NCBI GenBank assembly: GCA_001295865.1
Contig: LJHW01000022.1
Coordinates: 62,001-126,000, forward strand
Direction: 5' to 3'
Source: a beta proteobacterium AAP65
GTDB lineage: Bacteria > Pseudomonadota > Gammaproteobacteria > Burkholderiales > Burkholderiaceae_C
DNA length: 64,000 nucleotides
The notes below the pieces were generated by a model that was not told where the DNA came from, ran no database searches, and was given only the letters and a program-made list of their open reading frames with translations. The first letter of the stretch is position 1, and each line of letters opens with the position of its first letter. Below are positions 1 through 64,000 of the stretch, piece after piece. Both the position numbers and the translations under genes were made by a program.

Positions 1-100
1 GCGCCCGCGATTGCAGCGGGCCAGAGGCGGAAGTTTCAGCCAGTACGGCATCGACGCCGTCCAGCGAGGTGCCCGACATCAGGCCGATGAACCAGGCCAT
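1..100 (-). CDS. anmK: Anhydro-N-acetylmuramic acid kinase, N-terminus only
   Basis: The minus strand from an ATG at 98-100 reads MAWFIGLMSGTSLDGVDAVL, the ATP-binding N-terminus typical of AnmK; the rest lies beyond the left edge. AnmK phosphorylates and opens 1,6-anhydro-MurNAc during recycling of peptidoglycan fragments in the cytoplasm. It starts 44 bases after the stop of the M23 peptidase on the same strand, so the two are probably co-transcribed and share a cell-wall theme. An in-frame TGA lies a short way upstream, so the start must be at or near this ATG. Only 33 residues are visible, so the identification rests on this one motif. Confidence 0.85.
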   Translation of the reverse strand, partial: MAWFIGLMSGTSLDGVDAVLAETSASGPLQSRA

Positions 101-144
101 GTATGGGCTAGCGGCGCAACCAGGCTTTCAAGCCCGGCGCGTGC

Positions 145-1515
145 TCACTCCATGCGGACGCGAGCGCCAGCCAGGGTTTCGGCGGCCTGCAGCTTCACCT
201 GCACGGCGGCCACGCGCTCCTGGAACTGGGGGCGCAGCCCGGCTTCGAGGGGCCGGGACTCGGAGGCCTTGGCCACACGCAGCGGGTCTTGATGCAGGCC
301 ATTGATGCGGAATTCGAAGTGCAGATGCGGCCCGGTCGCCCAGCCCGTGGCGCCCACGGCCCCGATGCGCTGGCCCTGGTCGACACGCTGGCCCTTCTTG
401 ACGTCGATGCGGCTCAGATGGGCGTAGAGCGTGGTGCGGTTGTTCGGATGGCGCACTTCGACCACGTTGCCGTAGCCGTTCTGGCGGCCTGCGAAGTCGA
501 CCACACCGTCGCCCACCACCCGCACCGGCGTGCCCGTGGGGGCGCCGTAGTCCACGCCACGGTGGGCGCGACGCGTCTGGAAGATGGGGTGGATGCGCAT
601 CGCGAACCCGGAGGTCACGCGCGAGAACTCCATCGGGCTGGCCAGGAAGGCGCGACGCTTGCTGCTGCCATCGAGCCCGTAGTACGCGCCTTTGCCATCG
701 GCGCCGGCAAACCACACGGCGTGGTGCTCGCGTCCGGCATTGACGAACTCGGCCGCCAGCACGCGGCCGGCGCCTTCGTTCCAGGCCACGGGTTCGCCAT
801 CGGCCAGCAGCGCTTCGTAGACGACGCTGAAGGTGTCGCCCTTGCGCAGTTCGCGATGGAAGTCGATGTCGGTAGAAAAGATGTCGGCCAACTGCACGGC
901 CACGGCGTCGGGCAGGCCCGATTCGTCGGTGGCGGCGAACAGCGAGCTGCGGATGCTGCCGCTGGACAGGCGCGATTGCGTGGTGAAGGGGGCTGTGTCC
1001 AGGCGCGCCAGCCAGCGCCCGTCGATGCGCGAGACCGTCAGGCGCGTGAAGTGCGTGCGGGCCAGCTCGCTGTTCTCGGCCGGGAAGCGGGCCACCAGTT
1101 CACGCAGGCTGCCGAAGCTGTCGGTGTCGGCGCGCACCATCTTGCCGCCACGCCCGGTGACAAGGCGTCGGGCCGTTGTGTCGCTGCGCAGGAAGCTGGC
1201 GGCTTCCGGGTCGCGCACGCCCAGGCGTGCCAGCAGGCTCTCGGCGGTGTCGGTGCCGCGCGTGATGTCGCTGCGGGTCAGCGTCAGGTCTTGCAGCGCC
1301 AACTCGGCGAGTTGGGCCTCAACGCCTTGCGGGGCCAGCGTTTCCGTGATGACCCGTTTGGGCAAGGCCGCTGCATCGGGCGCCAGGGGCGCAACGGCCA
1401 CTGCGGTGATGCCGAACCCCGCCAAGGCCGCCACCGCACCGGCCACGAGCGTGCGGCGGTGCTGGTGCGTAAAAGCCTGGAGGCCTTGCAAGACGCGGAG
1501 GGCAGCGGGTGTCAA
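145..1515 (-). CDS. M23 family peptidoglycan endopeptidase, membrane anchored
   Basis: A 456-residue protein with an N-terminal hydrophobic segment (about residues 22-46), a middle region of about 240 residues, and a C-terminal M23 (LytM/peptidase_M23) domain at about 300-410. The zinc ligands and catalytic residues are visible as HRGVD (His318, Asp322) and GPHLHFE (His397, His399), so the domain looks active. Family members cleave peptide cross-links of peptidoglycan in the periplasm. The start used is a TTG with no clear ribosome site, so the first residues are uncertain, but the anchor follows at once. It is divergent from tyrS, and the anmK start follows on the same strand. That arrangement is common in Burkholderiales. 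Confidence 0.9.
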   Translation of the reverse strand: MTPAALRVLQGLQAFTHQHRRTLVAGAVAALAGFGITAVAVAPLAPDAAALPKRVITETLAPQGVEAQLAELALQDLTLTRSDITRGTDTAESLLARLGVRDPEAASFLRSDTTARRLVTGRGGKMVRADTDSFGSLRELVARFPAENSELARTHFTRLTVSRIDGRWLARLDTAPFTTQSRLSSGSIRSSLFAATDESGLPDAVAVQLADIFSTDIDFHRELRKGDTFSVVYEALLADGEPVAWNEGAGRVLAAEFVNAGREHHAVWFAGADGKGAYYGLDGSSKRRAFLASPMEFSRVTSGFAMRIHPIFQTRRAHRGVDYGAPTGTPVRVVGDGVVDFAGRQNGYGNVVEVRHPNNRTTLYAHLSRIDVKKGQRVDQGQRIGAVGATGWATGPHLHFEFRINGLHQDPLRVAKASESRPLEAGLRPQFQERVAAVQVKLQAAETLAGARVRME

Positions 1516-1751
1516 GGGCGGCGGACGACGGCTGGACGCTGGTGACCCTGCAGTTGCAGCAGAGGCCCGGCGATGTTGATGGAGTGGCTTGTCGCAGCGG
1601 GCAATCGCCGGTGCTGCGTAGGCCGTCCTCTAGAATGGAAGGCTGTTCAGCACAGGGCTGAGCCGTGACATCCGTTCTCGGAACTAGCGATTAAGTATAA
1701 CGAAGGCACACCCATTCGGGCGAGTGCAAACACCCCAGCGAGTAAGCGTTC
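1516..1751. promoter_or_regulatory. Divergent intergenic region between M23 gene and tyrS
   Basis: These 236 bases separate two divergent genes and hold no gene. They contain the only AT-rich words nearby: TAGAAT at 1631-1636 and TATAAC at 1696-1701 on the plus strand, the latter overlapping TATACT on the minus strand (1699-1694). Either could be a -10 element. I found no well-spaced -35 partner, so promoter positions stay open. Confidence 0.35.
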
Positions 1752-3020
1752 ATGACAGAGCCCAGCGCCACGCCGGCGACCGCGAGCAGCGTGCCCCCGG
1801 CCACCACCCCGCCCCTGAGCGAGGCGGTGCAGCATGCCCTGGCCGTCTCGCTGCGCGGCTGCGATGAACTGTTGCCGCAGGCCGATTGGGTGAAAAAGCT
1901 CCAGCGCGCCGAAGCCAGCGGCCAGCCGCTGCGCATCAAGCTGGGCCTGGACCCCACGGCGCCCGACATCCACATCGGCCACACCGTGGTGCTGAACAAG
2001 ATGCGCCAGCTGCAGGACCTGGGGCACACGGTCATCTTCCTGATCGGCGACTTCACCTCGATGATCGGCGACCCTTCGGGCCGCAACGCCACGCGCCCGC
2101 CGCTGACGCGTGAGCAGATCGAGGCCAATGCGCAGACCTACTACAAGCAGGCCAGCCTGGTGCTGGACCCGAGCAAGACCGAGATTCGTTACAACAGCGA
2201 GTGGTGCGACCCGCTGGGCACGCGCGGTCTGATCCAGCTCTCGGCCAAGTACACACTGGCGCGCATGCTCGAACGTGACGACTTCACCAAGCGCTTCAAG
2301 GCCAACACGCCCATCAGCCTGCACGAACTGCTTTACCCGCTGATGCAGGGCTACGACTCGGTGGCCTTGAAAAGCGATCTCGAACTCGGCGGCACCGACC
2401 AGAAATTCAACCTGCTGGTGGGCCGCGCGCTGCAGCAGGAGTTCGGCCAGGAGCCGCAGTGCATCCTGACCATGCCGCTGCTCGAGGGGCTGGACGGCGT
2501 CGAAAAGATGTCGAAGAGCAAAAACAACTACATCGGCATCACCGAAGAGCCCAACACCATGTTCGCCAAGGTGCTGAGCATCAGCGATGTGCAGATGTGG
2601 AAGTGGTACACGCTGCTGAGCTTCCGGCCTGCGAGCGAGATCGCGGCGCTGAAGGCCGAGGTGGACGGCGGCCGCAACCCGAAGGACGCCAAGGTGATGC
2701 TGGCGCGCGAGATCACCTCGCGTTTCCACGGCGCGGCAGCGGCCGAGGCGGCCGTTGAAGACTTCCACCGCCGCGCGGCGGGTGGGGTGCCTGACGAGAT
2801 TCCCGAGGTGGGGCTGACCGGCGCGCCTTTGGCCGTGGGTGCGCTGCTCAAGCAGGCGGGTCTGGCGCCTTCCACCAGCGAGGCGCTGCGCCTGGTGGAG
2901 CAGGGCGGCGTGCGCATCGACGGCGGCGTGGTCGGCGACAAGGGCCTGAAGCTGGCCGCTGGCGTCTACGTGGTGCAGGTGGGCAAGCGCAAGTTCGCGC
3001 GCGTGACGCTCGCAGGCTGA
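1752..3020 (+). CDS. tyrS: Tyrosyl-tRNA synthetase
   Basis: A 422-residue class I aminoacyl-tRNA synthetase that attaches tyrosine to tRNA-Tyr in the cytoplasm. The HIGH signature is at residues 74-77 (PDIHIGH) and the KMSKS loop at 252-256 (EKMSKSKNN). The C-terminal 70 residues form an S4 RNA-binding domain. Length fits the bacterial family. The first 25 residues are Ala/Pro/Thr-rich and poorly conserved, so the start may be slightly off. It is followed after 5 bases by a CDF transporter gene, and then dtd, which clears D-Tyr-tRNA: a sensible translation-quality neighbourhood. Confidence 0.97.
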
Positions 3021-3025
3021 AGCGC

Positions 3026-3928
3026 ATGCAGGTACAGCGTTACCTGCAACTCTCCATCGCGGTGGCGCTGACCACCATTGCGCTGAAAACCGGCGCCTGG
3101 TGGGTGAGCGAGAGCGTGAGCCTGCTGTCCGATGCGCTGGAGTCGCTGGTGAACCTGGCCGGCGCGGTGTTTGCACTGGCCATGGTGACCATCGCCGCCC
3201 GCCCGCCCGACGATGAGCACCCCTACGGCCACCACAAGGCCGAGTACTTCAGCAGCGGCTTCGAGGGCGTGCTGATCTTCGCCGCGGCGCTGGGCATCGT
3301 GTGGGCCGCGGTGGCGCGGCTGCTCGACCCGCAGCCGCTGGAGGCCGTGGGCATCGGTCTGGCGCTCTCGGTGCTGAGCTCGGCGCTGAATGGCGCGCTG
3401 GCCTACAGCATGCTGCGCAAGGCGCGCGAGGTGCAGTCGATGGCGCTGGAGGCCGATGCACGCCACCTGTTCACCGACGTGTGGACCTCGGCCGGCGTGG
3501 TGCTGGGCTTGGGTGCCGTGTTGGCCACGGGCTGGCTCTGGCTCGATCCGGTCATCGCCATCGCCGTGGCGCTGAACATCCTGCGTGTGGGTGTGGCGCT
3601 GGTGGCGCAGTCGGTGCGCGGGCTGATGGACGAAGCGCTGGAACCCGAGCACCAGGCGGCGGTGGCGCGTGTGCTGGCGGTGGCCAGCCACGGTGCAGTG
3701 CGCTTCGACCACGTCACTTCGCGCCGGGCCGGTCCGCGGCGTTTCATCGACCTGCACATGCACCTGCCCGCCGACTGGAGCCTGGGCCGTGCCGCCGACG
3801 AGCGCGCGCAGGTGGAACTCGCGCTGATGCAGGCCGTGCCGGGCCTGCGCGCGAGCATCCAACTGCTGCCGCTGGGTGTGGAAGTGCAGATGGACGACCC
3901 GCCTTTGGCAGAAAAGTCCGCCGCATGA
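3026..3928 (+). CDS. Cation diffusion facilitator (CDF) metal transporter, FieF-like
   Basis: A 300-residue inner-membrane exporter of divalent metals (zinc, iron or cadmium) driven by proton exchange. Six hydrophobic segments precede a soluble C-terminal domain (from about residue 205). Metal-site motifs of the family are visible: LLSDALES in TM2, [11 protein letters not shown] in the loop, and DARHLFTD in TM5. Substrate cannot be fixed from sequence. The gene starts 5 bases after tyrS and its TGA overlaps the ATG of dtd (ATGA), so translation of the three is probably coupled. Confidence 0.92.
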
Positions 3929-4365
3929 TCGCCCTGGTGCAACGGGTGCGCCAGGCGCGCGTGGAGGTGGCTGGTACCACCGTGGGCGAGATCGGCGTCG
4001 GCCTGCTGGTGCTGGTATGTGCCGAGCCGGCCGACACGCCGGCCCTGGCCGCGAAGTTGATCGACAAGATGCTGAAGCTGCGCATCTTCAGCGACGAGGC
4101 CGGCAAGATGAACCGCAGCGTGCAGGACGTGGGCGGCGGTCTGCTCATCGTCAGCCAGTTCACGCTGGCGGCCGATGTCAGCGGCGGCAACCGGCCCAGC
4201 TTCACGGGCGCTGCGCCGCCGGCACTGGGGCGTGCGCTCTACGAAGAACTGCTGCGCCTGGCGCGCGAGCGCCATCCGCAGGTGGCTGCCGGCGAGTTCG
4301 GCGCCGACATGCAGGTGCTCTTGGTGAACGACGGCCCGGTGACGATCCCGATCACGATGCGCTGA
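3925..4365 (+). CDS. dtd: D-aminoacyl-tRNA deacylase
   Basis: A 146-residue protein that removes D-amino acids, classically D-Tyr, from mischarged tRNA. The family signatures SQFTLAADV and the Gly-cisPro motif in NDGPVTI are both present, and the length matches the family. The ATG at 3925 overlaps the stop of the CDF gene. Presence just after tyrS fits a role in proofreading tyrosine charging. Confidence 0.95.
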
Positions 4366-4368
4366 GCT

Positions 4369-4400
4369 GAAAAGAAAGAAAGGCCGCCCCAGGGCGGCCT
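4369..4400 (-). terminator. Intrinsic terminator, strongest in minus orientation
   Basis: A perfect 8-bp stem AGGCCGCC/GGCGGCCT (4381-4388 and 4393-4400) with a 4-base loop. On the minus strand it is followed by a T-rich run (TTCTTTCTTTTC), fitting the end of the transcript of the solute-binding gene that stops at 4510. On the plus strand it could also slow the tyrS-dtd transcript, but that side has no T run. Confidence 0.65.
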
Positions 4401-4509
4401 CTTCATGCCCGCAGGCAGCCGTGCATCGGTCGGCCTTGCAGGCCGTGCCCTCGCAGAGCTCGGGCCCCTCCTGAGGCGACAAGACGTGCGCAGGCGCGTC
4501 TTGACGTCC

Positions 4510-5487
4510 TCAGTCGGCGTACTGGCCCGCAGCCTTGATGGCCGGGCCCCACTTGGCGATTTCGGCTTCCACGAACTTCTTGTGGTCGGAGGGGTTGATG
4601 CGGCTGTCGCTGACGACCACGGCGCCCAGGGCTTCCTGGCGCTTGATGAACTCGGGGTCCTTCAGCGCGGCGCGCAGCGCGGTGTTCACCTGGTCGACGA
4701 TGGCCTTGGGCGTGCCCTTGGGTGCGTACAGGCCGTGCCAGATGGAGACGTTGAAGCCCTTGAGGCCTTGCGAATCCAGCGTCGGCAGCTTGCTCAGCGC
4801 GGGCGTGCTCAGCGGCTTGAGCGTGGTGACGGCGTAGGCCTTGACCTTGCCGGCTTCGATCTGGCCGGTGGTGTTGGTGGTCTGGTCGCACATGATGTCG
4901 ACCTGGCCGCCCAGGATGTCGGTCATGGCCGGGGCGGTGCCCTTGTAGGGCACGGTGGTCATGTCGATCTTCAGGTTCTGCTGGAAGAGCAGGCCGCACA
5001 GGTGCGATGCGGCGCCCAAGCCGGCGTTGGCCAGGTTGATCTTGCCCTTGTTGGCTTCGAGCCACTTCACGAGCTCGGCGTAGTTGGCGGCCGGCAGCGT
5101 GGGGCGGCCGATCAGCGTCATCGGCACGTCGTTGACCATGCCCACGTACTCGAAGTCTTCCAGCACCTTGAACGACAGGTTGCGGTACAGGGCCGGCGCG
5201 GTGGCCATGCCGATGTGGTGCAGCAGGAAGGTGTAGCCATCGGGGTTGGCCTTGGCCACCTTGGCCGCGCCCAGCGTGCCGCCGGCGCCACCGACGTTCT
5301 CGATGATGATGGTCTGGTTCTTCAGGCTCTTGCGCAGCACTTCGGCCAGGTCGCGCGCCACCTTGTCGGTGGGGCCGCCGGCGGCGAAAGGCACGACCAT
5401 GGTGATCGGCTTGTCGGGGTAGGCGAAGCTGCTGGTGGCCACGAAGGCCGCTGCCAGGGCGGTGATGGTCTTGCTCAGGGTCTTCAT
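4510..5487 (-). CDS. Tripartite tricarboxylate transporter (Bug family) solute-binding protein
   Basis: A 325-residue periplasmic binding protein with signal peptide MKTLSKTITALAAAFVATSS ending in FA-YPDK. The mature start YPDKPITMVVPFAAGG is the hallmark of the Bug family, and the CDQTTNT region in the second half is also typical. I chose the ATG at 5487 because a normal signal peptide starts there; a start further upstream would add 23 non-hydrophobic residues. Burkholderiales carry dozens of such orphan proteins binding organic acids. No TctA/TctB membrane genes lie nearby, so substrate is unknown. Confidence 0.92.
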   Translation of the reverse strand: MKTLSKTITALAAAFVATSSFAYPDKPITMVVPFAAGGPTDKVARDLAEVLRKSLKNQTIIIENVGGAGGTLGAAKVAKANPDGYTFLLHHIGMATAPALYRNLSFKVLEDFEYVGMVNDVPMTLIGRPTLPAANYAELVKWLEANKGKINLANAGLGAASHLCGLLFQQNLKIDMTTVPYKGTAPAMTDILGGQVDIMCDQTTNTTGQIEAGKVKAYAVTTLKPLSTPALSKLPTLDSQGLKGFNVSIWHGLYAPKGTPKAIVDQVNTALRAALKDPEFIKRQEALGAVVVSDSRINPSDHKKFVEAEIAKWGPAIKAAGQYAD

Positions 5488-5674
5488 GGTCTGGTCTCCA
5501 GGGGTCGGACGGTGGTCAACGGCGCGGATGTTAGGGCGGCGAAGTGTCAGGGTCACCGCGGGAACTACTTATCGCTCGGGCGGCGTGCGGTCATTGCCAC
5601 CAAGGCCCTGTTGGGCGCTGGGGCGCGGGCGGGCCCGCACACTGCACGCCTTCTCACACTTTCCGGGCCCCACC

Positions 5675-6301
5675 ATGCTTCGACGCTCTGCACTGCAAGG
5701 CCTGCTGGGCGCGGGCTGCCTGGCACTGGCCGCACCCGCTGCCATGGCCACCGAAGAACCCGCTTTTGAACTCGTGCGCCAGCTGGGCGCGGTGGAGATC
5801 CGCCAGTACGCGCCCTACGTGGTGGCCGAGGTGGAGGTCGAGGGCAGCGCCGAGAGCGCGGGCAACACGGCCTTCCCCATCCTGGCCGGCTACATCTTTG
5901 GCAAGAACAAGGGCGAGCGAAAGATGGCCATGACGGCCCCCGTCACACAGACCGCGGCGCCCATGAAGATGGCGATGACGGCGCCGGTCACGCAGACGGC
6001 CAGCGCTGACGGCCGCTACGTCGTGCAGTTCGTGCTGCCGGCCGACGTGAGCCTGGCCACCGCGCCCGAGCCGCTGGACGCGCGCGTGAAGCTGCGCGAG
6101 GTGCCGGCCGCGAAGGTGGCCGTCATCCGCTACCGCGGCACCTGGTCGCAAGCCAACTACGACGAACACCTCGCGTTGCTGCGCCAGGCGCTGACCGAGG
6201 CACAGATGGCCTGGGCCGGCGAGCCGGTGTTCTCGCGTTACGACCCGCCCTTGATGCCGTGGTTTCTGCGGCGCAACGAGATCTGGCTGAACCTGTCCTG
6301 A
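5675..6301 (+). CDS. SOUL family haem-binding protein, exported
   Basis: A 208-residue protein with a signal peptide (cleavage near AAMA-TEEP) followed by a SOUL domain starting FELVRQLGAVEIRQYAPYVVAEV. The signature MTAPVTQT occurs twice in tandem (KMAMTAPVTQT, six residues apart from the second copy). The end WFLRRNEIWLNL is typical of bacterial members. SOUL proteins bind haem or related tetrapyrroles, but the bacterial role is unsettled. The ATG at 5675 gives a clean signal peptide. It converges on the ligase gene with only 16 bases between stops. Confidence 0.88.
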   Translation: MLRRSALQGLLGAGCLALAAPAAMATEEPAFELVRQLGAVEIRQYAPYVVAEVEVEGSAESAGNTAFPILAGYIFGKNKGERKMAMTAPVTQTAAPMKMAMTAPVTQTASADGRYVVQFVLPADVSLATAPEPLDARVKLREVPAAKVAVIRYRGTWSQANYDEHLALLRQALTEAQMAWAGEPVFSRYDPPLMPWFLRRNEIWLNLS

Positions 6302-6317
6302 AGCTGCCCGGCGCCGC

Positions 6318-7571
6318 TCAGGCGTAGCTGCGTTTGTCTTCGATCACCTTGCCGTCGTTGGGCAGGCTGCCCGGGGGCAGCAGCCGCACCTCGCAGCGCA
6401 GCTTGGTGAGATCACGCACGCTGGCGGCCACGGCGGCCTGCAGGCCTTCGGCGGCGCTGGTGGTTTCGGCGTGCAGTGTCAGGTGGTCGTTGGCCATTTC
6501 GCCTTCCACCACCAGGCGTGCACGGCCGAGTTCGGGATGGCGCAGGAGCACCTCGGCCACCTGGCTGGGGTGCACGAACATGCCGCGCACCTTGGCCGTC
6601 TGGTCAGCGCGGCCCATCCAGCCCTGGATGCGCGTGTGCGTGCGGCCGGTGGGGCAGGGGCCGGGCAGCACCGCGCTCAGGTCGCCGGTGCCAAAACGCA
6701 GCATCGGGTAGTCGGCGTTGAAGGTGGTGACGACCACCTCGCCCACTTCGCCATCGGGCAGCACATCGCCGGTGCCCGGGCGCACGATCTCCACGATCAC
6801 GCCTTCATCCACCAACAGGCCTTCGCGTGCGCTCGTCTCGTAGGCGATGACACCCACGTCGGCGGTGGCGTAGGCCTGGTAACCCGCAACGCCTCGTGCC
6901 AGCAGCCAATCGCGCAGGCTGGGCGGGAAGGCCTCGCCACTGACCAGCGCCTTCTTCAGGCTGGGCAGCTGCACGCCGGTCTCGGCCGCTTTCTCCAGCA
7001 GGATGCGCAGGAAGCTCGGCGTGCCGGTGTAGGCGCTGGGGCGCAGGTGCTCCATGGCCTGCAGCTGCAGTTCGGTGTTGCCCACGCCGCCGGGGAAGAC
7101 GGTGCAGCCCAAAGCGTGGGCGCCGCTTTCCATGATCCAGGCGCCGGGCGTGAGGTGGTAGCTGAAACTGTTGTGCACCAGATCGCCAGCCGTGAAGCCG
7201 GCGGCGCGCATCGCACGCGCCACGCGCCAGTAGTCGGCGGCGAAACCTTCGGGCTCGTAGATCGGGCCGGGTGATTGGTAGACACGCCGCGCCGGCCGCA
7301 GCGCGCGCTGCGAGGCCCAGCCCAGGGCCGAAAAGCCGCCAAAAGCATCGCTGCCACGCTGCGCGTTCTGGGCGTCGAGCAATTCGTGTTTGCGCGTGAC
7401 GGGCAGGCGGGCAAGCGCGGCCAGGCTGGTGACGGCAGCGGCATCCACACCTTGCAGCCGCGCCGCCATCGCAGGCACGGCCATCGCGGCCTGCACCTGT
7501 GCGGGCAGGTCCAGGGCCAGCGCGGCCTCGCGTTCAGCGGGGCTGCGGGTCTCCAGGGGGTCGGGCTGCAT
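6318..7571 (-). CDS. PaaK-like AMP-binding acyl-CoA ligase
   Basis: A 417-residue adenylate-forming enzyme related to phenylacetate-CoA ligase. Visible are PGPIYEPEG near residue 103, the region FSYHLTPGAWIMESG, the YTGTPSFL stretch, YATADVGVIAYE (in place of the usual YGLTE-type motif), a GTGDLSAV motif and the C-terminal domain GWMGRADQTAKVRGMFV. Such enzymes activate aromatic or other carboxylic acids with ATP and CoA. It is the last gene of the liv-type cluster, so its substrate is probably what that transporter imports. Start is an ATG, 28 bases after the 98-residue protein. Confidence 0.85.
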   Translation of the reverse strand: MQPDPLETRSPAEREAALALDLPAQVQAAMAVPAMAARLQGVDAAAVTSLAALARLPVTRKHELLDAQNAQRGSDAFGGFSALGWASQRALRPARRVYQSPGPIYEPEGFAADYWRVARAMRAAGFTAGDLVHNSFSYHLTPGAWIMESGAHALGCTVFPGGVGNTELQLQAMEHLRPSAYTGTPSFLRILLEKAAETGVQLPSLKKALVSGEAFPPSLRDWLLARGVAGYQAYATADVGVIAYETSAREGLLVDEGVIVEIVRPGTGDVLPDGEVGEVVVTTFNADYPMLRFGTGDLSAVLPGPCPTGRTHTRIQGWMGRADQTAKVRGMFVHPSQVAEVLLRHPELGRARLVVEGEMANDHLTLHAETTSAAEGLQAAVAASVRDLTKLRCEVRLLPPGSLPNDGKVIEDKRSYA

Positions 7572-7599
7572 GCGGCGCCTGCTTGGGTGAAGGGAGGGG

Positions 7600-7896
7600 T
7601 CAGTCTTCCTGGCCCCAGCGGGCCAGGCGCTTCTTCAGTTCATCGATCAGCTTGCGCTGCTCGGCGGCGTTGCGCACGGTCTGGCCGTCCCACTCGGGCG
7701 TCATCGCCAGCTTGCGCGCCAGGCGCACCTGCAGGGCCTCGCCTTCCACGCTGGCCTGCAGCACGGGCTTGCCGCGCAGCTCGAAGCCGGCGCCGCGGGC
7801 GCTGAGCTTCAGGTCGCGCGCGGCTCGTTGCAGGGCTTGCAGCGCATCGGCAGGCTTGAAGGCGGGCAGCGCGAAGCCGAAGTCATCGTCGCTCAT
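7600..7896 (-). CDS. Small conserved-looking protein of unknown function in the liv cluster
   Basis: A 98-residue soluble protein with no signal peptide or membrane segment. It begins MSDDDFGFALPAFKPADALQ and ends in a charged segment (EQRKLIDELKKRLARWG) that could be a helix or short coiled coil. I do not recognise the family. Its ATG overlaps the stop of livF (ATGA), and the PaaK-like ligase follows, so it is translated with the uptake and ligase genes and may serve them. The frame keeps the GC-rich codon bias of its neighbours, which supports a real gene. Confidence 0.75.
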   Translation of the reverse strand: MSDDDFGFALPAFKPADALQALQRAARDLKLSARGAGFELRGKPVLQASVEGEALQVRLARKLAMTPEWDGQTVRNAAEQRKLIDELKKRLARWGQED

Positions 7897-8699
7897 GACA
7901 GCCAGCGCTTGCGGCGTTTGTAGCTCTTCACGTCCTTGAAGCTCTTGCGGTCACCGCCACCCATGCCGAGGTAGAACTCCTTCACGTCCTCGTTCTCGCG
8001 CAGGTCTTTCGCCGCACCTTCCATCACGATGCGGCCGCTTTCCAGGATGTAGCCGTGGTCGGCGTAGCGCAGCGCCATGTTCGTGTTCTGCTCCGCCAGC
8101 AGGAAGGTGACCTTCTCGCGCTGGTTGAGGTCCTTCACGATCTCGAAGACCTCTTCCACGATCTGCGGTGCCAGGCCCATGCTGGGCTCGTCGAGCAGCA
8201 CCATCTTCGGGTTGGCCATCAGCGCGCGGCCGATGGCGCACATCTGCTGCTCGCCGCCGCTGGTGTAGGCCGCCTGGCTGCCGCGCCGCGTTTTCAGGCG
8301 CGGGAAGTAGTTGTAGACCTTCTCCAGCGTGGCGTTGATGGCCGCCTTGCCGTCCTTGCGCGTGTAGGCGCCGGTCATCAGGTTGTCTTCGATGGAGAGG
8401 TGGGCGAAGCAATGCCGACCCTCCATCACCTGGATCACGCCCCGCTCCACCATCGCCGAGGTGCTGAGCTTCTCGATGCGCTCGCCGCGCAGCTCGATGC
8501 TGCCCTTGGTGACCTCGCCGCGCTCGCCGGCGAGCAGGTTGCTCACCGCGCGCAGCGTGGTCGTCTTGCCGGCGCCGTTGCCACCCAGCAAGGCCACCAC
8601 GCCACCCTCGGGCACCTGCAGGCTCACGCCCTTGAGCACCAGGATGACGTGGTTGTAGATGACCTCGATGCCGTTGACGTTGAGGAGCGGGGCGCTCAT
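7893..8699 (-). CDS. livF: Branched-chain-amino-acid-type ABC transporter ATPase LivF
   Basis: A 268-residue ATPase with Walker A GGNGAGKTTT, signature TSGGEQQM, Walker B MVLLDEPS and the LivF-type GLAPQIVEEVF. It energises import through LivH/LivM on the cytoplasmic face. The lysine/arginine-rich tail (KSYKRRKRW) extends about 20 residues past the usual end. Gap to the binding-protein gene upstream is 4 bases. In clusters flanked by CoA ligases the substrate is often an aromatic or other carboxylic acid instead of an amino acid; that is inference here. Confidence 0.93.
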   Translation of the reverse strand: MSAPLLNVNGIEVIYNHVILVLKGVSLQVPEGGVVALLGGNGAGKTTTLRAVSNLLAGERGEVTKGSIELRGERIEKLSTSAMVERGVIQVMEGRHCFAHLSIEDNLMTGAYTRKDGKAAINATLEKVYNYFPRLKTRRGSQAAYTSGGEQQMCAIGRALMANPKMVLLDEPSMGLAPQIVEEVFEIVKDLNQREKVTFLLAEQNTNMALRYADHGYILESGRIVMEGAAKDLRENEDVKEFYLGMGGGDRKSFKDVKSYKRRKRWLS

Positions 8700-8703
8700 G
8701 GCT

Positions 8704-10032
8704 TCAGCTCTGGCAGTCGGCGGGCGCGCGGCGCGTCAGCTTCTTCTCGGCCGCGTACTTCTCGGCCGAGGCCCTGACCATGGGCTTGATCAGCTGCTCG
8801 TCCGCCTGAAGCCAGTCAGACGCCCAGGTGAACTTGGCGCCGTCCCAGGTGTGCACACGCGCCCACGCCGAGCCCATGTGGTTGACGCAACTGGTCGACA
8901 CCGGCCGCATCACGCCCTTGAAGCCCAGCGCGTCGAGCTTGGCCTGCGTGAGGTCGAGGTTCTCGTAGCCCCAGCGCGCCTGCTCCCCGGTCACCGGCTT
9001 GCCCTTGCCGAAACGCTCTTGCGCCGCGCGAACGCCTTCGACGGCGAGCATCGCGCCCACCACGCCGCGCATGTAGAGCACCTGGCCCACTTCGTCTTTC
9101 GGGCCCGTGCCCTGGCCCTTGGCGTGCACCTTGTCGAGGATTTCCTTCACCACGGCCGACTGCGGTTCGGCACCGTGCTGCATCATCACCGCGCTGTAGC
9201 CCTTGGCGCCGGCCCCCACGTCCTTCAGATCGGGCTCGGCGCCGCTCCACCAGGTGCCGAACATCTTCTCGCGCGGGTAGCCGGTGGCGATGGCTTCCTT
9301 CAGCGCGGTGGCCGTCATCACGCCCCAGGTCTGCATGACCACGAAGTCAGGGCGCTGCTGGCGCACCTGCAACCAGATGGCCTTCTGCTCCACACCCGGC
9401 GCCGGCACAGGCAGCAGTTGCACTTCGAAGCCGTGCATCTTCTGCCGCTCCTGGATGATGGGCAGCAGTTCCTTGCCGAAGGGACTGTCGTGGTAGACCA
9501 CGGCGATCTTCTTGCCCTTGAGCTTGTCCCAGCCGCCCTGGGTCTTGGCGATGTGCTGCAGCACGGTGTCGCCGGCCACCCAGTAGTGGCCGATGAGCGG
9601 GAAGTTCCACTTGAAGATGCCGCCGTCCTGGCTGTCGCTGCGGCCATAACCCGACGTGATCATGGGGATCTTGTCGTTGGGCACCTTCTCGGTCAACGCG
9701 AAGGTGATGCCGGTGGACAGCGGCTGGAACACCGTGGCGCCGCCGTGTTTGCCCTTCAGGCGTTCGTAGCACTCCACGCCGCGGTCGGTGGCGTAGGCGG
9801 TTTCGCACTCTTCCACCAGGGTCTGCACGCCGTTGATGCCGCCGCGCGCGTTCACGAGCTTCATGTAGTCGGCGTAGCCGTTTGCAAACGGCGTGGCGTT
9901 GGGCGCCACCGGGCCGGTGCGGCCGGTGAGGCTGGGGAAGAACTGCACCTTGGCCTGCGCGAGCGCGGCCGTGGCGGTGAACAGGCTGCCGGCGGCCAGG
10001 GTGGCGGCCAGGGCCAGGGTGCTGAGCTTCAT
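8704..10032 (-). CDS. Liv-type ABC transporter substrate-binding protein
   Basis: A 442-residue periplasmic protein with signal peptide ending ATAALA-QAKV and a type 1 periplasmic binding fold (Peripla_BP_6): SLTGRTGPVAPNA, MKLVNARGGINGV, ITSGYGRSD, VAVVYHDSPFG-like segments. Many family members in Burkholderiales sit between LivM and LivF, as here. The ligand is unknown. A four-base gap to livF and 31 bases from livM place it inside the operon. Confidence 0.93.
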   Translation of the reverse strand: MKLSTLALAATLAAGSLFTATAALAQAKVQFFPSLTGRTGPVAPNATPFANGYADYMKLVNARGGINGVQTLVEECETAYATDRGVECYERLKGKHGGATVFQPLSTGITFALTEKVPNDKIPMITSGYGRSDSQDGGIFKWNFPLIGHYWVAGDTVLQHIAKTQGGWDKLKGKKIAVVYHDSPFGKELLPIIQERQKMHGFEVQLLPVPAPGVEQKAIWLQVRQQRPDFVVMQTWGVMTATALKEAIATGYPREKMFGTWWSGAEPDLKDVGAGAKGYSAVMMQHGAEPQSAVVKEILDKVHAKGQGTGPKDEVGQVLYMRGVVGAMLAVEGVRAAQERFGKGKPVTGEQARWGYENLDLTQAKLDALGFKGVMRPVSTSCVNHMGSAWARVHTWDGAKFTWASDWLQADEQLIKPMVRASAEKYAAEKKLTRRAPADCQS

Positions 10033-10063
10033 GGTTTTGTCTCCGAGCTTTGTGGGGTGTGGG

Positions 10064-11140
10064 TCAATGAGGGAAGGGCCACAGCCGCATCTTTTCCTTG
10101 GCGGTGGACCAGAGTCGCGCCAGGCCGTGCGGTTCTTTGATGAGGAAAAAGACGATGAGTGCGCCGAAGATCATCAGCTCGCTGTGCGCCACGGCCGCGG
10201 TGCTGATCTCCACCCCGAACAGGCTGCCGAGAGCCGGCAGCGCGCGGTTCAGGAAGATCGGCAGGATGACGATGAAGGCCGCTCCGAAGAAGCTGCCCAT
10301 GATCGAACCCAGGCCGCCGATGATGATCATGAACAGCAGCTGGAAGCTGCGATCGATGCTGAACGCGGCCGGTTCCCATGACCCGAGGTGCACGAAGCCC
10401 CACAAGCCGCCAGCCACGCCGACGATGAAGCTGCTCACCGCAAAAGCCGTGAGCTTGGCGTAGACGGGCCGGATGCCGATGACGGCGGCGGCCACGTCCA
10501 TGTCGCGGATGGCCATCCATTCGCGGCCGATGTGCCCGCGCACCAGGTTCTTGGCCAGCCACGCGAACAGCACCACGATGCCCAGGCAGAACAGGTACTT
10601 CTCGTGCGGCGTGTTGATGGAGATGCCGAAGAACGAGAGGTTGGCCACGCTGACCGAACCCGACGGCGAGTTGTTCGTGAACCAGCTGATGCGCAGGAAG
10701 GCCCAGTCGGTGAAGAACTGCGCCGCCAGCGTGGCCACGGCCAGGTACAGGCCCTTGATGCGCAGCGACGGGATGCCGAAGAACACGCCCACCACCGTGG
10801 CGCACAAGCCGCCCAGCAACAGCGCCGCGATCAGCGGCATGCCCTCGATGCGCACGAAGAAGTTGTAGGCCGCGTAGGCGCCCACCGCCATGAAGGCGCC
10901 GGTGCCCAGGCTGATCTGCCCGCAGTAGCCCACCAGGATGTTCAGGCCCAGCGCGGCCAGCGACAGGATCAGGAAGGGGATGAGGATGGCGCGGAAGAGG
11001 TACTCGTCGGCCAGCAGCGGCACGCCGATCACTGCGAAGGCCAGCAGGGCCAGGATGGCCAGCCGGTCTTGCGTGATCGGGAAGACCTGCTGGTCGGCCC
11101 GGTAGCTGGTCTTGAACTGCCCGTTTTCTCTGTACAGCAT
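10064..11140 (-). CDS. livM: Liv-type ABC transporter permease LivM
   Basis: A 358-residue inner-membrane permease with about ten hydrophobic segments. The family region GRPL-type turn appears here as GREWMAIRDMDVAAAVIGI, followed by KLTAFAVSSFIVGVAGGLWG, both typical of LivM. It pairs with LivH to form the membrane channel. Start ATG at 11140, three bases after the livH stop. Confidence 0.93.
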   Translation of the reverse strand: MLYRENGQFKTSYRADQQVFPITQDRLAILALLAFAVIGVPLLADEYLFRAILIPFLILSLAALGLNILVGYCGQISLGTGAFMAVGAYAAYNFFVRIEGMPLIAALLLGGLCATVVGVFFGIPSLRIKGLYLAVATLAAQFFTDWAFLRISWFTNNSPSGSVSVANLSFFGISINTPHEKYLFCLGIVVLFAWLAKNLVRGHIGREWMAIRDMDVAAAVIGIRPVYAKLTAFAVSSFIVGVAGGLWGFVHLGSWEPAAFSIDRSFQLLFMIIIGGLGSIMGSFFGAAFIVILPIFLNRALPALGSLFGVEISTAAVAHSELMIFGALIVFFLIKEPHGLARLWSTAKEKMRLWPFPH

Positions 11141-11143
11141 GGC

Positions 11144-12073
11144 TCAGACCCGATCGATGATCTTTTCGCCGAAGAGGCCCTGCGGGCGCACCAGCAGCAC
11201 GAACAACACCAGCACGTAGCCGAACCAGATCTCGATGCCGCCGCCCAAAGTGGGGCCGAGGTAGACCTCGCTGACCTTCTCGCCCACGCCGATGATCAGC
11301 CCGCCGATGATGGCGCCGGGCACGCTGGTGAGGCCGCCCAGGATGACCACCGGCAGTGCCTTCAGCGCCACCAGGCTCAGCGAGAACTGCACGCCGAGCT
11401 TGCTGCCCCAGATCATGCCGGCCACCAGGGCCACGAAGCCGGCCACGCTCCAGACGATGACCCAGATGCGGTTCAGCGGGATGCCGATGCTCTGCGCGGC
11501 CTGGTGGTCGTCGGCCACGGCACGCAGCGCGCGGCCGGTGCTGGTGTACTGGAAAAAGACGCTGAGCGCGATCACCAAGGCCGCGGCGATACCGGCGGCG
11601 TAGAGGTCTTCCTTGCTCACGAGCACGCCGCCTTCGAACACGCTCTCCAGCATGAAGAGCGGATCTTTCGGCAGGCCGACGTCGATCTTGTAGATGGCGC
11701 TGCCGAACAGCGTCTGACCGAAACCGTCGAGAAAGTAGGCGATGCCCAAGGTGGCCATCAGCAGCGTGATGCCCTCCTGGTTCACGAGCTTGCTCAGCAC
11801 CAGGCGTTCGATCAGCCAGGCCACGGCCACCATCACCACCATGGCGCCCGCGAAGGCCAGCAGGTTGCCGATGAGTTTGTTGTCCAACCCCAGCAGCGCC
11901 GGGAACCACTCGGAGAAACGCGCCATCGCCAGCGCCGCGAACAGCACCATCGCGCCCTGCGCGAAGTTGAAGACGCCGCTGGCCTTGAAGATGAGCACGA
12001 AGCCCAGGGCCACCAGCGAATAGAGCATGCCGCTCATCAGCCCGCCGATGACGGTTTCGAGGAAGAAGCCCAT
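11144..12073 (-). CDS. livH: Liv-type ABC transporter permease LivH
   Basis: A 309-residue permease starting MGFFLETVIGGLMSGMLYSL, followed by the classic GFVLIFKASGVFNFAQGAMV. The TSTGRALRAVADD motif and the C-terminal RPQGLFGEKI are family marks. I chose the ATG at 12073 because it directly follows the livG stop by one base and begins with the first membrane helix; the frame stays open upstream but would add a hydrophilic, livG-overlapping stretch. Confidence 0.93.
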   Translation of the reverse strand: MGFFLETVIGGLMSGMLYSLVALGFVLIFKASGVFNFAQGAMVLFAALAMARFSEWFPALLGLDNKLIGNLLAFAGAMVVMVAVAWLIERLVLSKLVNQEGITLLMATLGIAYFLDGFGQTLFGSAIYKIDVGLPKDPLFMLESVFEGGVLVSKEDLYAAGIAAALVIALSVFFQYTSTGRALRAVADDHQAAQSIGIPLNRIWVIVWSVAGFVALVAGMIWGSKLGVQFSLSLVALKALPVVILGGLTSVPGAIIGGLIIGVGEKVSEVYLGPTLGGGIEIWFGYVLVLFVLLVRPQGLFGEKIIDRV

Positions 12074-12074
12074 G

Positions 12075-12860
12075 TCAGTGACCCGCTCCGAGGTAGGCGC
12101 TGATGACCTCGGGGTTGGCGCGCACTTCTTCGGGCGTGCCATCACCGATCTTCTTGCCGTAATCGAGCACGACCACGCGGTCGCTGATGTCCATCACCAC
12201 GCCCATGTCGTGCTCGATGAGCACGATGGTGGTGCCGTACTCGTCGTTGACGTCGAGGATGAAGCGGCTCATGTCGCGCTTCTCTTCCACGTTCATGCCG
12301 GCCATGGGTTCGTCGAGCAGCAGCACCTGCGGTTCCAGGGCCAGCGCGCGGCCCAGGTCCACGCGCTTCTGCAGGCCGTAGGGCAGGCGGCCCACGGGCG
12401 TCTTGCGGTAGGCCTGGATCTCGAGGAAGTCGATGATCTTCTCGACGAACTCGCGGTGCTCGCCTTCTTCACGCTCGGCCTTGCCGAAACGGAGGGCCTG
12501 TTGGAAGAGGTTGCTCTTCATCTTCAGGTTGCGGCCCGACATGATGTTGTCGAGCACGCTCATGCCCTTGAAGAGCGCCAGGTTCTGGAAGGTGCGCGCC
12601 ACGCCCATCTCGGCCACCTGGCGGCTGTTCATGTGGCTGAAGGTCTTGCCGCGGAAGGTGATCTGCCCTTCCTGCGGCGCGTACACGCCGTTGATGCAGT
12701 TGAGCATGCTGCTCTTGCCGGCGCCGTTGGGGCCGATGATGGCGCGCACCTCGTGCTCGCGCACGTTGAAGCTGATGTCGGTGAGCGCCTTCACGCCGCC
12801 GAAACGCAGGCTGATGTTCTTGACGTCGAGGATGACCTCGCCGATGCGCCGTTCGCTCAT
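12075..12860 (-). CDS. livG: Liv-type ABC transporter ATPase LivG
   Basis: A 261-residue ATPase with Walker A GPNGAGKSS, VARTFQNLALF, Walker B VLLLDEPMAGM and the H-loop LIEHDMGVVM. The Liv-type pair of ATPases is complete with LivF. Its usual signature region reads RLPYGLQKRVD, as in many LivG proteins of CoA-ligase-linked clusters. The ATG at 12860 shares one base with the stop of the ligase gene, which shows translational coupling. Confidence 0.93.
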   Translation of the reverse strand: MSERRIGEVILDVKNISLRFGGVKALTDISFNVREHEVRAIIGPNGAGKSSMLNCINGVYAPQEGQITFRGKTFSHMNSRQVAEMGVARTFQNLALFKGMSVLDNIMSGRNLKMKSNLFQQALRFGKAEREEGEHREFVEKIIDFLEIQAYRKTPVGRLPYGLQKRVDLGRALALEPQVLLLDEPMAGMNVEEKRDMSRFILDVNDEYGTTIVLIEHDMGVVMDISDRVVVLDYGKKIGDGTPEEVRANPEVISAYLGAGH

Positions 12861-14821
12861 CAGGCGGCCCTCCCCAGCGTGGCCGCCGAAGGGAAGGTCT
12901 TGGCATCGACGATGGGCAGCGTGGCGCTCACGCTGCCGCTGCGGCCGTCCTCGAACTTCACCGCGGTCTCGATGAACTGCTCGGTCTTGCCGCCGTAGAG
13001 CGCGTCCACCAGCGGTTGGTATTTCTCGCCGATGTAGCCGCGGCGCACCTTGCGCGTGCGGGTGAGTTCGCCGTCGTCGGCGTCCAGTTCCTTGTGCAGC
13101 ACGAGGAAGCGGCTGATCTGGCTGCCGGCCAGCATGGCGTCGGCGGCGAGGTCGGCGTTGACCTTCTCCACGCAATCTTTCACCAGCGCCAGCACCTCTT
13201 TTTTGGCGGCCAGGTCGGTGTAGCCGGCGTAGGGCAGGTTGCGGCGCTCGGCCCAGTTGCCCACGGCTTCGAAGTCGATGTTGACGAAGGCGCACACCTT
13301 CTCGCGCCGGTCGCCGAAGGCCACGGCTTCCTTGATGAAGGGGAAGAACTTCAGCTTGTTCTCCACGTACTTGGGCGCGAACATCGCGCCCTCCGCGGCC
13401 CCCGCGGCGGGCAGCAGGCGGCCCACGTCCTTCGCGCGGTCGATGATCTTCAGGTGGCCCGTGGCGTCGAGAAAACCTGCGTCGCCGGTGTGGTACCAGC
13501 CGTCGGCCGTCAGCACCTCGGCCGTGGCCTTGGCGTTCTTGTAGTACCCCTTGAGCAGGCCCGGGCTGCGCACCAGGATCTCGCCGTTGGCCGCCACCTG
13601 GATCTCCACGCCGTCGATGGGCACGCCCACGGTGTCGGCCTTCACTTCGTGGTCGGGCTGCAGGCACACGAACACGGCGGTTTCGGTGCTGCCATAGAGC
13701 TGCTTCAGGTTGATGCCGATGCTGCGGTAGAAGATGAACAGGTCGGGCCCGATGGCCTCGCCGGCCGTGTAGGCCACGCGCACCCGGGAAAAGCCCAAGG
13801 TGTTGCGCAGCGGGCCGTAAACACACGCATTGCCCAATGCGTACAGCACCGTGTCCACCAGGCCCAGCGGCTTGCCGTCCATCTTGGTGGGGCCCACGCG
13901 GCGCGCCACGTCCATGAAGGTGTGGAAGAGCCAGCGCTTGAAGCGACCGGCGTCCTCCATGCGGATCATCACGCTGGTGAGCAGGCCCTCGAAAACGCGC
14001 GGTGGCGCGAAGTAGTAGGTGGGCCCGATCTCCTTGAGGTCGATCATCACGGTGGCCGCACTCTCGGGGCAGTTCACCACGTAGCCGCAGGCCAGCCACT
14101 GCGCGTAGCTGAAGATGTTCTGGCCGATCCAGGCCAGCGGCATGTAGGCCAGCACCTCTTCACGGTTCGTCAACTGGTCGAAGCGCTGGCCGGCGGTGGC
14201 GCGGTCCAGCAGCGTGGCGTGGGTGTGCACCACGCCTTTCGGGTTGCCGGTGGTGCCGCTGGTGAAGAACATCGCGGCCACGTCGCCGGGCTGGCAGCGC
14301 GCCACCTCGTCTTCGAAGAGCCGTGCGTTGGCCGCGTCGTGCGCCTGGCCGGCGGCGACCAGCGCGTCCACGCTGTCGAGACCCGGCTCGCTGTAGTTGC
14401 GCAGGCCGCGTGGGTCGTCGAACCAGATGCGGCGCAGGCTGGGGCAGGTCGGGCGCAGCTCGATCATCTTGTCGACCTGCTCCTGGTCTTCGACGATGGC
14501 GTAGGCGACTTCGGCGTTGTTGATGGGGAAGGCGTACTCGGTCGCGGCGGCGTCCTGGTACAGCGGCACGGGGATGGCCCCCAGCGCCTGCGCGGCCAGC
14601 ATCGAGGCGTACAGGCGAGGGCGGTTCTCGCCGACGATGACCACGTGCTCGCCGCGCTGCACGCCGGCATGCGCCAGCCCGCAGGCCAGGCGGCGCACCA
14701 TCACGGCCAGCGCGGCCCAGGTGGAGGTCTGCCAGATGCCATAGACCTTCTCGCGCAGCGCCGGTGCTTCGGGGCGCGCCTGGGCGTGGTCCAGCAGCAA
14801 TCGCGGAAAGGTCGAGGGCAC
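12860..14821 (-). CDS. Long-chain-type AMP-dependent acyl-CoA synthetase
   Basis: A 653-residue adenylate-forming ligase. The P-loop TSGTTGNPKG is near residues 187-196, followed by LAYMPLAWIGQ, LKQLYGSTE and GWYHTGDAGFLDATGHLKIIDR. It activates a carboxylic acid to its CoA ester, probably the cargo of the Liv transporter encoded just behind it. I place the start at the GTG at 14821, because AGGAGA sits 8 bases upstream (14835-14830) and family members begin near this point. An ATG at 14875 would add 18 residues but has no ribosome site. It is the first gene of the cluster and is divergent from a Crp/Fnr-type regulator. Confidence 0.9.
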   Translation of the reverse strand: MPSTFPRLLLDHAQARPEAPALREKVYGIWQTSTWAALAVMVRRLACGLAHAGVQRGEHVVIVGENRPRLYASMLAAQALGAIPVPLYQDAAATEYAFPINNAEVAYAIVEDQEQVDKMIELRPTCPSLRRIWFDDPRGLRNYSEPGLDSVDALVAAGQAHDAANARLFEDEVARCQPGDVAAMFFTSGTTGNPKGVVHTHATLLDRATAGQRFDQLTNREEVLAYMPLAWIGQNIFSYAQWLACGYVVNCPESAATVMIDLKEIGPTYYFAPPRVFEGLLTSVMIRMEDAGRFKRWLFHTFMDVARRVGPTKMDGKPLGLVDTVLYALGNACVYGPLRNTLGFSRVRVAYTAGEAIGPDLFIFYRSIGINLKQLYGSTETAVFVCLQPDHEVKADTVGVPIDGVEIQVAANGEILVRSPGLLKGYYKNAKATAEVLTADGWYHTGDAGFLDATGHLKIIDRAKDVGRLLPAAGAAEGAMFAPKYVENKLKFFPFIKEAVAFGDRREKVCAFVNIDFEAVGNWAERRNLPYAGYTDLAAKKEVLALVKDCVEKVNADLAADAMLAGSQISRFLVLHKELDADDGELTRTRKVRRGYIGEKYQPLVDALYGGKTEQFIETAVKFEDGRSGSVSATLPIVDAKTFPSAATLGRAA

Positions 14822-14876
14822 GGCCGGTATCTCCTGGTGCTTTGCGGCGCATTCTGGGCGCCACTTTGACGCCATG

Positions 14877-14894
14877 TTGTCGTTGTGACGACAA
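14877..14894. promoter_or_regulatory. Perfect 7-4-7 inverted repeat, likely operator
   Basis: TTGTCGT-TGTG-ACGACAA is a perfect inverted repeat lying between the ligase gene and the divergent Crp/Fnr-type gene. It sits 56 bases upstream of the GTG start chosen for the ligase and about 85 bases before the regulator start. Length and symmetry fit the binding site of a dimeric regulator. Its outer TTG...CAA resembles Crp/Fnr-family boxes, but the spacing differs from the standard FNR and CRP sites. The neighbouring regulator is the natural candidate. Confidence 0.6.
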
Positions 14895-14978
14895 TCTCCG
14901 GGTTCGTCCTCACAGGCCTTACCCCCAAAGCCCGCCAAAAGCTCGCCGCAATACGCTTGCAGCCCCGGCCCCTCCCCC

Positions 14979-15728
14979 ATGCCCGCCCACCCTTTGCCCC
15001 GGGCCGCCGAAGCCGCGGCGGTGCAGCCCTCGCGTTCGCGCGCGGCCCGGCCCGAAGACCTGCTGCAGATTCCTTGGCGTGTCGCGCTGGATGCCGAAGA
15101 GCGCGCGCGTGTCGACGCCGACCTGCGTGTGGTGCAGGTCGAGCCCGGTGAGCTGATCTGCCGCATCGGCCGCCCGGTCACCTACTGGTTCGGCCTGGTC
15201 GACGGCCTGCTGAAGATGAGCAACGACAGTGGTTCGGCCGATGGCCGCGGCACGCCCATCACGTTCACCGGCGTGTCGCCCGGCGGTTGGTTCGGTGAAG
15301 GCACGGTGCTGAAGAACGAGGTCTACCGCTACAACATCCAGGCCTTGCGGCGTAGCGTGGTGGCGGGCATCTCGGCCGAGACTTTCCACTGGCTGCTCTC
15401 GCGCAGCATCGGCTTCAACCGCTTCGTGATGAACCAGCTCAACGAGCGCCTGGGCCAGTTCATCGCCGCGCGCGAGATCGACCGCCTGACCCACCCCGAC
15501 GAGCGCGTGGCGCGCAACCTCGCCGCGCTCTTCCACCCCGTGCTCTACCCCGGCGTCGGCGAAGTGCTGCGCATCACGCAGCAGGAGCTGGGTTACCTCG
15601 TGGGCCTGAGCCGGCAGCGCGTGAACGAAGCGCTGGCCGCCCTGCAGGCGGCCCAGGTCATACGCATCGAATACGGGGGGGTGCGTGTGCTGGCGCTGGA
15701 AGCCCTGCGCCGCTACCGATCGGGCTGA
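14979..15728 (+). CDS. Crp/Fnr family transcriptional regulator
   Basis: A 249-residue regulator with an N-terminal cyclic-nucleotide-binding-like domain (about 30-150: VQVEPGELICRIGRPVTYWF, FTGVSPGGWFGEG) and a C-terminal winged helix whose recognition helix is ELGYLVGLSRQRVNEALAAL (about 205-225). No FNR-type cysteine cluster is present, so it is unlikely to hold an iron-sulfur cluster. Its ligand is unknown. It is divergent from the ligase-liv cluster and probably controls it, and perhaps itself, through the inverted repeat in the shared region. Confidence 0.9.
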   Translation: MPAHPLPRAAEAAAVQPSRSRAARPEDLLQIPWRVALDAEERARVDADLRVVQVEPGELICRIGRPVTYWFGLVDGLLKMSNDSGSADGRGTPITFTGVSPGGWFGEGTVLKNEVYRYNIQALRRSVVAGISAETFHWLLSRSIGFNRFVMNQLNERLGQFIAAREIDRLTHPDERVARNLAALFHPVLYPGVGEVLRITQQELGYLVGLSRQRVNEALAALQAAQVIRIEYGGVRVLALEALRRYRSG

Positions 15729-15827
15729 GCGGGCGCTCACATAAAAGACCCTGCCTGCGCTTGGGCAGAATCAAGGGGAACTCAAGGCCGCGCTCGGTGC
15801 TCCCTCTAGGCTGAGCGTAGGACAGAT

Positions 15828-15850
15828 CGGCAGGCCGCCTGAGCCTGCCG
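15828..15850. repeat. Hairpin upstream of the glycosyltransferase-phosphatase gene
   Basis: CGGCAGGC and GCCTGCCG form a perfect 8-bp stem with a 7-base loop, ending 42 bases before the ATG at 15893. There is no T run on either side, so it is not a normal terminator. It could be an operator or a leader structure. Nothing else is apparent in the 164-base gap. Confidence 0.45.
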
Positions 15851-15892
15851 GCAGACTCACGCGTTGTGCAGCACCGGATGGAGGGCCCCCCG

Positions 15893-17458
15893 ATGAAAGA
15901 CCTGATGCAACGCATCCTGCGACTGCTGCCGCCGCGGCTGGCGCGTTGGCTGCAGCGCCACCTGCGCGAGCAAGCCGCCGGCCGCCCCGAGGCCGGTCTG
16001 CTGCAGGGCGACACCATCGACGTGATGGCGCGGCCGGTGGCCGCCTTGCCGCTGGCGGCCACGGTGACGGTGGTGATCCCGGCGCTGAACGAGGCCAAGC
16101 GCATCGCCAGCGTTGTGGCTTACGCGCTGGCCGACCCCGCCACCGCAGAGGTGCTGGTCGTCGACGACAGCAGCATCGACGACACCGCGGCGCTGGCGCG
16201 TGCGGCGGGTGCACGCGTGATGACCAGCACCATGCTCGGCAAGGGCGCGTCCATGCATGACGGGGCCATGAACGCCAAGCACGAACTGCTGGTCTACCTG
16301 GATGGCGACCTCGCGGGCCTGCGCCCGGGCATCGTCAGCGACCTGGCGCGGCCCCTGCTGGCCGGCGAGGCCGATTTTGTCAAGGCGCGCTTCGGGCGCG
16401 GCGGCGGGCGTGTCACCGAGCTCACGGCCAAGCCCATGCTCAAGGTGTTTTTCCCCGAGCTCGCGCACCTGGGGCAGCCGCTGGGCGGCGTGATCTCGGC
16501 GCGCCGCGCGCTGCTGCAGCAGATGGTGTTCGAGGACGGGTACGGTGTCGACATCGGCCTGCTGCTGGATGCGCAGCGCGCCGGCGCGCGGGTGGCCGAA
16601 GTGGACATCGGCTCGCTCGAACACGACAGCCAGCCGCTGCTCGACCTGACGGTGATGGCCAACGAAGTCTCGCGCGTCATCTACAGCCGGGCACGCGCGG
16701 CGGGCCGCCTGCATGTCGACCAGATCGTGGCCATGTACGAAACCCAGCGCCAGGCCGCAGCGTCGCTCGACCACATCCTCACGCGGCGCCGCGGCCGCCA
16801 GCGCCTGTTGCTGCTGGACATGGATGGCACCTTGACCACCACGCGTTTCGCGGTGGAACTGGCACGCGCCAGCGGCCAGGAGCAGGCCCTGGCCGCGCTG
16901 CTGGACAGCCCCAGCGACGACGCCTCGGCGCGCAGCGAGCGCATTGCCGGGCTCTTCCGCTTCGTTCACAAACAGCAGTTCGAACGTGTGGCGCGTGCAG
17001 CACCCATCCGGCCGGGGGTGATCGAGTTCGTCAACCGCATGCGCCGCGCCGGCTTCATGGTGGGTGTGGTGAGCGACAGCTACTTCATCGCGGCCGACAT
17101 CCTGCGCCGCCGCGTCTTCGCCGATTTCGCCCTTGCACACACCATGCAGTTCGACGGCGACGTGTGCAATGGCCAGGTGAAGATCAACCCGGCCTTCCTG
17201 CCCCTGCAGCCCGGGGTGGGGCCTGCGGTGTGCAAGAGCCATGTGCTGCGGCGTTTCCGGGCTGAAGCCGGCACGCTGCCGCTGCTGGAGTGCTGGGCCG
17301 TGGGCGACAACCTCAACGACCTGGAACTCATGCGCCTGGCCGACCAGGCTTACGCGATCGAGCCCAAGGCCGCGGCCTTGCGCCGCGAACCCGGCGTGAC
17401 CGTGATCGAGAACTTCGACGAACTGCTGGCCCGCGTGCCCGCGGCGCAGGCCGCGTGA
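15893..17458 (+). CDS. Glucosyl-3-phosphoglycerate synthase-like glycosyltransferase fused to a SerB-like HAD phosphatase
   Basis: A 521-residue two-domain protein. Residues about 55-260 form a GpgS-type glycosyltransferase: VVIPALNE, VLVVDDSS, the DGD metal motif (about 137-139), GGGRVTEL (170-177), the PLGG turn and GYGVDIGLL (216-224), the last three being GpgS/MpgS marks. Residues 302-510 form a HAD phosphatase of the phosphoserine phosphatase type: DMDGT with Asp309 and Asp311, SDS (394-396), a CKSH lysine and GDNLND (471-476). The simplest reading is that one polypeptide makes a glycosyl-3-phosphoglycerate and dephosphorylates it to glycosylglycerate, a compatible solute. The ATG at 15893 has GGAGGG 7 bases upstream. 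A symporter and an oxidoreductase follow. Activity and sugar donor are inferred. Confidence 0.82.
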   Translation: MKDLMQRILRLLPPRLARWLQRHLREQAAGRPEAGLLQGDTIDVMARPVAALPLAATVTVVIPALNEAKRIASVVAYALADPATAEVLVVDDSSIDDTAALARAAGARVMTSTMLGKGASMHDGAMNAKHELLVYLDGDLAGLRPGIVSDLARPLLAGEADFVKARFGRGGGRVTELTAKPMLKVFFPELAHLGQPLGGVISARRALLQQMVFEDGYGVDIGLLLDAQRAGARVAEVDIGSLEHDSQPLLDLTVMANEVSRVIYSRARAAGRLHVDQIVAMYETQRQAAASLDHILTRRRGRQRLLLLDMDGTLTTTRFAVELARASGQEQALAALLDSPSDDASARSERIAGLFRFVHKQQFERVARAAPIRPGVIEFVNRMRRAGFMVGVVSDSYFIAADILRRRVFADFALAHTMQFDGDVCNGQVKINPAFLPLQPGVGPAVCKSHVLRRFRAEAGTLPLLECWAVGDNLNDLELMRLADQAYAIEPKAAALRREPGVTVIENFDELLARVPAAQAA

Positions 17459-17468
17459 GCCCGGCACG

Positions 17469-19061
17469 ATGACGGCGGCCGACTGGGCCGTCATCGGCCT
17501 GTACCTGGCTGCGACGCTGGGCCTGAGCGCCTGGCTGGCGCGCCGCCAGCACGGGGCCGATGACTACTACGTGGGCGGCCGCGACCTGCCCTGGTGGGCG
17601 CTGGCGCTGTCCATCCTGGCCACGCAGACCTCGGCCAACTCCTTCCTCGGCATCCCGGCCTACGTGGCGCTGGTGCCCGGTGGTGGGCTGAACTGGTTGC
17701 AGTACGAACTGGTGCTGCCGCTGGCCATGCTGGTGGTGATGCTGGTGTTCGTGCCGGTGCTGCGCGGCCTGCAACTCGTGAGCGTCTACGAATACCTCGA
17801 GCGCCGCTTCGACCGGCCCACGCGGCTGGTGCTGAGCGCCGTGTTCCTGCTCTCGCGCGGTCTGGCCGCGGGCGTGGCGCTGTACGCCGCGGCCTTGGTG
17901 GTGCAGGTGTGCACCGGACTGCCGCTGTGGGCCTGCGTGCTGGGCATGGGCGTGATGACGGTGGTCTACGACACCCTGGGCGGCATGCGCGCGGTGGTGT
18001 GGACCGACGTGCTGCAGATGGGCGTGCTGGTGCTGGGCATCGGCATCTGCGGCGTCTACGCCTGGCAACTGGCCGGCGGCGGCGCGGCCCTGCTCGCGAG
18101 CCTGGCGCCCGAGCGCCTGGCCGCGGTGGAACTCGCCCACGGCCTGGGCGATGGCGCGCGCGCGCCGGTGTGGGGTTTTGTCATCGGCGGGCTGGTGCTC
18201 TACGTCGCCTACTACGGCGTCGACCAGGGGCAGGCCCAGCGCAGCCTGGCCGCGCAAGACGTGCCGGCGGCGCAGCGTGCACTGCTGCTCAACGGGCTGG
18301 CGCGTTTTCCGCTCACGCTGCTGTACTGCGGCCTGGGGCTGGCGCTGGGGGCCGTGTATGCCGGCAACGAGGCGCTGCGCGCCGCCGTGCCCGCCGACCG
18401 GCTCGACACGCTGGTGCCGCGCTTCATCGAGCTCTACCTGCCGGCCGGCGTGCGTGGCCTGCTGGTCGCGGCCATCCTCGCCGCGGCCATGAGCAGCCTC
18501 GACTCCTTGCTCAACAGCCTCTCGGCGGCGACGCTGCGCGACTTTGTCGAGCCGCGCCTGTCGCCGCAATCCACCCCGGCACGCCGCCTGCTGGTGGCGC
18601 GGGGGGTCACGGTGGTGTGGGGCTTGTTGATCGTCGTCGCCGCACTGGCGGTGGGCGGCATCGCCACCAGCGTGGTGGAAGGCATCAACCGCATCGGTGC
18701 GCTCTTCTACGGGCCGCTGCTGGCGGCTTTCGGCTGCGGCATCCTCGATCGCCGCGCCCGCGGCCCGGCGGTGCTGGCCGGTGTGGCGGCGGGCCTGCTG
18801 CTCAACCTGGTGCTGAGCTACGGCCTGGGGCCGAAGCTGTTCTGGATGTGGTGGAACCTGAGCGGGCTGCTGGCCGCGGTGGCGGTCACCTGGGGCGTGA
18901 GCCGCCTGTTGCCGCCGCCAGCACCGGCGGCCCTGCAGGGCACCACGCTGAGCGCCACCGCGCTGCGCGAGGCCTGGGCGGCCCGGCCCGGCACCTGGTG
19001 GGGGCTGATCGCGGCCAGCGTGGGCATGACGACCTTGGCTCTGGCCCTCGGCGTGCGCTGA
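17469..19061 (+). CDS. Sodium/solute symporter (SSS family)
   Basis: A 530-residue inner-membrane protein with about 13 hydrophobic segments. It begins with the family pattern GLSAWLARRQHGADDYYVGGRDLPWWALALS, has TQTSANSFLG early, GGMRAVVWTDVLQMGVL in the middle, and AAILAAAMSSLDSLLNS, the sodium-site region near TM8. Family members import sugars, proline, organic acids or inositol with sodium. It starts 10 bases after the glycosyltransferase-phosphatase gene, so it probably takes up the same solute or its precursor; substrate cannot be read from sequence. Confidence 0.9.
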   Translation: MTAADWAVIGLYLAATLGLSAWLARRQHGADDYYVGGRDLPWWALALSILATQTSANSFLGIPAYVALVPGGGLNWLQYELVLPLAMLVVMLVFVPVLRGLQLVSVYEYLERRFDRPTRLVLSAVFLLSRGLAAGVALYAAALVVQVCTGLPLWACVLGMGVMTVVYDTLGGMRAVVWTDVLQMGVLVLGIGICGVYAWQLAGGGAALLASLAPERLAAVELAHGLGDGARAPVWGFVIGGLVLYVAYYGVDQGQAQRSLAAQDVPAAQRALLLNGLARFPLTLLYCGLGLALGAVYAGNEALRAAVPADRLDTLVPRFIELYLPAGVRGLLVAAILAAAMSSLDSLLNSLSAATLRDFVEPRLSPQSTPARRLLVARGVTVVWGLLIVVAALAVGGIATSVVEGINRIGALFYGPLLAAFGCGILDRRARGPAVLAGVAAGLLLNLVLSYGLGPKLFWMWWNLSGLLAAVAVTWGVSRLLPPPAPAALQGTTLSATALREAWAARPGTWWGLIAASVGMTTLALALGVR

Positions 19062-19125
19062 ACACGCGCCTGTAAGCACCACAGCCCCTGCAGCACCACC
19101 GAACCACACCGAGGAGCTTCGCCCC

Positions 19126-20526
19126 ATGTCGCTGCGCCAGTTCATCTCCACCCGCGGCCTGCTGAAGACGCTCAGCGCGCTGAAGAACAGCATCGTCTAC
19201 ACCTGGGACGAAGCGGCCCGCATCCTCGGGCTGGACGAAGACCTCTACAGCCATCCGCTGCACCGCGAACTCGAACGCCCGGTGCGTGTGATCCTCATCG
19301 GCGCCGGCCACCGCGGCGGCATCTATGCCGACTACGCGACCAAGAGCCCGCGCGAGATGCGGGTGGTCGGCGTGGCCGAGCCCAACGCGGCGCGGCGCAA
19401 GCGCATCGCCGCGGCGCACGGCATCCCACCCGAGCGTTGCTTCACCGACTGGAAGGCGGTTTTTGAAGCCGCTCCGGGCCAAGACGGCGTGGCCGGCGCC
19501 TGGGCCGATGCGGTGATCATCGCCACGCCCGACCGCCTGCACACCGCGCCTTGCCTGCGTGCGCTGGCGCAGGGCTACGACGTGCTGCTGGAAAAACCGG
19601 TGGCGCCCACCGAGGCCGAGTGCCGGCAGATCCTGGCCGCGGCGCAGGCCAGCGGGCGCATCGTGGGGGTCTGCCACGTGCTGCGCTACACGCCCTACTT
19701 CCGCGAATTGAAGGCGTTGATCGACGGTGGCATGGTGGGCGAGGTGGTCAGCGTGCAGCACCTGGAGCCCATCGAACACGTGCACATGAGCCACAGCTAT
19801 GTGCGCGGCAACTGGCGCAAGAGCGAAGACGCCACGCCCATCATCCTGGCCAAGAGCTGCCACGACACCGACATCATCCGTTGGCTGGTGGGTGCGCCGG
19901 CCGAGGAGGTGCATTGCTTCGGCAACCTGAAGTGGTTCAAGGAAGCCAACGCCCCGGCCGGCAGCACCGCACGCTGCACCGACGGCTGCCAGGTGGAACG
20001 CGAGTGCCCTTACTCGGCGCTGCAGATCTACTACCGCGACCGCAAGCGCCTGTATGTCTTCGACCTGCCCGAAGACCAGGGCCTGTGGGGCCCGTTGATC
20101 ATGCAGGGGCTGAACACCACCGATTACGGGCGTTGTGTCTACCGCATGGACAACGACCAGCCCGACCACCTCACGGCCAACATCCTCTTCGCCAACGGCG
20201 TGACCGCCGGCTTCAGCATGGAGGCCTTCGTCAGCTACGAGGGGCGGCGCACGCGCATCATGGGCAGCATGGGCGACATCGTCGGCAACATGGAGAGCTT
20301 CACGCTCACCAGCTTCAAGGACGGCAAGCGCCGCAGCTGGAGCATGAAGACCGACGCCCACGGCGGCGGTGACCACCGACTGGTGAAGGACTGGGTGCAG
20401 GCCGTGGGCCAGAAGAACCCGGCGCTGCTGAGCTCGCCCATCGAAGTGAGCGTGGAAAGCCACCTCATCGCCTACGCCGCCGAAACCAGCCGCGTCAACC
20501 GCAGCATCGAACGCGTGCAGTTGTAG
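19126..20526 (+). CDS. Gfo/Idh/MocA family oxidoreductase with cysteine-rich insert
   Basis: A 466-residue NAD(P)-dependent dehydrogenase. A 45-residue N-terminal extension precedes the Rossmann fold (RVILIGAGHRGGIYA, about 54-67). The conserved EKP motif is present (VLLEKPVAPTEAEC, about 155). Near residue 285 there is an unusual cysteine cluster, ARCTDGCQVERECPYSALQ, common to one branch of the family and possibly a metal site. Family members oxidise or reduce sugars, inositols and related polyols. It has a strong ribosome site (GAGGAG) and follows the symporter by 64 bases, so I place it in the same operon. Its substrate may be the imported or synthesised glycoside. Confidence 0.88.
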   Translation: MSLRQFISTRGLLKTLSALKNSIVYTWDEAARILGLDEDLYSHPLHRELERPVRVILIGAGHRGGIYADYATKSPREMRVVGVAEPNAARRKRIAAAHGIPPERCFTDWKAVFEAAPGQDGVAGAWADAVIIATPDRLHTAPCLRALAQGYDVLLEKPVAPTEAECRQILAAAQASGRIVGVCHVLRYTPYFRELKALIDGGMVGEVVSVQHLEPIEHVHMSHSYVRGNWRKSEDATPIILAKSCHDTDIIRWLVGAPAEEVHCFGNLKWFKEANAPAGSTARCTDGCQVERECPYSALQIYYRDRKRLYVFDLPEDQGLWGPLIMQGLNTTDYGRCVYRMDNDQPDHLTANILFANGVTAGFSMEAFVSYEGRRTRIMGSMGDIVGNMESFTLTSFKDGKRRSWSMKTDAHGGGDHRLVKDWVQAVGQKNPALLSSPIEVSVESHLIAYAAETSRVNRSIERVQL

Positions 20527-20548
20527 GGCCGCGCCGCGCCGGCGCATG

Positions 20549-20582
20549 AAAAAGCCGCCGGGCCCGGGGGCTGCGGCGGCTT
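20549..20582 (-). terminator. Intrinsic terminator of the nuclease gene
   Basis: AAGCCGCCG (20552-20560) pairs with CGGCGGCTT (20574-20582) in a 9-bp stem with a 13-base loop. On the minus strand it is followed by TTTTTCAT, giving a normal rho-independent terminator 39 bases after the stop of the nuclease gene. On the plus strand it lies just after the oxidoreductase gene but has no T run. Confidence 0.75.
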
Positions 20583-20620
20583 GCTGGAGCGGCGCTGCAG
20601 GCAGCGCCGCCTTGGCGGGG

Positions 20621-23140
20621 TCAGCGGGCGATGGCGCGGCTGCTCTTGGCGCGTGAGGCCGGGCCCTTGGCACGCGCCGCGGCGAAATCGATCACCACCA
20701 GGATGGGATCGTGGTCCGACGAACGGTACGGGTCCAGGCGGTTGGCCGGGTCGGGCGCGCAGGTGGCGCAGGCCGGCTGCTTGAACTCGAGGTTGTAGTC
20801 GTAGGCCACGCTTTCGTCGGCGTTGATGTTCCACAGCCGCGTGTTCACCACCTTGCTGGAAAAACCGGCGTTGGTGATGGCGTGGTCCAGGCGGCCGGCC
20901 TTGCCGTCGAAGACATAGGTGTAGGCCAGCGGGTTGAAACGCAGGGCCTGGTCGACAAAGCCGTTGCCCGTGAGTTCGAAGATCGGGTCTTCCTGGCCGT
21001 AGGCGTTGAAGTCGCCCATCAGCAGCACGTCGGCCACGCCGCTGTTCTGCTGCACCTGCGCCACGAAGGTGCGCAGACGTTGGGCCTGCGCCAGGCGGGT
21101 GGCGTTCCAGCAGGCCTGGCCGTCGCCCTGGTTCGCGTCGGGGCCGGTGCCGCTGGGGCAGCCGCCCTTGCTCTTCAGGTGGTTCACGAAGTAGGTGAAA
21201 CGGTCACCGGCCGGGGTCTGGAAGGTCTGGGCCAGCGTCGGGCGGTTGTTCACCGCGTTGGTGTCGCTCAGCGGCGCGCCCACGGGCGTCACCTTGGCGG
21301 GCTTGTAGATCATCGCCACGCGGATGGCGTCGGTGCCCGTGCCGGCCGTGGGCAGCGCGATCACGGCCCAGGGGCCCGAACGCACCTGCGCGTTCAGCGC
21401 ATCCACCAGGTTCTGTGCGGCCACGTTGCCGTTGTTCTGGATCTCCATCAGGCCCACCACGTCGGCGTCCAGGCCGGCGATGGCGCGCACGATCTTGTCG
21501 CGCTGGCGCTGGAACTCGGCCAGGTTGTTGGCGCCGCGGCAGTTGCCTGCGGTGGTGGACGAACCCACGGTGCAGCCCTGGCCGGTCTGGCCGTCGGCGG
21601 TCTGGCCGTTGGTGAAGGTGGTGAAGTAGTTCAGCACGTTCATGCCGGCCACCGTGAGCTTGCCGCTGTCCAGCCCGGCCAGCGCACGCGGGCGCGGGTT
21701 GGTGGGGGTGATGACGATCGGGCTCAGCGGGTGCAGGCGGTACAGGCCCGGGCCCGCGCTGCTGGTGCCCGAAAGGCCGAAGTCGAGCGTGCCGACGAGG
21801 CTGCCGATCGTGTCGCCGGCGCGCGGCAGGCCATTGCCGCTGAAGTAGGGCGTGGGGTTCACGTTCTGCGCCGAGCTGCCGTCGTCCAGGATGATGCGGC
21901 TGCGCGCCTGCAGCGACTCGAGCTCCAGGGCTTGCGGCGTGCCCGGGCGGTAGCGGTTGGTCGGCACCTCATGGCGGCCGCCAGCGCCCAGCAGCAGCTG
22001 GCCGAAGCGGGCCTGCAGCTCGTTGGCCTGCACGGTGAGCGCGTTTTCGATGCGCACCAGCATGCCCTCGAAGCGTTCGAGGCTGTCACCCACGGCCACC
22101 GGCAGCGTCACCGACACCGGCGCCAGGCTGTAACCCGTGCCGAGCAGCACCACGGCGCTCGGGTTGGCGATCTGCGTCAGCGGCGTGGCGGCGGTGCCAC
22201 TGCCGCTGGCGAATTCGCTGACGGTGCCTGTCACCTGCACCAGGTTGCCCACCGACGCCGCCGGGATGACCGTGGTGCCGGTGAAGACGAAGAGGCCATC
22301 GGAGGTGGCGGGGTCGCCGTCGCCCTGCAGGTCTTGGATGAAGAAGCCGTTGCTGTTGACCCGTGTGACCACGCCGCTGGTGACCACGCTCTGACCGGCC
22401 AGCGTGCTGGTGGCCCCGGTGCCCTGGATGGTGTAGATCGCCGCCGCGGTGGGCGTGCCGCCCCCGCCGCCGCCACCCCCACCACCGCCGCCGCCGCCAT
22501 TGGCGCAGACCGCCACCGGGGCGCTGCTGTTGCGCGGGGTGGGCGTGCCCACGGTGAAGTCGGTCAGGTTGTTGCCGGTGTCGTCGCAGCCGCCGCTGTT
22601 GCGCAGCGCCGCCGTGGTGGCGCTGAGCGCCGGCGTGGGCGTGCCTTCGGTGTTGCTGGCGGCACCGTAGCTCACGATGTCGACCAGCGTGCCGCCCACG
22701 GGCGCCACGCCGGTCAGCGGCGTGGCCGTGCTGGCCAGGGCCACCTTGCCGTTGCTGCCGCCCATGGCAATGGTGCCGGTGATGTCGCCCACGACCTCCA
22801 CCGTGCCGCCGGAGCCGGCCGCCTGGCGGATCAGCAGGTAGCCGCCTGCCGGGATGCTGGTGCCTGCGGGAATGCTGGTGACCTGCCAGCTGCTGCCCGT
22901 GCCCGAGGCGTACTGCACCGACCAGCCGCCCACGCTTTCAGCCACCGTGCTGCGGTTCTTCAGCTCGATGAAGTCGTGGCGCAGCGTGGCGCCACTGTTG
23001 CCGCCGCCGCCATAAACCTGGCTGATGACCACTTGCGCAGCGGCAGGCGACATGAAGGCGGCGATGGCCAGCGGCAGGGCCGCGGCGCGGAAGACGCGCC
23101 AGGCGCGGCCAGGGCAGGCAAGCAGGGTGTTCAGGCTCAT
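20621..23140 (-). CDS. Secreted endonuclease/exonuclease of the ExeM/NucH type
   Basis: An 839-residue extracellular DNase-like protein. It has a signal peptide ending PAAAQ-VVIS, an N-terminal lamin-tail domain (about 36-190, VISQVYGGGGNSGA), a run of 14 glycines (215-228), an OB-like domain (about 235-350) and a C-terminal endonuclease/exonuclease/phosphatase domain with GMNVLNYF, LMEIQNNG, YFVNHLKSKGG, LLMGDFNAYGQEDP, RLDHAITNAG and SSDHDPILVV. The catalytic set is intact. Related enzymes degrade extracellular DNA in biofilms or for phosphorus. I chose the ATG at 23140 for its signal peptide. It lies downstream of a PEP-CTERM gene, separated by a terminator, so some coupling by read-through is possible. 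Confidence 0.9.
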   Translation of the reverse strand: MSLNTLLACPGRAWRVFRAAALPLAIAAFMSPAAAQVVISQVYGGGGNSGATLRHDFIELKNRSTVAESVGGWSVQYASGTGSSWQVTSIPAGTSIPAGGYLLIRQAAGSGGTVEVVGDITGTIAMGGSNGKVALASTATPLTGVAPVGGTLVDIVSYGAASNTEGTPTPALSATTAALRNSGGCDDTGNNLTDFTVGTPTPRNSSAPVAVCANGGGGGGGGGGGGGGTPTAAAIYTIQGTGATSTLAGQSVVTSGVVTRVNSNGFFIQDLQGDGDPATSDGLFVFTGTTVIPAASVGNLVQVTGTVSEFASGSGTAATPLTQIANPSAVVLLGTGYSLAPVSVTLPVAVGDSLERFEGMLVRIENALTVQANELQARFGQLLLGAGGRHEVPTNRYRPGTPQALELESLQARSRIILDDGSSAQNVNPTPYFSGNGLPRAGDTIGSLVGTLDFGLSGTSSAGPGLYRLHPLSPIVITPTNPRPRALAGLDSGKLTVAGMNVLNYFTTFTNGQTADGQTGQGCTVGSSTTAGNCRGANNLAEFQRQRDKIVRAIAGLDADVVGLMEIQNNGNVAAQNLVDALNAQVRSGPWAVIALPTAGTGTDAIRVAMIYKPAKVTPVGAPLSDTNAVNNRPTLAQTFQTPAGDRFTYFVNHLKSKGGCPSGTGPDANQGDGQACWNATRLAQAQRLRTFVAQVQQNSGVADVLLMGDFNAYGQEDPIFELTGNGFVDQALRFNPLAYTYVFDGKAGRLDHAITNAGFSSKVVNTRLWNINADESVAYDYNLEFKQPACATCAPDPANRLDPYRSSDHDPILVVIDFAAARAKGPASRAKSSRAIAR
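22457..22498 (-). repeat. Polyglycine tract inside the nuclease gene
   Basis: Fourteen consecutive glycine codons (residues 215-228), mostly GGC with some GGT and GGG. The tract links the lamin-tail domain to the catalytic half. The near-triplet repeat is prone to slippage, so length may vary between strains. Confidence 0.9.
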
Positions 23141-23190
23141 GGGCAGTGTCGGTTCGTTGAGCGGTGCGCCGTGCGGGCACGGCAGCCGCA

Positions 23191-23233
23191 GAAAAAGCAA
23201 AGGCCCGGCGGCCGCGCTGGCAGCCGCCGGGCC
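23191..23233 (-). terminator. Intrinsic terminator after the PEP-CTERM gene
   Basis: GGCCCGGCGGC (23202-23212) pairs perfectly with GCCGCCGGGCC (23223-23233), an 11-bp stem with a 10-base loop. On the minus strand TTTGCTTTTTC follows. It lies 9 bases after the stop of the PEP-CTERM gene and before the nuclease start at 23140. Confidence 0.8.
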
Positions 23234-23241
23234 GGCACGGG

Positions 23242-24042
23242 TCAGCCGCGGCGGCGGCGCGCCACGAAGCCCAGGCTGGCCACGCCGGCCAGCCACATCG
23301 CCAGCGTGCCGGGTTCGGGCACCGGGGTCACGGCGAAGCTGAAGTTGTCGATGGCCAGGCCGTGGTCGTTGCCGACATCGTTCAGGTCGGCCCAGCGGAA
23401 CCACAGCGTCTCGCCCGGCGCCCAGTTCATGTTGATGAAGCTGGCGCCCAGGCCGCCCACCAGACCGGCGCTGTTGCCGTCCACGGCGGCCGCGGTGGCC
23501 CCGGTGACGGGCGAGGTGACGTTGGTGATGTCGATGCCCGGGATGTAGGCGGCGGTGCCGAAGCTGCTGCCGAAGCCGAACTCGAAACTCAGCGTCTGCG
23601 CATTGGTGTTGCCGCCGTTGCGCCACTGCTCGCCCTGCATGGCGAAGCTGAAGCGGTCGATCTCGGCGCCAGTGTCGTTGGTGAAGGCCACGGCAATCCA
23701 GCCCGCCACGGCGCCCGAGGCCGGCGAACCGAAGTAGCTGCCGCCCGAGGCCGTGACGCCCAGCGCGCGGTCGCTGCTGCCGGCGGCGCCGAAGCTGTAG
23801 AAGCTGCCGGCGTTGCTGCTGCCCGTGCCGCCCAGCAGCGTGGGGGCCGCATTGCCGTTGCCGACAAACAGGCTCCAGCCCGGCAACGTGCTGTTGTTGG
23901 CCCAGGGCTGTGCGGTGGTGGCGGTGGTCAGCGTGTCGAAATTCTGCGTGTAGGCGAATGCAGGGTCGTTGACGCTGATCTGCGCTTGCGCGGCGGGCAG
24001 CAGCGCCAGCAGGGCAGCCGCGGCAAACAGGTTCTTCTTCAT
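23242..24042 (-). CDS. PEP-CTERM sorting domain protein, surface or exopolysaccharide associated
   Basis: A 266-residue secreted protein with signal peptide MKKNLFAAAALLALLPAAQA and a Gly/Ser/Ala-rich, Cys-free body with NFDTLTT and NMNWAPGETLWFRWAD, which looks like a beta-sandwich. The C-terminus is a full PEP-CTERM signal: VPEPGT, a hydrophobic helix and RRRRG. Such proteins are recognised by the exosortase EpsH/XrtA system and placed at the surface with exopolysaccharide. No exosortase gene is in this window. The gene is divergent from a Ser/Thr kinase gene and has hairpins in its leader region. Confidence 0.9.
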   Translation of the reverse strand: MKKNLFAAAALLALLPAAQAQISVNDPAFAYTQNFDTLTTATTAQPWANNSTLPGWSLFVGNGNAAPTLLGGTGSSNAGSFYSFGAAGSSDRALGVTASGGSYFGSPASGAVAGWIAVAFTNDTGAEIDRFSFAMQGEQWRNGGNTNAQTLSFEFGFGSSFGTAAYIPGIDITNVTSPVTGATAAAVDGNSAGLVGGLGASFINMNWAPGETLWFRWADLNDVGNDHGLAIDNFSFAVTPVPEPGTLAMWLAGVASLGFVARRRRG

Positions 24043-24072
24043 GACAAGCGGTCCTTGGATGACAAACGAATC

Positions 24073-24091
24073 GGCGCCTGTTGCAGGCGCC
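24073..24091. repeat. Perfect hairpin in the leader of the PEP-CTERM gene
   Basis: GGCGCCTG-TTG-CAGGCGCC is a perfect 8-bp stem with a 3-base loop, 30 bases upstream of the PEP-CTERM start codon at 24042. No T run follows in either direction. It may be a leader structure that affects mRNA stability or translation, or a regulator site. Confidence 0.55.
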
Positions 24092-24154
24092 GTGGGTACG
24101 GGTGACACATTAGGGGGAAAGCATGAAGCGCGCATGACGCCGGGCTGCGAGGAC

Positions 24155-24181
24155 GGGGGGCTCCCCCACGAATGGGGGGCT
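24155..24181. promoter_or_regulatory. C/G-run hairpin and direct repeat between PEP-CTERM and kinase genes
   Basis: GGGGGGCT occurs twice (24155-24162 and 24174-24181). Between the copies, CCCCC (24163-24167) can pair with GGGGG (24174-24178) around an ACGAAT loop. Read on the minus strand it is CCCCCCATTCGTGGGGG, about 120 bases before the PEP-CTERM start. A similar CCCCCCA...GGGGG hairpin stands 107 bases before the PEP-CTERM gene at 42496. The shared layout suggests a common control element. Confidence 0.45.
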
Positions 24182-24218
24182 GAAGAATCCACGACCTGCC
24201 GCGCCCTAAACTGCACCC

Positions 24219-25331
24219 ATGGCCGCAGACGATCCTCGCGAACGCGCCGAGCAGCGCACCCTGCTGATGCCCCGGCGCGAACTGGGCAGCGAACTGCGGC
24301 CGGGCCACCAGCTGCAGGAGTTCATCGTCGAACGCCTGCTCGGCGTGGGCGGCTACAGCTGCGTCTATCTGGCGCGCGACACCCGGCTCGACCGCAAGGT
24401 GGCGTTGAAGGAGTACCTGCCCGCCACCCTGGCCGCGCGCGGCCCCGACGGGCTGGTGGCGGCGCGGCTGCCGCGCTTCGAAGAGTTCTACAACAAGGGG
24501 CTGCAGGGCTTTCTCAATGAAGCCCGGCTGCTCGGCTCTTTCGACCACCCCTCGCTGGTGAAGGTTTACCGCTTCTGGGCCGAGGCCGGCACCGCCTACA
24601 TGGTGATGCCCTACTACGAGGGCATCACGCTCAAGAAGTGGCTCACGGACCTCGGCGCGCCGCCCTCCGAGCGCTGGTTGCGCGATCTGGCCGAACCCAT
24701 GATGACGGCGCTGGGCGCCATGCACGCGCAGCGCTGCTACCACCGCGACGTGGCGCCCGACAACATCCTCATGCTCTACGACCGCAAGGCGCCGGGCAGC
24801 TACCTCGAACAGAAGCCGCGCCCCGTGCTGCTGGATTTCGGCGCCGCGCGGCGTGTGATCGGCGACGCCACGCAACAGCTCACCGCCATCCTCAAGAGCG
24901 GCTACTCGCCGGTGGAGCAGTACGAGGGCGAAGAATCGTTGCGCCAGGGCGCGTGGACCGATGTCTACGCGCTGTGCGCCGTGCTCTACACCGCCATCAC
25001 CGGCAAGCCGCCGGGCTCGTCGGTGGCGCGTGCGGTGCGTGACGAGCTGCTGCCCGCGGCCGTGGCCGGCCAGGGGCGCTACTCGGCTTCTTTTCTGGCC
25101 GCCATCGATGCCGGCCTGCGGGTGCGGCCCGAACAGCGGCCTCAGAGCATGCAGGCCCTGCGCGAGCTGATGGACGCCCCGGTGCCAGCCGCCGCGCCCC
25201 AGCCCGCCTCGCCAGCATCAGCGCCTGCCGCGGCCACCGCAGCAAGGCCGGCCTCGCGCACCGCCCTGTGGGCGGGTGGCGCCGCCGCCGCCGCCGCGCT
25301 GGCCGCGGGCGCCTACTTCCTGCTGCGCTGA
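24219..25331 (+). CDS. Tail-anchored Hanks-type serine/threonine protein kinase
   Basis: A 370-residue protein kinase. Glycine loop GVGGYSCVY (42-50), catalytic Lys64 (VALKEYLP), HRDVAPDN (175-182) and DFG (206-208) are all in place, so it should be active. An Ala/Pro-rich linker (about 320-345) leads to a single C-terminal membrane helix (about 346-369) that ends the protein, so the kinase faces the cytoplasm on a tail anchor with no extracellular sensor. No phosphatase or FHA gene adjoins it. Substrates are unknown. It diverges from a PEP-CTERM gene across 176 bases holding hairpins; a TAAACT word just before the ATG may be a -10 box for a nearly leaderless transcript, but that is a guess. 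Confidence 0.92.
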   Translation: MAADDPRERAEQRTLLMPRRELGSELRPGHQLQEFIVERLLGVGGYSCVYLARDTRLDRKVALKEYLPATLAARGPDGLVAARLPRFEEFYNKGLQGFLNEARLLGSFDHPSLVKVYRFWAEAGTAYMVMPYYEGITLKKWLTDLGAPPSERWLRDLAEPMMTALGAMHAQRCYHRDVAPDNILMLYDRKAPGSYLEQKPRPVLLDFGAARRVIGDATQQLTAILKSGYSPVEQYEGEESLRQGAWTDVYALCAVLYTAITGKPPGSSVARAVRDELLPAAVAGQGRYSASFLAAIDAGLRVRPEQRPQSMQALRELMDAPVPAAAPQPASPASAPAAATAARPASRTALWAGGAAAAAALAAGAYFLLR

Positions 25332-25352
25332 AGCTGGCGCGCCGCAGCGCCT

Positions 25353-26249
25353 TCAGGTGTTGCGCACGCCCGATGCCACATGCCCTGCGGGCACGTGGGG
25401 CGCGGCGTTTTCGATGTGGCCGGTCTGGTCGTCGAAGAAAAAATCAGGCTCGAACTCGCGCAGGAAACTGCCCTTGGGCAGACCGCCGAGGAACATGGCT
25501 TCGTCGACGTCGATCTGCCAGGCCATCAGCGTGCGGATGGCGCGTTCGTGCGCGGGTGCGCTGCGTGCCGTCACCAGCGCGGTGCGCAGGCGCATGGCGG
25601 CCGAAGGTTCGCTCTGCAGGCGGCGCAGCGCTTCCAGCAAGGGCTTGAAGGGACCGGGGGCCAGCGGCGTGTCGGCGCGTTCACGTTCGTGGCTCTGGAA
25701 GGCGCTCAGGCCCTCGGCCTGGAACACACGCTCGGCCTCGTCGCTGAAGAGCACGGCGTCGCCGTCGAAAGCGATGCGCACTTCGGCCGGGTGCGCGGCG
25801 CTGGCGCGTGCGCTGTCGGGGTAGACGCGTGCGGCCGGCACGCCGGCGGCCAGCGCCTGCCGCACGTCGGCCTCGTTGGTGCTGAGAAAGAGGTTGGCCG
25901 CCAGCGGGCGCAGGTAACGCCAAGGCGGTTCGCCGCGCGTGAACACACCGCGTTCGATGGGCAGGCCGTAGTGCTGGGCGGAGCGGAACACACGCATGCC
26001 CGAGACGGGGTCGTTGCGCGAGAGGATCACCACCTCCACACGCGGCTGGTCCGGCGTGTTGAAGGCCAGCAGCTTGTTCACCAGCGAGAAGGCCACGCCA
26101 GGCCGCGCCGGCTCTTCCACGCGTTGCAGCTGCAGCTGCATGTAGGCGCGGTCGTCGCCGCTCTCGAAGACGCGGTTCTCCTCCTCGAAATCGAAGAGCG
26201 CGCGCGAAGAAATGGCCACGACGAGCTGGCCGTCCAGGGTGATGGGCAT
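25353..26249 (-). CDS. 5'-nucleotidase of the cytosolic 5'-nucleotidase I family
   Basis: A 298-residue protein starting MPITLDGQLVVAISSRALFDFEEENRVFE, the distinctive N-terminus of bacterial relatives of cytosolic 5'-nucleotidase I (PF06189). Motifs AISSRALFD, ILSRNDPVSGMRVF, LFLSTNEADVR, IAFDGDAVLFSD and HIENAAPHVPAGHVASG run in the expected order. It dephosphorylates nucleoside monophosphates, likely AMP or IMP. A start four codons upstream (26261) is equally possible; neither has a clear ribosome site. It converges on the kinase gene and diverges from the DUF2796 operon. Confidence 0.88.
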   Translation of the reverse strand: MPITLDGQLVVAISSRALFDFEEENRVFESGDDRAYMQLQLQRVEEPARPGVAFSLVNKLLAFNTPDQPRVEVVILSRNDPVSGMRVFRSAQHYGLPIERGVFTRGEPPWRYLRPLAANLFLSTNEADVRQALAAGVPAARVYPDSARASAAHPAEVRIAFDGDAVLFSDEAERVFQAEGLSAFQSHERERADTPLAPGPFKPLLEALRRLQSEPSAAMRLRTALVTARSAPAHERAIRTLMAWQIDVDEAMFLGGLPKGSFLREFEPDFFFDDQTGHIENAAPHVPAGHVASGVRNT

Positions 26250-26337
26250 GGTGCGCAGCATGCCACGCCAGCGCCCCTGCGCGCGGGGCGGGTGAGGCCT
26301 GCACGGCACAATCCGCCCGCTTCCTGGAGCCCTGCCC

Positions 26338-26892
26338 ATGCGCCTGCCCCGTCACGCCTACCGCGCCGCCTTGTTCGCGGCCCTCGCCGCCCTAGCTGCG
26401 CCCGCCTGGGCCGGCAAGGCCCACCAGCACGGTGTGGCCCAGCTCGACGTGGCCGTGGAGCCAGGCCGCGTGACGCTGGATCTGCAGACCCCGCTGGACG
26501 GCCTGGTCGGCTTCGAGCGTGTACCGCGCACCGATGCCGAGCGCGCGCGGGTGGACGCTGCCCTGGCCAAGCTGCGCGACGCTGCGGCGCTGTTCCGCAT
26601 CGACGGCGCCGCCGGCTGCAAGCTCGCGCAGGTGACGCTGAACGCGCCGGTGCTGGGCCTCACGCCCACGGGCACCGCCGCCCCCGCTGCCCCCGCCAAA
26701 GGTGAACACGCCGATCTCGACGGCCGTTTCGAGTTCGCCTGCAAGGCCGATGCGAAGCCTGCTTTTGTCGAGGTGGGCCTCTTCGAGGCTTTTTCGGGCA
26801 TGAAGCGCATCGAGCTGCAACTCGTATTGCCGCGCGGCCAGATGAAGGCCACGTTGGCGCGCCCGGCCACGCGCGTGGCGTTGGCGCGCTGA
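26338..26892 (+). CDS. DUF2796 (ZrgA-like) exported protein
   Basis: A 184-residue periplasmic protein with signal peptide ending PAWA-GKAH. The motif HQHGVAQLDVAVE just after it is the family mark of DUF2796, whose Vibrio member ZrgA belongs to a zinc uptake system. Most relatives carry a long His/Asp-rich loop in the middle; here it is replaced by a short Ala/Pro stretch with a single His (APAAPAKGEHADL). It heads an operon with an ATPase, a permease and a DUF3299 protein, the usual partners. Zinc or another metal as cargo is inferred from the family. Confidence 0.85.
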   Translation: MRLPRHAYRAALFAALAALAAPAWAGKAHQHGVAQLDVAVEPGRVTLDLQTPLDGLVGFERVPRTDAERARVDAALAKLRDAAALFRIDGAAGCKLAQVTLNAPVLGLTPTGTAAPAAPAKGEHADLDGRFEFACKADAKPAFVEVGLFEAFSGMKRIELQLVLPRGQMKATLARPATRVALAR

Positions 26893-26908
26893 AGACGCGG
26901 CAATCACC

Positions 26909-27592
26909 GTGCTGCGGCTGCAGGGCGTCTGTTATGCATGGCCGGGTGCGGCCGCCGACTGCCTGGACATCAAGGCGCTGCACATCGCGGCCGGCCGCAC
27001 CGTCTTCCTGCACGGCCCCAGCGGTTGCGGCAAGAGCACGCTGCTGGGCCTGATGGCCGGCGTGTTGGTGGCGCGCACGGGCCAGATTGAACTGCTGGGG
27101 CAGGACTGGGCCGCGCTGCCCGGTGGCCGGCGCGATGCGCGGCGCGTCGACCACGTCGGCGTGATCTTCCAGCAGTTCAACCTGCTGCCCTACCTGACGG
27201 TGCTGGACAACGTGCTGCTGCCCACGCGTTTCTCCAAGGCGCGGGCCGCACGCTGCAGCACTGGGCCCGTGGCCGCCGCGCGCAGCCTGCTCGAGCGTGT
27301 GGGCCTGCCCGAGCCGCTGTGGGCGCGCCGCGCCGGTGCGCTCAGCGTGGGCCAGCAGCAGCGCGTGGCCGCGGCGCGGGCGCTGGTCGGTGCGCCCGAA
27401 CTCGTGATCGCCGACGAGCCCACCTCGGCGCTGGACGCGGCGCGCCGCGACGACTTCATGGCGCTGCTGATGGACGCCTGCGCCGCAGCCGGCAGCACGC
27501 TGGTGTTCGTGAGTCACGACGAACGCCTGGCCAGGCGTTTCGACGAACGGCTTTCGCTGCCCGAACTGAACCGCGCAGCGGCCACCGCATGA
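26909..27592 (+). CDS. ABC transporter ATPase of the LolD/MacB type
   Basis: A 227-residue ATPase starting at a GTG. Walker A GPSGCGKST, Q-loop VIFQQFNLLPYL, Walker B LVIADEPTSALD and H-loop VFVSHDE are standard. The signature reads LSVGQQQR, with Val where most have Gly. It pairs with the FtsX-type permease 10 bases downstream and probably drives an export or extraction step across the inner membrane for the DUF2796 and DUF3299 proteins. Confidence 0.9.
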   Translation: MLRLQGVCYAWPGAAADCLDIKALHIAAGRTVFLHGPSGCGKSTLLGLMAGVLVARTGQIELLGQDWAALPGGRRDARRVDHVGVIFQQFNLLPYLTVLDNVLLPTRFSKARAARCSTGPVAAARSLLERVGLPEPLWARRAGALSVGQQQRVAAARALVGAPELVIADEPTSALDAARRDDFMALLMDACAAAGSTLVFVSHDERLARRFDERLSLPELNRAAATA

Positions 27593-27602
27593 GGCTGCCC
27601 CG

Positions 27603-28895
27603 GTGAAAGCGTTGTTGCACATCGCTGCGCGCAGCGCCTGGAACCGGCGCGGCACGCTGATGCTGGTGGTGCTGTCCATTGCACTGGCCACCGCGTTGCT
27701 GCTGGGCCTGGAGCGCCTGCGCACCGACGTGCGCAGCAGCTTCACCGCCGCCGTCAGCGGCACCGACCTCGTGGTGGGCGCGCGCACCGGGCCCGTGCAG
27801 CTGATGCTGTACGCGGTGTTCCGCGTGGGCGGTGCCACCAACAACATCCAGATGGACAGCGTGAAGGCCATTGCCGCACACCGCGCCGTGCGCTGGGTGG
27901 TGCCCATCGCGCTGGGCGATTCGCACCGCGGCCACCCGGTGATCGGCACCACGCCGGCCTACTTCGAGCACTTCATGTACGGCGACCGCCAGCCGCTGGC
28001 GCTGCAGCAGGGCCGCGCCTTCAGCGGCACGCTGGACGGCCTGTACGAAGCCGTGCTCGGCGCTGAAGTGGCCAAGGCCCTGGGCTACACGCTGGGCCAG
28101 AAGATCACGCTCACGCACGGGCTGGGCGCAGCGCCTGGCGAACTGGCCGCCGAACACGCCGACAAACCCTTCACGGTGGTGGGCATCCTGGCGCGCACCG
28201 GCACGCCGGTCGACCGCTCGGTGCATGTCAGCCTGCAGGCCATCGAGGCCATCCATCTCGATTGGGTGGGCGGCGCGCCGTTGCCGGCGGCCGCGGGCAT
28301 CCAGATCGCGCCGGAGTTTGCGCGCAAGTTCGACCTCGAGCCCAAGCAGGTCACGGCCGTGATGGTGGGCCTGAAGAGCCGAGCCGCGGTGTTCGCGGTG
28401 CAGCGTTTTGTGGCTGGCTACGAGGCCGAGCCGCTGCTGGCCGTGCTGCCCGGCGTGGCGCTGGACGAACTCTGGCAGGCCGTGGGCCTGGGCGAAAAGG
28501 CGTTGCTGGCCATCAGCGGCCTGGTGGCTTTGGTGAGCCTGGCCTCGCTGGTGGCCGTGGTGCTGGCCGGCTTGAACGAACGCCGGCGTGAACTGGCCGT
28601 GCTGCGCGCCGTGGGCGCCGGCCCGCGACAGGTGCTGGTGCTGCTGGCCACCGAGGGCGCGCTCGTCACGCTGTGCGGGGCATTGCTGGGCGCGGCGCTG
28701 GCCGCTGGTGCGGTGCTGGCCGCTGGGCCCTGGGTGCAGCAGCGTTTCGGCATCGGCCTGCAGGCCGGCGCGCCCACGCCCGAACAATGGGCCTTGTTCG
28801 CTGCGGTGTTGGCCGCGGGTATGCTTGCCAGCCTCGTGCCCGGGTGGCGGGCCTACCGCCTCTCGCTGGCCGATGGCCTCTCGCCGCGCACCTGA
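27603..28895 (+). CDS. FtsX/MacB-type ABC transporter permease
   Basis: A 430-residue permease with GTG start. One N-terminal helix (about 16-36) is followed by a large periplasmic domain (about 37-290) and three C-terminal helices, the MacB/FtsX layout. The segment NERRRELAVLRAVGAGPRQVL between helices is characteristic. In this gene context it matches the permease that accompanies DUF2796 and DUF3299 in zinc-related operons. It is likely translated together with the ATPase. Confidence 0.9.
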   Translation: MKALLHIAARSAWNRRGTLMLVVLSIALATALLLGLERLRTDVRSSFTAAVSGTDLVVGARTGPVQLMLYAVFRVGGATNNIQMDSVKAIAAHRAVRWVVPIALGDSHRGHPVIGTTPAYFEHFMYGDRQPLALQQGRAFSGTLDGLYEAVLGAEVAKALGYTLGQKITLTHGLGAAPGELAAEHADKPFTVVGILARTGTPVDRSVHVSLQAIEAIHLDWVGGAPLPAAAGIQIAPEFARKFDLEPKQVTAVMVGLKSRAAVFAVQRFVAGYEAEPLLAVLPGVALDELWQAVGLGEKALLAISGLVALVSLASLVAVVLAGLNERRRELAVLRAVGAGPRQVLVLLATEGALVTLCGALLGAALAAGAVLAAGPWVQQRFGIGLQAGAPTPEQWALFAAVLAAGMLASLVPGWRAYRLSLADGLSPRT

Positions 28896-28935
28896 AGCGT
28901 TGCCCCGTTCCTTGACCCCTGAGATCCCCCAGCCC

Positions 28936-29550
28936 ATGCGCCGTCTGCTGCCTTGCACCGCCTCAGCCGCCCTGGCCCTGATCTTGGCTGCCGCCACCGG
29001 CACTGCCGTGGCCCAGGCCCAGGGTGTGCCGTTGATGAAGCCGCCGATTGCGGCCACGCCGCCGGCGGCCAAGGCGGCGCAGGCCCAGCCCTTCAAGACC
29101 ATCACTTGGGAAGCGCTGGTGCCCAAGGACTGGGATCCGTTCGCCGAGTTCAAGGGCATCGACCTGGCCAGCATGCAGGACGGCGACCCGCGCACCAACG
29201 AGCTGATGAAACGCATGCGCGAGGTCTGGGACCGCGCGCCTGTGAACACCGCGCTGGTGGGCCAGCAGGTGCGCATCCCCGGCTTCGTGGTGCCGCTGGA
29301 AGACACCAAAGACGGCATCAAGGAGTTCCTGTTGGTGCCGTACTTCGGCGCCTGCGTGCACAGCCCGCCGCCGCCCTCGAACCAGATCATCCACGTGCTG
29401 CCGAAATCGGCGGTGAAGAACGTGCGCTCGATGGACGCGGTGTGGATCACCGGCACGCTCAGCAACGAGCAGACCGATTCCTACATGGGCGCGGCCAGCT
29501 GGCGCCTGAACGCCGTGGGCGTGGTGCCCTACGAAGCACCCAAACGGTGA
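28936..29550 (+). CDS. DUF3299 periplasmic protein
   Basis: A 204-residue exported protein with signal peptide ending AVA-QAQG. The DUF3299 core includes TITWEALVPKDWDP, IPGFVVPLE, EFLLVPYFGACVHSPPPPSNQ and a final GVVPYEAP. The single Cys in GACVHSPPPP is invariant in the family and may be a metal ligand. This family travels with DUF2796 and a MacB-like transporter, as here. Function is not established. Confidence 0.87.
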   Translation: MRRLLPCTASAALALILAAATGTAVAQAQGVPLMKPPIAATPPAAKAAQAQPFKTITWEALVPKDWDPFAEFKGIDLASMQDGDPRTNELMKRMREVWDRAPVNTALVGQQVRIPGFVVPLEDTKDGIKEFLLVPYFGACVHSPPPPSNQIIHVLPKSAVKNVRSMDAVWITGTLSNEQTDSYMGAASWRLNAVGVVPYEAPKR

Positions 29551-29595
29551 TGGGCCTGCCGGCTCCCGCCGTCTGCTGATGCCCCACCGGCTGCC

Positions 29596-30675
29596 ATGAG
29601 CCCCCGCCGCCCGGCCGACCTCACCCGCGTCACCTTCGGCGTGCTCGTCATCGGCGTGCTGCTGGGTGCCGTGCTGTGGATCCTCAAGCCCTTCATCGGC
29701 CCGGCCATCTGGGCCACGATGGTGGTGGTGGCCACCTGGCCGCTGATGCTGCGCCTGCAGGGCCTGCTGTTCAAGCGCCGCAGCCTGGCCGTGCTGGCGA
29801 TGACGCTGCTGCTGCTGCTGCTCTTCGTGGTGCCCTTGACGCTGGCCATCGTCACGATCGTCGGCAACGCCGACCGCCTGGCCGAGTGGGCCAAGCTGGC
29901 GGCCGACTACCACCTGCCCGAAACGCCCCCGGCCTGGGCCATCAAGCTGCCGCTGGTGGGCGGTGTGATCGAGCGCGCCTGGGAACAGGCCACCGCCCTG
30001 GGCCTGCGCGACCTGCTGCCGCGGCTGTCGCCCTATGCCGGCGGCCTGACACGCTGGTTCGTCGACCAAGTGGGCAACGTCGGCTTCCTGCTGCTGCAGT
30101 TCTTCATCACGCTGGTGATCGCGGCCGTGCTCTACAGCACTGGCGAGCTGGCGGCGCAGCTGGTGCGGCGTTTTGCCACGCGTCTGGGCGGTGAACGCGG
30201 CGCGGAGGTGGTGGCGCTGGCCGGCGGTGCCATCCGCGGCGTGGCCCTGGGCGTGGGTGTCACGGCGCTGGTGCAGGCGGTGTTGTCGGGGCTGGCGCTG
30301 GCGATGGCCGGCGTGCCCTTCGCGGGGCTGCTGACGGCTGTCATCTTCATGTTCTGCATTGCGCAGGTGGGGCCCATCCCGGTGCTGGTGCCGGCGGTGG
30401 TGTGGGCCTTCTGGAACGACAACACGGGCTGGGGCATCTTCCTCGCCGTGGCGCTGGTGCTGATTGCCAACCTCGACAACGTGCTGCGCCCGCTGCTCAT
30501 CCGCATGGGCGCCGACTTGTCGCTGCTGCTCATCTTCGGCGGCGTCATCGGCGGCCTGGTGGCCTTCGGCCTCGTGGGCATCTTCGTCGGCCCCGTGGTG
30601 CTGGCCGTGGCCTGGAAGCTGTTGGAGGCCTGGATGGACGACGGCGACAAGCCCCAGCCAGGCTGGCGCGACTGA
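29596..30675 (+). CDS. ydiK: AI-2E family transporter, YdiK-like
   Basis: A 359-residue inner-membrane protein with about eight helices and the family segments WILKPFIGPAIWATMVVV, FCIAQVGPIPVLVPAVVWAFW and GGVIGGLVAFGLVGIFVGPVVLAV. The family is named for an AI-2 exporter, but many members have other or unknown roles, including ion export. Forty-five bases separate it from the DUF3299 gene, so co-transcription is possible. It converges on the HAD gene with 6 bases between stops. Confidence 0.88.
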   Translation: MSPRRPADLTRVTFGVLVIGVLLGAVLWILKPFIGPAIWATMVVVATWPLMLRLQGLLFKRRSLAVLAMTLLLLLLFVVPLTLAIVTIVGNADRLAEWAKLAADYHLPETPPAWAIKLPLVGGVIERAWEQATALGLRDLLPRLSPYAGGLTRWFVDQVGNVGFLLLQFFITLVIAAVLYSTGELAAQLVRRFATRLGGERGAEVVALAGGAIRGVALGVGVTALVQAVLSGLALAMAGVPFAGLLTAVIFMFCIAQVGPIPVLVPAVVWAFWNDNTGWGIFLAVALVLIANLDNVLRPLLIRMGADLSLLLIFGGVIGGLVAFGLVGIFVGPVVLAVAWKLLEAWMDDGDKPQPGWRD

Positions 30676-30681
30676 CAGCGC

Positions 30682-31323
30682 CTAGAGCCAGCCCGCCGCG
30701 CGCATCTCTGCTTCGGCCTGGGCCGCGTGGTGGAAGACCCGCCCGTGCCAGCCCAAAGCCCGTGCCGCCTCGATGTTGGGCGGGTGGTCGTCGAGGAACA
30801 CGAGTTCATCCACCGGGTGCCCGAAACGCTGCGCCGCGATCTGATAGACGGCCAGCTCGGGCTTGTTGTGGTGCACACGCCCACTGAAGACACCGTCGCT
30901 GAACAGGCGCAGGAAGGCGTGCGTGGCCTGCAGGTGGTCGGCCATGGGCGCGGGCATGTTCGAGAGGTAGTACAGGCGCCGACCCGCGGCGTGCAGCCGC
31001 TCGATGAGGGCCACCGTCTCGGGCAGGGGCGTCAGCGACAGCGGCACGGCCTGCACCACGCGCTGCACCTCGTTTTCGCGCAAGCCGGTGCGCGCGGCGA
31101 TGCGTTGCACCAGTTCGCCGGGGCTGACGGTGCCGCGGTCGTAGTCGCCCCAGTCACCGCCGTAACTCTGGAAGATCTGCGCCACCCAGTGCGCGGCCTT
31201 GGTGCTGTCGGTGGCGCGCTCGGGCAGCACACGCTGCAGCACCTCGGCCGGTTCCCAGCGGAAGACGACGCGGCCGAAATCGAAGACGAACTTCTTCTCG
31301 GCTGGCAGCACTGCGGTGCTCAT
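30682..31323 (-). CDS. HAD family hydrolase (HAD-IA, YihX-like)
   Basis: A 213-residue cytoplasmic phosphatase. Motif I is FVFDFGRVVF, in which the second Asp of the usual DxD is replaced by Gly, a feature also of YihX-like sugar-phosphate phosphatases. Motif II is YYLSNM, motif III the Lys in HHNKPE, motif IV VFLDDHPPN. YihX hydrolyses alpha-glucose 1-phosphate. Its ATG overlaps the stop of pgi (ATGA), which supports a sugar-phosphate substrate. Confidence 0.88.
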   Translation of the reverse strand: MSTAVLPAEKKFVFDFGRVVFRWEPAEVLQRVLPERATDSTKAAHWVAQIFQSYGGDWGDYDRGTVSPGELVQRIAARTGLRENEVQRVVQAVPLSLTPLPETVALIERLHAAGRRLYYLSNMPAPMADHLQATHAFLRLFSDGVFSGRVHHNKPELAVYQIAAQRFGHPVDELVFLDDHPPNIEAARALGWHGRVFHHAAQAEAEMRAAGWL

Positions 31324-32903
31324 GCCGTCAGGCGCCGCAGCAGACCGGCGGTGGAGGCATCCAGCCCCGCCGTGTCGCCGCTGGAAAGGCGCGGCAGCAG
31401 TTGGTTGCACAGCGCCTTGCCCAGCTCCACGCCCCACTGGTCGAAGCTGTTGATGCCCCACAGAGCGCCGCTGGTGAAGACGCGGTGCTCGTACATCGCA
31501 ATCAGTGCGCCCAGGCTCTTCGGCGTCAGCGCGTCCAGCACGAAGGTGGTGCTGGGCCGGTTGCCGGGGAAGCTGCGGTGCTGTGCCAGCACTTCCGGCG
31601 CGATGCTGGCGCTGGCCGTGGGCGCCTTCTCGGTCGCGGCAACGGCGGCCGTCTTGCCCAGCATCAGCGCCTGGCTCTGCGCCAGGCAGTTGGCCAGCAG
31701 CTTGTGGTGCTGGCCGGCCCAGGGGTGGCTGGGCGTCTTCACGGCGATGAACTCCACCGGGATGACATCGGTGCCCTGGTGCAGCATCTGGAAGTAGGCG
31801 TGCTGGCCGTTGGTGCCGGGCTCGCCCCACACCACCGGGCTGGTGCCAAAGGGCAGGGCGGCGCCGTGCACGTCCACGCGCTTGCCGTTGCTCTCCATCT
31901 CCAGCTGCTGCAGGTAGGCCGGCAGGCGCGCCAGGCCCTGGTGGTAGGGCGCCACGCTGCGGCTCGTGAAACCGTGGAAGTTGCGGTACCAGAGGTCCAG
32001 CAGGCCCAGTTGCACCGGCAGGTTCTTTTCCAGCGGGGCTTCTGCGAAGTGGCGGTCCATGGCGTGCGCGCCGGCCAGCAGCTCGCGGAAGTTCGTGCCG
32101 CCGATGGCGATGGCGATCGGCAGCCCGATGGCACTCCACAACGAGTAGCGGCCGCCCACCCAATCCCAGAAGCCGAAGGTGGTGGTGATGCCGAAGGCCG
32201 CGGCCGCCTCGACGTTGGTGGTGGTGGCCACGAAGTGCCTTGCGATGGCGTGGCCGCCGGCGCTGAGGAACCAGTCGCGCGCAGCCTGCGCATTGGCCAT
32301 GGTTTCCTGCGTGGTGAAGGTCTTGCTCGCCACGATGAACAGCGTCTTGTTCGGATCCAGGCGCTGCAGCAGCGGCGCGAGGTCGTGGCCGTCGACGTTG
32401 CTCACGAAATGCAGGCGCTGGCCGGCGTGGGCGTAACTTTCCAGCGCACGCACCACCATCTGCGGGCCGAGGTCGCTGCCACCGATGCCGATGTTCACGA
32501 TGTCGGTGAAGCCCCAGTCGGCGCGCACGCCGTCGGCAAAGGCCAGCATGTTGTCGAGCACGCCGTGCACGTCGTCGCTGAAAGGTGCAGCGCCTCGCGG
32601 TGCACGCAGCGCGGTGTGCAGCACGGCGCGGCCTTCGGTGCTGTTGACGGGATCGCCGCGCAACATCGCGTCGCGCTGCGCTTCCAGGCCGCATTCACGC
32701 GCCAGGTCGAGCAGGAAGTGCTGCGTGGCGGTGTCCAGCAGGTTCTTGCTGAGGTCGGCGTAGACCTCGGGCGCTTCGATGGCCATCGCCGTGTAGCGGC
32801 CAGCGTCGCGCGTGAAAGCCTCACGCAGGTCGAAGCCGCGGCCGTGGGCCTGGTAATGGCCTTGCAGCGCCGCCCAGGCGGCCGTCTGGTCACACCGCTT
32901 CAT
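31320..32903 (-). CDS. pgi: Glucose-6-phosphate isomerase
   Basis: A 527-residue enzyme interconverting glucose 6-phosphate and fructose 6-phosphate. Visible are [38 protein letters not shown], the catalytic Glu region [13 protein letters not shown] and the final [10 protein letters not shown] motif. Length is slightly short of the E. coli enzyme but usual for Burkholderiales. It overlaps the tal stop (ATGA) and the HAD start (ATGA), so tal-pgi-HAD form a tightly coupled operon for sugar-phosphate flow. Confidence 0.97.
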
Positions 32904-33853
32904 GCGCGTGCGGCCTCGATGAGCTTGTCAAGCTTGCCGGCATCCACGGCGAAGGCGCGGATGCCTTCGGCCAGCTTCTCGTTGGCCATCGCGTCTTCGT
33001 TCAGGGCCCAGCGGAAGCTCTTTTCGTCGTGGTGCACGGCGGGCAGCGCCATGCTGCGGGCGGCTTCGGCGTCCAGCGCGCGGGTGAGCGTGGCCTCGCT
33101 GGCCTGCAGCTGCGCGAGCAGTTCGGGGCTGATGGTCAGCAGGTCGCAGCCGGCCAGCGCGGTGATCTGGCCCACATTGCGGAAGCTGGCGCCCATCACC
33201 TGCGTTTCGATGCCGTGGCGCTTGTAGTGCTGGTAGATGGCGGTGACGCTCTTCACGCCGGGGTCGTTCGCGCCGGCCATGGCGGCCTCGTCCCAGGCGG
33301 CGCCAGCCTGTTTCTTGGTCCAGTCGTAGATGCGGCCGACGAAGGGGCTGATCAGGCGTACGCCGGCGTCGCCGCAGGCCACGGCCTGGCAGAAAGCGAA
33401 CAGCAGCGTGAGGTTGCAGCGGATGCCCTGGCGCTCCAGCACCTCGGCAGCACGGATGCCTTCCCAGGTGGCCGCGATCTTGATCAGCACGCGCTCGCGG
33501 GCTATGCCGGCGGCTTCGTACAGGCCCATCAGCCGCTGCGCGCGCGCCACGGTGGCGGCGGTGTCGAAGCTCAGGCGCGCGTCGACTTCGGTGCTCACGC
33601 GGCCCGGCACCACCTTCAGGATCTCCCGTCCGAAGCGCACCAGCACCTCGTCGACGATGGCCTCCAGCGGCGCGCCGCGGTGCGCGGCCACGGTCTCGGC
33701 CAGCAGCGGCGCGTAGTCGGGCTGCTGCACGGCCTTGAGGATGAGGCTGGGGTTGGTGGTGGCGTCTTGCGGCGCGAAGGCGGCGAGCTGGTGGAAGTTG
33801 CCGGTGTCGGCCACCACGGTGGTGTGCTGCTTGAGCTGGTCGAGCTGGTTCAT
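32900..33853 (-). CDS. tal: Transaldolase
   Basis: A 317-residue class I transaldolase of the pentose phosphate pathway. [10 protein letters not shown] is the family N-terminal signature and [11 protein letters not shown] carries the Schiff-base lysine (about residue 125). [15 protein letters not shown] and GASFRN are also diagnostic. The ATG at 33853 gives the normal length. It is the first gene of the operon with pgi; a TCTAAT word at 33886-33881 on the minus strand is a possible -10 element. Confidence 0.97.
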
Positions 33854-34053
33854 GGCGTTGTGGGGTGGATGCAAGCACGGATTAGACCCGAGAGCGCGCG
33901 CTTCGCCGAGAGATGGGCGGTGTGCACCGGCCTGTTTCGGCGATGCCTGCGTTGACAGCGCGGGGTGCGCCTGCGATGGTGTGCAGGCCCGCCGAGGTGC
34001 TGCCTTTTTGCGGCGCCGCGCCCCTGCTGCCCCCCCGCTGCAATCCCCCTGCC

Positions 34054-35460
34054 ATGAGCCTGCCTGCCTTGCGCCTGCTGCCGGGTGCCGATGTGTCGGC
34101 ACCGGCCCCGACGCGCCCGCCGGTGGCGACGCGGGCGCCGGCCTTGCGCCTGGTGGTGGCCTGGCCCGCTGCGCCCATGCCGGTGGTGGCGCGGCCCGCG
34201 CTCACGCCTTTCATGCAGCGCTGCCTGCTGCTGGCGCTGTTGCTGCACGTGTGGCTGGTGTTGATGCTGGGCAACGCCCCGGGCGGCACCGCGGCGCCCG
34301 GGCAAGGCGTGGCCGGCACGCTGAACATCACGCTGCGCGGGCCCGAGACCCCCGGCGCCACCGAGCCAGTGGCACCGCCGGCGCCGGCCGTGCCCGAGGG
34401 TCCCACCGGAACCGCTGCCCAGCCGCGCTGGGGCGGCCAGGTGCGCAGCCAGGCCCCGGTGGCGGTGGCAGCACCAGGCGCCGCGCAGCTGGGCCGCTGG
34501 TCGGCCGAACCGGTGCCGGTGGCGCCTGCCCCTTCAGCCGAAGTGCCGCCTGGGCGGGTGGTGGAGGAACGTTCGGCCGCCGACACCGAGCCGCCCACCC
34601 CCGCAGCGCCAGCGCGCGCACCTGCGCCCGCGCTGGCCGACACCCCAGTCGATGCACCAGCCCCGGCGCCACCCTCCGCGCCTGCTGACACCCTGGCCAC
34701 CTTGCGCGCAGCGCCCATTGCAGCGCCACTGCCGCCGGCCTGGGCACCGTTGCCCACCGAGGCCCCGGTGGCCCTGTCGGCTGTGGCAGAACGCAGCCTG
34801 CTGGCCCCCGCCGCGAGCGCGCTGCCTGCGCCGGCCCCCGCGCTGGAGCCTTTGCCCCCCGCACCGGCCCTGCCGGCGCTGGCGGTGGACGCACCGCCCG
34901 TGGCACCGTTGCTGCAGCGCCTGGCCCGCCCGTCTGCGCCGGTGGTCGAGCCTGCGGCCGTGCCCGCTTTGGCCCGAGAACCTGCCCAGCCCGCGCCCGC
35001 CCCGCTGGCGCTGCCGGCCATGCCCGCGTTGCAACAGCCGCTGGCCGCTGCCGAGCCAGCCGCCGCGGCGCCCGCTGCTGCCTTGCCCGCGCCGGGTGCT
35101 GCACCGCCTGCCCCGGGGCCAGCAGCCCCCGAGGCACTGCCGCCGGCCCGTGCGGGCCAGCCCGATGCCGGCCCCCAGCTGGGCCGCGACGTGGCCACGC
35201 CGCCAGCCCCGGCCGCCAGCGTGTTGCCGCGCCTGAACCTGCAGCTGCAGCGGCCGCGGGGCGGTGAGCTCTCGCGCGGCCGCAGTGCCGGCGCGTTGCC
35301 CGTGCTGCCGCGCCTGCCCGAGGTGGACGAGAAGCTCGGCCGCGACATCGCCAAGTCGGCCAAGGCCGATTGCCGCGAGGCCTACCGCGGTGGTGGTCTG
35401 GCGGCAGCCGTGCCGCTGGTGGCCGATGCCCTGAAGAAGGACAGCGGCTGCAAGTGGTGA
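34054..35460 (+). CDS. Pro/Ala-rich single-pass membrane protein of unknown function
   Basis: A 468-residue protein. Residues 1-50 are Pro/Ala/Arg-rich, 54-74 form one hydrophobic helix ([16 protein letters not shown]), then come about 300 residues dominated by Pro and Ala, and a more ordered, charged end with two cysteines (DCREAYRGG and SGCKW). The layout recalls an inner-membrane anchor with an extended periplasmic spacer, as in TonB-like proteins, but no TonB C-terminal domain is evident. I do not recognise the family. The ATG at 34054 is favoured because it precedes the helix at a normal distance; starts upstream are open. It diverges from tal across 200 bases in which I see no other feature. 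Confidence 0.7.
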
Positions 35461-35503
35461 GCCGGCGGCCTGTGGCGCCGCGGCCAGCGCTTAAGCTGTG
35501 GCC

Positions 35504-36151
35504 ATGCGCGAACCCGCCCTGCTGCCGCTGCTGCTGACCACGTTGGAGGCCACAGCCACCATCGCCTTCGCGCTCTCGGGCCTGATGGAGGCCGCGCGCA
35601 AGCGGCTCGACGCCGTGGGCGTGTGCGTGGTGGCCGGCCTGGCCGCCTTCGGCGGGGGCACGTTGCGCGACGTGCTGCTCGACCGCCGGCCGTTTTTCTG
35701 GGTGGAACACGCCGGCTGGCTGTGGGCGCTGTTGGGCGGCTGCATCGGCGCGATGCTGCTGCTGCGCGGCCGCCACTTCGCGCCGACCGAACGGGCCATG
35801 CAGTGGCCCGATGCCGTGGGCCTGGGCCTCTTCAGCGCTGGCGGCACGCAGCTGGCGCTGGCGCAGGGGCTGCCGGCCATCGTGGCGGTGCTGATGGGCG
35901 TGGTGACGGCGGTGTTCGGCGGTGTGCTTCGCGACATCGTCTGCAATGAAATCCCCAGCGCTTTCCGCGACCACAGGCCCTACGCCGTGTGCGCCTTTGC
36001 TGGCGGCTGGGTGCTGGTGGCGGCACGCGCACTGGGCCTGGACGACAGCGCCGCCGTGCTGCTGGCCGCTGCAGCCACCTTCGGCTTGCGCGCGCTGGCG
36101 CTGGCCACCGATTACCGCCTGCCGGCCTGGAGCTCGGGCGCCGAACGCTGA
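35504..36151 (+). CDS. TRIC-type cation channel / UPF0126 membrane protein
   Basis: A 215-residue inner-membrane protein with seven hydrophobic segments arranged as two UPF0126 repeats. Each repeat carries the Gly-rich turn followed by LRD: FGGGTLRDVLLD (first) and FGGVLRDIVCNE (second). Bacterial TRIC homologues conduct potassium or other monovalent cations. The phenotype in bacteria is little known. It follows the Pro/Ala-rich protein by 43 bases. Confidence 0.88.
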   Translation: MREPALLPLLLTTLEATATIAFALSGLMEAARKRLDAVGVCVVAGLAAFGGGTLRDVLLDRRPFFWVEHAGWLWALLGGCIGAMLLLRGRHFAPTERAMQWPDAVGLGLFSAGGTQLALAQGLPAIVAVLMGVVTAVFGGVLRDIVCNEIPSAFRDHRPYAVCAFAGGWVLVAARALGLDDSAAVLLAAAATFGLRALALATDYRLPAWSSGAER

Positions 36152-36189
36152 GCCCGTGCCCCTGCCGACACCGAAGCCACGACCAGACC

Positions 36190-37227
36190 ATGCCCGACGC
36201 TGATTTCCGCTGGGGCCTGATCGGCCCCGGCGCCATCGCCCACCGTTTTGCCGAAGCCGTGCAGGCTTTGCCGGGCACACGGCTGGTGGCCGTGGCTGGG
36301 CGTGACGAGGCCCGCTGCCGCGCCTTCGCCGAACGCTGGGCCGGACCGGCCGCGCCGGTGGCCGCCATGCCCACGGTGGCCGCGCTGCTCGCACGTGGCG
36401 ACCTCGACGCCGTCTACATCGCCACGCCCCACGCCGCCCATGCTGAGGCCGTGCAAGCCTGCCTGCGGGGCGGCCTGCCGGTGCTCTGCGAAAAGCCGCT
36501 GGTGCCTACGCTGGCGCAGGCGCAGCCGCTGGTGGCGCTGGCGCGTGAGCGCGGTGTTTTCCTGATGGAAGCCCTGTGGTCGCGCTTTTTGCCGCTGTAC
36601 GACGAGATCGGCACCTGGCTGTGCCGCGGCGACATCGGTGCGCTGCGGGCCGTGCACAGCAGCTTTGCCTTCCGCCTGGGCTTCGACCCCGCACACCGCT
36701 GCTTCGCGCCCGCGCTGGCCGGGGGTGCGCTGCTCGACATCGGCATCTACAACGTGGCGCTGGGCCGCTGGGCGCTGGAACAGACCCTGGGCGGCTGTCC
36801 GCCGCTGGCTGCCGTGCACGCCCACGGCCTGCTGGCGCCCACGGGCGTGGACCAGCGCGTGAGCGCGCAGCTCGTCTACGAGGGCGGCGCGGTGCTGCAG
36901 CTCTTCTGCGCCTTCGACACCGAGGGCGACAACAGCCTGCACCTGTTGGGTGAACGCGGCAGCATCGTCGTGCCGCACGCCTTTTGGCAAGGCACGCGCG
37001 CGACGCTGCTGCGCCACGACGGCGAAACACGCAGCGTCGAGCGCCCGTTTGAAGTGAACGGATTCGAAGGCGAAATCCGCGAGGCGATGCGCTGCGTGCG
37101 TGCCGGTCTCGTCGAAAGCCCGGGCATGCCGCACGCCGAAAGCCTGGCGCTGGTGGAGACGCTGGACCGGCTGCGTGCCGCTGTGGGCGTGCGCTACCCC
37201 TTCGAGGGCGGCGGGCCCGGCGCCTGA
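36190..37227 (+). CDS. Gfo/Idh/MocA family oxidoreductase
   Basis: A 345-residue NAD(P)-dependent dehydrogenase of the dihydrodiol dehydrogenase-like branch. Rossmann motif WGLIGPGAIAHRF (8-20), AVYIATPHAAH, the EKP motif LCEKPLVP (about 100), EALWSRFLPLY and GGALLDIGIYN, a set typical of that branch. Substrate unknown. It follows the TRIC-type gene by 38 bases. It is distinct from the longer oxidoreductase at 19126, lacking both its N-terminal extension and cysteine cluster. Confidence 0.88.
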   Translation: MPDADFRWGLIGPGAIAHRFAEAVQALPGTRLVAVAGRDEARCRAFAERWAGPAAPVAAMPTVAALLARGDLDAVYIATPHAAHAEAVQACLRGGLPVLCEKPLVPTLAQAQPLVALARERGVFLMEALWSRFLPLYDEIGTWLCRGDIGALRAVHSSFAFRLGFDPAHRCFAPALAGGALLDIGIYNVALGRWALEQTLGGCPPLAAVHAHGLLAPTGVDQRVSAQLVYEGGAVLQLFCAFDTEGDNSLHLLGERGSIVVPHAFWQGTRATLLRHDGETRSVERPFEVNGFEGEIREAMRCVRAGLVESPGMPHAESLALVETLDRLRAAVGVRYPFEGGGPGA

Positions 37228-37240
37228 AGCGGCGCCCGGC

Positions 37241-37798
37241 TCAGCGCACGGCGACCAGCCGCCGCCTTGCCGTGGCGCAGGCCACGGCGCCCAGGCCCAG
37301 CAGCCAAAGCGCCCAAGCCTCGGGTTCAGGCACCACCGCAACCTGCAGCGGATTGAAAGCCTGCGTCATCAGGAAAGAAGACTGGCCGGCCACGTTCAGC
37401 GTGAGCAACTGCGGGCCGACCACGTTGCTGGTGGGCAGCGCGTTCGACGTCAGCACGCTGGTGGCGTGCCCGACGTTGCCCAACTGGAACTGCAGGCTGC
37501 CGAAGTTGGCGACATTGGCCACGATGAAACCGTCGTTGAGGCCGCTGCCGAGCGTGGGCTGGTCGTTCCACACGATGCCCTACACAGTGCCGTCGAAGCT
37601 GTTGATGATGACGCCGCCGATGTTCAGGTTGGTGGGCGCCGCGCTGGTGGCGGCCAGGTCAAAGCTGACCGTGCCGCTGACGGGCGCGCCGGCACCCACC
37701 GAATGCACCGTGGTGCTGAAGCTGTACTGGAGCGTCTGGGCTTGTGCGCTGGTGGCGAGCGCCAAGGCGAGGGCGGCGAAGGTGAGGGCAGTGCGCAT
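37241..37798 (-). pseudogene. PEP-CTERM protein gene interrupted by an in-frame amber codon
   Basis: From the ATG at 37798 the frame encodes a signal peptide (MRTALTFAALALALATSAQA) and about 50 more residues, then meets TAG at 37582-37580. The same frame continues after the TAG (GIVWNDQPTLGSGLNDG) for 110 residues and ends in a normal PEP-CTERM signal, VVPEPEAWALWLLGLGAV...RRRL. Without the stop this would be a 185-residue protein. TAG differs by one base from CAG or TGG, so a single point mutation explains it. The downstream half keeps good coding character, so the lesion is recent, is a sequencing error, or is read through. Confidence 0.8.
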
Positions 37799-38021
37799 GG
37801 CGGGGCCTTCTGGGCTTGCCAGCAGGCCTGAGGTGGTGAATGACAGTCTGCGCAGCATGCGACAGGGCAAGCGGTCACACCGTTCTCTGGCCGACGGTGC
37901 AGGTCGGCGCTCAGGCGCAGCGCCGTCGAATCGATCGGGCAAGCGCGGAGAGCACCCAGCCCAAACGCCCCCTGGTGGCGTTGCCTTGGCGGCCCCGCCA
38001 GTGCCGTGTTCTCGCGCCGGC

Positions 38022-39356
38022 TCAGCCGACCAGCAGCGCCCGAAAGTCGTTGACGTTCGTGTAGGTCGGCCCCGGCACCACCAAGTCGCCGAGGGCCGCG
38101 AAGAAGCTGTAGGCGTCGTGGCGGTCCAGAAACTCCTGCGGCTTCAGGCCCAGCGCGGCGGCGCGGGCCAGGGTGTCGGGCGTGACGATGGCGCCGGCGT
38201 TGTCTTCCAGGCCGTCGATGCCGTCGGTGTCGGCGGCCAGTACGTGCACGCCAGGCTGGCCTTGCAGCGCGATGGCGCAGCCGAGCAGGAATTCGGTGGC
38301 GCGGCCGCCCTTGCCCGTGGCGGCGCCTGTGCCTTGGACGGTGACGGTGGTCTCGCCGCCCGAAAGAATCACGCAGGGCTGGCTGAATGGCGCGCCGCGC
38401 CGCGCCACCGCGCGCGCCAGCGCCGCCTGCACCTGGCCGACGACGCGGCTTTCGCCTTCCATCTCGTCACTGAGGATGTGCGCGTCCACACCGGCCGCGC
38501 GCGCGGCTTCGGCCGCGGCTTCCAGCGCCTGTTGCGGCGTGGCCAGCATGTGCACCTCGTGGCCTTTGAAGCGTGCATCGCCGGGCTTGGGCGTTTCGAA
38601 GGCGCCGCTTTCCAGCCCCGCCAGCGCCGCCGGCGGCAGCGTGATGCCATAACGCCGGCAGATGGCCAGCGCGTCGGCGCAGGTGCTGGCGTCGGGCACC
38701 GTGGGGCCGCTGGCAATGACCTCCGGCGCGTCGCCGGGCACGTCGCTGATGAGCAGCGTCACCACACGCGCCGGCGCGCACAGCGCGGCCAGGCGGCCGC
38801 CCTTGATGGCGCTCAGGTGCTTGCGCACGCAGTTCATTTCGTCGATGGCGGCGCCGCTTTTCAGCAGCGCGCGGTTGATGGCCTGCTTGTCTTCCAGCGT
38901 CAGCCCCGGTGCGGGCAGCGAGAGCAATGCCGAGCCGCCACCGCTGACCAGGCACAGCACGAGGTCGTGTTCGGTGAGGCCTTGCACCATCGTCGCGATG
39001 CGCTGCGCGGCCTGGCGGCCGGCTTCGTCGGGCACGGGGTGGCGGGCTTCCACCACCTCGATGCGCCCCTCTCGCTTCTCAAGGGCGGCGCGGTAGGCCG
39101 GCGGCACGTGGTCGTAGCGCGTCACCACCAGGCCGCTGAGCGGTGCGGCGGCGGGCCACAGCGCATCGACCGCCGCGGCCATCGCGCCGCCGGCCTTGCC
39201 TGCGCCGATGACCACCGTGCGGCCGCGCCGCGGGCCTTCGGTGTCGGGCGGCACCGGCAAGTGGGTGGCCGTGTTCAGCGCCGGCAGCGCGCGTTGCACG
39301 GCGCTGTCGTAGAGGCGGCGCAGGAAGGCGCGCGGGTCGTTCAGCGCAGCGTTCAT
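38022..39356 (-). CDS. Glycerate 2-kinase (MOFRL family)
   Basis: A 444-residue kinase making 2-phosphoglycerate from D-glycerate. The N-terminal DUF4147 domain shows VVIGAGKAGGAMA, VVEARHPVPDEAG, LCLVSGGGSALL and VRKHLSAIKGGRLA; the C-terminal MOFRL domain shows VILSGGETTVTV, GKGGRATEFLL and AADTDGIDG. The ATG at 39356 overlaps the stop of the cupin gene (ATGA). Glycerate could come from glyoxylate, from hydroxypyruvate, from aldolase products of sugar acids or from breakdown of glycosylglycerate; context here does not decide. Confidence 0.93.
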   Translation of the reverse strand: MNAALNDPRAFLRRLYDSAVQRALPALNTATHLPVPPDTEGPRRGRTVVIGAGKAGGAMAAAVDALWPAAAPLSGLVVTRYDHVPPAYRAALEKREGRIEVVEARHPVPDEAGRQAAQRIATMVQGLTEHDLVLCLVSGGGSALLSLPAPGLTLEDKQAINRALLKSGAAIDEMNCVRKHLSAIKGGRLAALCAPARVVTLLISDVPGDAPEVIASGPTVPDASTCADALAICRRYGITLPPAALAGLESGAFETPKPGDARFKGHEVHMLATPQQALEAAAEAARAAGVDAHILSDEMEGESRVVGQVQAALARAVARRGAPFSQPCVILSGGETTVTVQGTGAATGKGGRATEFLLGCAIALQGQPGVHVLAADTDGIDGLEDNAGAIVTPDTLARAAALGLKPQEFLDRHDAYSFFAALGDLVVPGPTYTNVNDFRALLVG

Positions 39357-39853
39357 CGCGGGGCGGGGTGCGTGGGGTCGACCCACGCGACCGTGGTGGG
39401 TTGTTCGACGGGGGTGATGTCCAGGTTCACCGCCACCGCTTCGCCATCGCTGCGGCACAGCACGCACTCCAGCACTTCGGTGGGGCTGGCGTTGATCTCC
39501 TGGTGCGGCACGAAGGGCGGCACGTAGATGAAGTCGCCCGGGCCGGCTTCGGCGGTGAATTCGAGCTGCTCGCCCCAGCGCAAACGTGCGCGGCCCTTGA
39601 TGACGTAGATCACGCTCTCCAGCGGGCCGTGGTGGTGGGCGCCGGTCTTGGCGTCGGGGTGGATGTGCACCGTGCCGGCCCACAGCTTCTGCGCGCCCAC
39701 GCGCGCGAAGTTGATGGCGGCCTTGCGGTCCATGCCCGGCGTCTGCGCGGTGTTGCCGTCCAGCTGGTTGGCGGGCACCACACGCACGCCGTCGTGCTGC
39801 CAGCGGGTGTGTTCGTGCGCATGCGCGTGGTCGTGATCGTGGGGCTCGTCCAT
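39353..39853 (-). CDS. Cupin domain protein with His-rich N-terminus
   Basis: A 166-residue protein. The first 16 residues are His/Asp-rich (MDEPHDHDHAHAHEHTR), a likely metal-binding tail. A single cupin follows (about 60-140) with HHHGPLESVIYV and the second motif FVPHQEINAS giving the metal ligands. The role is unknown. Overlap with the glycerate kinase gene suggests a shared pathway, perhaps isomerisation or sensing of a small acid. Confidence 0.8.
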   Translation of the reverse strand: MDEPHDHDHAHAHEHTRWQHDGVRVVPANQLDGNTAQTPGMDRKAAINFARVGAQKLWAGTVHIHPDAKTGAHHHGPLESVIYVIKGRARLRWGEQLEFTAEAGPGDFIYVPPFVPHQEINASPTEVLECVLCRSDGEAVAVNLDITPVEQPTTVAWVDPTHPAPR

Positions 39854-39881
39854 GGGCTTGTCTCCTTGCGGTTCTCGGGCT

Positions 39882-41162
39882 TCAGGCCTCGGCCTGCAAC
39901 AGCGTTTCCAGCGCCTGTTCGCGGATGCCGAAGAAGCGCTTGAGCTCGGTCACTTGCGCCAGCGCCGCCTCGCGCTGGCGCGCGCTGGCAGCGTTGTCTT
40001 CGCGCTTCACGGCCAGGATCATCTTGTTCTTGCGCGTGTGTTCGAGCGTGATGAACTCGAAGACCTGCGTGTCGTAGCCGCGTGCTTCCAGCAGCAGCGC
40101 GCGCAGGCTGTCGGTCAGCATCTCGGCCTGCTGTTCCGCGTGGATGCCGTGCTGGAACACCGGCCGCAGCGGGTGCGGGCTCAGCAGCTGTGGGCGGATC
40201 TGCTTGTGGCAGCAGGGGCTGCACAAAATGATCTCCGCGCCGGCCTGCAGGCCGAGGTGGATGGCGTGGTCGGTGGCGGTGTCGCAGGCGTGCAGCGCGA
40301 TCATCACGTTCATCGCGCCGGGCTGGAAGTCACGCACGTCGCCGGCCTCGAAGCGCAGGCCCTGCAGCCCGAGCCGCGCGATGCTGGCCTGGGCCTCCGC
40401 CACGAGATCGGGCCGCAGTTCCACACCATGCACCTCGGCCTGCACACCCAGGCCGTGCTGCAGCCAGTGGTGGATGGCAAACGTCAGGTAGCCGCGGCCG
40501 GCGCCGAAATCTGCCACCTTCACGTGTTTTGCGCCGGCCAGCGGTGAGCGCTGCAGCGCGTGCGCGAAGACTTCGACGAACTTGTTGATCTGTTTCCACT
40601 TGCGCGCCATGGCCGGCACCAGCGTGCCCTGCGGCGTGGTCACGCCCAAGGCGCCGAGGAAGGGCGCCTGCAAGGCTATCCAGCGCTGTTTTTCGCGGTC
40701 GTGGCCCGCGGCTTCGGCCGGCGGCGGCGCATCGGCGGGCGTGGCGCTGGCCGTGTGGCTGAACAGCGCCTTGCCGCGTTTGCTGATGGCCAGCTGGCTT
40801 TCGCCACCAGCCGCCAGCAGGTGCAGCTTCCGGAAACCCGGCTTGCCGGCCAGCGTGGGCAAGAGCGCCAGGGCTTCGGACAAGGGCAGGTTCTTGGTCA
40901 CGTCGCGCGTGCGGTGGCTGTAGACGAGGCTCAGGCAAGCCTCGCCGCGCAGCAGCAGCGGCCGCGCGGTGATGCGCTGCAGGTCTTCGGGCTGCACACC
41001 CTCGGGCTGGGCCAGCACCAGCTTGTGCAGCTGGCCCTGGGCCAAGGCGTCTTCCACGCGCTGCCAGAAACGCTGGCGCGCCTGCGCGCTGCGGGCGGCT
41101 TCGGCTTCGTCGGCAGGATGGGCCGGGTGGCTGGGGGCGGTGGGATCGGCGGGGTTCGGCAT
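39882..41162 (-). CDS. SAM-dependent methyltransferase (METTL25/PF13679-like)
   Basis: A 426-residue protein with an N-terminal domain of about 200 residues and a class I methyltransferase fold after it: VADFGAGRGYLTFAIHHWL (SAM-binding, about 265), HGVELRPDLV, MIALHACDTATDHAI and CSPCCHKQI. The last motif, with its pair of cysteines, is typical of the PF13679 group, whose bacterial members may act on RNA. The ATG at 41162 is preferred because the upstream extension is not conserved-looking and would overlap the divergent dgkA start. Target unknown. Confidence 0.87.
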   Translation of the reverse strand: MPNPADPTAPSHPAHPADEAEAARSAQARQRFWQRVEDALAQGQLHKLVLAQPEGVQPEDLQRITARPLLLRGEACLSLVYSHRTRDVTKNLPLSEALALLPTLAGKPGFRKLHLLAAGGESQLAISKRGKALFSHTASATPADAPPPAEAAGHDREKQRWIALQAPFLGALGVTTPQGTLVPAMARKWKQINKFVEVFAHALQRSPLAGAKHVKVADFGAGRGYLTFAIHHWLQHGLGVQAEVHGVELRPDLVAEAQASIARLGLQGLRFEAGDVRDFQPGAMNVMIALHACDTATDHAIHLGLQAGAEIILCSPCCHKQIRPQLLSPHPLRPVFQHGIHAEQQAEMLTDSLRALLLEARGYDTQVFEFITLEHTRKNKMILAVKREDNAASARQREAALAQVTELKRFFGIREQALETLLQAEA

Positions 41163-41253
41163 CGGGCGGCGCAGGGCGGGGCGCGTTCGGTAGGCGGATT
41201 GTCTCTGCGGGCCGGTGCTACCCTGAAACGCTGCTGTTTTTTGCTCGAGTGCC

Positions 41254-41667
41254 ATGACCCAGCCCCCACCGCCTGCCAGCCCCAACGCCGCCGCCTACAA
41301 GAGCCGTGGCGGCATCGGCCGCGTTTTCCGCGCGCTGCGTTATTCGTGGGCCGGGCTGCGCGCCGCGGTGCGGCACGAGGCGGCCTTTCGGCAAGAGCTG
41401 CTGCTGGCGGCGCCGCTGCTGGTGGCCGCACCTTTTCTCGCGCCCGGGCGCTGGCAGCTGCTGGTGATGGTGGCCAGCGTGGTGGCCGTGCTGGTGGTGG
41501 AGCTGCTGAACTCGGGCCTGGAGGCGCTGGCCGATGCGGTGTCGCTGGAACTGCAGCCGCTGCTGGGCCGCGCCAAAGACCTGGGCAGCGCCGCCGTGCT
41601 GCTGACGCTGCTGGGCGTGCCCTTCACCTGGGGCCTGGTGCTGCTGCCCGCGCCGCCCTGGCGCTGA
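41254..41667 (+). CDS. dgkA: Diacylglycerol kinase, prokaryotic type
   Basis: A 137-residue inner-membrane kinase with three helices. The family signature VVELLNSGLEALAD is intact with its catalytic Glu, followed by LLGRAKDLGSAAV. It recycles diacylglycerol to phosphatidic acid. The promoter side overlaps the 5' region of the divergent methyltransferase gene; TACCCT near 41219 may be a -10 element. It converges on the UPF0149 gene. Confidence 0.93.
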   Translation: MTQPPPPASPNAAAYKSRGGIGRVFRALRYSWAGLRAAVRHEAAFRQELLLAAPLLVAAPFLAPGRWQLLVMVASVVAVLVVELLNSGLEALADAVSLELQPLLGRAKDLGSAAVLLTLLGVPFTWGLVLLPAPPWR

Positions 41668-41682
41668 GATCGCCGGCCGGGC

Positions 41683-42342
41683 TCAGGCCGCCAGCAGCGC
41701 CTGCAGGCGCAGCACGGCCTCGGGCACGGCGCGGCTGAGGCGGTCCACGCACGCCGGGTCATCGAAATCGAGCGGCTCGCCTTCGGCATCCACCGCCGGC
41801 GTGTCCACACCGTCCAGGCCGCCGCCCAACTGCAGCAGCGGGGCCAGCGTGGCGTCGGCCCAGGGGCCGCCGTCGGGGCGGTCCCAGGCGCTGGGCATCA
41901 GATCGACGGCTTGCAGGAAACCGGCGCACCAGTCGCTGGCGTCGGCCCACTCGTCGGCGCCCTGCTCGGCGATGCTGAAGATGGGCTGCCAGTCGTCGGG
42001 CCGCTGCAGTTCGGCCTGCACATGGCGCAGGTGGCGCAGCAGCTGCACCACGGTGTTCTTGCGCAGGCGTTTGCTGGCAAAGGGTTCGGCCGCGGCGTGG
42101 CCCTGCGGGCCGTCGCCGCCCCACACCGGCGGCAGCCACTCGGCCGTGGGCAGGGCGCCGCCGGGCTGGGCCGGGCCGGCCGGCATCAGGGCCAGTGCCG
42201 TGAGGTAGCCGTCCACGCCGTCCAGGCTCATCACGCCGTCGTGGCTGGCCTGCAGGCTTTGCAGCAAGGTGTCCAGGGCCTGCAGCTCTTCGGGCTGCAG
42301 CGGGGTCAGGGGCGAAGCGGGGTCGTAGTTCGGGTAGTCCAT
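41683..42342 (-). CDS. UPF0149 (YgfB/YecA) family protein
   Basis: A 219-residue soluble protein with the family marks SLDGVDGYLTALALMP (about 40-55), ADASDWCAGFLQAVDLMP (about 130-147) and helical segments between. No C-terminal SEC-C zinc motif is present, so it is the short UPF0149 type. Function is not established. Confidence 0.85.
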   Translation of the reverse strand: MDYPNYDPASPLTPLQPEELQALDTLLQSLQASHDGVMSLDGVDGYLTALALMPAGPAQPGGALPTAEWLPPVWGGDGPQGHAAAEPFASKRLRKNTVVQLLRHLRHVQAELQRPDDWQPIFSIAEQGADEWADASDWCAGFLQAVDLMPSAWDRPDGGPWADATLAPLLQLGGGLDGVDTPAVDAEGEPLDFDDPACVDRLSRAVPEAVLRLQALLAA

Positions 42343-42370
42343 GGGGCCGAGTGTCTCTCAGCCACGCGCG

Positions 42371-42388
42371 CCCCCCACAGCTCGGGGG
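42371..42388. promoter_or_regulatory. C/G-run hairpin upstream of PEP-CTERM gene
   Basis: CCCCCCACAGCTCGGGGG can fold with a 5-bp C/G stem around ACAGCT-type loop bases. It lies 107 bases before the ATG at 42496. Its sequence and position match the element in front of the PEP-CTERM gene ending at 23242. The remaining bases of the 153-base gap show no clear feature. Confidence 0.4.
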
Positions 42389-42495
42389 TGCGGCGGCGTG
42401 CGGTGAGCTTCGCCGGTGTGTTTTGCCGCGCAAACCAGCGTCTGCCGCTGCGCCTCGTGTTGCCGCGGCTTCGCCCTCAACCCTTGGAGTCGCCC

Positions 42496-43194
42496 ATGTT
42501 CGCACCCTTCACCACCCTCCACCCGGCCTTGCGCTCGGCCGCTGCCATCGCCGCACTGGTGGGCGCCGCTGCCGCCCAGGCCGGGCCTTTGACGGTCACC
42601 AGCTACAGCATGCCCAACGGCGCCAGTGGCAACTACTTCGGGTATGGCGACAACGCCTACCCGGGCACCAACGGGTCTGGCGCTTTCCTCAGCGGCGGCA
42701 CGGGTGACCTGACCAACGGCGTGCTCGGCGGCGACATCGGCAGCACCGCCACGAACTGGGTGCCCTACGTGCTGTGGCAGAACACCAACCCGACCATCAC
42801 CTTCGATCTCGGCAGCGCCCAGTCGGTGAACCGTCTCAGTGGTCATTTCCTGGCCTTCGGCCAGGCGGCCGTGTACCTGCCGGATGCAGCGCGGATCCGC
42901 TATTCCCTGGACAACATCAACTACTTCGGCGAGAGCCTCGTCGACTTCGTTCACACGCCCGTCAGCGCCAGCGAACAGCGCTGGCTGAGCCTGGCCACGG
43001 CGGCGCAGCAAGCCCGGTATGTGCAAGTGCAGTGGCTGCGTGAGCCAGGCCGGCAGTGGATGGCCCTGAGCGAGGTGGCGCTGTCGTTCGAAGAACCGGG
43101 CGGCAGCACCGGCGTGCCCGAACCCACGAGCGCCGCCCTGGCGCTGGCCGCGCTGGGAGCGCTGGCCGCCGCGCGGCGCCGTCAGCGGGGCTGA
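42496..43194 (+). CDS. PEP-CTERM sorting domain protein
   Basis: A 232-residue exported protein with signal peptide ending AAAAQA-GPLT. The body resembles a discoidin-like beta-sandwich (PTITFDLGSAQSVNRL, IRYSLDNINYF, YVQVQWLREPG), a fold often used for binding sugars or surfaces. It ends with a full PEP-CTERM signal: VPEPTSAALALAALGAL followed by RRRQRG. Export and attachment need an exosortase encoded elsewhere. The stop is 4 bases from that of the convergent S4 gene. Confidence 0.9.
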   Translation: MFAPFTTLHPALRSAAAIAALVGAAAAQAGPLTVTSYSMPNGASGNYFGYGDNAYPGTNGSGAFLSGGTGDLTNGVLGGDIGSTATNWVPYVLWQNTNPTITFDLGSAQSVNRLSGHFLAFGQAAVYLPDAARIRYSLDNINYFGESLVDFVHTPVSASEQRWLSLATAAQQARYVQVQWLREPGRQWMALSEVALSFEEPGGSTGVPEPTSAALALAALGALAAARRRQRG

Positions 43195-43198
43195 GGGC

Positions 43199-43450
43199 TC
43201 AGGCCTCGGGCGTTGGGGCCGCCGCGGGCGCTTGCACCGCCACGGCGGTGGCGCCCAGTTGCACCGTCTCGCCGCCGCGCAGCTTGCGGCCGCGGCGCAG
43301 TTCCACCTCGCCGTCCACGCGCACCTGGCCTTCGGTGATGAGCAGCTTGGCTTCGCCGCCACTGCCCACCAGGCCGGTGGCCTTGAGCAGGGCGTCCAGC
43401 GTGATGTATTCGCCCCGCAAGGCAAAGGGCTGCGGCTGGGTCTTGCTCAC
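43199..43450 (-). CDS. Small S4-domain RNA-binding protein (YbcJ-like)
   Basis: An 83-residue protein consisting of one S4 fold: ITLDALLKATGLVGSGGEAK, ITEGQVRVDGEVELRRGRKL. E. coli YbcJ is the model and is thought to bind RNA. The GTG start overlaps the stop of the aldolase gene (GTGA), so it is carried as the last gene of the pectin operon, though a link to pectin is unlikely. Confidence 0.88.
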   Translation of the reverse strand: MSKTQPQPFALRGEYITLDALLKATGLVGSGGEAKLLITEGQVRVDGEVELRRGRKLRGGETVQLGATAVAVQAPAAAPTPEA

Positions 43451-44241
43451 GGCTTGGCCCGCGCGCCGAGATCGCCGCCCAGGCTGCCGCGCATGGCGCC
43501 CAGCACGCGGCGCGAACCTTCCACGAGCAGGTTCACGTCGGAGGCCAGGGTCACGAAGCGGTAGCCGAGCTCGATGCGCGCCTGCGCCACGTCGGTGCGG
43601 CCGTTGTGGATGCCCGCCTTCAGGCCGTGGGCCTTCGCACGCTCGGCGATGTGTTCGATGGCCTGCTGCACTTTCGGCTCGACATCGTCGAAGGTGGGCT
43701 TGCAGCCCAGGCTCATCGAGAGGTCGGACGGGCCGACATAAACCGCGTCCAGCCCTTCCACCGAGAGGATGCTGTCGAGGTTGTCCAGCGCCTGCGCGGT
43801 TTCGATCATCGCGAAGACGACGATCTCGCTGTTCGCGCGGGCCACGTACTCGGGCCCGTGCAGCTGCACCGCACGGATGGGGCCCACGCTGCGCGTGCCT
43901 TGCGGCGCGTAGTGCGTCCAGGCCACGAGCTTCTGCGCGTCTTCACGCGTGTTGACCATGGGGCATATCACCGCCATGGCGCCGGCATCCAGCGCGCGCA
44001 TCAGGATGCCCGGCTCCAGCCAGGGCACACGCACCACGGGCACGGTGGCGGTGGTGCTCAGCGCCTGCAGCATCGGCACCAGGGCGCCGGCATCGGCCAG
44101 GCCGTGCTGCAGATCGATGGTGAGGGTGTCGAAACCCTGGCGCGCCATCACCTCGGCGCTGAAGCTGTTGGGCACGGCCAGCCAGCCGTTGAGCGCGGCG
44201 CGGTCTTGGGCCCAGAGCTGGCGCAGCGGGTTGGGTTTCAT
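43447..44241 (-). CDS. HpcH/HpaI family class II aldolase
   Basis: A 264-residue metal-dependent aldolase of the 2-keto-3-deoxy sugar acid type. Family marks are FDTLTIDLQHGL, PVVRVPW, ALDAGAMAVICPMVN, RSVGPIRA, IETAQALDNLDSI and VYVGPSDLSMSLG. Relatives split 2-keto-3-deoxyrhamnonate, 2-keto-3-deoxyglucarate or 4-hydroxy-2-oxoheptanedioate to pyruvate plus an aldehyde. It lies 10 bases after kdgR in the pectin operon, so cleavage of 2-keto-3-deoxygluconate or a related acid is a fair inference. Confidence 0.9.
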   Translation of the reverse strand: MKPNPLRQLWAQDRAALNGWLAVPNSFSAEVMARQGFDTLTIDLQHGLADAGALVPMLQALSTTATVPVVRVPWLEPGILMRALDAGAMAVICPMVNTREDAQKLVAWTHYAPQGTRSVGPIRAVQLHGPEYVARANSEIVVFAMIETAQALDNLDSILSVEGLDAVYVGPSDLSMSLGCKPTFDDVEPKVQQAIEHIAERAKAHGLKAGIHNGRTDVAQARIELGYRFVTLASDVNLLVEGSRRVLGAMRGSLGGDLGARAKP

Positions 44242-44251
44242 CGGCGGTCTT

Positions 44252-45076
44252 TCACCGGCGCGCTGCCGTGGTTTCCACCGGGTCCAGCGGGAACTGCGTG
44301 CAGCCCAGCTGGCGTGAGATGTCGCGGCTGGCGTCGCGCAACATGGCCACGAGTTCGGGCTCGCGCGCGGTGTCGTAGCGGAAGGTGGGGAAGCTCACGC
44401 TCAGGCCCGCCACCACCTGGTTCTGGCGGTCGAAGATGGGGATGCCGGCGCAGCGGATGTGGTCGTCGAACTCTTCGCGGTCTTGCCCGAAGCCCTGGGC
44501 CAGCGTGCGCTCGAGCTCGGCGTTGAAGGCCTCCAGCGTGGTGATGGTCTTCTCGCGGTAGGGCTTGAAATCACAGCCTTGCAGGATCTGCGCGCGGCGC
44601 GCCGGGCTCTCCCAGGCCAGCAGCACCTTGCCGATGGCCGTGCAGTGCAGCGGCGCGCGGCGGCCCACTCGCGAGTACATGCCCAGCATGTGGCGGCTGT
44701 CGACCTTGTGCACGTAGATGATCTCGCTGTCGATCAGCGTGCCCAGGTGCACCGTCTCGCCCGTGGCATCGCTCAGGCTCTGCATGTGCGGCTTGCAGAT
44801 CTCCACCAGGTCCGGGTACTGCAGCGCCTTGGCGCCGAGCTCGAACATGCGCATCGAGAGGCCGTAGCGCTCGCTGTCGACCTGCTGGCGCACGTAACCC
44901 AACGTCTTCATTGTTTGCAAGAAGCGATACACCGTGGCCTTGGGCATGGCCAGACGCACCGAGAGCTCGCTGATGCCGGTTTCGTCCCGTTCCGACAGCG
45001 ACTGCAGGATGGCGAAGACCTTCAGGACCGCGGCCACCGATTCGGGCTGCCTGGCGTCGTAGCTGTCGTCGTCCAT
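44252..45076 (-). CDS. kdgR: IclR family regulator of pectin catabolism, KdgR-like
   Basis: A 274-residue repressor-type regulator. An N-terminal winged helix (ESVAAVLKVFAILQSLSERD, PKATVYRFLQTMKTLGYV) and a C-terminal effector domain (MYSRVGRRAPLHCTAIGKVLLAW, IRCAGIPIFDRQNQVVAGLSVSFPT) match E. coli and Dickeya KdgR closely along the whole length. KdgR senses 2-keto-3-deoxygluconate and represses pectin genes. Its place inside the operon supports autoregulation. The ATG at 45076 gives the normal N-terminus. GTTTC repeats stand directly upstream. Confidence 0.93.
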   Translation of the reverse strand: MDDDSYDARQPESVAAVLKVFAILQSLSERDETGISELSVRLAMPKATVYRFLQTMKTLGYVRQQVDSERYGLSMRMFELGAKALQYPDLVEICKPHMQSLSDATGETVHLGTLIDSEIIYVHKVDSRHMLGMYSRVGRRAPLHCTAIGKVLLAWESPARRAQILQGCDFKPYREKTITTLEAFNAELERTLAQGFGQDREEFDDHIRCAGIPIFDRQNQVVAGLSVSFPTFRYDTAREPELVAMLRDASRDISRQLGCTQFPLDPVETTAARR

Positions 45077-45079
45077 GTT

Positions 45080-45139
45080 GTTTCGATCGTTTCGGGCGGG
45101 CGTTTCAGAAGATATTGTCCACGGCCGGCCCGCCGGCCG
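45080..45139. promoter_or_regulatory. GTTTC repeats and hairpin in front of kdgR
   Basis: GTTTC occurs at 45080-45084, 45089-45093 and 45102-45106 (GAAAC on the coding strand), close to the kdgR start. The same 8-mer GGCGTTTC is found at 45099-45106 and at 53911-53918 in the kduD-kdgF intergenic region. GAAAC/GTTTC is also the core of enterobacterial KdgR boxes. A 7-bp hairpin CGGCCGG-CCCG-CCGGCCG lies at 45122-45139, between the fusion-enzyme stop and kdgR. Confidence 0.4.
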
Positions 45140-45165
45140 GTTGCGGGTTGCACCGGGGGTGCTGC

Positions 45166-47574
45166 TCATGGCGCGCCCAGCCACAGCCAGCCGGGGCCGG
45201 CAGCGGCGCGCACGCGCGCGGGCACGGCTTCGGCCGGGTCGGCTGCAGGCGGGTGCGGGGGCACCCAGCCCAGGGTGTCAGACACGCTGGCGCCGCTGCT
45301 GCGCAGCGCCGCAGCCAGGTCCAGCGGCCGGCCGTTGTGCAGCGAGCCGCTGTCGCGGAACAGGCTGCCCTTGAGCACCCGCACCAGCTGGGTGGGCGGC
45401 ACGGCGGCCGGCGTCTGCCAGGCGTTGTTTTGGCTGAACACGCGCGAGCCCTGGCCCAGGCCCAGCGAGTAGCCGTAGGCGCTGCCCGGGTTGACGAGGT
45501 AGAGGTTGTTCAGCAGGTGCACCTGGCCCCAGCGCGCGCGCGGGGCGCGCTCTTTCACGTCCTCCCAGAGGTTGTGGTGCAGCGTCACCTGCAGCTTGCC
45601 GTCGTCGCCGGTGAGGCTGTCGCTGTTGCCGATGAGCACGGTCTTGTCGTGGCCGCGGAAGTGGCTGTGGCTCACGGTGACGAACTGGCTGCCGCGGATG
45701 ATGTCGAGCAGGCCATCGAAGCGCTGCAGCGGACGGCCGAAGATCACGCGCTCGGGCGCGTCTTCCGGTTCGCCATCGTCGAAGCGGCAGTGGTCCACCC
45801 AGACGTGGCGTGTGTTGCGCAGCATCAGCGTGTCGTAGGCCGAATTCCACTCGCCGCTGGCGTTGTCGTTGGCGTCCCAGGCCGGGAAGTGGTCGTAGGC
45901 GCGGCGCAGGTGCAGGTGGCGCAGGATGACCTGTTGCACGCCGTCGAGCACGAGGCCGCCGCCCGTGATCTCGGCGCCGGCGCCCAGGCCTACGAGGGTG
46001 GTGTTGGACGGCACGGCCAGCATCACCTGCGCGGCCTGGCGTTTGGCCGAGCGCTGGCGGGCTGCTTCCAGCGAGCCTTCGGGCTTGCGTTTGCCCCAGG
46101 TGGCCGGCGCGTAGGCGGCTTCGAAGGCGTTCCAGCTGAAGGCCGGGTCGCGGAAGTCGTCGTAGCCCAGCACGCGCCCATCGTCGGCCTGCGCCAGGTC
46201 GATGCGGCCGGCGATCTTCACCAGCCGCGGGCGCTGCACGCCGGGGCGGCCGTCGGCGCCCAGATGGGGCTTGAGCGCAGCGCGCAGTTGCGCGGCCGAA
46301 CGCACGGTGTGGACGTCTTCAGGCGCGGCCTCGGCCCCGCCACGTGTGCCACCTTCGGCCGCAGCCCAGCCACCGTCTGCAGCCAGCACTTCACGTGCCG
46401 GGTCGGCCGGCAGCGCGCGGTTGTTGAACTCGAAGAAGCGGTTGGCCTGCTCGCCGGTGGCCGCAAAAGGCCGGCGCGAGGTGCTGGCCGACCAGCCGCC
46501 CAGGTGCGGCCCGAGTTGGCTGTCGCGGATCAGCACCTGCCCGTTGGGCGACACACCGGCTTGCCAGGTGCCGCGCGCGACGTTTTCGTCCCAGGCCCGG
46601 CCCAGGCTGATGCTGCCCGGCGCCACGCCGGGCTCGGCCGTCCAGCGTGTGCGTTGCACCAGGAAGCCCAGGCGCGCCGCGGCCGGTGTGCTGGGCGCCA
46701 GCACGTGGCCGCCATTGGGCGGCTGGCGGCGGCCGGCGCGCTGCAGGATGGTGCTGTCGTCGATGACCAGCGTGGCGTTGCCGAAGATGAAGTCGACATC
46801 GCCCGCGATCAGGCTCGCGCGCATCAGCACACGCCCGGGCAGCGTGGGTTTCGTGCGGCGCACATGCAGCGTGTCTTGATGGGCGAGCAACTGCACCCGC
46901 TCCAGCAGCACGCGGTCGCCGATGGTCATCAGCGCCACGGCCTGCGCGCCGCCGCTTTCGCCGGCGCCGGGCGGGTAGCCCTGGCCGCCCTTCACGCCGT
47001 CCATCGCGTCGTTGGCGATGGTGAGGTGGACCGCGGTGAGGTCGTCGCTGGCAAACACCACGCTGGCGCTGCCGTAGGTGCCGTAGGTGGTGGCGGCCAG
47101 GTCGGGCCAGCAGGCGTGGGCTGCGGTGCCGGCCTGCTTGGGCAGTGCGTTGTAGCGGCCTTCCACCAGGCGCACGGCGCCGGCATTGCCGGGCACACCG
47201 ATGAGCGTGAGCGGGGCCTTGCCTTGCACGCACAGTGGTTCGCGGTAGGTGCCGGGGCGGATCTGGATGACCCAGCGGCGCGCGTTGTTGCCGGCCGCGG
47301 CTGCGGGCACGGCGTCCACCGCGGCCTGCACCGTGCGGTGCGTGCCGCTGCCGTCGGCGGCGACGATGAAGTCGGGCTTCAGGGCCTTGGCGTCCACCGC
47401 GGCCGGCGCCCAAGGTGCGGGGCCGTCGGCCAGGTAGTGCGCCGCGGTGTGTTCGGCGGCCTGGGCCGCGCTCAGGGTCGGGCGCAGCGGACCCGTCTGG
47501 TTGTCGGTGCCCGGCGTGGCCGCCGCCACCGTGCCCACCAGCGTCGACAGCAACAGCCCCCGGGTGATGTTCAT
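45166..47574 (-). CDS. Pectin methylesterase (CE8) - pectate lyase (PL1) fusion
   Basis: An 802-residue exported enzyme with signal peptide MNITRGLLLSTLVGTVAAA. Residues about 65-385 are a CE8 methylesterase: GTHRTVQAAVDAVP, AHQDTLHV (Asp234), GDVDFIFGNA (Asp261) and LGRAWDE (Arg326). Residues about 400-760 are a PL1 pectate lyase: GGWAAAEGGTRGG, VDHCRFDD, FDGLLDIIRGS, HDKTVLIGNSD and ERAPRARWGQVH with the catalytic Arg. One chain could thus remove methyl esters and cut the freed polygalacturonate by beta-elimination. It follows ogl by 4 bases in the pectin operon. The plus-strand arm of the locus has a fusion of the same two activities in reverse order. Confidence 0.93.
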   Translation of the reverse strand: MNITRGLLLSTLVGTVAAATPGTDNQTGPLRPTLSAAQAAEHTAAHYLADGPAPWAPAAVDAKALKPDFIVAADGSGTHRTVQAAVDAVPAAAAGNNARRWVIQIRPGTYREPLCVQGKAPLTLIGVPGNAGAVRLVEGRYNALPKQAGTAAHACWPDLAATTYGTYGSASVVFASDDLTAVHLTIANDAMDGVKGGQGYPPGAGESGGAQAVALMTIGDRVLLERVQLLAHQDTLHVRRTKPTLPGRVLMRASLIAGDVDFIFGNATLVIDDSTILQRAGRRQPPNGGHVLAPSTPAAARLGFLVQRTRWTAEPGVAPGSISLGRAWDENVARGTWQAGVSPNGQVLIRDSQLGPHLGGWSASTSRRPFAATGEQANRFFEFNNRALPADPAREVLAADGGWAAAEGGTRGGAEAAPEDVHTVRSAAQLRAALKPHLGADGRPGVQRPRLVKIAGRIDLAQADDGRVLGYDDFRDPAFSWNAFEAAYAPATWGKRKPEGSLEAARQRSAKRQAAQVMLAVPSNTTLVGLGAGAEITGGGLVLDGVQQVILRHLHLRRAYDHFPAWDANDNASGEWNSAYDTLMLRNTRHVWVDHCRFDDGEPEDAPERVIFGRPLQRFDGLLDIIRGSQFVTVSHSHFRGHDKTVLIGNSDSLTGDDGKLQVTLHHNLWEDVKERAPRARWGQVHLLNNLYLVNPGSAYGYSLGLGQGSRVFSQNNAWQTPAAVPPTQLVRVLKGSLFRDSGSLHNGRPLDLAAALRSSGASVSDTLGWVPPHPPAADPAEAVPARVRAAAGPGWLWLGAP

Positions 47575-47578
47575 GGAT

Positions 47579-48739
47579 TTACGCAGGCAGGTCTGCCAGG
47601 TAGAGCGCCGGCTCGCCTTCGGCATCGGCGCTGAACAGCACCTGCTGGCCGTCGGGCGTGAAGCTGGGATGCGGGTGCGTGACCTGGCGGTTGCCCTTGT
47701 GCACCTTCCAACTGCTGTCGTGCCGCGCGATGCGCGTGGTGGTGCCGGCCTGCATGTCGAAGAGGTGCAGGTAGGGGTCGTGATCGATCGCGTGGCTGCT
47801 GGCATCGGCCACGTCGGCCGGGCTGCCGCAGCCGTCGCCCACCATCAGGCTGCCGTCGTGGTTGCTCATCAGGTGCGAGCAGGGTGGCATCTGCATGAGC
47901 TGGCGGCTTTCCAGCGTCACCGGGTCTAGGCTGCAGATCCAGCGTTCACGCTCGCCCTTGAAATAGCTCACGAAGGCCATCGCGCTGCCATCGGGCACCC
48001 AGAACTCGTGCGTGCAGCTCTCGCCCGGCGCGTGCACCTTGCCGCAGCGGCGGTGGGTGCCGTCTTCGTTGATGAACCACATGCGTGCGTCCACCAGGTC
48101 GTGCGGGCCTTCGTGGCAGTAGGCCACGGTGTGGTCGTCGCCGGGGCGGTATTGCGGGTGGCCGAGCCAGCCTTTCTGTTCGAGGATGACGGTGCGTTGG
48201 CCCGTAGCCAGGTCGATGCTGAACAAGCGGCACAGCGGCTGCCGGTGGTACATCTCGGCGAACTGTTTCCAGTCGGAGAGTGGCGACCAATCGGCCTGCG
48301 CGATCTCGATGCCCACCATCTTCGTGCAGGCGCTGTTGCTCACCCAGGTGCCGTAGCCCACCCAGCCCTCGGGCACGGTGTAGACCTCGTCTTCGTGCAG
48401 GCCCTTCAGCGCCAGGCGCACCAGCGTGCGGCCGCCGCGCACGAAGTAGAGGTGCTGGTCGTCGGGGCTCAGGAAGCCGCCGAAGGTGTTTTCACCGGCG
48501 CCGTCGCTGAGCTGCACGGCCGTCTGGCTCTGCAGGTCGAGCAGGTGGTAATTCCAGTTTTGGCCCGGGCCGAACTCGGCGCCGAAGATCAGCTTCGTGC
48601 CGTCGTTCGTGAAGCACTTCTGGTAGAAGTAATTGCGGTGGCAGGTGATGTCGGTGGGCGTGAGCCGCGTGACCCGCGCACCGGTGTCGGGGTCGGCGCG
48701 GGTGACGAATTGCAGCTGGCGTTCGGTGTGCTTGGGCAT
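47579..48739 (-). CDS. ogl: Oligogalacturonide lyase (PL22)
   Basis: A 386-residue cytoplasmic beta-propeller lyase. The sequence follows the family along its length: DITCHRNYFYQKCFTNDG, LIFGAEFG, NTFGGFLSPDDQHLYF, HPQYRPGDDHTVAYCHEGP, CTHEFWVPDGSAM, DHDPYLHLF and VTHPHPSFTPDGQ. Ogl cuts small oligogalacturonides to 5-keto-4-deoxyuronate and saturated galacturonate. The ATG at 48739 gives the standard length. It follows togB, so uptake and cleavage are made together. Confidence 0.95.
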   Translation of the reverse strand: MPKHTERQLQFVTRADPDTGARVTRLTPTDITCHRNYFYQKCFTNDGTKLIFGAEFGPGQNWNYHLLDLQSQTAVQLSDGAGENTFGGFLSPDDQHLYFVRGGRTLVRLALKGLHEDEVYTVPEGWVGYGTWVSNSACTKMVGIEIAQADWSPLSDWKQFAEMYHRQPLCRLFSIDLATGQRTVILEQKGWLGHPQYRPGDDHTVAYCHEGPHDLVDARMWFINEDGTHRRCGKVHAPGESCTHEFWVPDGSAMAFVSYFKGERERWICSLDPVTLESRQLMQMPPCSHLMSNHDGSLMVGDGCGSPADVADASSHAIDHDPYLHLFDMQAGTTTRIARHDSSWKVHKGNRQVTHPHPSFTPDGQQVLFSADAEGEPALYLADLPA

Positions 48740-48785
48740 GAAAGGCTCGGCCCGACAAGGCCGCCGTTGTTTTTTACTGATGCTC

Positions 48786-50105
48786 TTACTTGATGCGGTT
48801 GAGCAGCGCAGCACCATCGGTGATGAGGCGGCGCGCGGCGGCGATGTCGGTGGTCTTGTTGTACGCCACCGTTTCGAAAACTTCGCGCATGAACTTGAGC
48901 ATTCGCGGGTGCTCGAACAGCGGGCCCGGCAAAGGCAGGCGGCCGGCGTCGCGCTGGGCCTGGATCTGCCGGTGCGCCTGCAGTTCCAGCGTGGGCAGCT
49001 GGCCCTCACGCTCCAGTTGCTGCAGCGGGCCGCGTGCGCCGGGCAGGCCGCGCGTGCGGCCGAGCAGGCGTGCGGCGTCCAGGTCGGTGAGCAGAAACTC
49101 GATGAGCTTGGCCGCGAGTTCGGGTTGTTTGCAGTGCCGGCCCACGGCGTACATCAGCGTGGGGCGGCCGAACATGCCGCTGTGCAGCGCGCCGGGCAGG
49201 GTGGGGAAGTCGCCCAAGGCCAGGCGCTGCGGGGCCTTCAGCGTGCTGGCGCGCAGCGGGATGGCCGAGTCCCAGGTGTAGTTGCCGGCCCAGCGGCCCG
49301 TCACCCAATCGGGCTGCTGTTCGGTGGGTTTTTCGGCGCCGCCCAGGCTGGCCCGCAGCGGCAGCGGCGTGGCCACGTGTTCCTGCACCAGGCGCTGGTA
49401 AATGCGCACCCAATCGAGTGCCGCGGCTTCGTTCATGGCCACGCGGCTGGGGCCGTCGGCCGTGGCCGGCGCGATGAAGGGCGTGCCATGTTTCTGTTGC
49501 ACCCAGGCCTGGGCGAGCAGGATCATGTCGTAGAGCTCACCGTCCAGCGGGAAGGCGCCTTCGCCCAGCTTGCTGCGGAACACCGGGCCGGCGGCGAAGA
49601 GTTCGTCCCAGGTCTTGGGCAGGGCCAGGCCCACACGCTCGAAAGTGCTGGGGTTCCACAGCATCACGCGCGCGCTGTAGCTCACGGGCAGTGCGTTGAG
49701 CTTGCCGGCCACGCGGCCGGTGGCGAGCTCGGCCTCGGGCAACTGCTCGCGCACGGCCGGGCCCAAGAGCGGCGTGAGGTCGGTGAAGCCGCTGCCGCGC
49801 TTGCTGAACATCGCCAGCCAGGCCCAGTTGATCTGCATCACGTCGGGCTCGCTGCCGCCGGCCACCTGGGTGGTCAGGCGTTCGAGGTAGCCGTTGAAGC
49901 CCATGTACTCCGACTTGATGCGCAGGCCCGGATTCCGCTGCTCGAAGAGCCGCACCGCGGCCAGCGTGGCGCCGTGGCGCGCCGCGCCGCCCCACCAGGC
50001 GAAGCGCAGCACACGCGCATCTTTCTGCGCCAGCGCGGGGGCGCTGAGCGTGGCCGCCGTTCCCAGCCCTGAAGCCAGGCCTTGCAGGAGCAGGCGTCGC
50101 TTCAT
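48786..50105 (-). CDS. togB: Oligogalacturonide ABC transporter binding protein, TogB-like
   Basis: A 439-residue periplasmic sugar-binding protein (SBP type 1). The N-terminus MKRRLLLQGLASGLGTA has twin arginines before a hydrophobic stretch, so export could be by Sec or Tat. Body motifs include RFAWWGG, EPDVMQINWAWLAMF, LPKTWDELFAAG, and KTTDIAAARRLITDGAALLN near the end. Position between the TogA ATPase and Ogl matches the Tog system of pectin degraders. Its stop is 46 bases before the ogl start. Confidence 0.88.
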   Translation of the reverse strand: MKRRLLLQGLASGLGTAATLSAPALAQKDARVLRFAWWGGAARHGATLAAVRLFEQRNPGLRIKSEYMGFNGYLERLTTQVAGGSEPDVMQINWAWLAMFSKRGSGFTDLTPLLGPAVREQLPEAELATGRVAGKLNALPVSYSARVMLWNPSTFERVGLALPKTWDELFAAGPVFRSKLGEGAFPLDGELYDMILLAQAWVQQKHGTPFIAPATADGPSRVAMNEAAALDWVRIYQRLVQEHVATPLPLRASLGGAEKPTEQQPDWVTGRWAGNYTWDSAIPLRASTLKAPQRLALGDFPTLPGALHSGMFGRPTLMYAVGRHCKQPELAAKLIEFLLTDLDAARLLGRTRGLPGARGPLQQLEREGQLPTLELQAHRQIQAQRDAGRLPLPGPLFEHPRMLKFMREVFETVAYNKTTDIAAARRLITDGAALLNRIK

Positions 50106-51226
50106 GCCACGGCCAGGCCGCTGGCGGCGTCGAAGAGGTGGGCTGCGCCCATCTGCAGGTGCATGCTGAGCGTGGCGCCGCGGTCCAGGCCTTGCAGGCC
50201 GCTGGCCTGCTCTACCGGCACACGCGCGCTGAAGGGCAGCTCGCCGATGTTGAAGTGCACGTAGACCTCGCTGCCCATGTGCTCGGTGAAACGCAGCGTG
50301 GCGGGCACAGGCAGGCTGTCGCCCTGCGCACGCGGCAGCGCGCCGATGTGCTCGGGCCGCAGCCCGAAGGTGATGGCACCTTGCCGGCCCGCCAGCGCCG
50401 CCGAGCGTGCGCCCGACAGCGGCAGCAGCTGCCCACCCAGGCTGACGGCGGCGCCGCCGTTCAGCGGCTGCAGCTCGGCCTTCACCAGGTTCATCTCGGG
50501 CGAGCCGATGAAACCCGCCACGAAGGCATTGGCAGGTTTTTCGTACAAGGCCACCGGCGTGTCCACCTGCTGGATCACGCCCTCTTTCAGCACGCAGATG
50601 CGCTGGCCCATGGTCATGGCCTCGGTCTGGTCGTGGGTGACGTAGATCACCGTGGCCGGCTGGCCTTGTTCACGCAGCGTGCGGTGCAGCTCAGTCAGGC
50701 GCACGCGCATCGCGGCGCGCAGCTTGGCATCGAGGTTGGACAGCGGCTCGTCGAAGAGAAATACCTCGGGCTTCTTCACGATGGCGCGGCCCACGGCCAC
50801 ACGCTGGGCCTGGCCGCCGCTGAGTTGCTTGGGGTAACGCTCCAGCAGGTGCTCCATCTCCAGCAGCTGCGCGGCCTGGCGCACACGCTGGTCGAGTTCT
50901 TTCTTGGGCGTGCCGGCCAGCTTCAGCCCGAAGGCGAGGTTGTCGTACACCGTCATGTGCGGGTAGAGCGCGTAGTTCTGGAACACCATCGCGATGCCAC
51001 GCTCTTTGGCCGGCAGGCTGTTGACCAGCTTCTCGCCGATGCGCAGTTCGCCGCCGGTGATGCTCTCCAGCCCCGCCACCATGCGCAGCAGCGTGCTCTT
51101 GGCGCAGCCGCTGGGGCCCACGAAGACCATGAACTCGCCGTCACGGATGTCGAGGTCGACGCCGTGCACGGCCTTGAAGCCGTTGGGATAAACCTTCTCG
51201 ATCTTGGAAAGACTCACGCGTGCCAT
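50102..51226 (-). CDS. togA: Oligogalacturonide ABC transporter ATPase, TogA (UgpC/MsmK type)
   Basis: A 374-residue ATPase with a C-terminal TOBE/MalK-like regulatory domain (about 240-370). Walker A is GPSGCAKST, with Ala where GPSGCGKST is usual; this variant occurs in other sugar ATPases of the group. Signature LSGGQAQRV, Walker B VFLFDEPLSNLDAKLR and H-loop YVTHDQTEA are intact. The ATG at 51226 begins MARVSLSKIEKVYPNG. Its end overlaps the togB start. Confidence 0.92.
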   Translation of the reverse strand: MARVSLSKIEKVYPNGFKAVHGVDLDIRDGEFMVFVGPSGCAKSTLLRMVAGLESITGGELRIGEKLVNSLPAKERGIAMVFQNYALYPHMTVYDNLAFGLKLAGTPKKELDQRVRQAAQLLEMEHLLERYPKQLSGGQAQRVAVGRAIVKKPEVFLFDEPLSNLDAKLRAAMRVRLTELHRTLREQGQPATVIYVTHDQTEAMTMGQRICVLKEGVIQQVDTPVALYEKPANAFVAGFIGSPEMNLVKAELQPLNGGAAVSLGGQLLPLSGARSAALAGRQGAITFGLRPEHIGALPRAQGDSLPVPATLRFTEHMGSEVYVHFNIGELPFSARVPVEQASGLQGLDRGATLSMHLQMGAAHLFDAASGLAVA

Positions 51227-51233
51227 GTCGGCC

Positions 51234-52106
51234 TCAACCCTTGATGCCGCTGGAAGCAGCACCTTCGATGAAATGTTTCTGGGCGGCGAAAAACACCGCA
51301 ACGGAAGGCAGCAGGGCCACCACGCTGATGGCGATGACGTTGGCCCACTCGACCTCTTCGGTGGCGCCGATGCTCATCTTCAGCGCCAGGCTCACGGGGT
51401 ATTTCTCGACGCTGGCCAGGTAGATCAGCGGCCCCATGAAGTCGTTCATGGTCCAGATGAACTGGAAGACGACCACGCTGATGATGGCTGGCTTGAGCAG
51501 CGGCACGATGATGTGCCACAGCATCTGCAGCGCGTTGCAGCCGTCGATCATGGCCGCCTCTTCCATGTCACGCGGGATGCCGCGCAGGAACTGCACGAGC
51601 ATGAACACGAAGAAGGTGTCGGTGGCGAATGCAGACGGCAGGATCAGCGGCCAGTAGCTGTCGAGCATGCCCACTTCGCGGAACATCAGGTACTGCGGCA
51701 GCCGCAGCACGATGAGCGGCAGCATCATCGTGCCCACCATGATGGCGAAGAGCGACTTCTTGCCCCAGAACTCGAAGCGCGCGAAGGCGTACGCCACCAG
51801 CACGCAACTGATCACCGTGACGATGATGCGCGGCACCGTGATGATGAAGCTGTTGAGGAAGTAGGTGGCGAAGGTGTATTCGGTGCTGGTCTTCCAGCCC
51901 TTGGCATAGGCGCCGAAGTCCAGCCGGCTGGGCCAGAAGCCGATCTCGGTGAAGATCTCGGCGTTGCTCTTGAAGGTGGCGCCCACCAGCCAGATCAGCG
52001 GGTAGAGCATCAGCAGCGAGACGGTGCCCAGCGCGAGGTAGCGCACCCAGGGCACGGGCGGCGCCGCGTCGCGCAGCGGCGCCGGAGAGGCGGTGGACGT
52101 CGTCAT
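51234..52106 (-). CDS. togN: Oligogalacturonide ABC transporter permease, TogN-like
   Basis: A 290-residue MalG-type permease with six helices and the EAA loop EEAAMIDGCNALQMLWHIIVPLLKP that docks on the ATPase. FATDTFFVFMLVQFLRGIP just before it is usual for this branch. It overlaps the togM stop by 4 bases and precedes togA by 7. Confidence 0.92.
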   Translation of the reverse strand: MTTSTASPAPLRDAAPPVPWVRYLALGTVSLLMLYPLIWLVGATFKSNAEIFTEIGFWPSRLDFGAYAKGWKTSTEYTFATYFLNSFIITVPRIIVTVISCVLVAYAFARFEFWGKKSLFAIMVGTMMLPLIVLRLPQYLMFREVGMLDSYWPLILPSAFATDTFFVFMLVQFLRGIPRDMEEAAMIDGCNALQMLWHIIVPLLKPAIISVVVFQFIWTMNDFMGPLIYLASVEKYPVSLALKMSIGATEEVEWANVIAISVVALLPSVAVFFAAQKHFIEGAASSGIKG

Positions 52107-52993
52107 TTTTTGGCCGCCTCTTTTTCGCCGGCGTAGAACACCCAGTACTTCGAGCTCCAGAAGCTGATGCCCGCCAGTGCCGCCACCAGGGCGAACAGCA
52201 CCCAGCTCAGCGCCGCGCCATAACCCAGGTTGAAGTAGCGGAAGCTCTGGTCGTAGATGTAGAGCGCGAGCACGTAGGTGCTGGAGAGCGGCCCGCCTTC
52301 CGTCACCATGTAGGGCGCGTTGAACTCCTGGAAGGCGTGCACCATCTGCATGATCACGTTGAAGAAGATCACCGGCGTGATCAGCGGCACCGTGATGCGC
52401 CAGAACTGCTGCGTGCGGCTGGCGCCGTCGATCTCGGCCGCTTCATAAAGCGATTGCGGCACGTTCTGCAGCGCGGCCAGGAAGATGACCATGGCCGAGC
52501 CGAACTGCCACATGAAGAGCAGCACGATGGTCCACATCGAGTAGTGCTCGTCGGCCAGCCAGGCGATGGGTTCGATGCCGAACTGCCCCAGGATGCCGTT
52601 GACCAGCCCGTTGCGCGCGAACAGAAAGCGCCACAGCACCGCCGTGGCGATGCTGCCGCCCAGGATGCTGGGCAGGTAGAAGGCACTGCGGAAGAAGTTG
52701 ATGCCGCGCAGCTTGAAGTTCAGCACGTGCGCGACGAACAGCGCAAAGCCCACGCGGGCCGGCACCGCCAGCACCGCGAACCACAGCGTCACGCCCAGGC
52801 TCTTGGTGAAGAGCGGGTCCTCGGTGGCCAGTTCCTTGTAGTTCTGCAGGCCCACGTAAACCGGCGGGTCCATCACGTCGTACTGGGTGAAGCTCAGCGC
52901 GAAGCTCATCACGAAAGGGAAGAGCTTGAACAGCAGCACGCCCAGTACGAAGGGCAGCACAAAAAGAAAGCCTAGTCTCTTGTTCTCGTACAT
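52103..52993 (-). CDS. togM: Oligogalacturonide ABC transporter permease, TogM-like
   Basis: A 296-residue MalF-type permease starting MYENKRLGFLFVLPFVLGVLLFKLFPF. Six helices; EAA loop LYEAAEIDGASRTQQFWRITVPLITP. MDPPVYVGLQNY is a typical periplasmic segment. The ATG at 52993 removes a hydrophilic upstream extension that would run into kduD. It follows kduD by 37 bases. Confidence 0.92.
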   Translation of the reverse strand: MYENKRLGFLFVLPFVLGVLLFKLFPFVMSFALSFTQYDVMDPPVYVGLQNYKELATEDPLFTKSLGVTLWFAVLAVPARVGFALFVAHVLNFKLRGINFFRSAFYLPSILGGSIATAVLWRFLFARNGLVNGILGQFGIEPIAWLADEHYSMWTIVLLFMWQFGSAMVIFLAALQNVPQSLYEAAEIDGASRTQQFWRITVPLITPVIFFNVIMQMVHAFQEFNAPYMVTEGGPLSSTYVLALYIYDQSFRYFNLGYGAALSWVLFALVAALAGISFWSSKYWVFYAGEKEAAKK

Positions 52994-53030
52994 CTCACCG
53001 TGTCTCCGGCGGTGATGAAAGGGGCCGGTG

Positions 53031-53792
53031 TCAGCGCGCGAGCCAGCCGCCATCGACGGCGACGGTGTAGCCGTTGACGTAGTCCGAAGCTTGGGAAGCC
53101 AGGAAGACGACCGGCCCGGCCAGATCGTCAGGCACGCCCCAGCGGCCGGCGGGGATGCGCTCCAGGATGGACGCGTTGCGGCCTTCGTCCGCGCGCAGCG
53201 CGGCGGTGTTGTTGGTGGCCATGTAGCCCGGGGCGATGGCGTTGACGTTGATGCGGTGGCCGGCCCACTCGTTGGCCATCAGCCGGGTGATGCCCATCAC
53301 GCCGCTCTTGCTGGCCGTGTAGCTGGGCACGCGCACGCCGCCCTGGAAGCTGAGCATCGAGGCCACGTTGATGATCTTGCCGCCCGTGCCCTGGGCCAGG
53401 TACTGGCGCGCGGCGGCCTGGGCGAAGAAGAAGACCGACTTCAGGTTGATGTCGATGACATCGTCCCAGTCCTTCTCGCTGAACTTGATGGCGTCTTCGC
53501 GGCGGATGATGCCGGCGTTGTTCACCAGGATGTCCACGTGGCCGGCCAGCTCCAGCGCCTGTTTCATCAGGCCCTCGATGCAGTCGATGCTGCCGAGGTT
53601 GGCGCGCAGGTCCAGGAAGCGCCGGCCCAGGGCCTCGATCTGCGCCTGCGTCTCCGTGGGCGCGCTCACGTTCACGCCGACGATGTCAGCGCCCGCTTGC
53701 GCCAAAGCGCGCGCCATGCCTTGGCCCAGACCGGTGTCGCAGCCGGTGACGATGGCGACCTTGCCGCCGAGTTGGAATTGCTGAAGGATCAT
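53031..53792 (-). CDS. kduD: 2-dehydro-3-deoxy-D-gluconate 5-dehydrogenase KduD
   Basis: A 253-residue short-chain dehydrogenase reducing 2,5-diketo-3-deoxygluconate to 2-keto-3-deoxygluconate in the cytoplasm. NAD(P) motif TGCDTGLGQG, NNAGIIRR, the catalytic Ser in VASMLSFQGG and YTASK are present; NECNAIAPGY-type region reads NVNAIAPGYMATNNT. The final DGGWLAR is exactly as in KduD. Start ATG at 53792 gives the standard 253 residues. It is the first gene of the minus-strand pectin operon. Confidence 0.95.
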   Translation of the reverse strand: MILQQFQLGGKVAIVTGCDTGLGQGMARALAQAGADIVGVNVSAPTETQAQIEALGRRFLDLRANLGSIDCIEGLMKQALELAGHVDILVNNAGIIRREDAIKFSEKDWDDVIDINLKSVFFFAQAAARQYLAQGTGGKIINVASMLSFQGGVRVPSYTASKSGVMGITRLMANEWAGHRINVNAIAPGYMATNNTAALRADEGRNASILERIPAGRWGVPDDLAGPVVFLASQASDYVNGYTVAVDGGWLAR

Positions 53793-53974
53793 TTTCAAGG
53801 GCACCGTTTGAGAAGTGGGGGCGCATGCGCGCAGGGTGGGCAAGGCGTCGGGGCGCGAGCCTAAACCAGCTTCCGCCTTGTCCAAAATCATGGTTTCTAA
53901 TTAGTGAACCGGCGTTTCTTTTTTATTGTGCCATTGCTACAGTCCTTCCGAATCGATGTCCCGGAGACTGCTGC
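53793..53974. promoter_or_regulatory. Divergent control region of the pectin locus (kduD/kdgF)
   Basis: This 182-base gap carries the start signals for both arms of the locus and is the most AT-rich part of the window. It holds an imperfect palindrome GGTTTCTAATTAGTGAACC (53892-53910) with the perfect core CTAATTAG, then GGCGTTTC (53911-53918) and TTTTTTAT. GTTTC words match those before kdgR. TACAGT at 53938-53943 could be the -10 box for kdgF. A KdgR operator here is likely but not proven. Confidence 0.55.
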
Positions 53975-54307
53975 ATGAACCCCTACTTCCTCGAAGCCGA
54001 GACGCCCTGGACCGACCTGGGCGGTGGCATCCGCCGCAAGATCATTGGTCACACGCCCGGCCTGATGAGCGTGCTGGTGCAGTTCGACCAGGGTGCCGTG
54101 GGCACGCCCCACGCGCACGACGAGTACGACCAGATCGCCTACGTGGTGAGCGGCTCTTTCGAGGCCGATGTCGCCGGCGTCAAGCGCGTGCTGCACCCGG
54201 GTGACGCCTTCATCGCCCCGCGCACCCACCTGCACGGTGTGGTGGCGCTGGAGCCGAACAGCACCCTGCTCGACCAGTTCACCCCCCGCCGCGAGGACTA
54301 CCTCTAG
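53975..54307 (+). CDS. kdgF: Pectin degradation protein KdgF (cupin)
   Basis: A 110-residue single-domain cupin. Metal ligands are visible in TPHAHDEYDQIAYVVSG and in the second motif HLHGVVALEP. KdgF converts the 4,5-unsaturated galacturonate released by lyases to its linear ketone form, 5-keto-4-deoxyuronate, and it is known to speed up oligogalacturonide use. Length and the final FTPRREDYL fit the family. GGAG lies upstream of the ATG at 53975. It opens the plus-strand arm. Confidence 0.93.
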   Translation: MNPYFLEAETPWTDLGGGIRRKIIGHTPGLMSVLVQFDQGAVGTPHAHDEYDQIAYVVSGSFEADVAGVKRVLHPGDAFIAPRTHLHGVVALEPNSTLLDQFTPRREDYL

Positions 54308-54416
54308 CCCCTCAGGCCGCTGCCATCCCGGCCGGCGTGCACTGCAGCGCCCGGCCCTGACTCAGCCACAAGAGGCGACCTGCATGCGCCCGGCCCCACC
54401 CGACGGAGACAAGACC

Positions 54417-57407
54417 ATGACCCAGCGCCGCTCGCGCTTGCAAAGCCCCACCCCCGCCCAGCGCGCCCCGCGCGCCTGGCAACTCACGGCCGTGGCCGGT
54501 GCCCTCGTGGCGCTGGCGGCTTCGGCCCAGGCCCAGACCCCGGCGGCCCCTGCCGCCGGCGCGGCCCCGGCCAATGCGCAACCCCAGCGCATCGAGGTCA
54601 CCGGGTTCCGCGGCTCGCTGGAAAGCGCGCTGAACAAGAAGCGTGAAGACACCGGCATCGTCGACGTCATCCGCGCCGAAGACATCGCCAAGTTCCCCGA
54701 CACCAACCTGGCCGAGAGCCTGCAGCGCATTCCCGGCGTGGTGATCGACCGCGACGCTGGCGAAGGCCGCAACATCACCGTGCGCGGCCTGGGCTCTGAC
54801 TTCACCCGCGTGCGCATCAACGGCATCGAGGCCCTGGCCACCACCGGCGGCACCGACAGCAGCGGCGGCGCCAATCGCTCGCGCGGCTTCGACTTCAACG
54901 TGTTTGCGGCCGAGCTCTTCAACAGCATCACGGTGCGCAAGAGCGCCTCGGCCGATGTCGAAGAAGGCTCGCTGGGCGCCACCGTCGACCTGCAGGCTTC
55001 GCGTCCCTTCGACTTCAAGAAGCGCACCTTCAGCGTTTCGGTCAAGGGCCGCTACAACGACGTCGGCCGCAAGACCGACCCGCGCGTGGCCTTCCTGGCC
55101 ACCGACACCTTCTTCGACCGCAAGCTCGGCGTGCTGGTCTCCGGCGCCTACAGCAAACGCAACCTGCTCGAAGAAGGCTTCAGCACCGTGCGCTGGGACA
55201 ACGGCGCCAGCTCGGGCGGCTGGTGCGCCCCCACCGGCGTGACACCGGCCAACCCGACCAACAGCACCGCCACCACCTGCGGTCCGGCCGCGCAGGGCGT
55301 GCCGCGCATCACCGGCACCCCCGAAACCATCGACGCCTACAACACGGCGCGCAGCACCAGCAACTTCCACCCGCGCCTGCCGCGCTACGGCCGCCTGACG
55401 CACGAACAAGACCGCCTGGGCCTCACGGCTTCGCTGCAGTTCAAGCCCGCCGAAGGCACGCTGCTGTCGCTGGACATGCTCTACAGCAAGCTCGAAGCCA
55501 CGCGCCAGGAAGACTTCCTGCAGGCCATCAGCTTCAGCCGCAGCGCCACGCAAGGCGGCAAGCCGCAGACCAGCGTGCTGGAAGCGCAGTACGCGGCCAA
55601 CGGCGCGCTGCAGTACGGCCGCTACAACGGCGTGGACATCCGTGCCGAGTCGCGTTTCGACGAACTCAGCACCACCTTCAGCCAGCCCAGCCTGTCCATC
55701 CAGCAAGACATCGGTGACAGCATCCGCCTGTTCGGCCGCGTGGGTCGCGCCGAAAGCAAGTTCCGCAACCCGGTGCAGACCACCACCACGCTGGACGCGC
55801 TGAACGTCAACGGCTACGCCATCGACTTCCGCGGCAACGACCGCCTGCCCAGCATCACCTACCCCATCGATGTCTCGCAGCCTGGCGCCCTGGGTCTGGT
55901 GACGGTGCCGCAGGTGGCCAGCGGCACGCAGCCCAACACCATCCCCAACACCACCAGCAGCGAGATCCGCATCCGCCCGCAGGGGGCCAACAACATCAAC
56001 GACGTGGCCTCGTTCAGCGGTGAATGGGAAGCCCTGCCCGGCAACCTGACGCTGAAGGCCGGCCTGGACTACAAGCGCTACACCTTCGACACCTACGAGT
56101 TCCGCCGCGTCAACCAGAGCGACACCATCTTCGCGCCGCCTGCGGGCACCAGCATCGCCAGCCTGACCACCAGCGTCACCGGCTTCGGCCGCGGCCTGGG
56201 CCTGCCGGCCGGCACGCCGACCAGCTGGGTCATCCCCAACCTGAACGCCATCGCCGCGACCTACGACATCTATTGCAACTGCCTGAAGAGCGGCCCGGCC
56301 GGCGGCCCTGGCGACTTCACGCTCTCGTCCATCACCAACGGCAACGCGCGCGGCAACAACCGCAAGGTGGTGGAAACCGACCAGGGCGGTTTCCTGATGG
56401 CCGACTTCAGCCTCAAGCTGGGTGGCATGCCCATCCGCGGCAACGCCGGTGTGCGTGTGGTGCAGACCGAGCAGGCGGCCACCGGCTACCAGGCCGGCGG
56501 CGGTGGCACCGAGGTGACGGTGACGCAGACCTACACCGACACCCTGCCCAGCATCAACCTGGCGGCCAACGTCACCAAGGACATCATCCTGCGTGTGGCT
56601 GCGGCCAAGGTGATGGCGCGCCCGCAGCTGGGCAACCTGAACCCCGGGGGCTCCATCAGCACCACCGGCACGCTCAGCGTGACCAGCGGCAACCCACGGC
56701 TCCAGCCCTTCCGTGCCACCACGCTGGATCTCAGCGCCGAGTGGTACCTGGGCCGCCAGACTTTCCTGGGTATCGGCCTGTTCCACAAGGACATCAGCAC
56801 CTACATCCAGAGCCTGCGCACCAACGTCCCGTACAACCAGACGGGCCTGCCGCTGTCGCTGCTGCCGGCGAACTTCAACGGCGAAGAGGTCTTCCAGGTC
56901 ACCACCCCCATCAACACCGATGGCGGCAAGCTCTCGGGCTTCGAGATCAACTGGCAGCAGCCTTTCACCTTCTTGCCGGGCGCGCTCAGCAACTTCGGTC
57001 TGCTGGTGAACTACACGCAGGTCAAGAGCAAGATCGACTACAAGGTCTCGCCCACCAGTACTTCGGTCATCCGCGACGACCTGCTGAACCTCTCGCCCAA
57101 GAGCTGGAACATGACGCTGTACTACGACGACGGCACCTTCAGCGCGCGTGTCTCGGCGGCCAACCGCTCGGGCTTCCTGACGCGCGTGCCGGGGCAGAAC
57201 AACAACGACGTGGAAGGCAAAAACGCCAGCACCAACGTCGACGCCTCGATCTCGTACAAGCTCTCCGAGCAGCTGGACATCACGCTGGAAGGCGTGAACC
57301 TCACCAACGAGGCCAACGACCAGTTCATCAGCCGTGCGCGCAACAGCTCGGTGGTCTATCACAAGACCGGCCGCGAGTACCTGCTCGGCATGCGCTACAA
57401 GTTCTGA
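54417..57407 (+). CDS. TonB-dependent outer-membrane receptor, probably for oligogalacturonides
   Basis: A 996-residue receptor with signal peptide ending ASAQA-QTPA. The plug domain (about 60-190) starts RIEVTGFRGSLESALNKKRE and includes DTNLAESLQRIPGVVIDRDAGEGRNITVRGLG. The large beta-barrel follows and ends GREYLLGMRYKF with terminal Phe, as outer-membrane proteins do. This branch of receptors takes up plant oligosaccharides in Xanthomonas and Caulobacter. No KdgM porin is in the locus, so this is the likely outer-membrane gate. The ATG at 54417 has GGAG 8 bases upstream; an ATG at 54384 is less well placed. Confidence 0.92.
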   Translation: MTQRRSRLQSPTPAQRAPRAWQLTAVAGALVALAASAQAQTPAAPAAGAAPANAQPQRIEVTGFRGSLESALNKKREDTGIVDVIRAEDIAKFPDTNLAESLQRIPGVVIDRDAGEGRNITVRGLGSDFTRVRINGIEALATTGGTDSSGGANRSRGFDFNVFAAELFNSITVRKSASADVEEGSLGATVDLQASRPFDFKKRTFSVSVKGRYNDVGRKTDPRVAFLATDTFFDRKLGVLVSGAYSKRNLLEEGFSTVRWDNGASSGGWCAPTGVTPANPTNSTATTCGPAAQGVPRITGTPETIDAYNTARSTSNFHPRLPRYGRLTHEQDRLGLTASLQFKPAEGTLLSLDMLYSKLEATRQEDFLQAISFSRSATQGGKPQTSVLEAQYAANGALQYGRYNGVDIRAESRFDELSTTFSQPSLSIQQDIGDSIRLFGRVGRAESKFRNPVQTTTTLDALNVNGYAIDFRGNDRLPSITYPIDVSQPGALGLVTVPQVASGTQPNTIPNTTSSEIRIRPQGANNINDVASFSGEWEALPGNLTLKAGLDYKRYTFDTYEFRRVNQSDTIFAPPAGTSIASLTTSVTGFGRGLGLPAGTPTSWVIPNLNAIAATYDIYCNCLKSGPAGGPGDFTLSSITNGNARGNNRKVVETDQGGFLMADFSLKLGGMPIRGNAGVRVVQTEQAATGYQAGGGGTEVTVTQTYTDTLPSINLAANVTKDIILRVAAAKVMARPQLGNLNPGGSISTTGTLSVTSGNPRLQPFRATTLDLSAEWYLGRQTFLGIGLFHKDISTYIQSLRTNVPYNQTGLPLSLLPANFNGEEVFQVTTPINTDGGKLSGFEINWQQPFTFLPGALSNFGLLVNYTQVKSKIDYKVSPTSTSVIRDDLLNLSPKSWNMTLYYDDGTFSARVSAANRSGFLTRVPGQNNNDVEGKNASTNVDASISYKLSEQLDITLEGVNLTNEANDQFISRARNSSVVYHKTGREYLLGMRYKF

Positions 57408-57421
57408 AGGAAGGCCAGACC

Positions 57422-58033
57422 ATGAACCGCACCCTGAACCGTGTGCGGCTCGCGGGTTTGCTGGCGGCCACCCTGGCCGCCGGCAGCCTGCAGGCCGCGC
57501 CTTTGAGCCTGAGTGGCAGCAGCGTCCATGCCACGGCCACCTTGAACGGCGGCGCGCTGGTGCTGCTGAGCAACGACAACCTCTACAGCGCCGGCGGCCC
57601 GGCCCTGGTGGTCGACCCCGACTTCGAGTTCATCACAGGCGACGGCGACGTCTCGGTGGACCCGTCGCTGCAGATCGACTTCAGCACGGGCGGGCTGCTG
57701 AGCTTCTTCGACAACACCGGGCTGGGCACACCCAGCGGCGACTACAGCTTCAGCTTCGTCTTCACCGGCCTGGCCGGTGCGCTGGGCGGCGTGGAGCTCG
57801 ACCTCTCGCTGCTCACCGCAGGCAGCGTGACGGCCACCGTCACCGCGCCCGACACGGTGCAGTTCACGCTCAACGGCGTGAGCTTTGCGAATGCCTACGA
57901 CAGCTTCAGCGCCCAGCTGAACGCCGCCCCGCAGGCCGCCGTGTCGCTGCCCGGAACGCTGGCGCTGGCCGGGCTGGCGCTGGCGCTGATGGCCCCATTG
58001 GCAGCCCCCGTGCGCCGCCGCCAGGAGGTCTGA
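57422..58033 (+). CDS. Exported protein with degenerate PEP-CTERM-like tail
   Basis: A 203-residue protein with signal peptide ending GSLQA-APLS. The body is Ser/Gly/Asp-rich and beta-like (FEFITGDGDVSVDPSLQIDF, YSFSFVFTGLAG). The tail VSLPGTLALAGLALALMAPL then RRRQEV has the layout of a PEP-CTERM signal, a hydrophobic helix followed by arginines, but VSLPGT replaces VPEPGT. It sits 14 bases after the receptor and 1 base before the lyase-esterase fusion. It may be a surface partner of the pectin enzymes; function unknown. Confidence 0.75.
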   Translation: MNRTLNRVRLAGLLAATLAAGSLQAAPLSLSGSSVHATATLNGGALVLLSNDNLYSAGGPALVVDPDFEFITGDGDVSVDPSLQIDFSTGGLLSFFDNTGLGTPSGDYSFSFVFTGLAGALGGVELDLSLLTAGSVTATVTAPDTVQFTLNGVSFANAYDSFSAQLNAAPQAAVSLPGTLALAGLALALMAPLAAPVRRRQEV

Positions 58034-58034
58034 C

Positions 58035-60878
58035 ATGCGTACTTTCTTCACCGGCACCGCGGGTGCCGCGGCCACGCTCGCCCTCACGTTGACGCTGGCC
58101 CTGTCAGCGGCCCACGCGCAAACCGACCCCGCCCGCCAGCAAGCCCCCGCCGACGGCTGGGCCGCGCTGGCCGGTGGCACGCGCGGCGGTGCCAACGCCG
58201 ACGCCGCGCAGATCTACACCGTGGCCAACCGCCTGCAGCTGCTGGCGGCGCTGGAAGACGGCGCCGGGCTGCCCAAGATCGTGAAGGTGGTCGGCGCCAT
58301 CGACATGAGCGAAGGCCAGCCCTACAGCAGCCGCGCCGACCAGGCCAACCGCGGCAACGTGCGCCTGCCCAGCCACACCACGCTCATCGGCGCCGGGCCG
58401 GGCGCGGGTTTTGTCAACGCGCAGATCCTGATCAGCGGTGTTTCGCAGGTCATCGTGCGCAACCTGAAGATCGTGGCGCCCTGCGACGTGGCGCCGGTCT
58501 TCGACCCCACCGATGGCGCCAACGGCGCCTGGAACGCGGCCTTCGACGCCATTTCGGTGGTCGCCAGCGACCACGTCTGGATCGACCGCAACACCCTCAC
58601 CGACGTGCCTGTCACCGACGACACGCTGCCGGTCGTGAACGGGCAGGTGCGGCAGTGCCACGACGGCGCCATCGACATCACGCAGGCCAGCGACCACGTC
58701 ACCGTCTCGTACAACGTGGTCGAGATGCACAACAAGACCATGCTGATCGGCGGCAGCGACAGCAACACCGGCGACGCCGGCCGGCTGCGCGTGACGGTGG
58801 CCAACAACGTCTTCCGCGACGTGGTGCAGCGCGCGCCGCGTGTGCGCTACGGCCAGGTGCACCTGTTCAACAACCTGCACCTGGGCAGCCGCACGGCACA
58901 GCCCTACCCGCACAGCTACAGCGTGGGCGTGGGCAAGGCGGCCAAGGTCATCAGCACGGCCAACGTGCACACCATCACCGGCGCGGCGCCGGGCTGCGCC
59001 AGCGTGGTGAGCGCCACCACGCCCGATGCCGACAGCCGTTTTGCCGACAGCGGCAGCACCCTCAACGGCGCACCGCTGGGCGCCTGCGCCTTTGGCACCG
59101 ACGTGGGCTGGAGCGTGCCCTATGCCTTCCGTGCGCGGCCCGCGCACCTGGTGCGCGCCCACGTGCTGGCCACGGCCGGCGCGGGCAAGTTCAGCACCGC
59201 CATCAGCGGCACCGGCAACCAGGGCACACCACCGGGCACACGCGCGCCGGCGGTCGGCGAGATGGCGGCGCACACCGACACGCGCCTGAGCCTGGCCTTC
59301 GACAGCGTGCCCACGATCGGCAGCAGCGGTTTCATCACCGTGCGCCGCGCCAGCGATGGCGTGGTGGTCGACACCATCGACATCAGCAGCGCGCCTTCCA
59401 CCGGCGAGACGCAGACGGCGATACCGCGCACGAACATGGAGATCGACGCCATCGGTTTCGGTGTGGCGGGCGATTCGACGGCGCGCGGGCGTTGGGTCTG
59501 GTACCGGCCCCTGCGTGTGCTGGGCAACCGGGTCGAGATCCAACTGCACGACGGCAAGCTCGCGCATGGCACGACCTACACCGTGAGCATCGACCCCGGC
59601 GTGATCAACGGCACGCTCTTCGGCCAGGCCTTCAACGGCATCGGCGTGAATGACGGCTGGACCTTCACCACCCGCGCCGCGCCGGCCAGTTACACGAACC
59701 TCACGGTCGACGACACCGGCAGCACGGCCGATTTCCGCAGCCTGCAGGGGGCGCTGAACTGGGTGATGCGGCATTGCTCGCAAAGCAGCGCCAACAACAG
59801 CTTCGGCTGCAACACGCTGGCCACACCCAAGCTCATCACCGTGGCCAATGGGCGTTACCGTGAGTTCAACCAGCTGCGCAACGTGCGCAACCTCACCATC
59901 CGCGGTGAAAGCCGCGATGGTGTGGTGATCGGCGAGGTGAACTTCGAGAGCTTCAACAGTGGCAGCGGCACCTCGGCCGCCAGCGCCGGCACCAACTACA
60001 CCACCGGTGGCCGCGTGATCGGCCGGCGCATCCTCGGCGGCGGGCGGGCTTCGCTGCTGGTCGAGAGCTGCGACCTGCTGAGCCTGGAGAACTTCACGCT
60101 CATCAACCCGCACCCGCGTGTCAGCACCTACGACAACCAGGCCGAGGCCATCTACTTCAACACCAGCGGCACGGCAGCGGCGGGGCGCCTGGTGGCCAAG
60201 CAGATGAATTTCCTGAGCCAGCAAGACACGCTGCAGCTCAAGGGTTATGTCTGGGTCTACCAGTCGCTGGTGGAAGGCAACGTCGACTTCATCTGGGGCG
60301 GCCCGATGGCGGTGCTGTTCGAAGACAGCGAGATCCGCTCGGTGCGCGACACCTCCAGCAGTTCGCCCGGCTACATCTTGCAGGCCCGGGCGATTGCGGG
60401 TGACAAGGGCTTTGTCTTCCTCAACAGCCGCCTCACGGCCGGCCCCGGGGTGACGGCGGCCTACCTGGCGCGCAGCGGCGGCACCACCAGCAGCACCTAC
60501 GTCGACAACATCGCCTTCATCAACACGCGCATCGGGCCGCACATCCTGCCCGTGGGCTGGTGCGTGGGCACCGGCACCAGCAAGACGGGCACCGGCACCG
60601 GCAACTGCGGCACCAACCCGCCGCCCTGGGCCGGCACCACCACCGGCGCCGCCACCGACGCCGCCGGCTGGCGCGAAGCGGGCAGCATGGACCTCGACGG
60701 CGCTTTGTTGGACGTGAGCGCCCGCCTGGGCAGCGCCACCGTCAACGTCGGCGGCGTGCCGCGCAGCGTGTTGCTGGCCAAGCAGCTCGACAGCACCGCC
60801 GGCCTGACAACACGCGCCGAGGTGTTTGCCAACAGCACCGCCGGCGGCCTGCCCGCGGGCTGGAACCCCGCGCCGTGA
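58035..60878 (+). CDS. Pectate lyase (PL1) - Ig-like - pectin methylesterase (CE8) fusion
   Basis: A 947-residue exported enzyme with signal peptide ending AAHA-QTDP. Residues about 40-370 are PL1: GWAALAGGTRGG, CHDGAIDITQASDHVTVSYN, HNKTMLIGGSD and QRAPRVRYGQVHLFNN. About 400-548 resemble an SbsA/Big_5 Ig-like domain (RLSLAFDSVPTIGSSGFITV, YTVSIDPGVING). About 553-945 are CE8: LTVDDTGSTADFRSLQGAL, QQDTLQLKG (Asp731) and GNVDFIWGG (Asp751); the usual LGR.W arginine appears as LARSGG (Arg813). It combines the same activities as the other fusion but in reverse order and with a spacer domain. One base separates it from the gene before. Confidence 0.93.
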   Translation: MRTFFTGTAGAAATLALTLTLALSAAHAQTDPARQQAPADGWAALAGGTRGGANADAAQIYTVANRLQLLAALEDGAGLPKIVKVVGAIDMSEGQPYSSRADQANRGNVRLPSHTTLIGAGPGAGFVNAQILISGVSQVIVRNLKIVAPCDVAPVFDPTDGANGAWNAAFDAISVVASDHVWIDRNTLTDVPVTDDTLPVVNGQVRQCHDGAIDITQASDHVTVSYNVVEMHNKTMLIGGSDSNTGDAGRLRVTVANNVFRDVVQRAPRVRYGQVHLFNNLHLGSRTAQPYPHSYSVGVGKAAKVISTANVHTITGAAPGCASVVSATTPDADSRFADSGSTLNGAPLGACAFGTDVGWSVPYAFRARPAHLVRAHVLATAGAGKFSTAISGTGNQGTPPGTRAPAVGEMAAHTDTRLSLAFDSVPTIGSSGFITVRRASDGVVVDTIDISSAPSTGETQTAIPRTNMEIDAIGFGVAGDSTARGRWVWYRPLRVLGNRVEIQLHDGKLAHGTTYTVSIDPGVINGTLFGQAFNGIGVNDGWTFTTRAAPASYTNLTVDDTGSTADFRSLQGALNWVMRHCSQSSANNSFGCNTLATPKLITVANGRYREFNQLRNVRNLTIRGESRDGVVIGEVNFESFNSGSGTSAASAGTNYTTGGRVIGRRILGGGRASLLVESCDLLSLENFTLINPHPRVSTYDNQAEAIYFNTSGTAAAGRLVAKQMNFLSQQDTLQLKGYVWVYQSLVEGNVDFIWGGPMAVLFEDSEIRSVRDTSSSSPGYILQARAIAGDKGFVFLNSRLTAGPGVTAAYLARSGGTTSSTYVDNIAFINTRIGPHILPVGWCVGTGTSKTGTGTGNCGTNPPPWAGTTTGAATDAAGWREAGSMDLDGALLDVSARLGSATVNVGGVPRSVLLAKQLDSTAGLTTRAEVFANSTAGGLPAGWNPAP

Positions 60879-60884
60879 GCGGCC

Positions 60885-63017
60885 GTGCCTGAGCGGGGTG
60901 TGCAGGCCGGGCTGCTCGGCTGGCTGCTGGCCACGGCCGTGGCAGCCGGCGCAGCGCCGGCCGCGCCAGCGCCGCCGGCCGAGGCCGAGCAGCCCGCGCT
61001 GCTGCTGGTGGGCGACAGCACCCTGGCGCCGCGCAGCGGTTATGGCGATGCACTCTGCGGACGCATGGCCCCCGGCTGGGCCTGCCTGAACCTGGCACGC
61101 GGCGGGCGCAGCACCAAGAGCTACCGCGAAGAAGGCTTGTGGGACCGTGTGTTGGCGCGCCTGCGCACGCGCCAGGGCAAGGCGCCGCACGTGGTGTTGA
61201 TCCAGTTCGGCCACAACGACCAACCCGGCAAACCCGGCCGCAGCACCGACCTGGCCACCGAGTTCCCGGCCAATCTGCGGCGCTACGTGGAAGAGGTGCG
61301 TGCCGCCGGCGGCCTGCCCGTGCTGGGCACACCGCTCACGCGCCGCAGCTTCAAGGAAGGCCAGCTCCAGGGCGACTTGGAACCCTGGGCCGACACCACG
61401 CGCCGCGTGGCGCGTGAACTCGGCGTGCCGCTGGTGGACACGCTGGCCAGCAGCGCGGCGCGCGTGCAGGCCCTGGGCGAGGCGGTGGCCGACACGCTGG
61501 CCGTGGCCGCCAAGCCCGTGCCGGGTGAAGCACCGGGGCGCGGCTCCAACAGCTTCGACCGCACGCACGTCGGGCCGCGCGGGGCCTGCCTCTTTGCGGC
61601 CTTGTCGGCGCCCCTGCTCGCGCAGGCGGTGCCGGCCTTGCGCGTGGCCTTCGTCACGACCGGCTTGCCTGACGAGGCTGCCTGCCTGGCCTTGCCGCCC
61701 CCGCCACCGGCGGCGGCGTTGGGTCAGGCCAGCGAGTTGCACCGAGGCAGCTACTCGATGCCGGGTTGGGCCGTGGGCACGCAGGGCGGACGCGGTGGCC
61801 GGGTGCTGCGTGTCACCAACTTGCAGGCCAGCGGCCCCGGTTCGCTGCGCGCCGCGCTGGAAGCGCGCGGCCCGCGCAACATCGTCTTCGAGGTCGGCGG
61901 CGTCATCGACCTGCAAGGCGGCAAGCTCGATATCCGCGAGCCCTTCGTCACCATCGCCGGGCAGACGGCGCCGGCGCCCGGCATCACGCTCATCAAGGGC
62001 GAGGTGCGCGTGGGCACGCACGACGTCATCGTGCAGCACCTGCGCTTCCGCCCCGGTGCCTGGGGCCGGCCCGTGCGCAGCGGTGGTGACCAGGATGGCC
62101 TGAGCACCGGCGCCGGCGCTCACCAGGTCATCGTCGACCACTGCAGCTTCAGCTGGGCCACCGACGAAAACCTCTCGGTGGGCGGCCCGCGTTTCCCGGG
62201 CAGCACGCCCGAGGCTTGGCGCCGCCACACCGGCCGCGCCATCACCTTCAGCCACAACCTCATCTACGAAGGCCTGGGCCATTCGGTGCATGCCAAGGGC
62301 GAGCACAGCAAGGGCACGCTGGTCCACGACAACGCCACCGGCATCCTGCTGCACGCCAACCTCTACGCCAGCAACCGCGAGCGCAACGCGCTGTTCAAGG
62401 GTGGCGTGCACGCGGCGATGGTCAACAACCTCGTCTTCAACCCCGGCACGCGCGCCGTGCACTACAACCTGCCCGCCGGCGAGTGGGAGGGCCAGCCGCA
62501 CCAGACCGGCAGCATCGCGCTGCTGGGCAACCTGCTGCGCCACGGGCCCGACACCCGCGCCGGCCTGCCGCTCTTCGTGCTGGGCGGGCATGGCGACGTG
62601 GAACTGCACCTCGACGGCAACGCGGCCGTCGACGCGCTGGGCCGGGTGCTGCCGCTGACGGCGGTGGACAACGCCGGCCGCGCCCGCATCCTTGAAGTGC
62701 CCGCCGCGCAGGCCCCACTGCCGCCCGATCTGCGCCTGCTGCCCGTGGCAGAGCTGGAGCTGCAGCTCACGCGCGCCGCCGGCGCCCGCCCCTGGGACCG
62801 CGACGAAGCCGACCAGAAGCTGCTGGCCGACGTGGCCGAAGGCCGCGGGCGCCTGATCGACGACGAGACCCAGGGCCTGGGCTACCCTCGCCACGCACCT
62901 GCGCGGCGGCCTTTCAAAGCGGCCGACTGGCATCTGCACGACCTCAGCCCGCGTGCGGGCTGGGCCTTGCTGTTCCAGGGCCTGCCTGCCGCCGACACCA
63001 CCGCCTCGCGACCTTGA
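60885..63017 (+). CDS. Rhamnogalacturonan acetylesterase-like SGNH hydrolase (CE12) - pectate lyase fusion
   Basis: A 710-residue exported enzyme with a GTG start 6 bases after the preceding stop. After a signal peptide (about 8-25), residues 36-250 are an SGNH esterase: LVGDST (Ser45), NLARGGRSTKSY, FGHND (Asn111) and FDRTHVG (Asp225, His228), the CE12 pattern. Residues about 300-650 are a parallel beta-helix lyase: GGRGGRVLRVTNLQASGPGS, IVFEVGGVIDLQ, VDHCSFSWATDENLS, KGEHSKGTL and NRERNALFKGG. It could deacetylate pectin or rhamnogalacturonan and then cut it. The lyase half resembles PL1-type pectate lyases; exact subfamily is not decided. Confidence 0.88.
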   Translation: MPERGVQAGLLGWLLATAVAAGAAPAAPAPPAEAEQPALLLVGDSTLAPRSGYGDALCGRMAPGWACLNLARGGRSTKSYREEGLWDRVLARLRTRQGKAPHVVLIQFGHNDQPGKPGRSTDLATEFPANLRRYVEEVRAAGGLPVLGTPLTRRSFKEGQLQGDLEPWADTTRRVARELGVPLVDTLASSAARVQALGEAVADTLAVAAKPVPGEAPGRGSNSFDRTHVGPRGACLFAALSAPLLAQAVPALRVAFVTTGLPDEAACLALPPPPPAAALGQASELHRGSYSMPGWAVGTQGGRGGRVLRVTNLQASGPGSLRAALEARGPRNIVFEVGGVIDLQGGKLDIREPFVTIAGQTAPAPGITLIKGEVRVGTHDVIVQHLRFRPGAWGRPVRSGGDQDGLSTGAGAHQVIVDHCSFSWATDENLSVGGPRFPGSTPEAWRRHTGRAITFSHNLIYEGLGHSVHAKGEHSKGTLVHDNATGILLHANLYASNRERNALFKGGVHAAMVNNLVFNPGTRAVHYNLPAGEWEGQPHQTGSIALLGNLLRHGPDTRAGLPLFVLGGHGDVELHLDGNAAVDALGRVLPLTAVDNAGRARILEVPAAQAPLPPDLRLLPVAELELQLTRAAGARPWDRDEADQKLLADVAEGRGRLIDDETQGLGYPRHAPARRPFKAADWHLHDLSPRAGWALLFQGLPAADTTASRP

Positions 63018-63544
63018 GCTTCTTTCCTGCCGACCTGGCCAGCTGGTTCACGCCAGCTCAGCTGCTGGGCTACGCTGCCTTCGTGTTGGGCATGGCGTGT
63101 TTCCTGCAAACCGACGACCGGCGCTTCAAGCTCTACATGGCGGCGGAATGCGCGGCCTACATCGGCCACTTCGCGCTGCTGGGCCAGCCCACGGCGGTGG
63201 CGAGCACGGCGGTGTCGCTGGGGCGCTCCATCGCTTCGTTGAAGTGGCGCACGCCGGCGGTGGGGCTGTTCTTCATCGCGCTGAGCCTGGCCTTGGGCGC
63301 CTGGCTTTTCCAGGGCTGGCTGAGCCTGCTGCCCATCGCGGCCTCTTGCATCGGCACCACGGCGCTGTTCTTTCTGACGGGCCTGCGCATGCGCGCGCTG
63401 ATGCTGGTGGGCACGCTGCTCTGGCTGGTGAACAACCTGTTCGTGGGCAGCATCGGCGGCACGCTGCTGGAGGCCTGCCTGGCGCTGGCCAACCTGCGCA
63501 CCATCGCGCAGCTGTGGCGGGCCGAGTCGCAGGCCGCAGCCTGA
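63014..63544 (+). CDS. ygjV: YgjV-like inner-membrane protein
   Basis: A 176-residue membrane protein with five or six hydrophobic segments; FTPAQLLGYAAFVLGMACFLQTDDRRFKLYM and LWLVNNLFVGSIGGTLLEA fit the YgjV (Imp-YgjV) family. E. coli ygjV lies in the exu/uxa region for hexuronate use, so a pectin link is suggestive. Function is unknown. The TTG start overlaps the stop of the preceding gene (TTGA), giving translational coupling. Confidence 0.85.
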   Translation: MSFFPADLASWFTPAQLLGYAAFVLGMACFLQTDDRRFKLYMAAECAAYIGHFALLGQPTAVASTAVSLGRSIASLKWRTPAVGLFFIALSLALGAWLFQGWLSLLPIAASCIGTTALFFLTGLRMRALMLVGTLLWLVNNLFVGSIGGTLLEACLALANLRTIAQLWRAESQAAA

Positions 63545-63551
63545 AGCGGCA

Positions 63552-64000
63552 TCAGGGCGGGTCGTTCACCGGCCGCCCGGCCAGCAGCCGCTGCACGAAT
63601 TCCACCGTGGCGTGGTGCAGGAAGTTGCGGTTGTTGGCGCGGCTGAAACCGTGGCCCTCGTTTTCGCCGGTGAGAAACCACACCGGCGTGCCCTGCGCAC
63701 GCAGCGCCTGCACCATCTGATCGGCCTCGCGCCAGGGCACACGCGGGTCGTTGCGGCCGTGCACGATGAACATCGGCTTGTGCATCTGCGCCACGCGGTT
63801 CAGCGGCGCAATGCTGTTCAGGAAGGCGCGCATGGCGGGGTCGCGCTCGTCGCCGTATTCGAGCCGGCGGTTGTCGCGGCGGTAGCTCTCGGTGTGCTCC
63901 AGCAGGCTGACGAAGTTGCTCACGCCCACGCGGCTGATGGCGCCCAGGATGCGTGCGTTTTCGGCCGCGGCCACCGCCAGCGCCATGTAGCCGCCGTAGC
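63552..64000 (-). CDS. S9 family (prolyl oligopeptidase-type) peptidase, C-terminal part
   Basis: The visible 149 residues are the end of an alpha/beta-hydrolase peptidase whose beginning lies beyond the right edge. The last codons before the edge read YGGYMALAVAAAENA, the region just after the catalytic serine of the S9 family (GxSYGGYM); the serine codon itself is cut by the window edge, leaving GC of what would be AGC. The Asp of the triad is in HGRNDPRVPW and the His in NEGHGFSRANN. It converges on ygjV with 7 bases between stops. Confidence 0.9.
   Translation of the reverse strand, partial: YGGYMALAVAAAENARILGAISRVGVSNFVSLLEHTESYRRDNRRLEYGDERDPAMRAFLNSIAPLNRVAQMHKPMFIVHGRNDPRVPWREADQMVQALRAQGTPVWFLTGENEGHGFSRANNRNFLHHATVEFVQRLLAGRPVNDPP

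Follow-up and report, generated by a model that had tools for sequence, protein, structure and literature searches.

Glucosylglycerate synthesis in Persephonella, Synechococcus and mycobacteria relies on a synthase, GpgS, and a phosphatase, GpgP, encoded by separate genes. The phosphatases of these pathways are of the HAD-IIB or histidine-phosphatase types. In MgsD of Dehalococcoides, a transferase of another glycosyltransferase family is joined to a HAD-IIB phosphatase. MgsD unites mannosylglycerate synthase and phosphatase in one protein (PMC6240254). GgpPS of Marinobacter, Stenotrophomonas and Azotobacter is also a fused synthase/phosphatase for a glucoside compatible solute (PMC10873239); its phosphatase is N-terminal and its product is glucosylglycerol.

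The window, a stretch of 64,000 nucleotides from the beta proteobacterium AAP65, includes a gene (15893..17458, + strand) that codes for a GT81-type glycosyltransferase fused to a HAD class-IB phosphatase, as determined by Pfam, NCBIfam, alignment and modeling. The protein resembles the GpgS and GpgP system in its GT81-type synthase fold, its acceptor motif and its predicted product, glucosylglycerate, but the phosphatase is a fused HAD-IB domain instead of the product of a separate gene. It has in common with MgsD the fusion of a glycosylglycerate synthase to a phosphatase and with GgpPS the fused architecture predicted to make a glucoside compatible solute; unlike in GgpPS, the phosphatase is predicted to be C-terminal to the transferase. 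None of the three known systems has the GT81 and HAD-IB pair. A Pfam search of the fusion protein detected only Glycos_transf_2-type and HAD/Hydrolase families and no match to the families of MgsD or GgpPS. Since the MgsD families were not matched, the fusion is regarded as independent of MgsD. No description of a GpgS-SerB-like fusion was found in the open-access literature; subscription journals may mention one. We consider it probable that the protein is a bifunctional glycosyl-3-phosphoglycerate synthase/phosphatase making glucosylglycerate, or a close glycoside, as a solute for salt or osmotic stress. The chief uncertainty concerns the donor sugar.

The fusion gene and its glycosyltransferase half

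The open reading frame extends from 15866 to 17458 (+) and comprises 530 amino acids when counted from the upstream GTG at 15866. In this numbering the glycosyltransferase occupies residues ~60-300 and the HAD class-IB phosphatase residues ~311-525. The gene likely starts at the ATG at 15893, which is preceded by the purine-rich sequence ggatggagggcccccc and aligns with the start methionine of two relatives (L010 and L011). Both observations support the start coordinate given in the initial annotation. A promoter search upstream of the gene gave no signal above chance. The same annotation had described a glycosyltransferase and a complete HAD phosphatase as one protein, and both Pfam domains were indeed found in this one frame: Glycos_transf_2 at residues 68-224 (E 7.7e-15) and HAD at 316-490 (E 9.1e-14). 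Independent genomes carry the fusion in a single frame at 59-89% identity, which excludes an assembly artefact.

The best NCBIfam match of the glycosyltransferase half was GpgS (PRK13915, 186 bits, E 8.7e-55). The fusion protein misses the curated cut-off of this equivalog, 262 bits, and the exact donor and acceptor are therefore tentative. The best sequence matches were the solved mycobacterial GpgS (E 4e-30) and then Rubrobacter MpgS (E 2e-27). An AlphaFold2 model of the fusion protein was built from 18 relatives (mean pLDDT 80, pTM 0.70). Its residues 55-304, and within them 58-303 as the aligned stretch, were superimposed on M. hassiacum GpgS (7pe4) with Z 26.7 and 2.2 Å over 231 residues at 37% identity, and the comparison of the transferase half with MpgS (3f1y) gave Z 25.6. 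The GT-A fold predicted by the model aligns with the solved GpgS and MpgS structures along the entire domain.

The motifs GGGRVTEL, GYGVDIGLL and DGD, already recognized in the initial annotation, are present in the window protein and conserved across its relatives. DGD occupies residues 146-148, and the acceptor loop includes R182, T184 and E185. The DxD and acceptor-loop residues are intact in 38 of the 39 members, the exception being L078 (E185A); the DxD motif reads DAD in L068 and L069. In M. tuberculosis GpgS, Val186 and Thr187 hold the carboxylate of 3-phosphoglycerate (PMC2581804). These two residues fall within GGRVTEL, which is conserved in all fusion relatives but one. The metal-site histidine (His258 in M. 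tuberculosis GpgS) is also a histidine in the window protein and is an asparagine in 8 of the 29 intact relatives. The N-terminal GT-A domain would use a nucleotide sugar to glucosylate, or possibly mannosylate, 3-phosphoglycerate. That the enzymology is the same and the sugar is not glucose, making the protein a mannosyl- or other glycosyl-glycerate synthase/phosphatase, is a serious if somewhat unlikely alternative. GT81 also includes MpgS, the Rubrobacter MpgS nearly equals GpgS in both E and Z values, and the score lies under the GpgS equivalog cut-off; however, sequence and fold both favor GpgS, by a small margin.

The phosphatase half and its decay

Residues 310-525 of the model match phosphoserine phosphatases with Z 21-25 (3m1y, Z 25.3; 1l7o, Z 24.3). 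This half passes the cut-off of PF12710. Against TIGR01488 (cut-off 45 bits) the window protein falls just short with 40.8 bits, and a divergent relative, L068, reaches 47.9. HAD motifs I-IV (DxD, S/T, K and GDxxxD) and the class-IB fold are present in the window protein, and none of the 29 intact relatives lacks any residue of the set D318, D320, S403, K457, D481 and D485. The fold, cap type and catalytic residues are thus those of SerB and other HAD-IB enzymes, in agreement with the phosphoserine-phosphatase type proposed before, but identity to phosphoserine phosphatases is only ~20-24% and the NCBIfam SerB match (47.9 bits) is under its cut-off of 144. Glu20 and Arg56 of the Methanocaldococcus jannaschii phosphoserine phosphatase (PSP) are substrate-binding residues. 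In the alignment with SerB, Arg327 of the window protein takes the position of the substrate glutamate, and all 29 intact members have arginine there; the position of Arg56 corresponds to residue 359 and varies among them. Because the glutamate is replaced in every intact relative, SerB identity is unlikely, and phosphoserine phosphatase was rejected as the most likely activity of the C-terminal half. The host genome also has another, separate SerB-like match. Judging from the aligned residues, the C-terminal domain is a PSP-like phosphatase with an altered substrate site, in which Arg327 would be suited to a substrate that is acidic and has no amino group. The domain would take the phosphate off the transferase product with Asp318 as the nucleophile and Asp320 as the acid/base.

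Catalytic residues of the HAD half have been lost in 10 of the 39 members, all of which have an intact transferase half. The nucleophile is lost in L070, L071, L078, L122 and L126, and other catalytic residues are lost in L016, L020, L124 and L130. L072 has only a small part of the domain left. In L016 and L122 the catalytic set is altered at one position only. Of the 86 residues invariant in the transferase half, the decayed members retain 76-86. Nine of their ten HAD halves retain 25-34 of 35 non-catalytic invariant residues, and seven of those nine retain just 1-5 of 9 HAD catalytic residues. A tree of the transferase half requires at least eight changes between the intact and decayed states, at least three of them forced by well-supported branches. 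Since many inner branches of this tree are weak, only the statement that several losses occurred is safe. Four genomes (G006, G1071, G1073 and G1103) carry an intact and a decayed copy together. No intact copy was seen in G950, G1031, G010, G1113 and G032, some of which are incomplete.

With 10 of 39 phosphatase halves damaged, dephosphorylation in cis cannot be general. The pattern of decay speaks for a transferase that is important by itself, with dephosphorylation taking place in trans or being dispensable. A further step would be to regard the HAD half as chiefly a regulatory domain or scaffold, so that the working product is a phosphorylated glycoside that is dephosphorylated elsewhere or never. 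The losses on several branches with retention of the transferase half point in this direction, as does the survival of most non-catalytic invariant residues in all but one of the decayed members. We nonetheless think it quite unlikely: 29 of the 39 members, including that of the window, keep the whole catalytic set, and in four genomes with a decayed copy an intact one is also present and could act in trans.

A gene of the PEP mutase/ICL superfamily, enclosed between two Band-7 (SPFH) genes, adjoins decayed fusions of one genus (L070:6360-7175 and L126:9512-10300). L125 has a more distant homologue (L125:1664-2629) ~5 kb from its intact fusion.

Genomic neighborhood and distribution

A ClC chloride transporter gene is found in or near the operon at 16 fusion loci. 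At five loci, among those where clean gene calls permitted measurement of the gap, the ClC and fusion genes share a 4-bp stop/start overlap, an arrangement that suggests translational coupling. The window's own operon has no ClC gene; its genome carries a 76% homologue on another contig (C19), where this adjoins a TetR-like gene and not a MarR gene. MarR regulator genes occur near the fusion at 15 loci and Na+/H+ antiporter genes at L045, L076, L077, L080, L081 and L125; the most distant members have a universal stress protein and CorA as neighbors. Among the sequences compared, the only other proteins matched by the MarR profile were methanotroph regulators encoded beside ectA, at 30-36% identity (HMM E 1e-18 to 1e-20). 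EctR1, from the ectoine operon of a methanotroph, and CosR of Vibrio repress compatible-solute genes in response to salt (PMC7876524), and the ectA-adjoining MarR genes occupy a position that would fit this role. The likeness to EctR is weak evidence because MarR regulators form a large superfamily.

These neighbors bear on the destination of the product. Mycobacterial glucosylglycerate is a primer or building block of methylglucose lipopolysaccharide (PMC2581804, PMC4555173), and this documented function of mycobacterial GpgS raises the possibility that the glycosylglycerate made here enters a glycan or lipid, as primer or as building block, and is not a free solute. The genes that recur among the neighbors examined are, however, ion transporters and regulators; additional glycosyltransferases, O-antigen genes and lipid genes do not recur there. 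The initial annotation had named membership of lipid or polysaccharide pathways as an outcome that would speak against its proposal. A primer function is distinctly improbable. The osmoprotection reading, also advanced at the outset, gains support from the fold, the residues and the ion-transport neighborhood: glucosylglycerate or a close relative would be an anionic compatible solute under ion or water imbalance.

A CRP/FNR-type regulator gene (14979..15728, +; Pfam) is located upstream of the fusion, between it and a divergent acyl-CoA synthetase gene, and may serve the acyl-CoA synthetase operon instead of the fusion. It is retained beside the fusion in L040, L041, L047, L049 and L132; in L041 a ClC gene lies between the two. 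On the other side of the cassette, the window includes a gene for a large secreted-type exonuclease/endonuclease with a lamin-tail domain (20621-24216, -) and, upstream of this gene, one for a PEP-CTERM protein. L040, L046 and L049 have likewise kept the lamin-tail nuclease next to the cassette.

As described in the initial annotation, a sodium symporter and a Gfo/Idh/MocA oxidoreductase follow in the same direction. The sodium:solute symporter (SSS; 17469..19061, +; 530 amino acids) starts 10 bp after the fusion gene and scores over the cut-offs of PF00474 (140 bits, E 1.3e-40) and TIGR00813 (216.8 bits). Its nearest solved relatives, NIS (iodide), SiaT (sialic acid) and SMCT1 (monocarboxylate), transport anionic solutes. 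The oxidoreductase (19126..20526, +; 466 amino acids) matches PF01408 (E 2.1e-18) and includes the C-terminal domain. Its cysteine-containing insert (RCTDGC..ECPYSA) is common to distant relatives elsewhere, which do not have its N-terminal extension of ~45 amino acids. These relatives belong to ordinary sugar-catabolic operons; those at 40-45% identity come from Deinococcus, Paenibacillus and Streptomyces, where they are part of sugar operons, and from Thermus, where a peptide/nickel-type ABC transporter and a glycosidase of family 4 are adjacent.

Both genes follow the fusion in the window's lineage and also in several others (L040-L043, L046, L047, L049, L073, L123 and L132). In L039 the symporter alone is missing, and in Methylomonas and many other relatives the two genes are not beside the fusion. 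Eight genomes of the window's genus have the oxidoreductase; seven of them have the fusion, and the eighth oxidoreductase is on a 4.2-kb contig, too short to include it. The association is therefore tight but local, and the symporter and oxidoreductase are best read as clade-specific additions. Uptake and turnover of the solute would fit the two proteins: in the window's clade, the symporter would retrieve it and the oxidoreductase would break it down or remodel it. The earlier proposal that the system imports and remodels its product thus amounts to no more than an association specific to this clade: beyond the window's lineage, one or both genes are missing in most relatives.

The fusion is rare, and its commoner neighbors are the ClC, MarR and Na+/H+ antiporter genes. 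Of 81 genomes in the window's genus, 17 have a full-length relative; the corresponding counts are 7 of 21 for a second genus and 9 of 251 for the family, two of the nine being in the window's genus. No fusion was found beyond the window's own genome in samples of the class (274 genomes) and phylum (398 genomes), and in the sample of the family of the Methylomonas genome (101 genomes) it was present only in the query genome at its center. On these three samples, a widespread family was rejected. The close relatives with names are Rubrivivax-type bacteria, and counterparts in Methylomonas and in a Silanimonas assembly share 70% and 71% identity, respectively, with the fusion gene. The patchy distribution suggests horizontal transfer. 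A search of viral contigs detected no fusion relative, and two large actinobacterial replicons had separate GpgS-like matches at ~40% identity. Mobile or viral carriage of the fusion was rejected on these grounds.

Implications for compatible-solute synthesis

The protein would be a third, apparently independent, synthase-phosphatase fusion in the synthesis of glycoside compatible solutes. We have found no description of its phosphatase type, HAD-IB, in this role. The fusion suggests that Burkholderiales of the Rubrivivax type and Methylomonas use glycosylglycerates as stress solutes. A bolder reading, which we hold to be unlikely, is that of a switchable osmolyte synthase in which the phosphatase half has repeatedly become a dead sensor or scaffold; a decayed paralogue would make or control a phosphorylated glycoside beside an intact copy and, co-translated with ClC, would couple chloride balance and solute synthesis. 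Testable questions about how bacteria tie chloride balance to the synthesis of solutes arise from the link to ClC and from the recurring loss of the active site in the phosphatase half.
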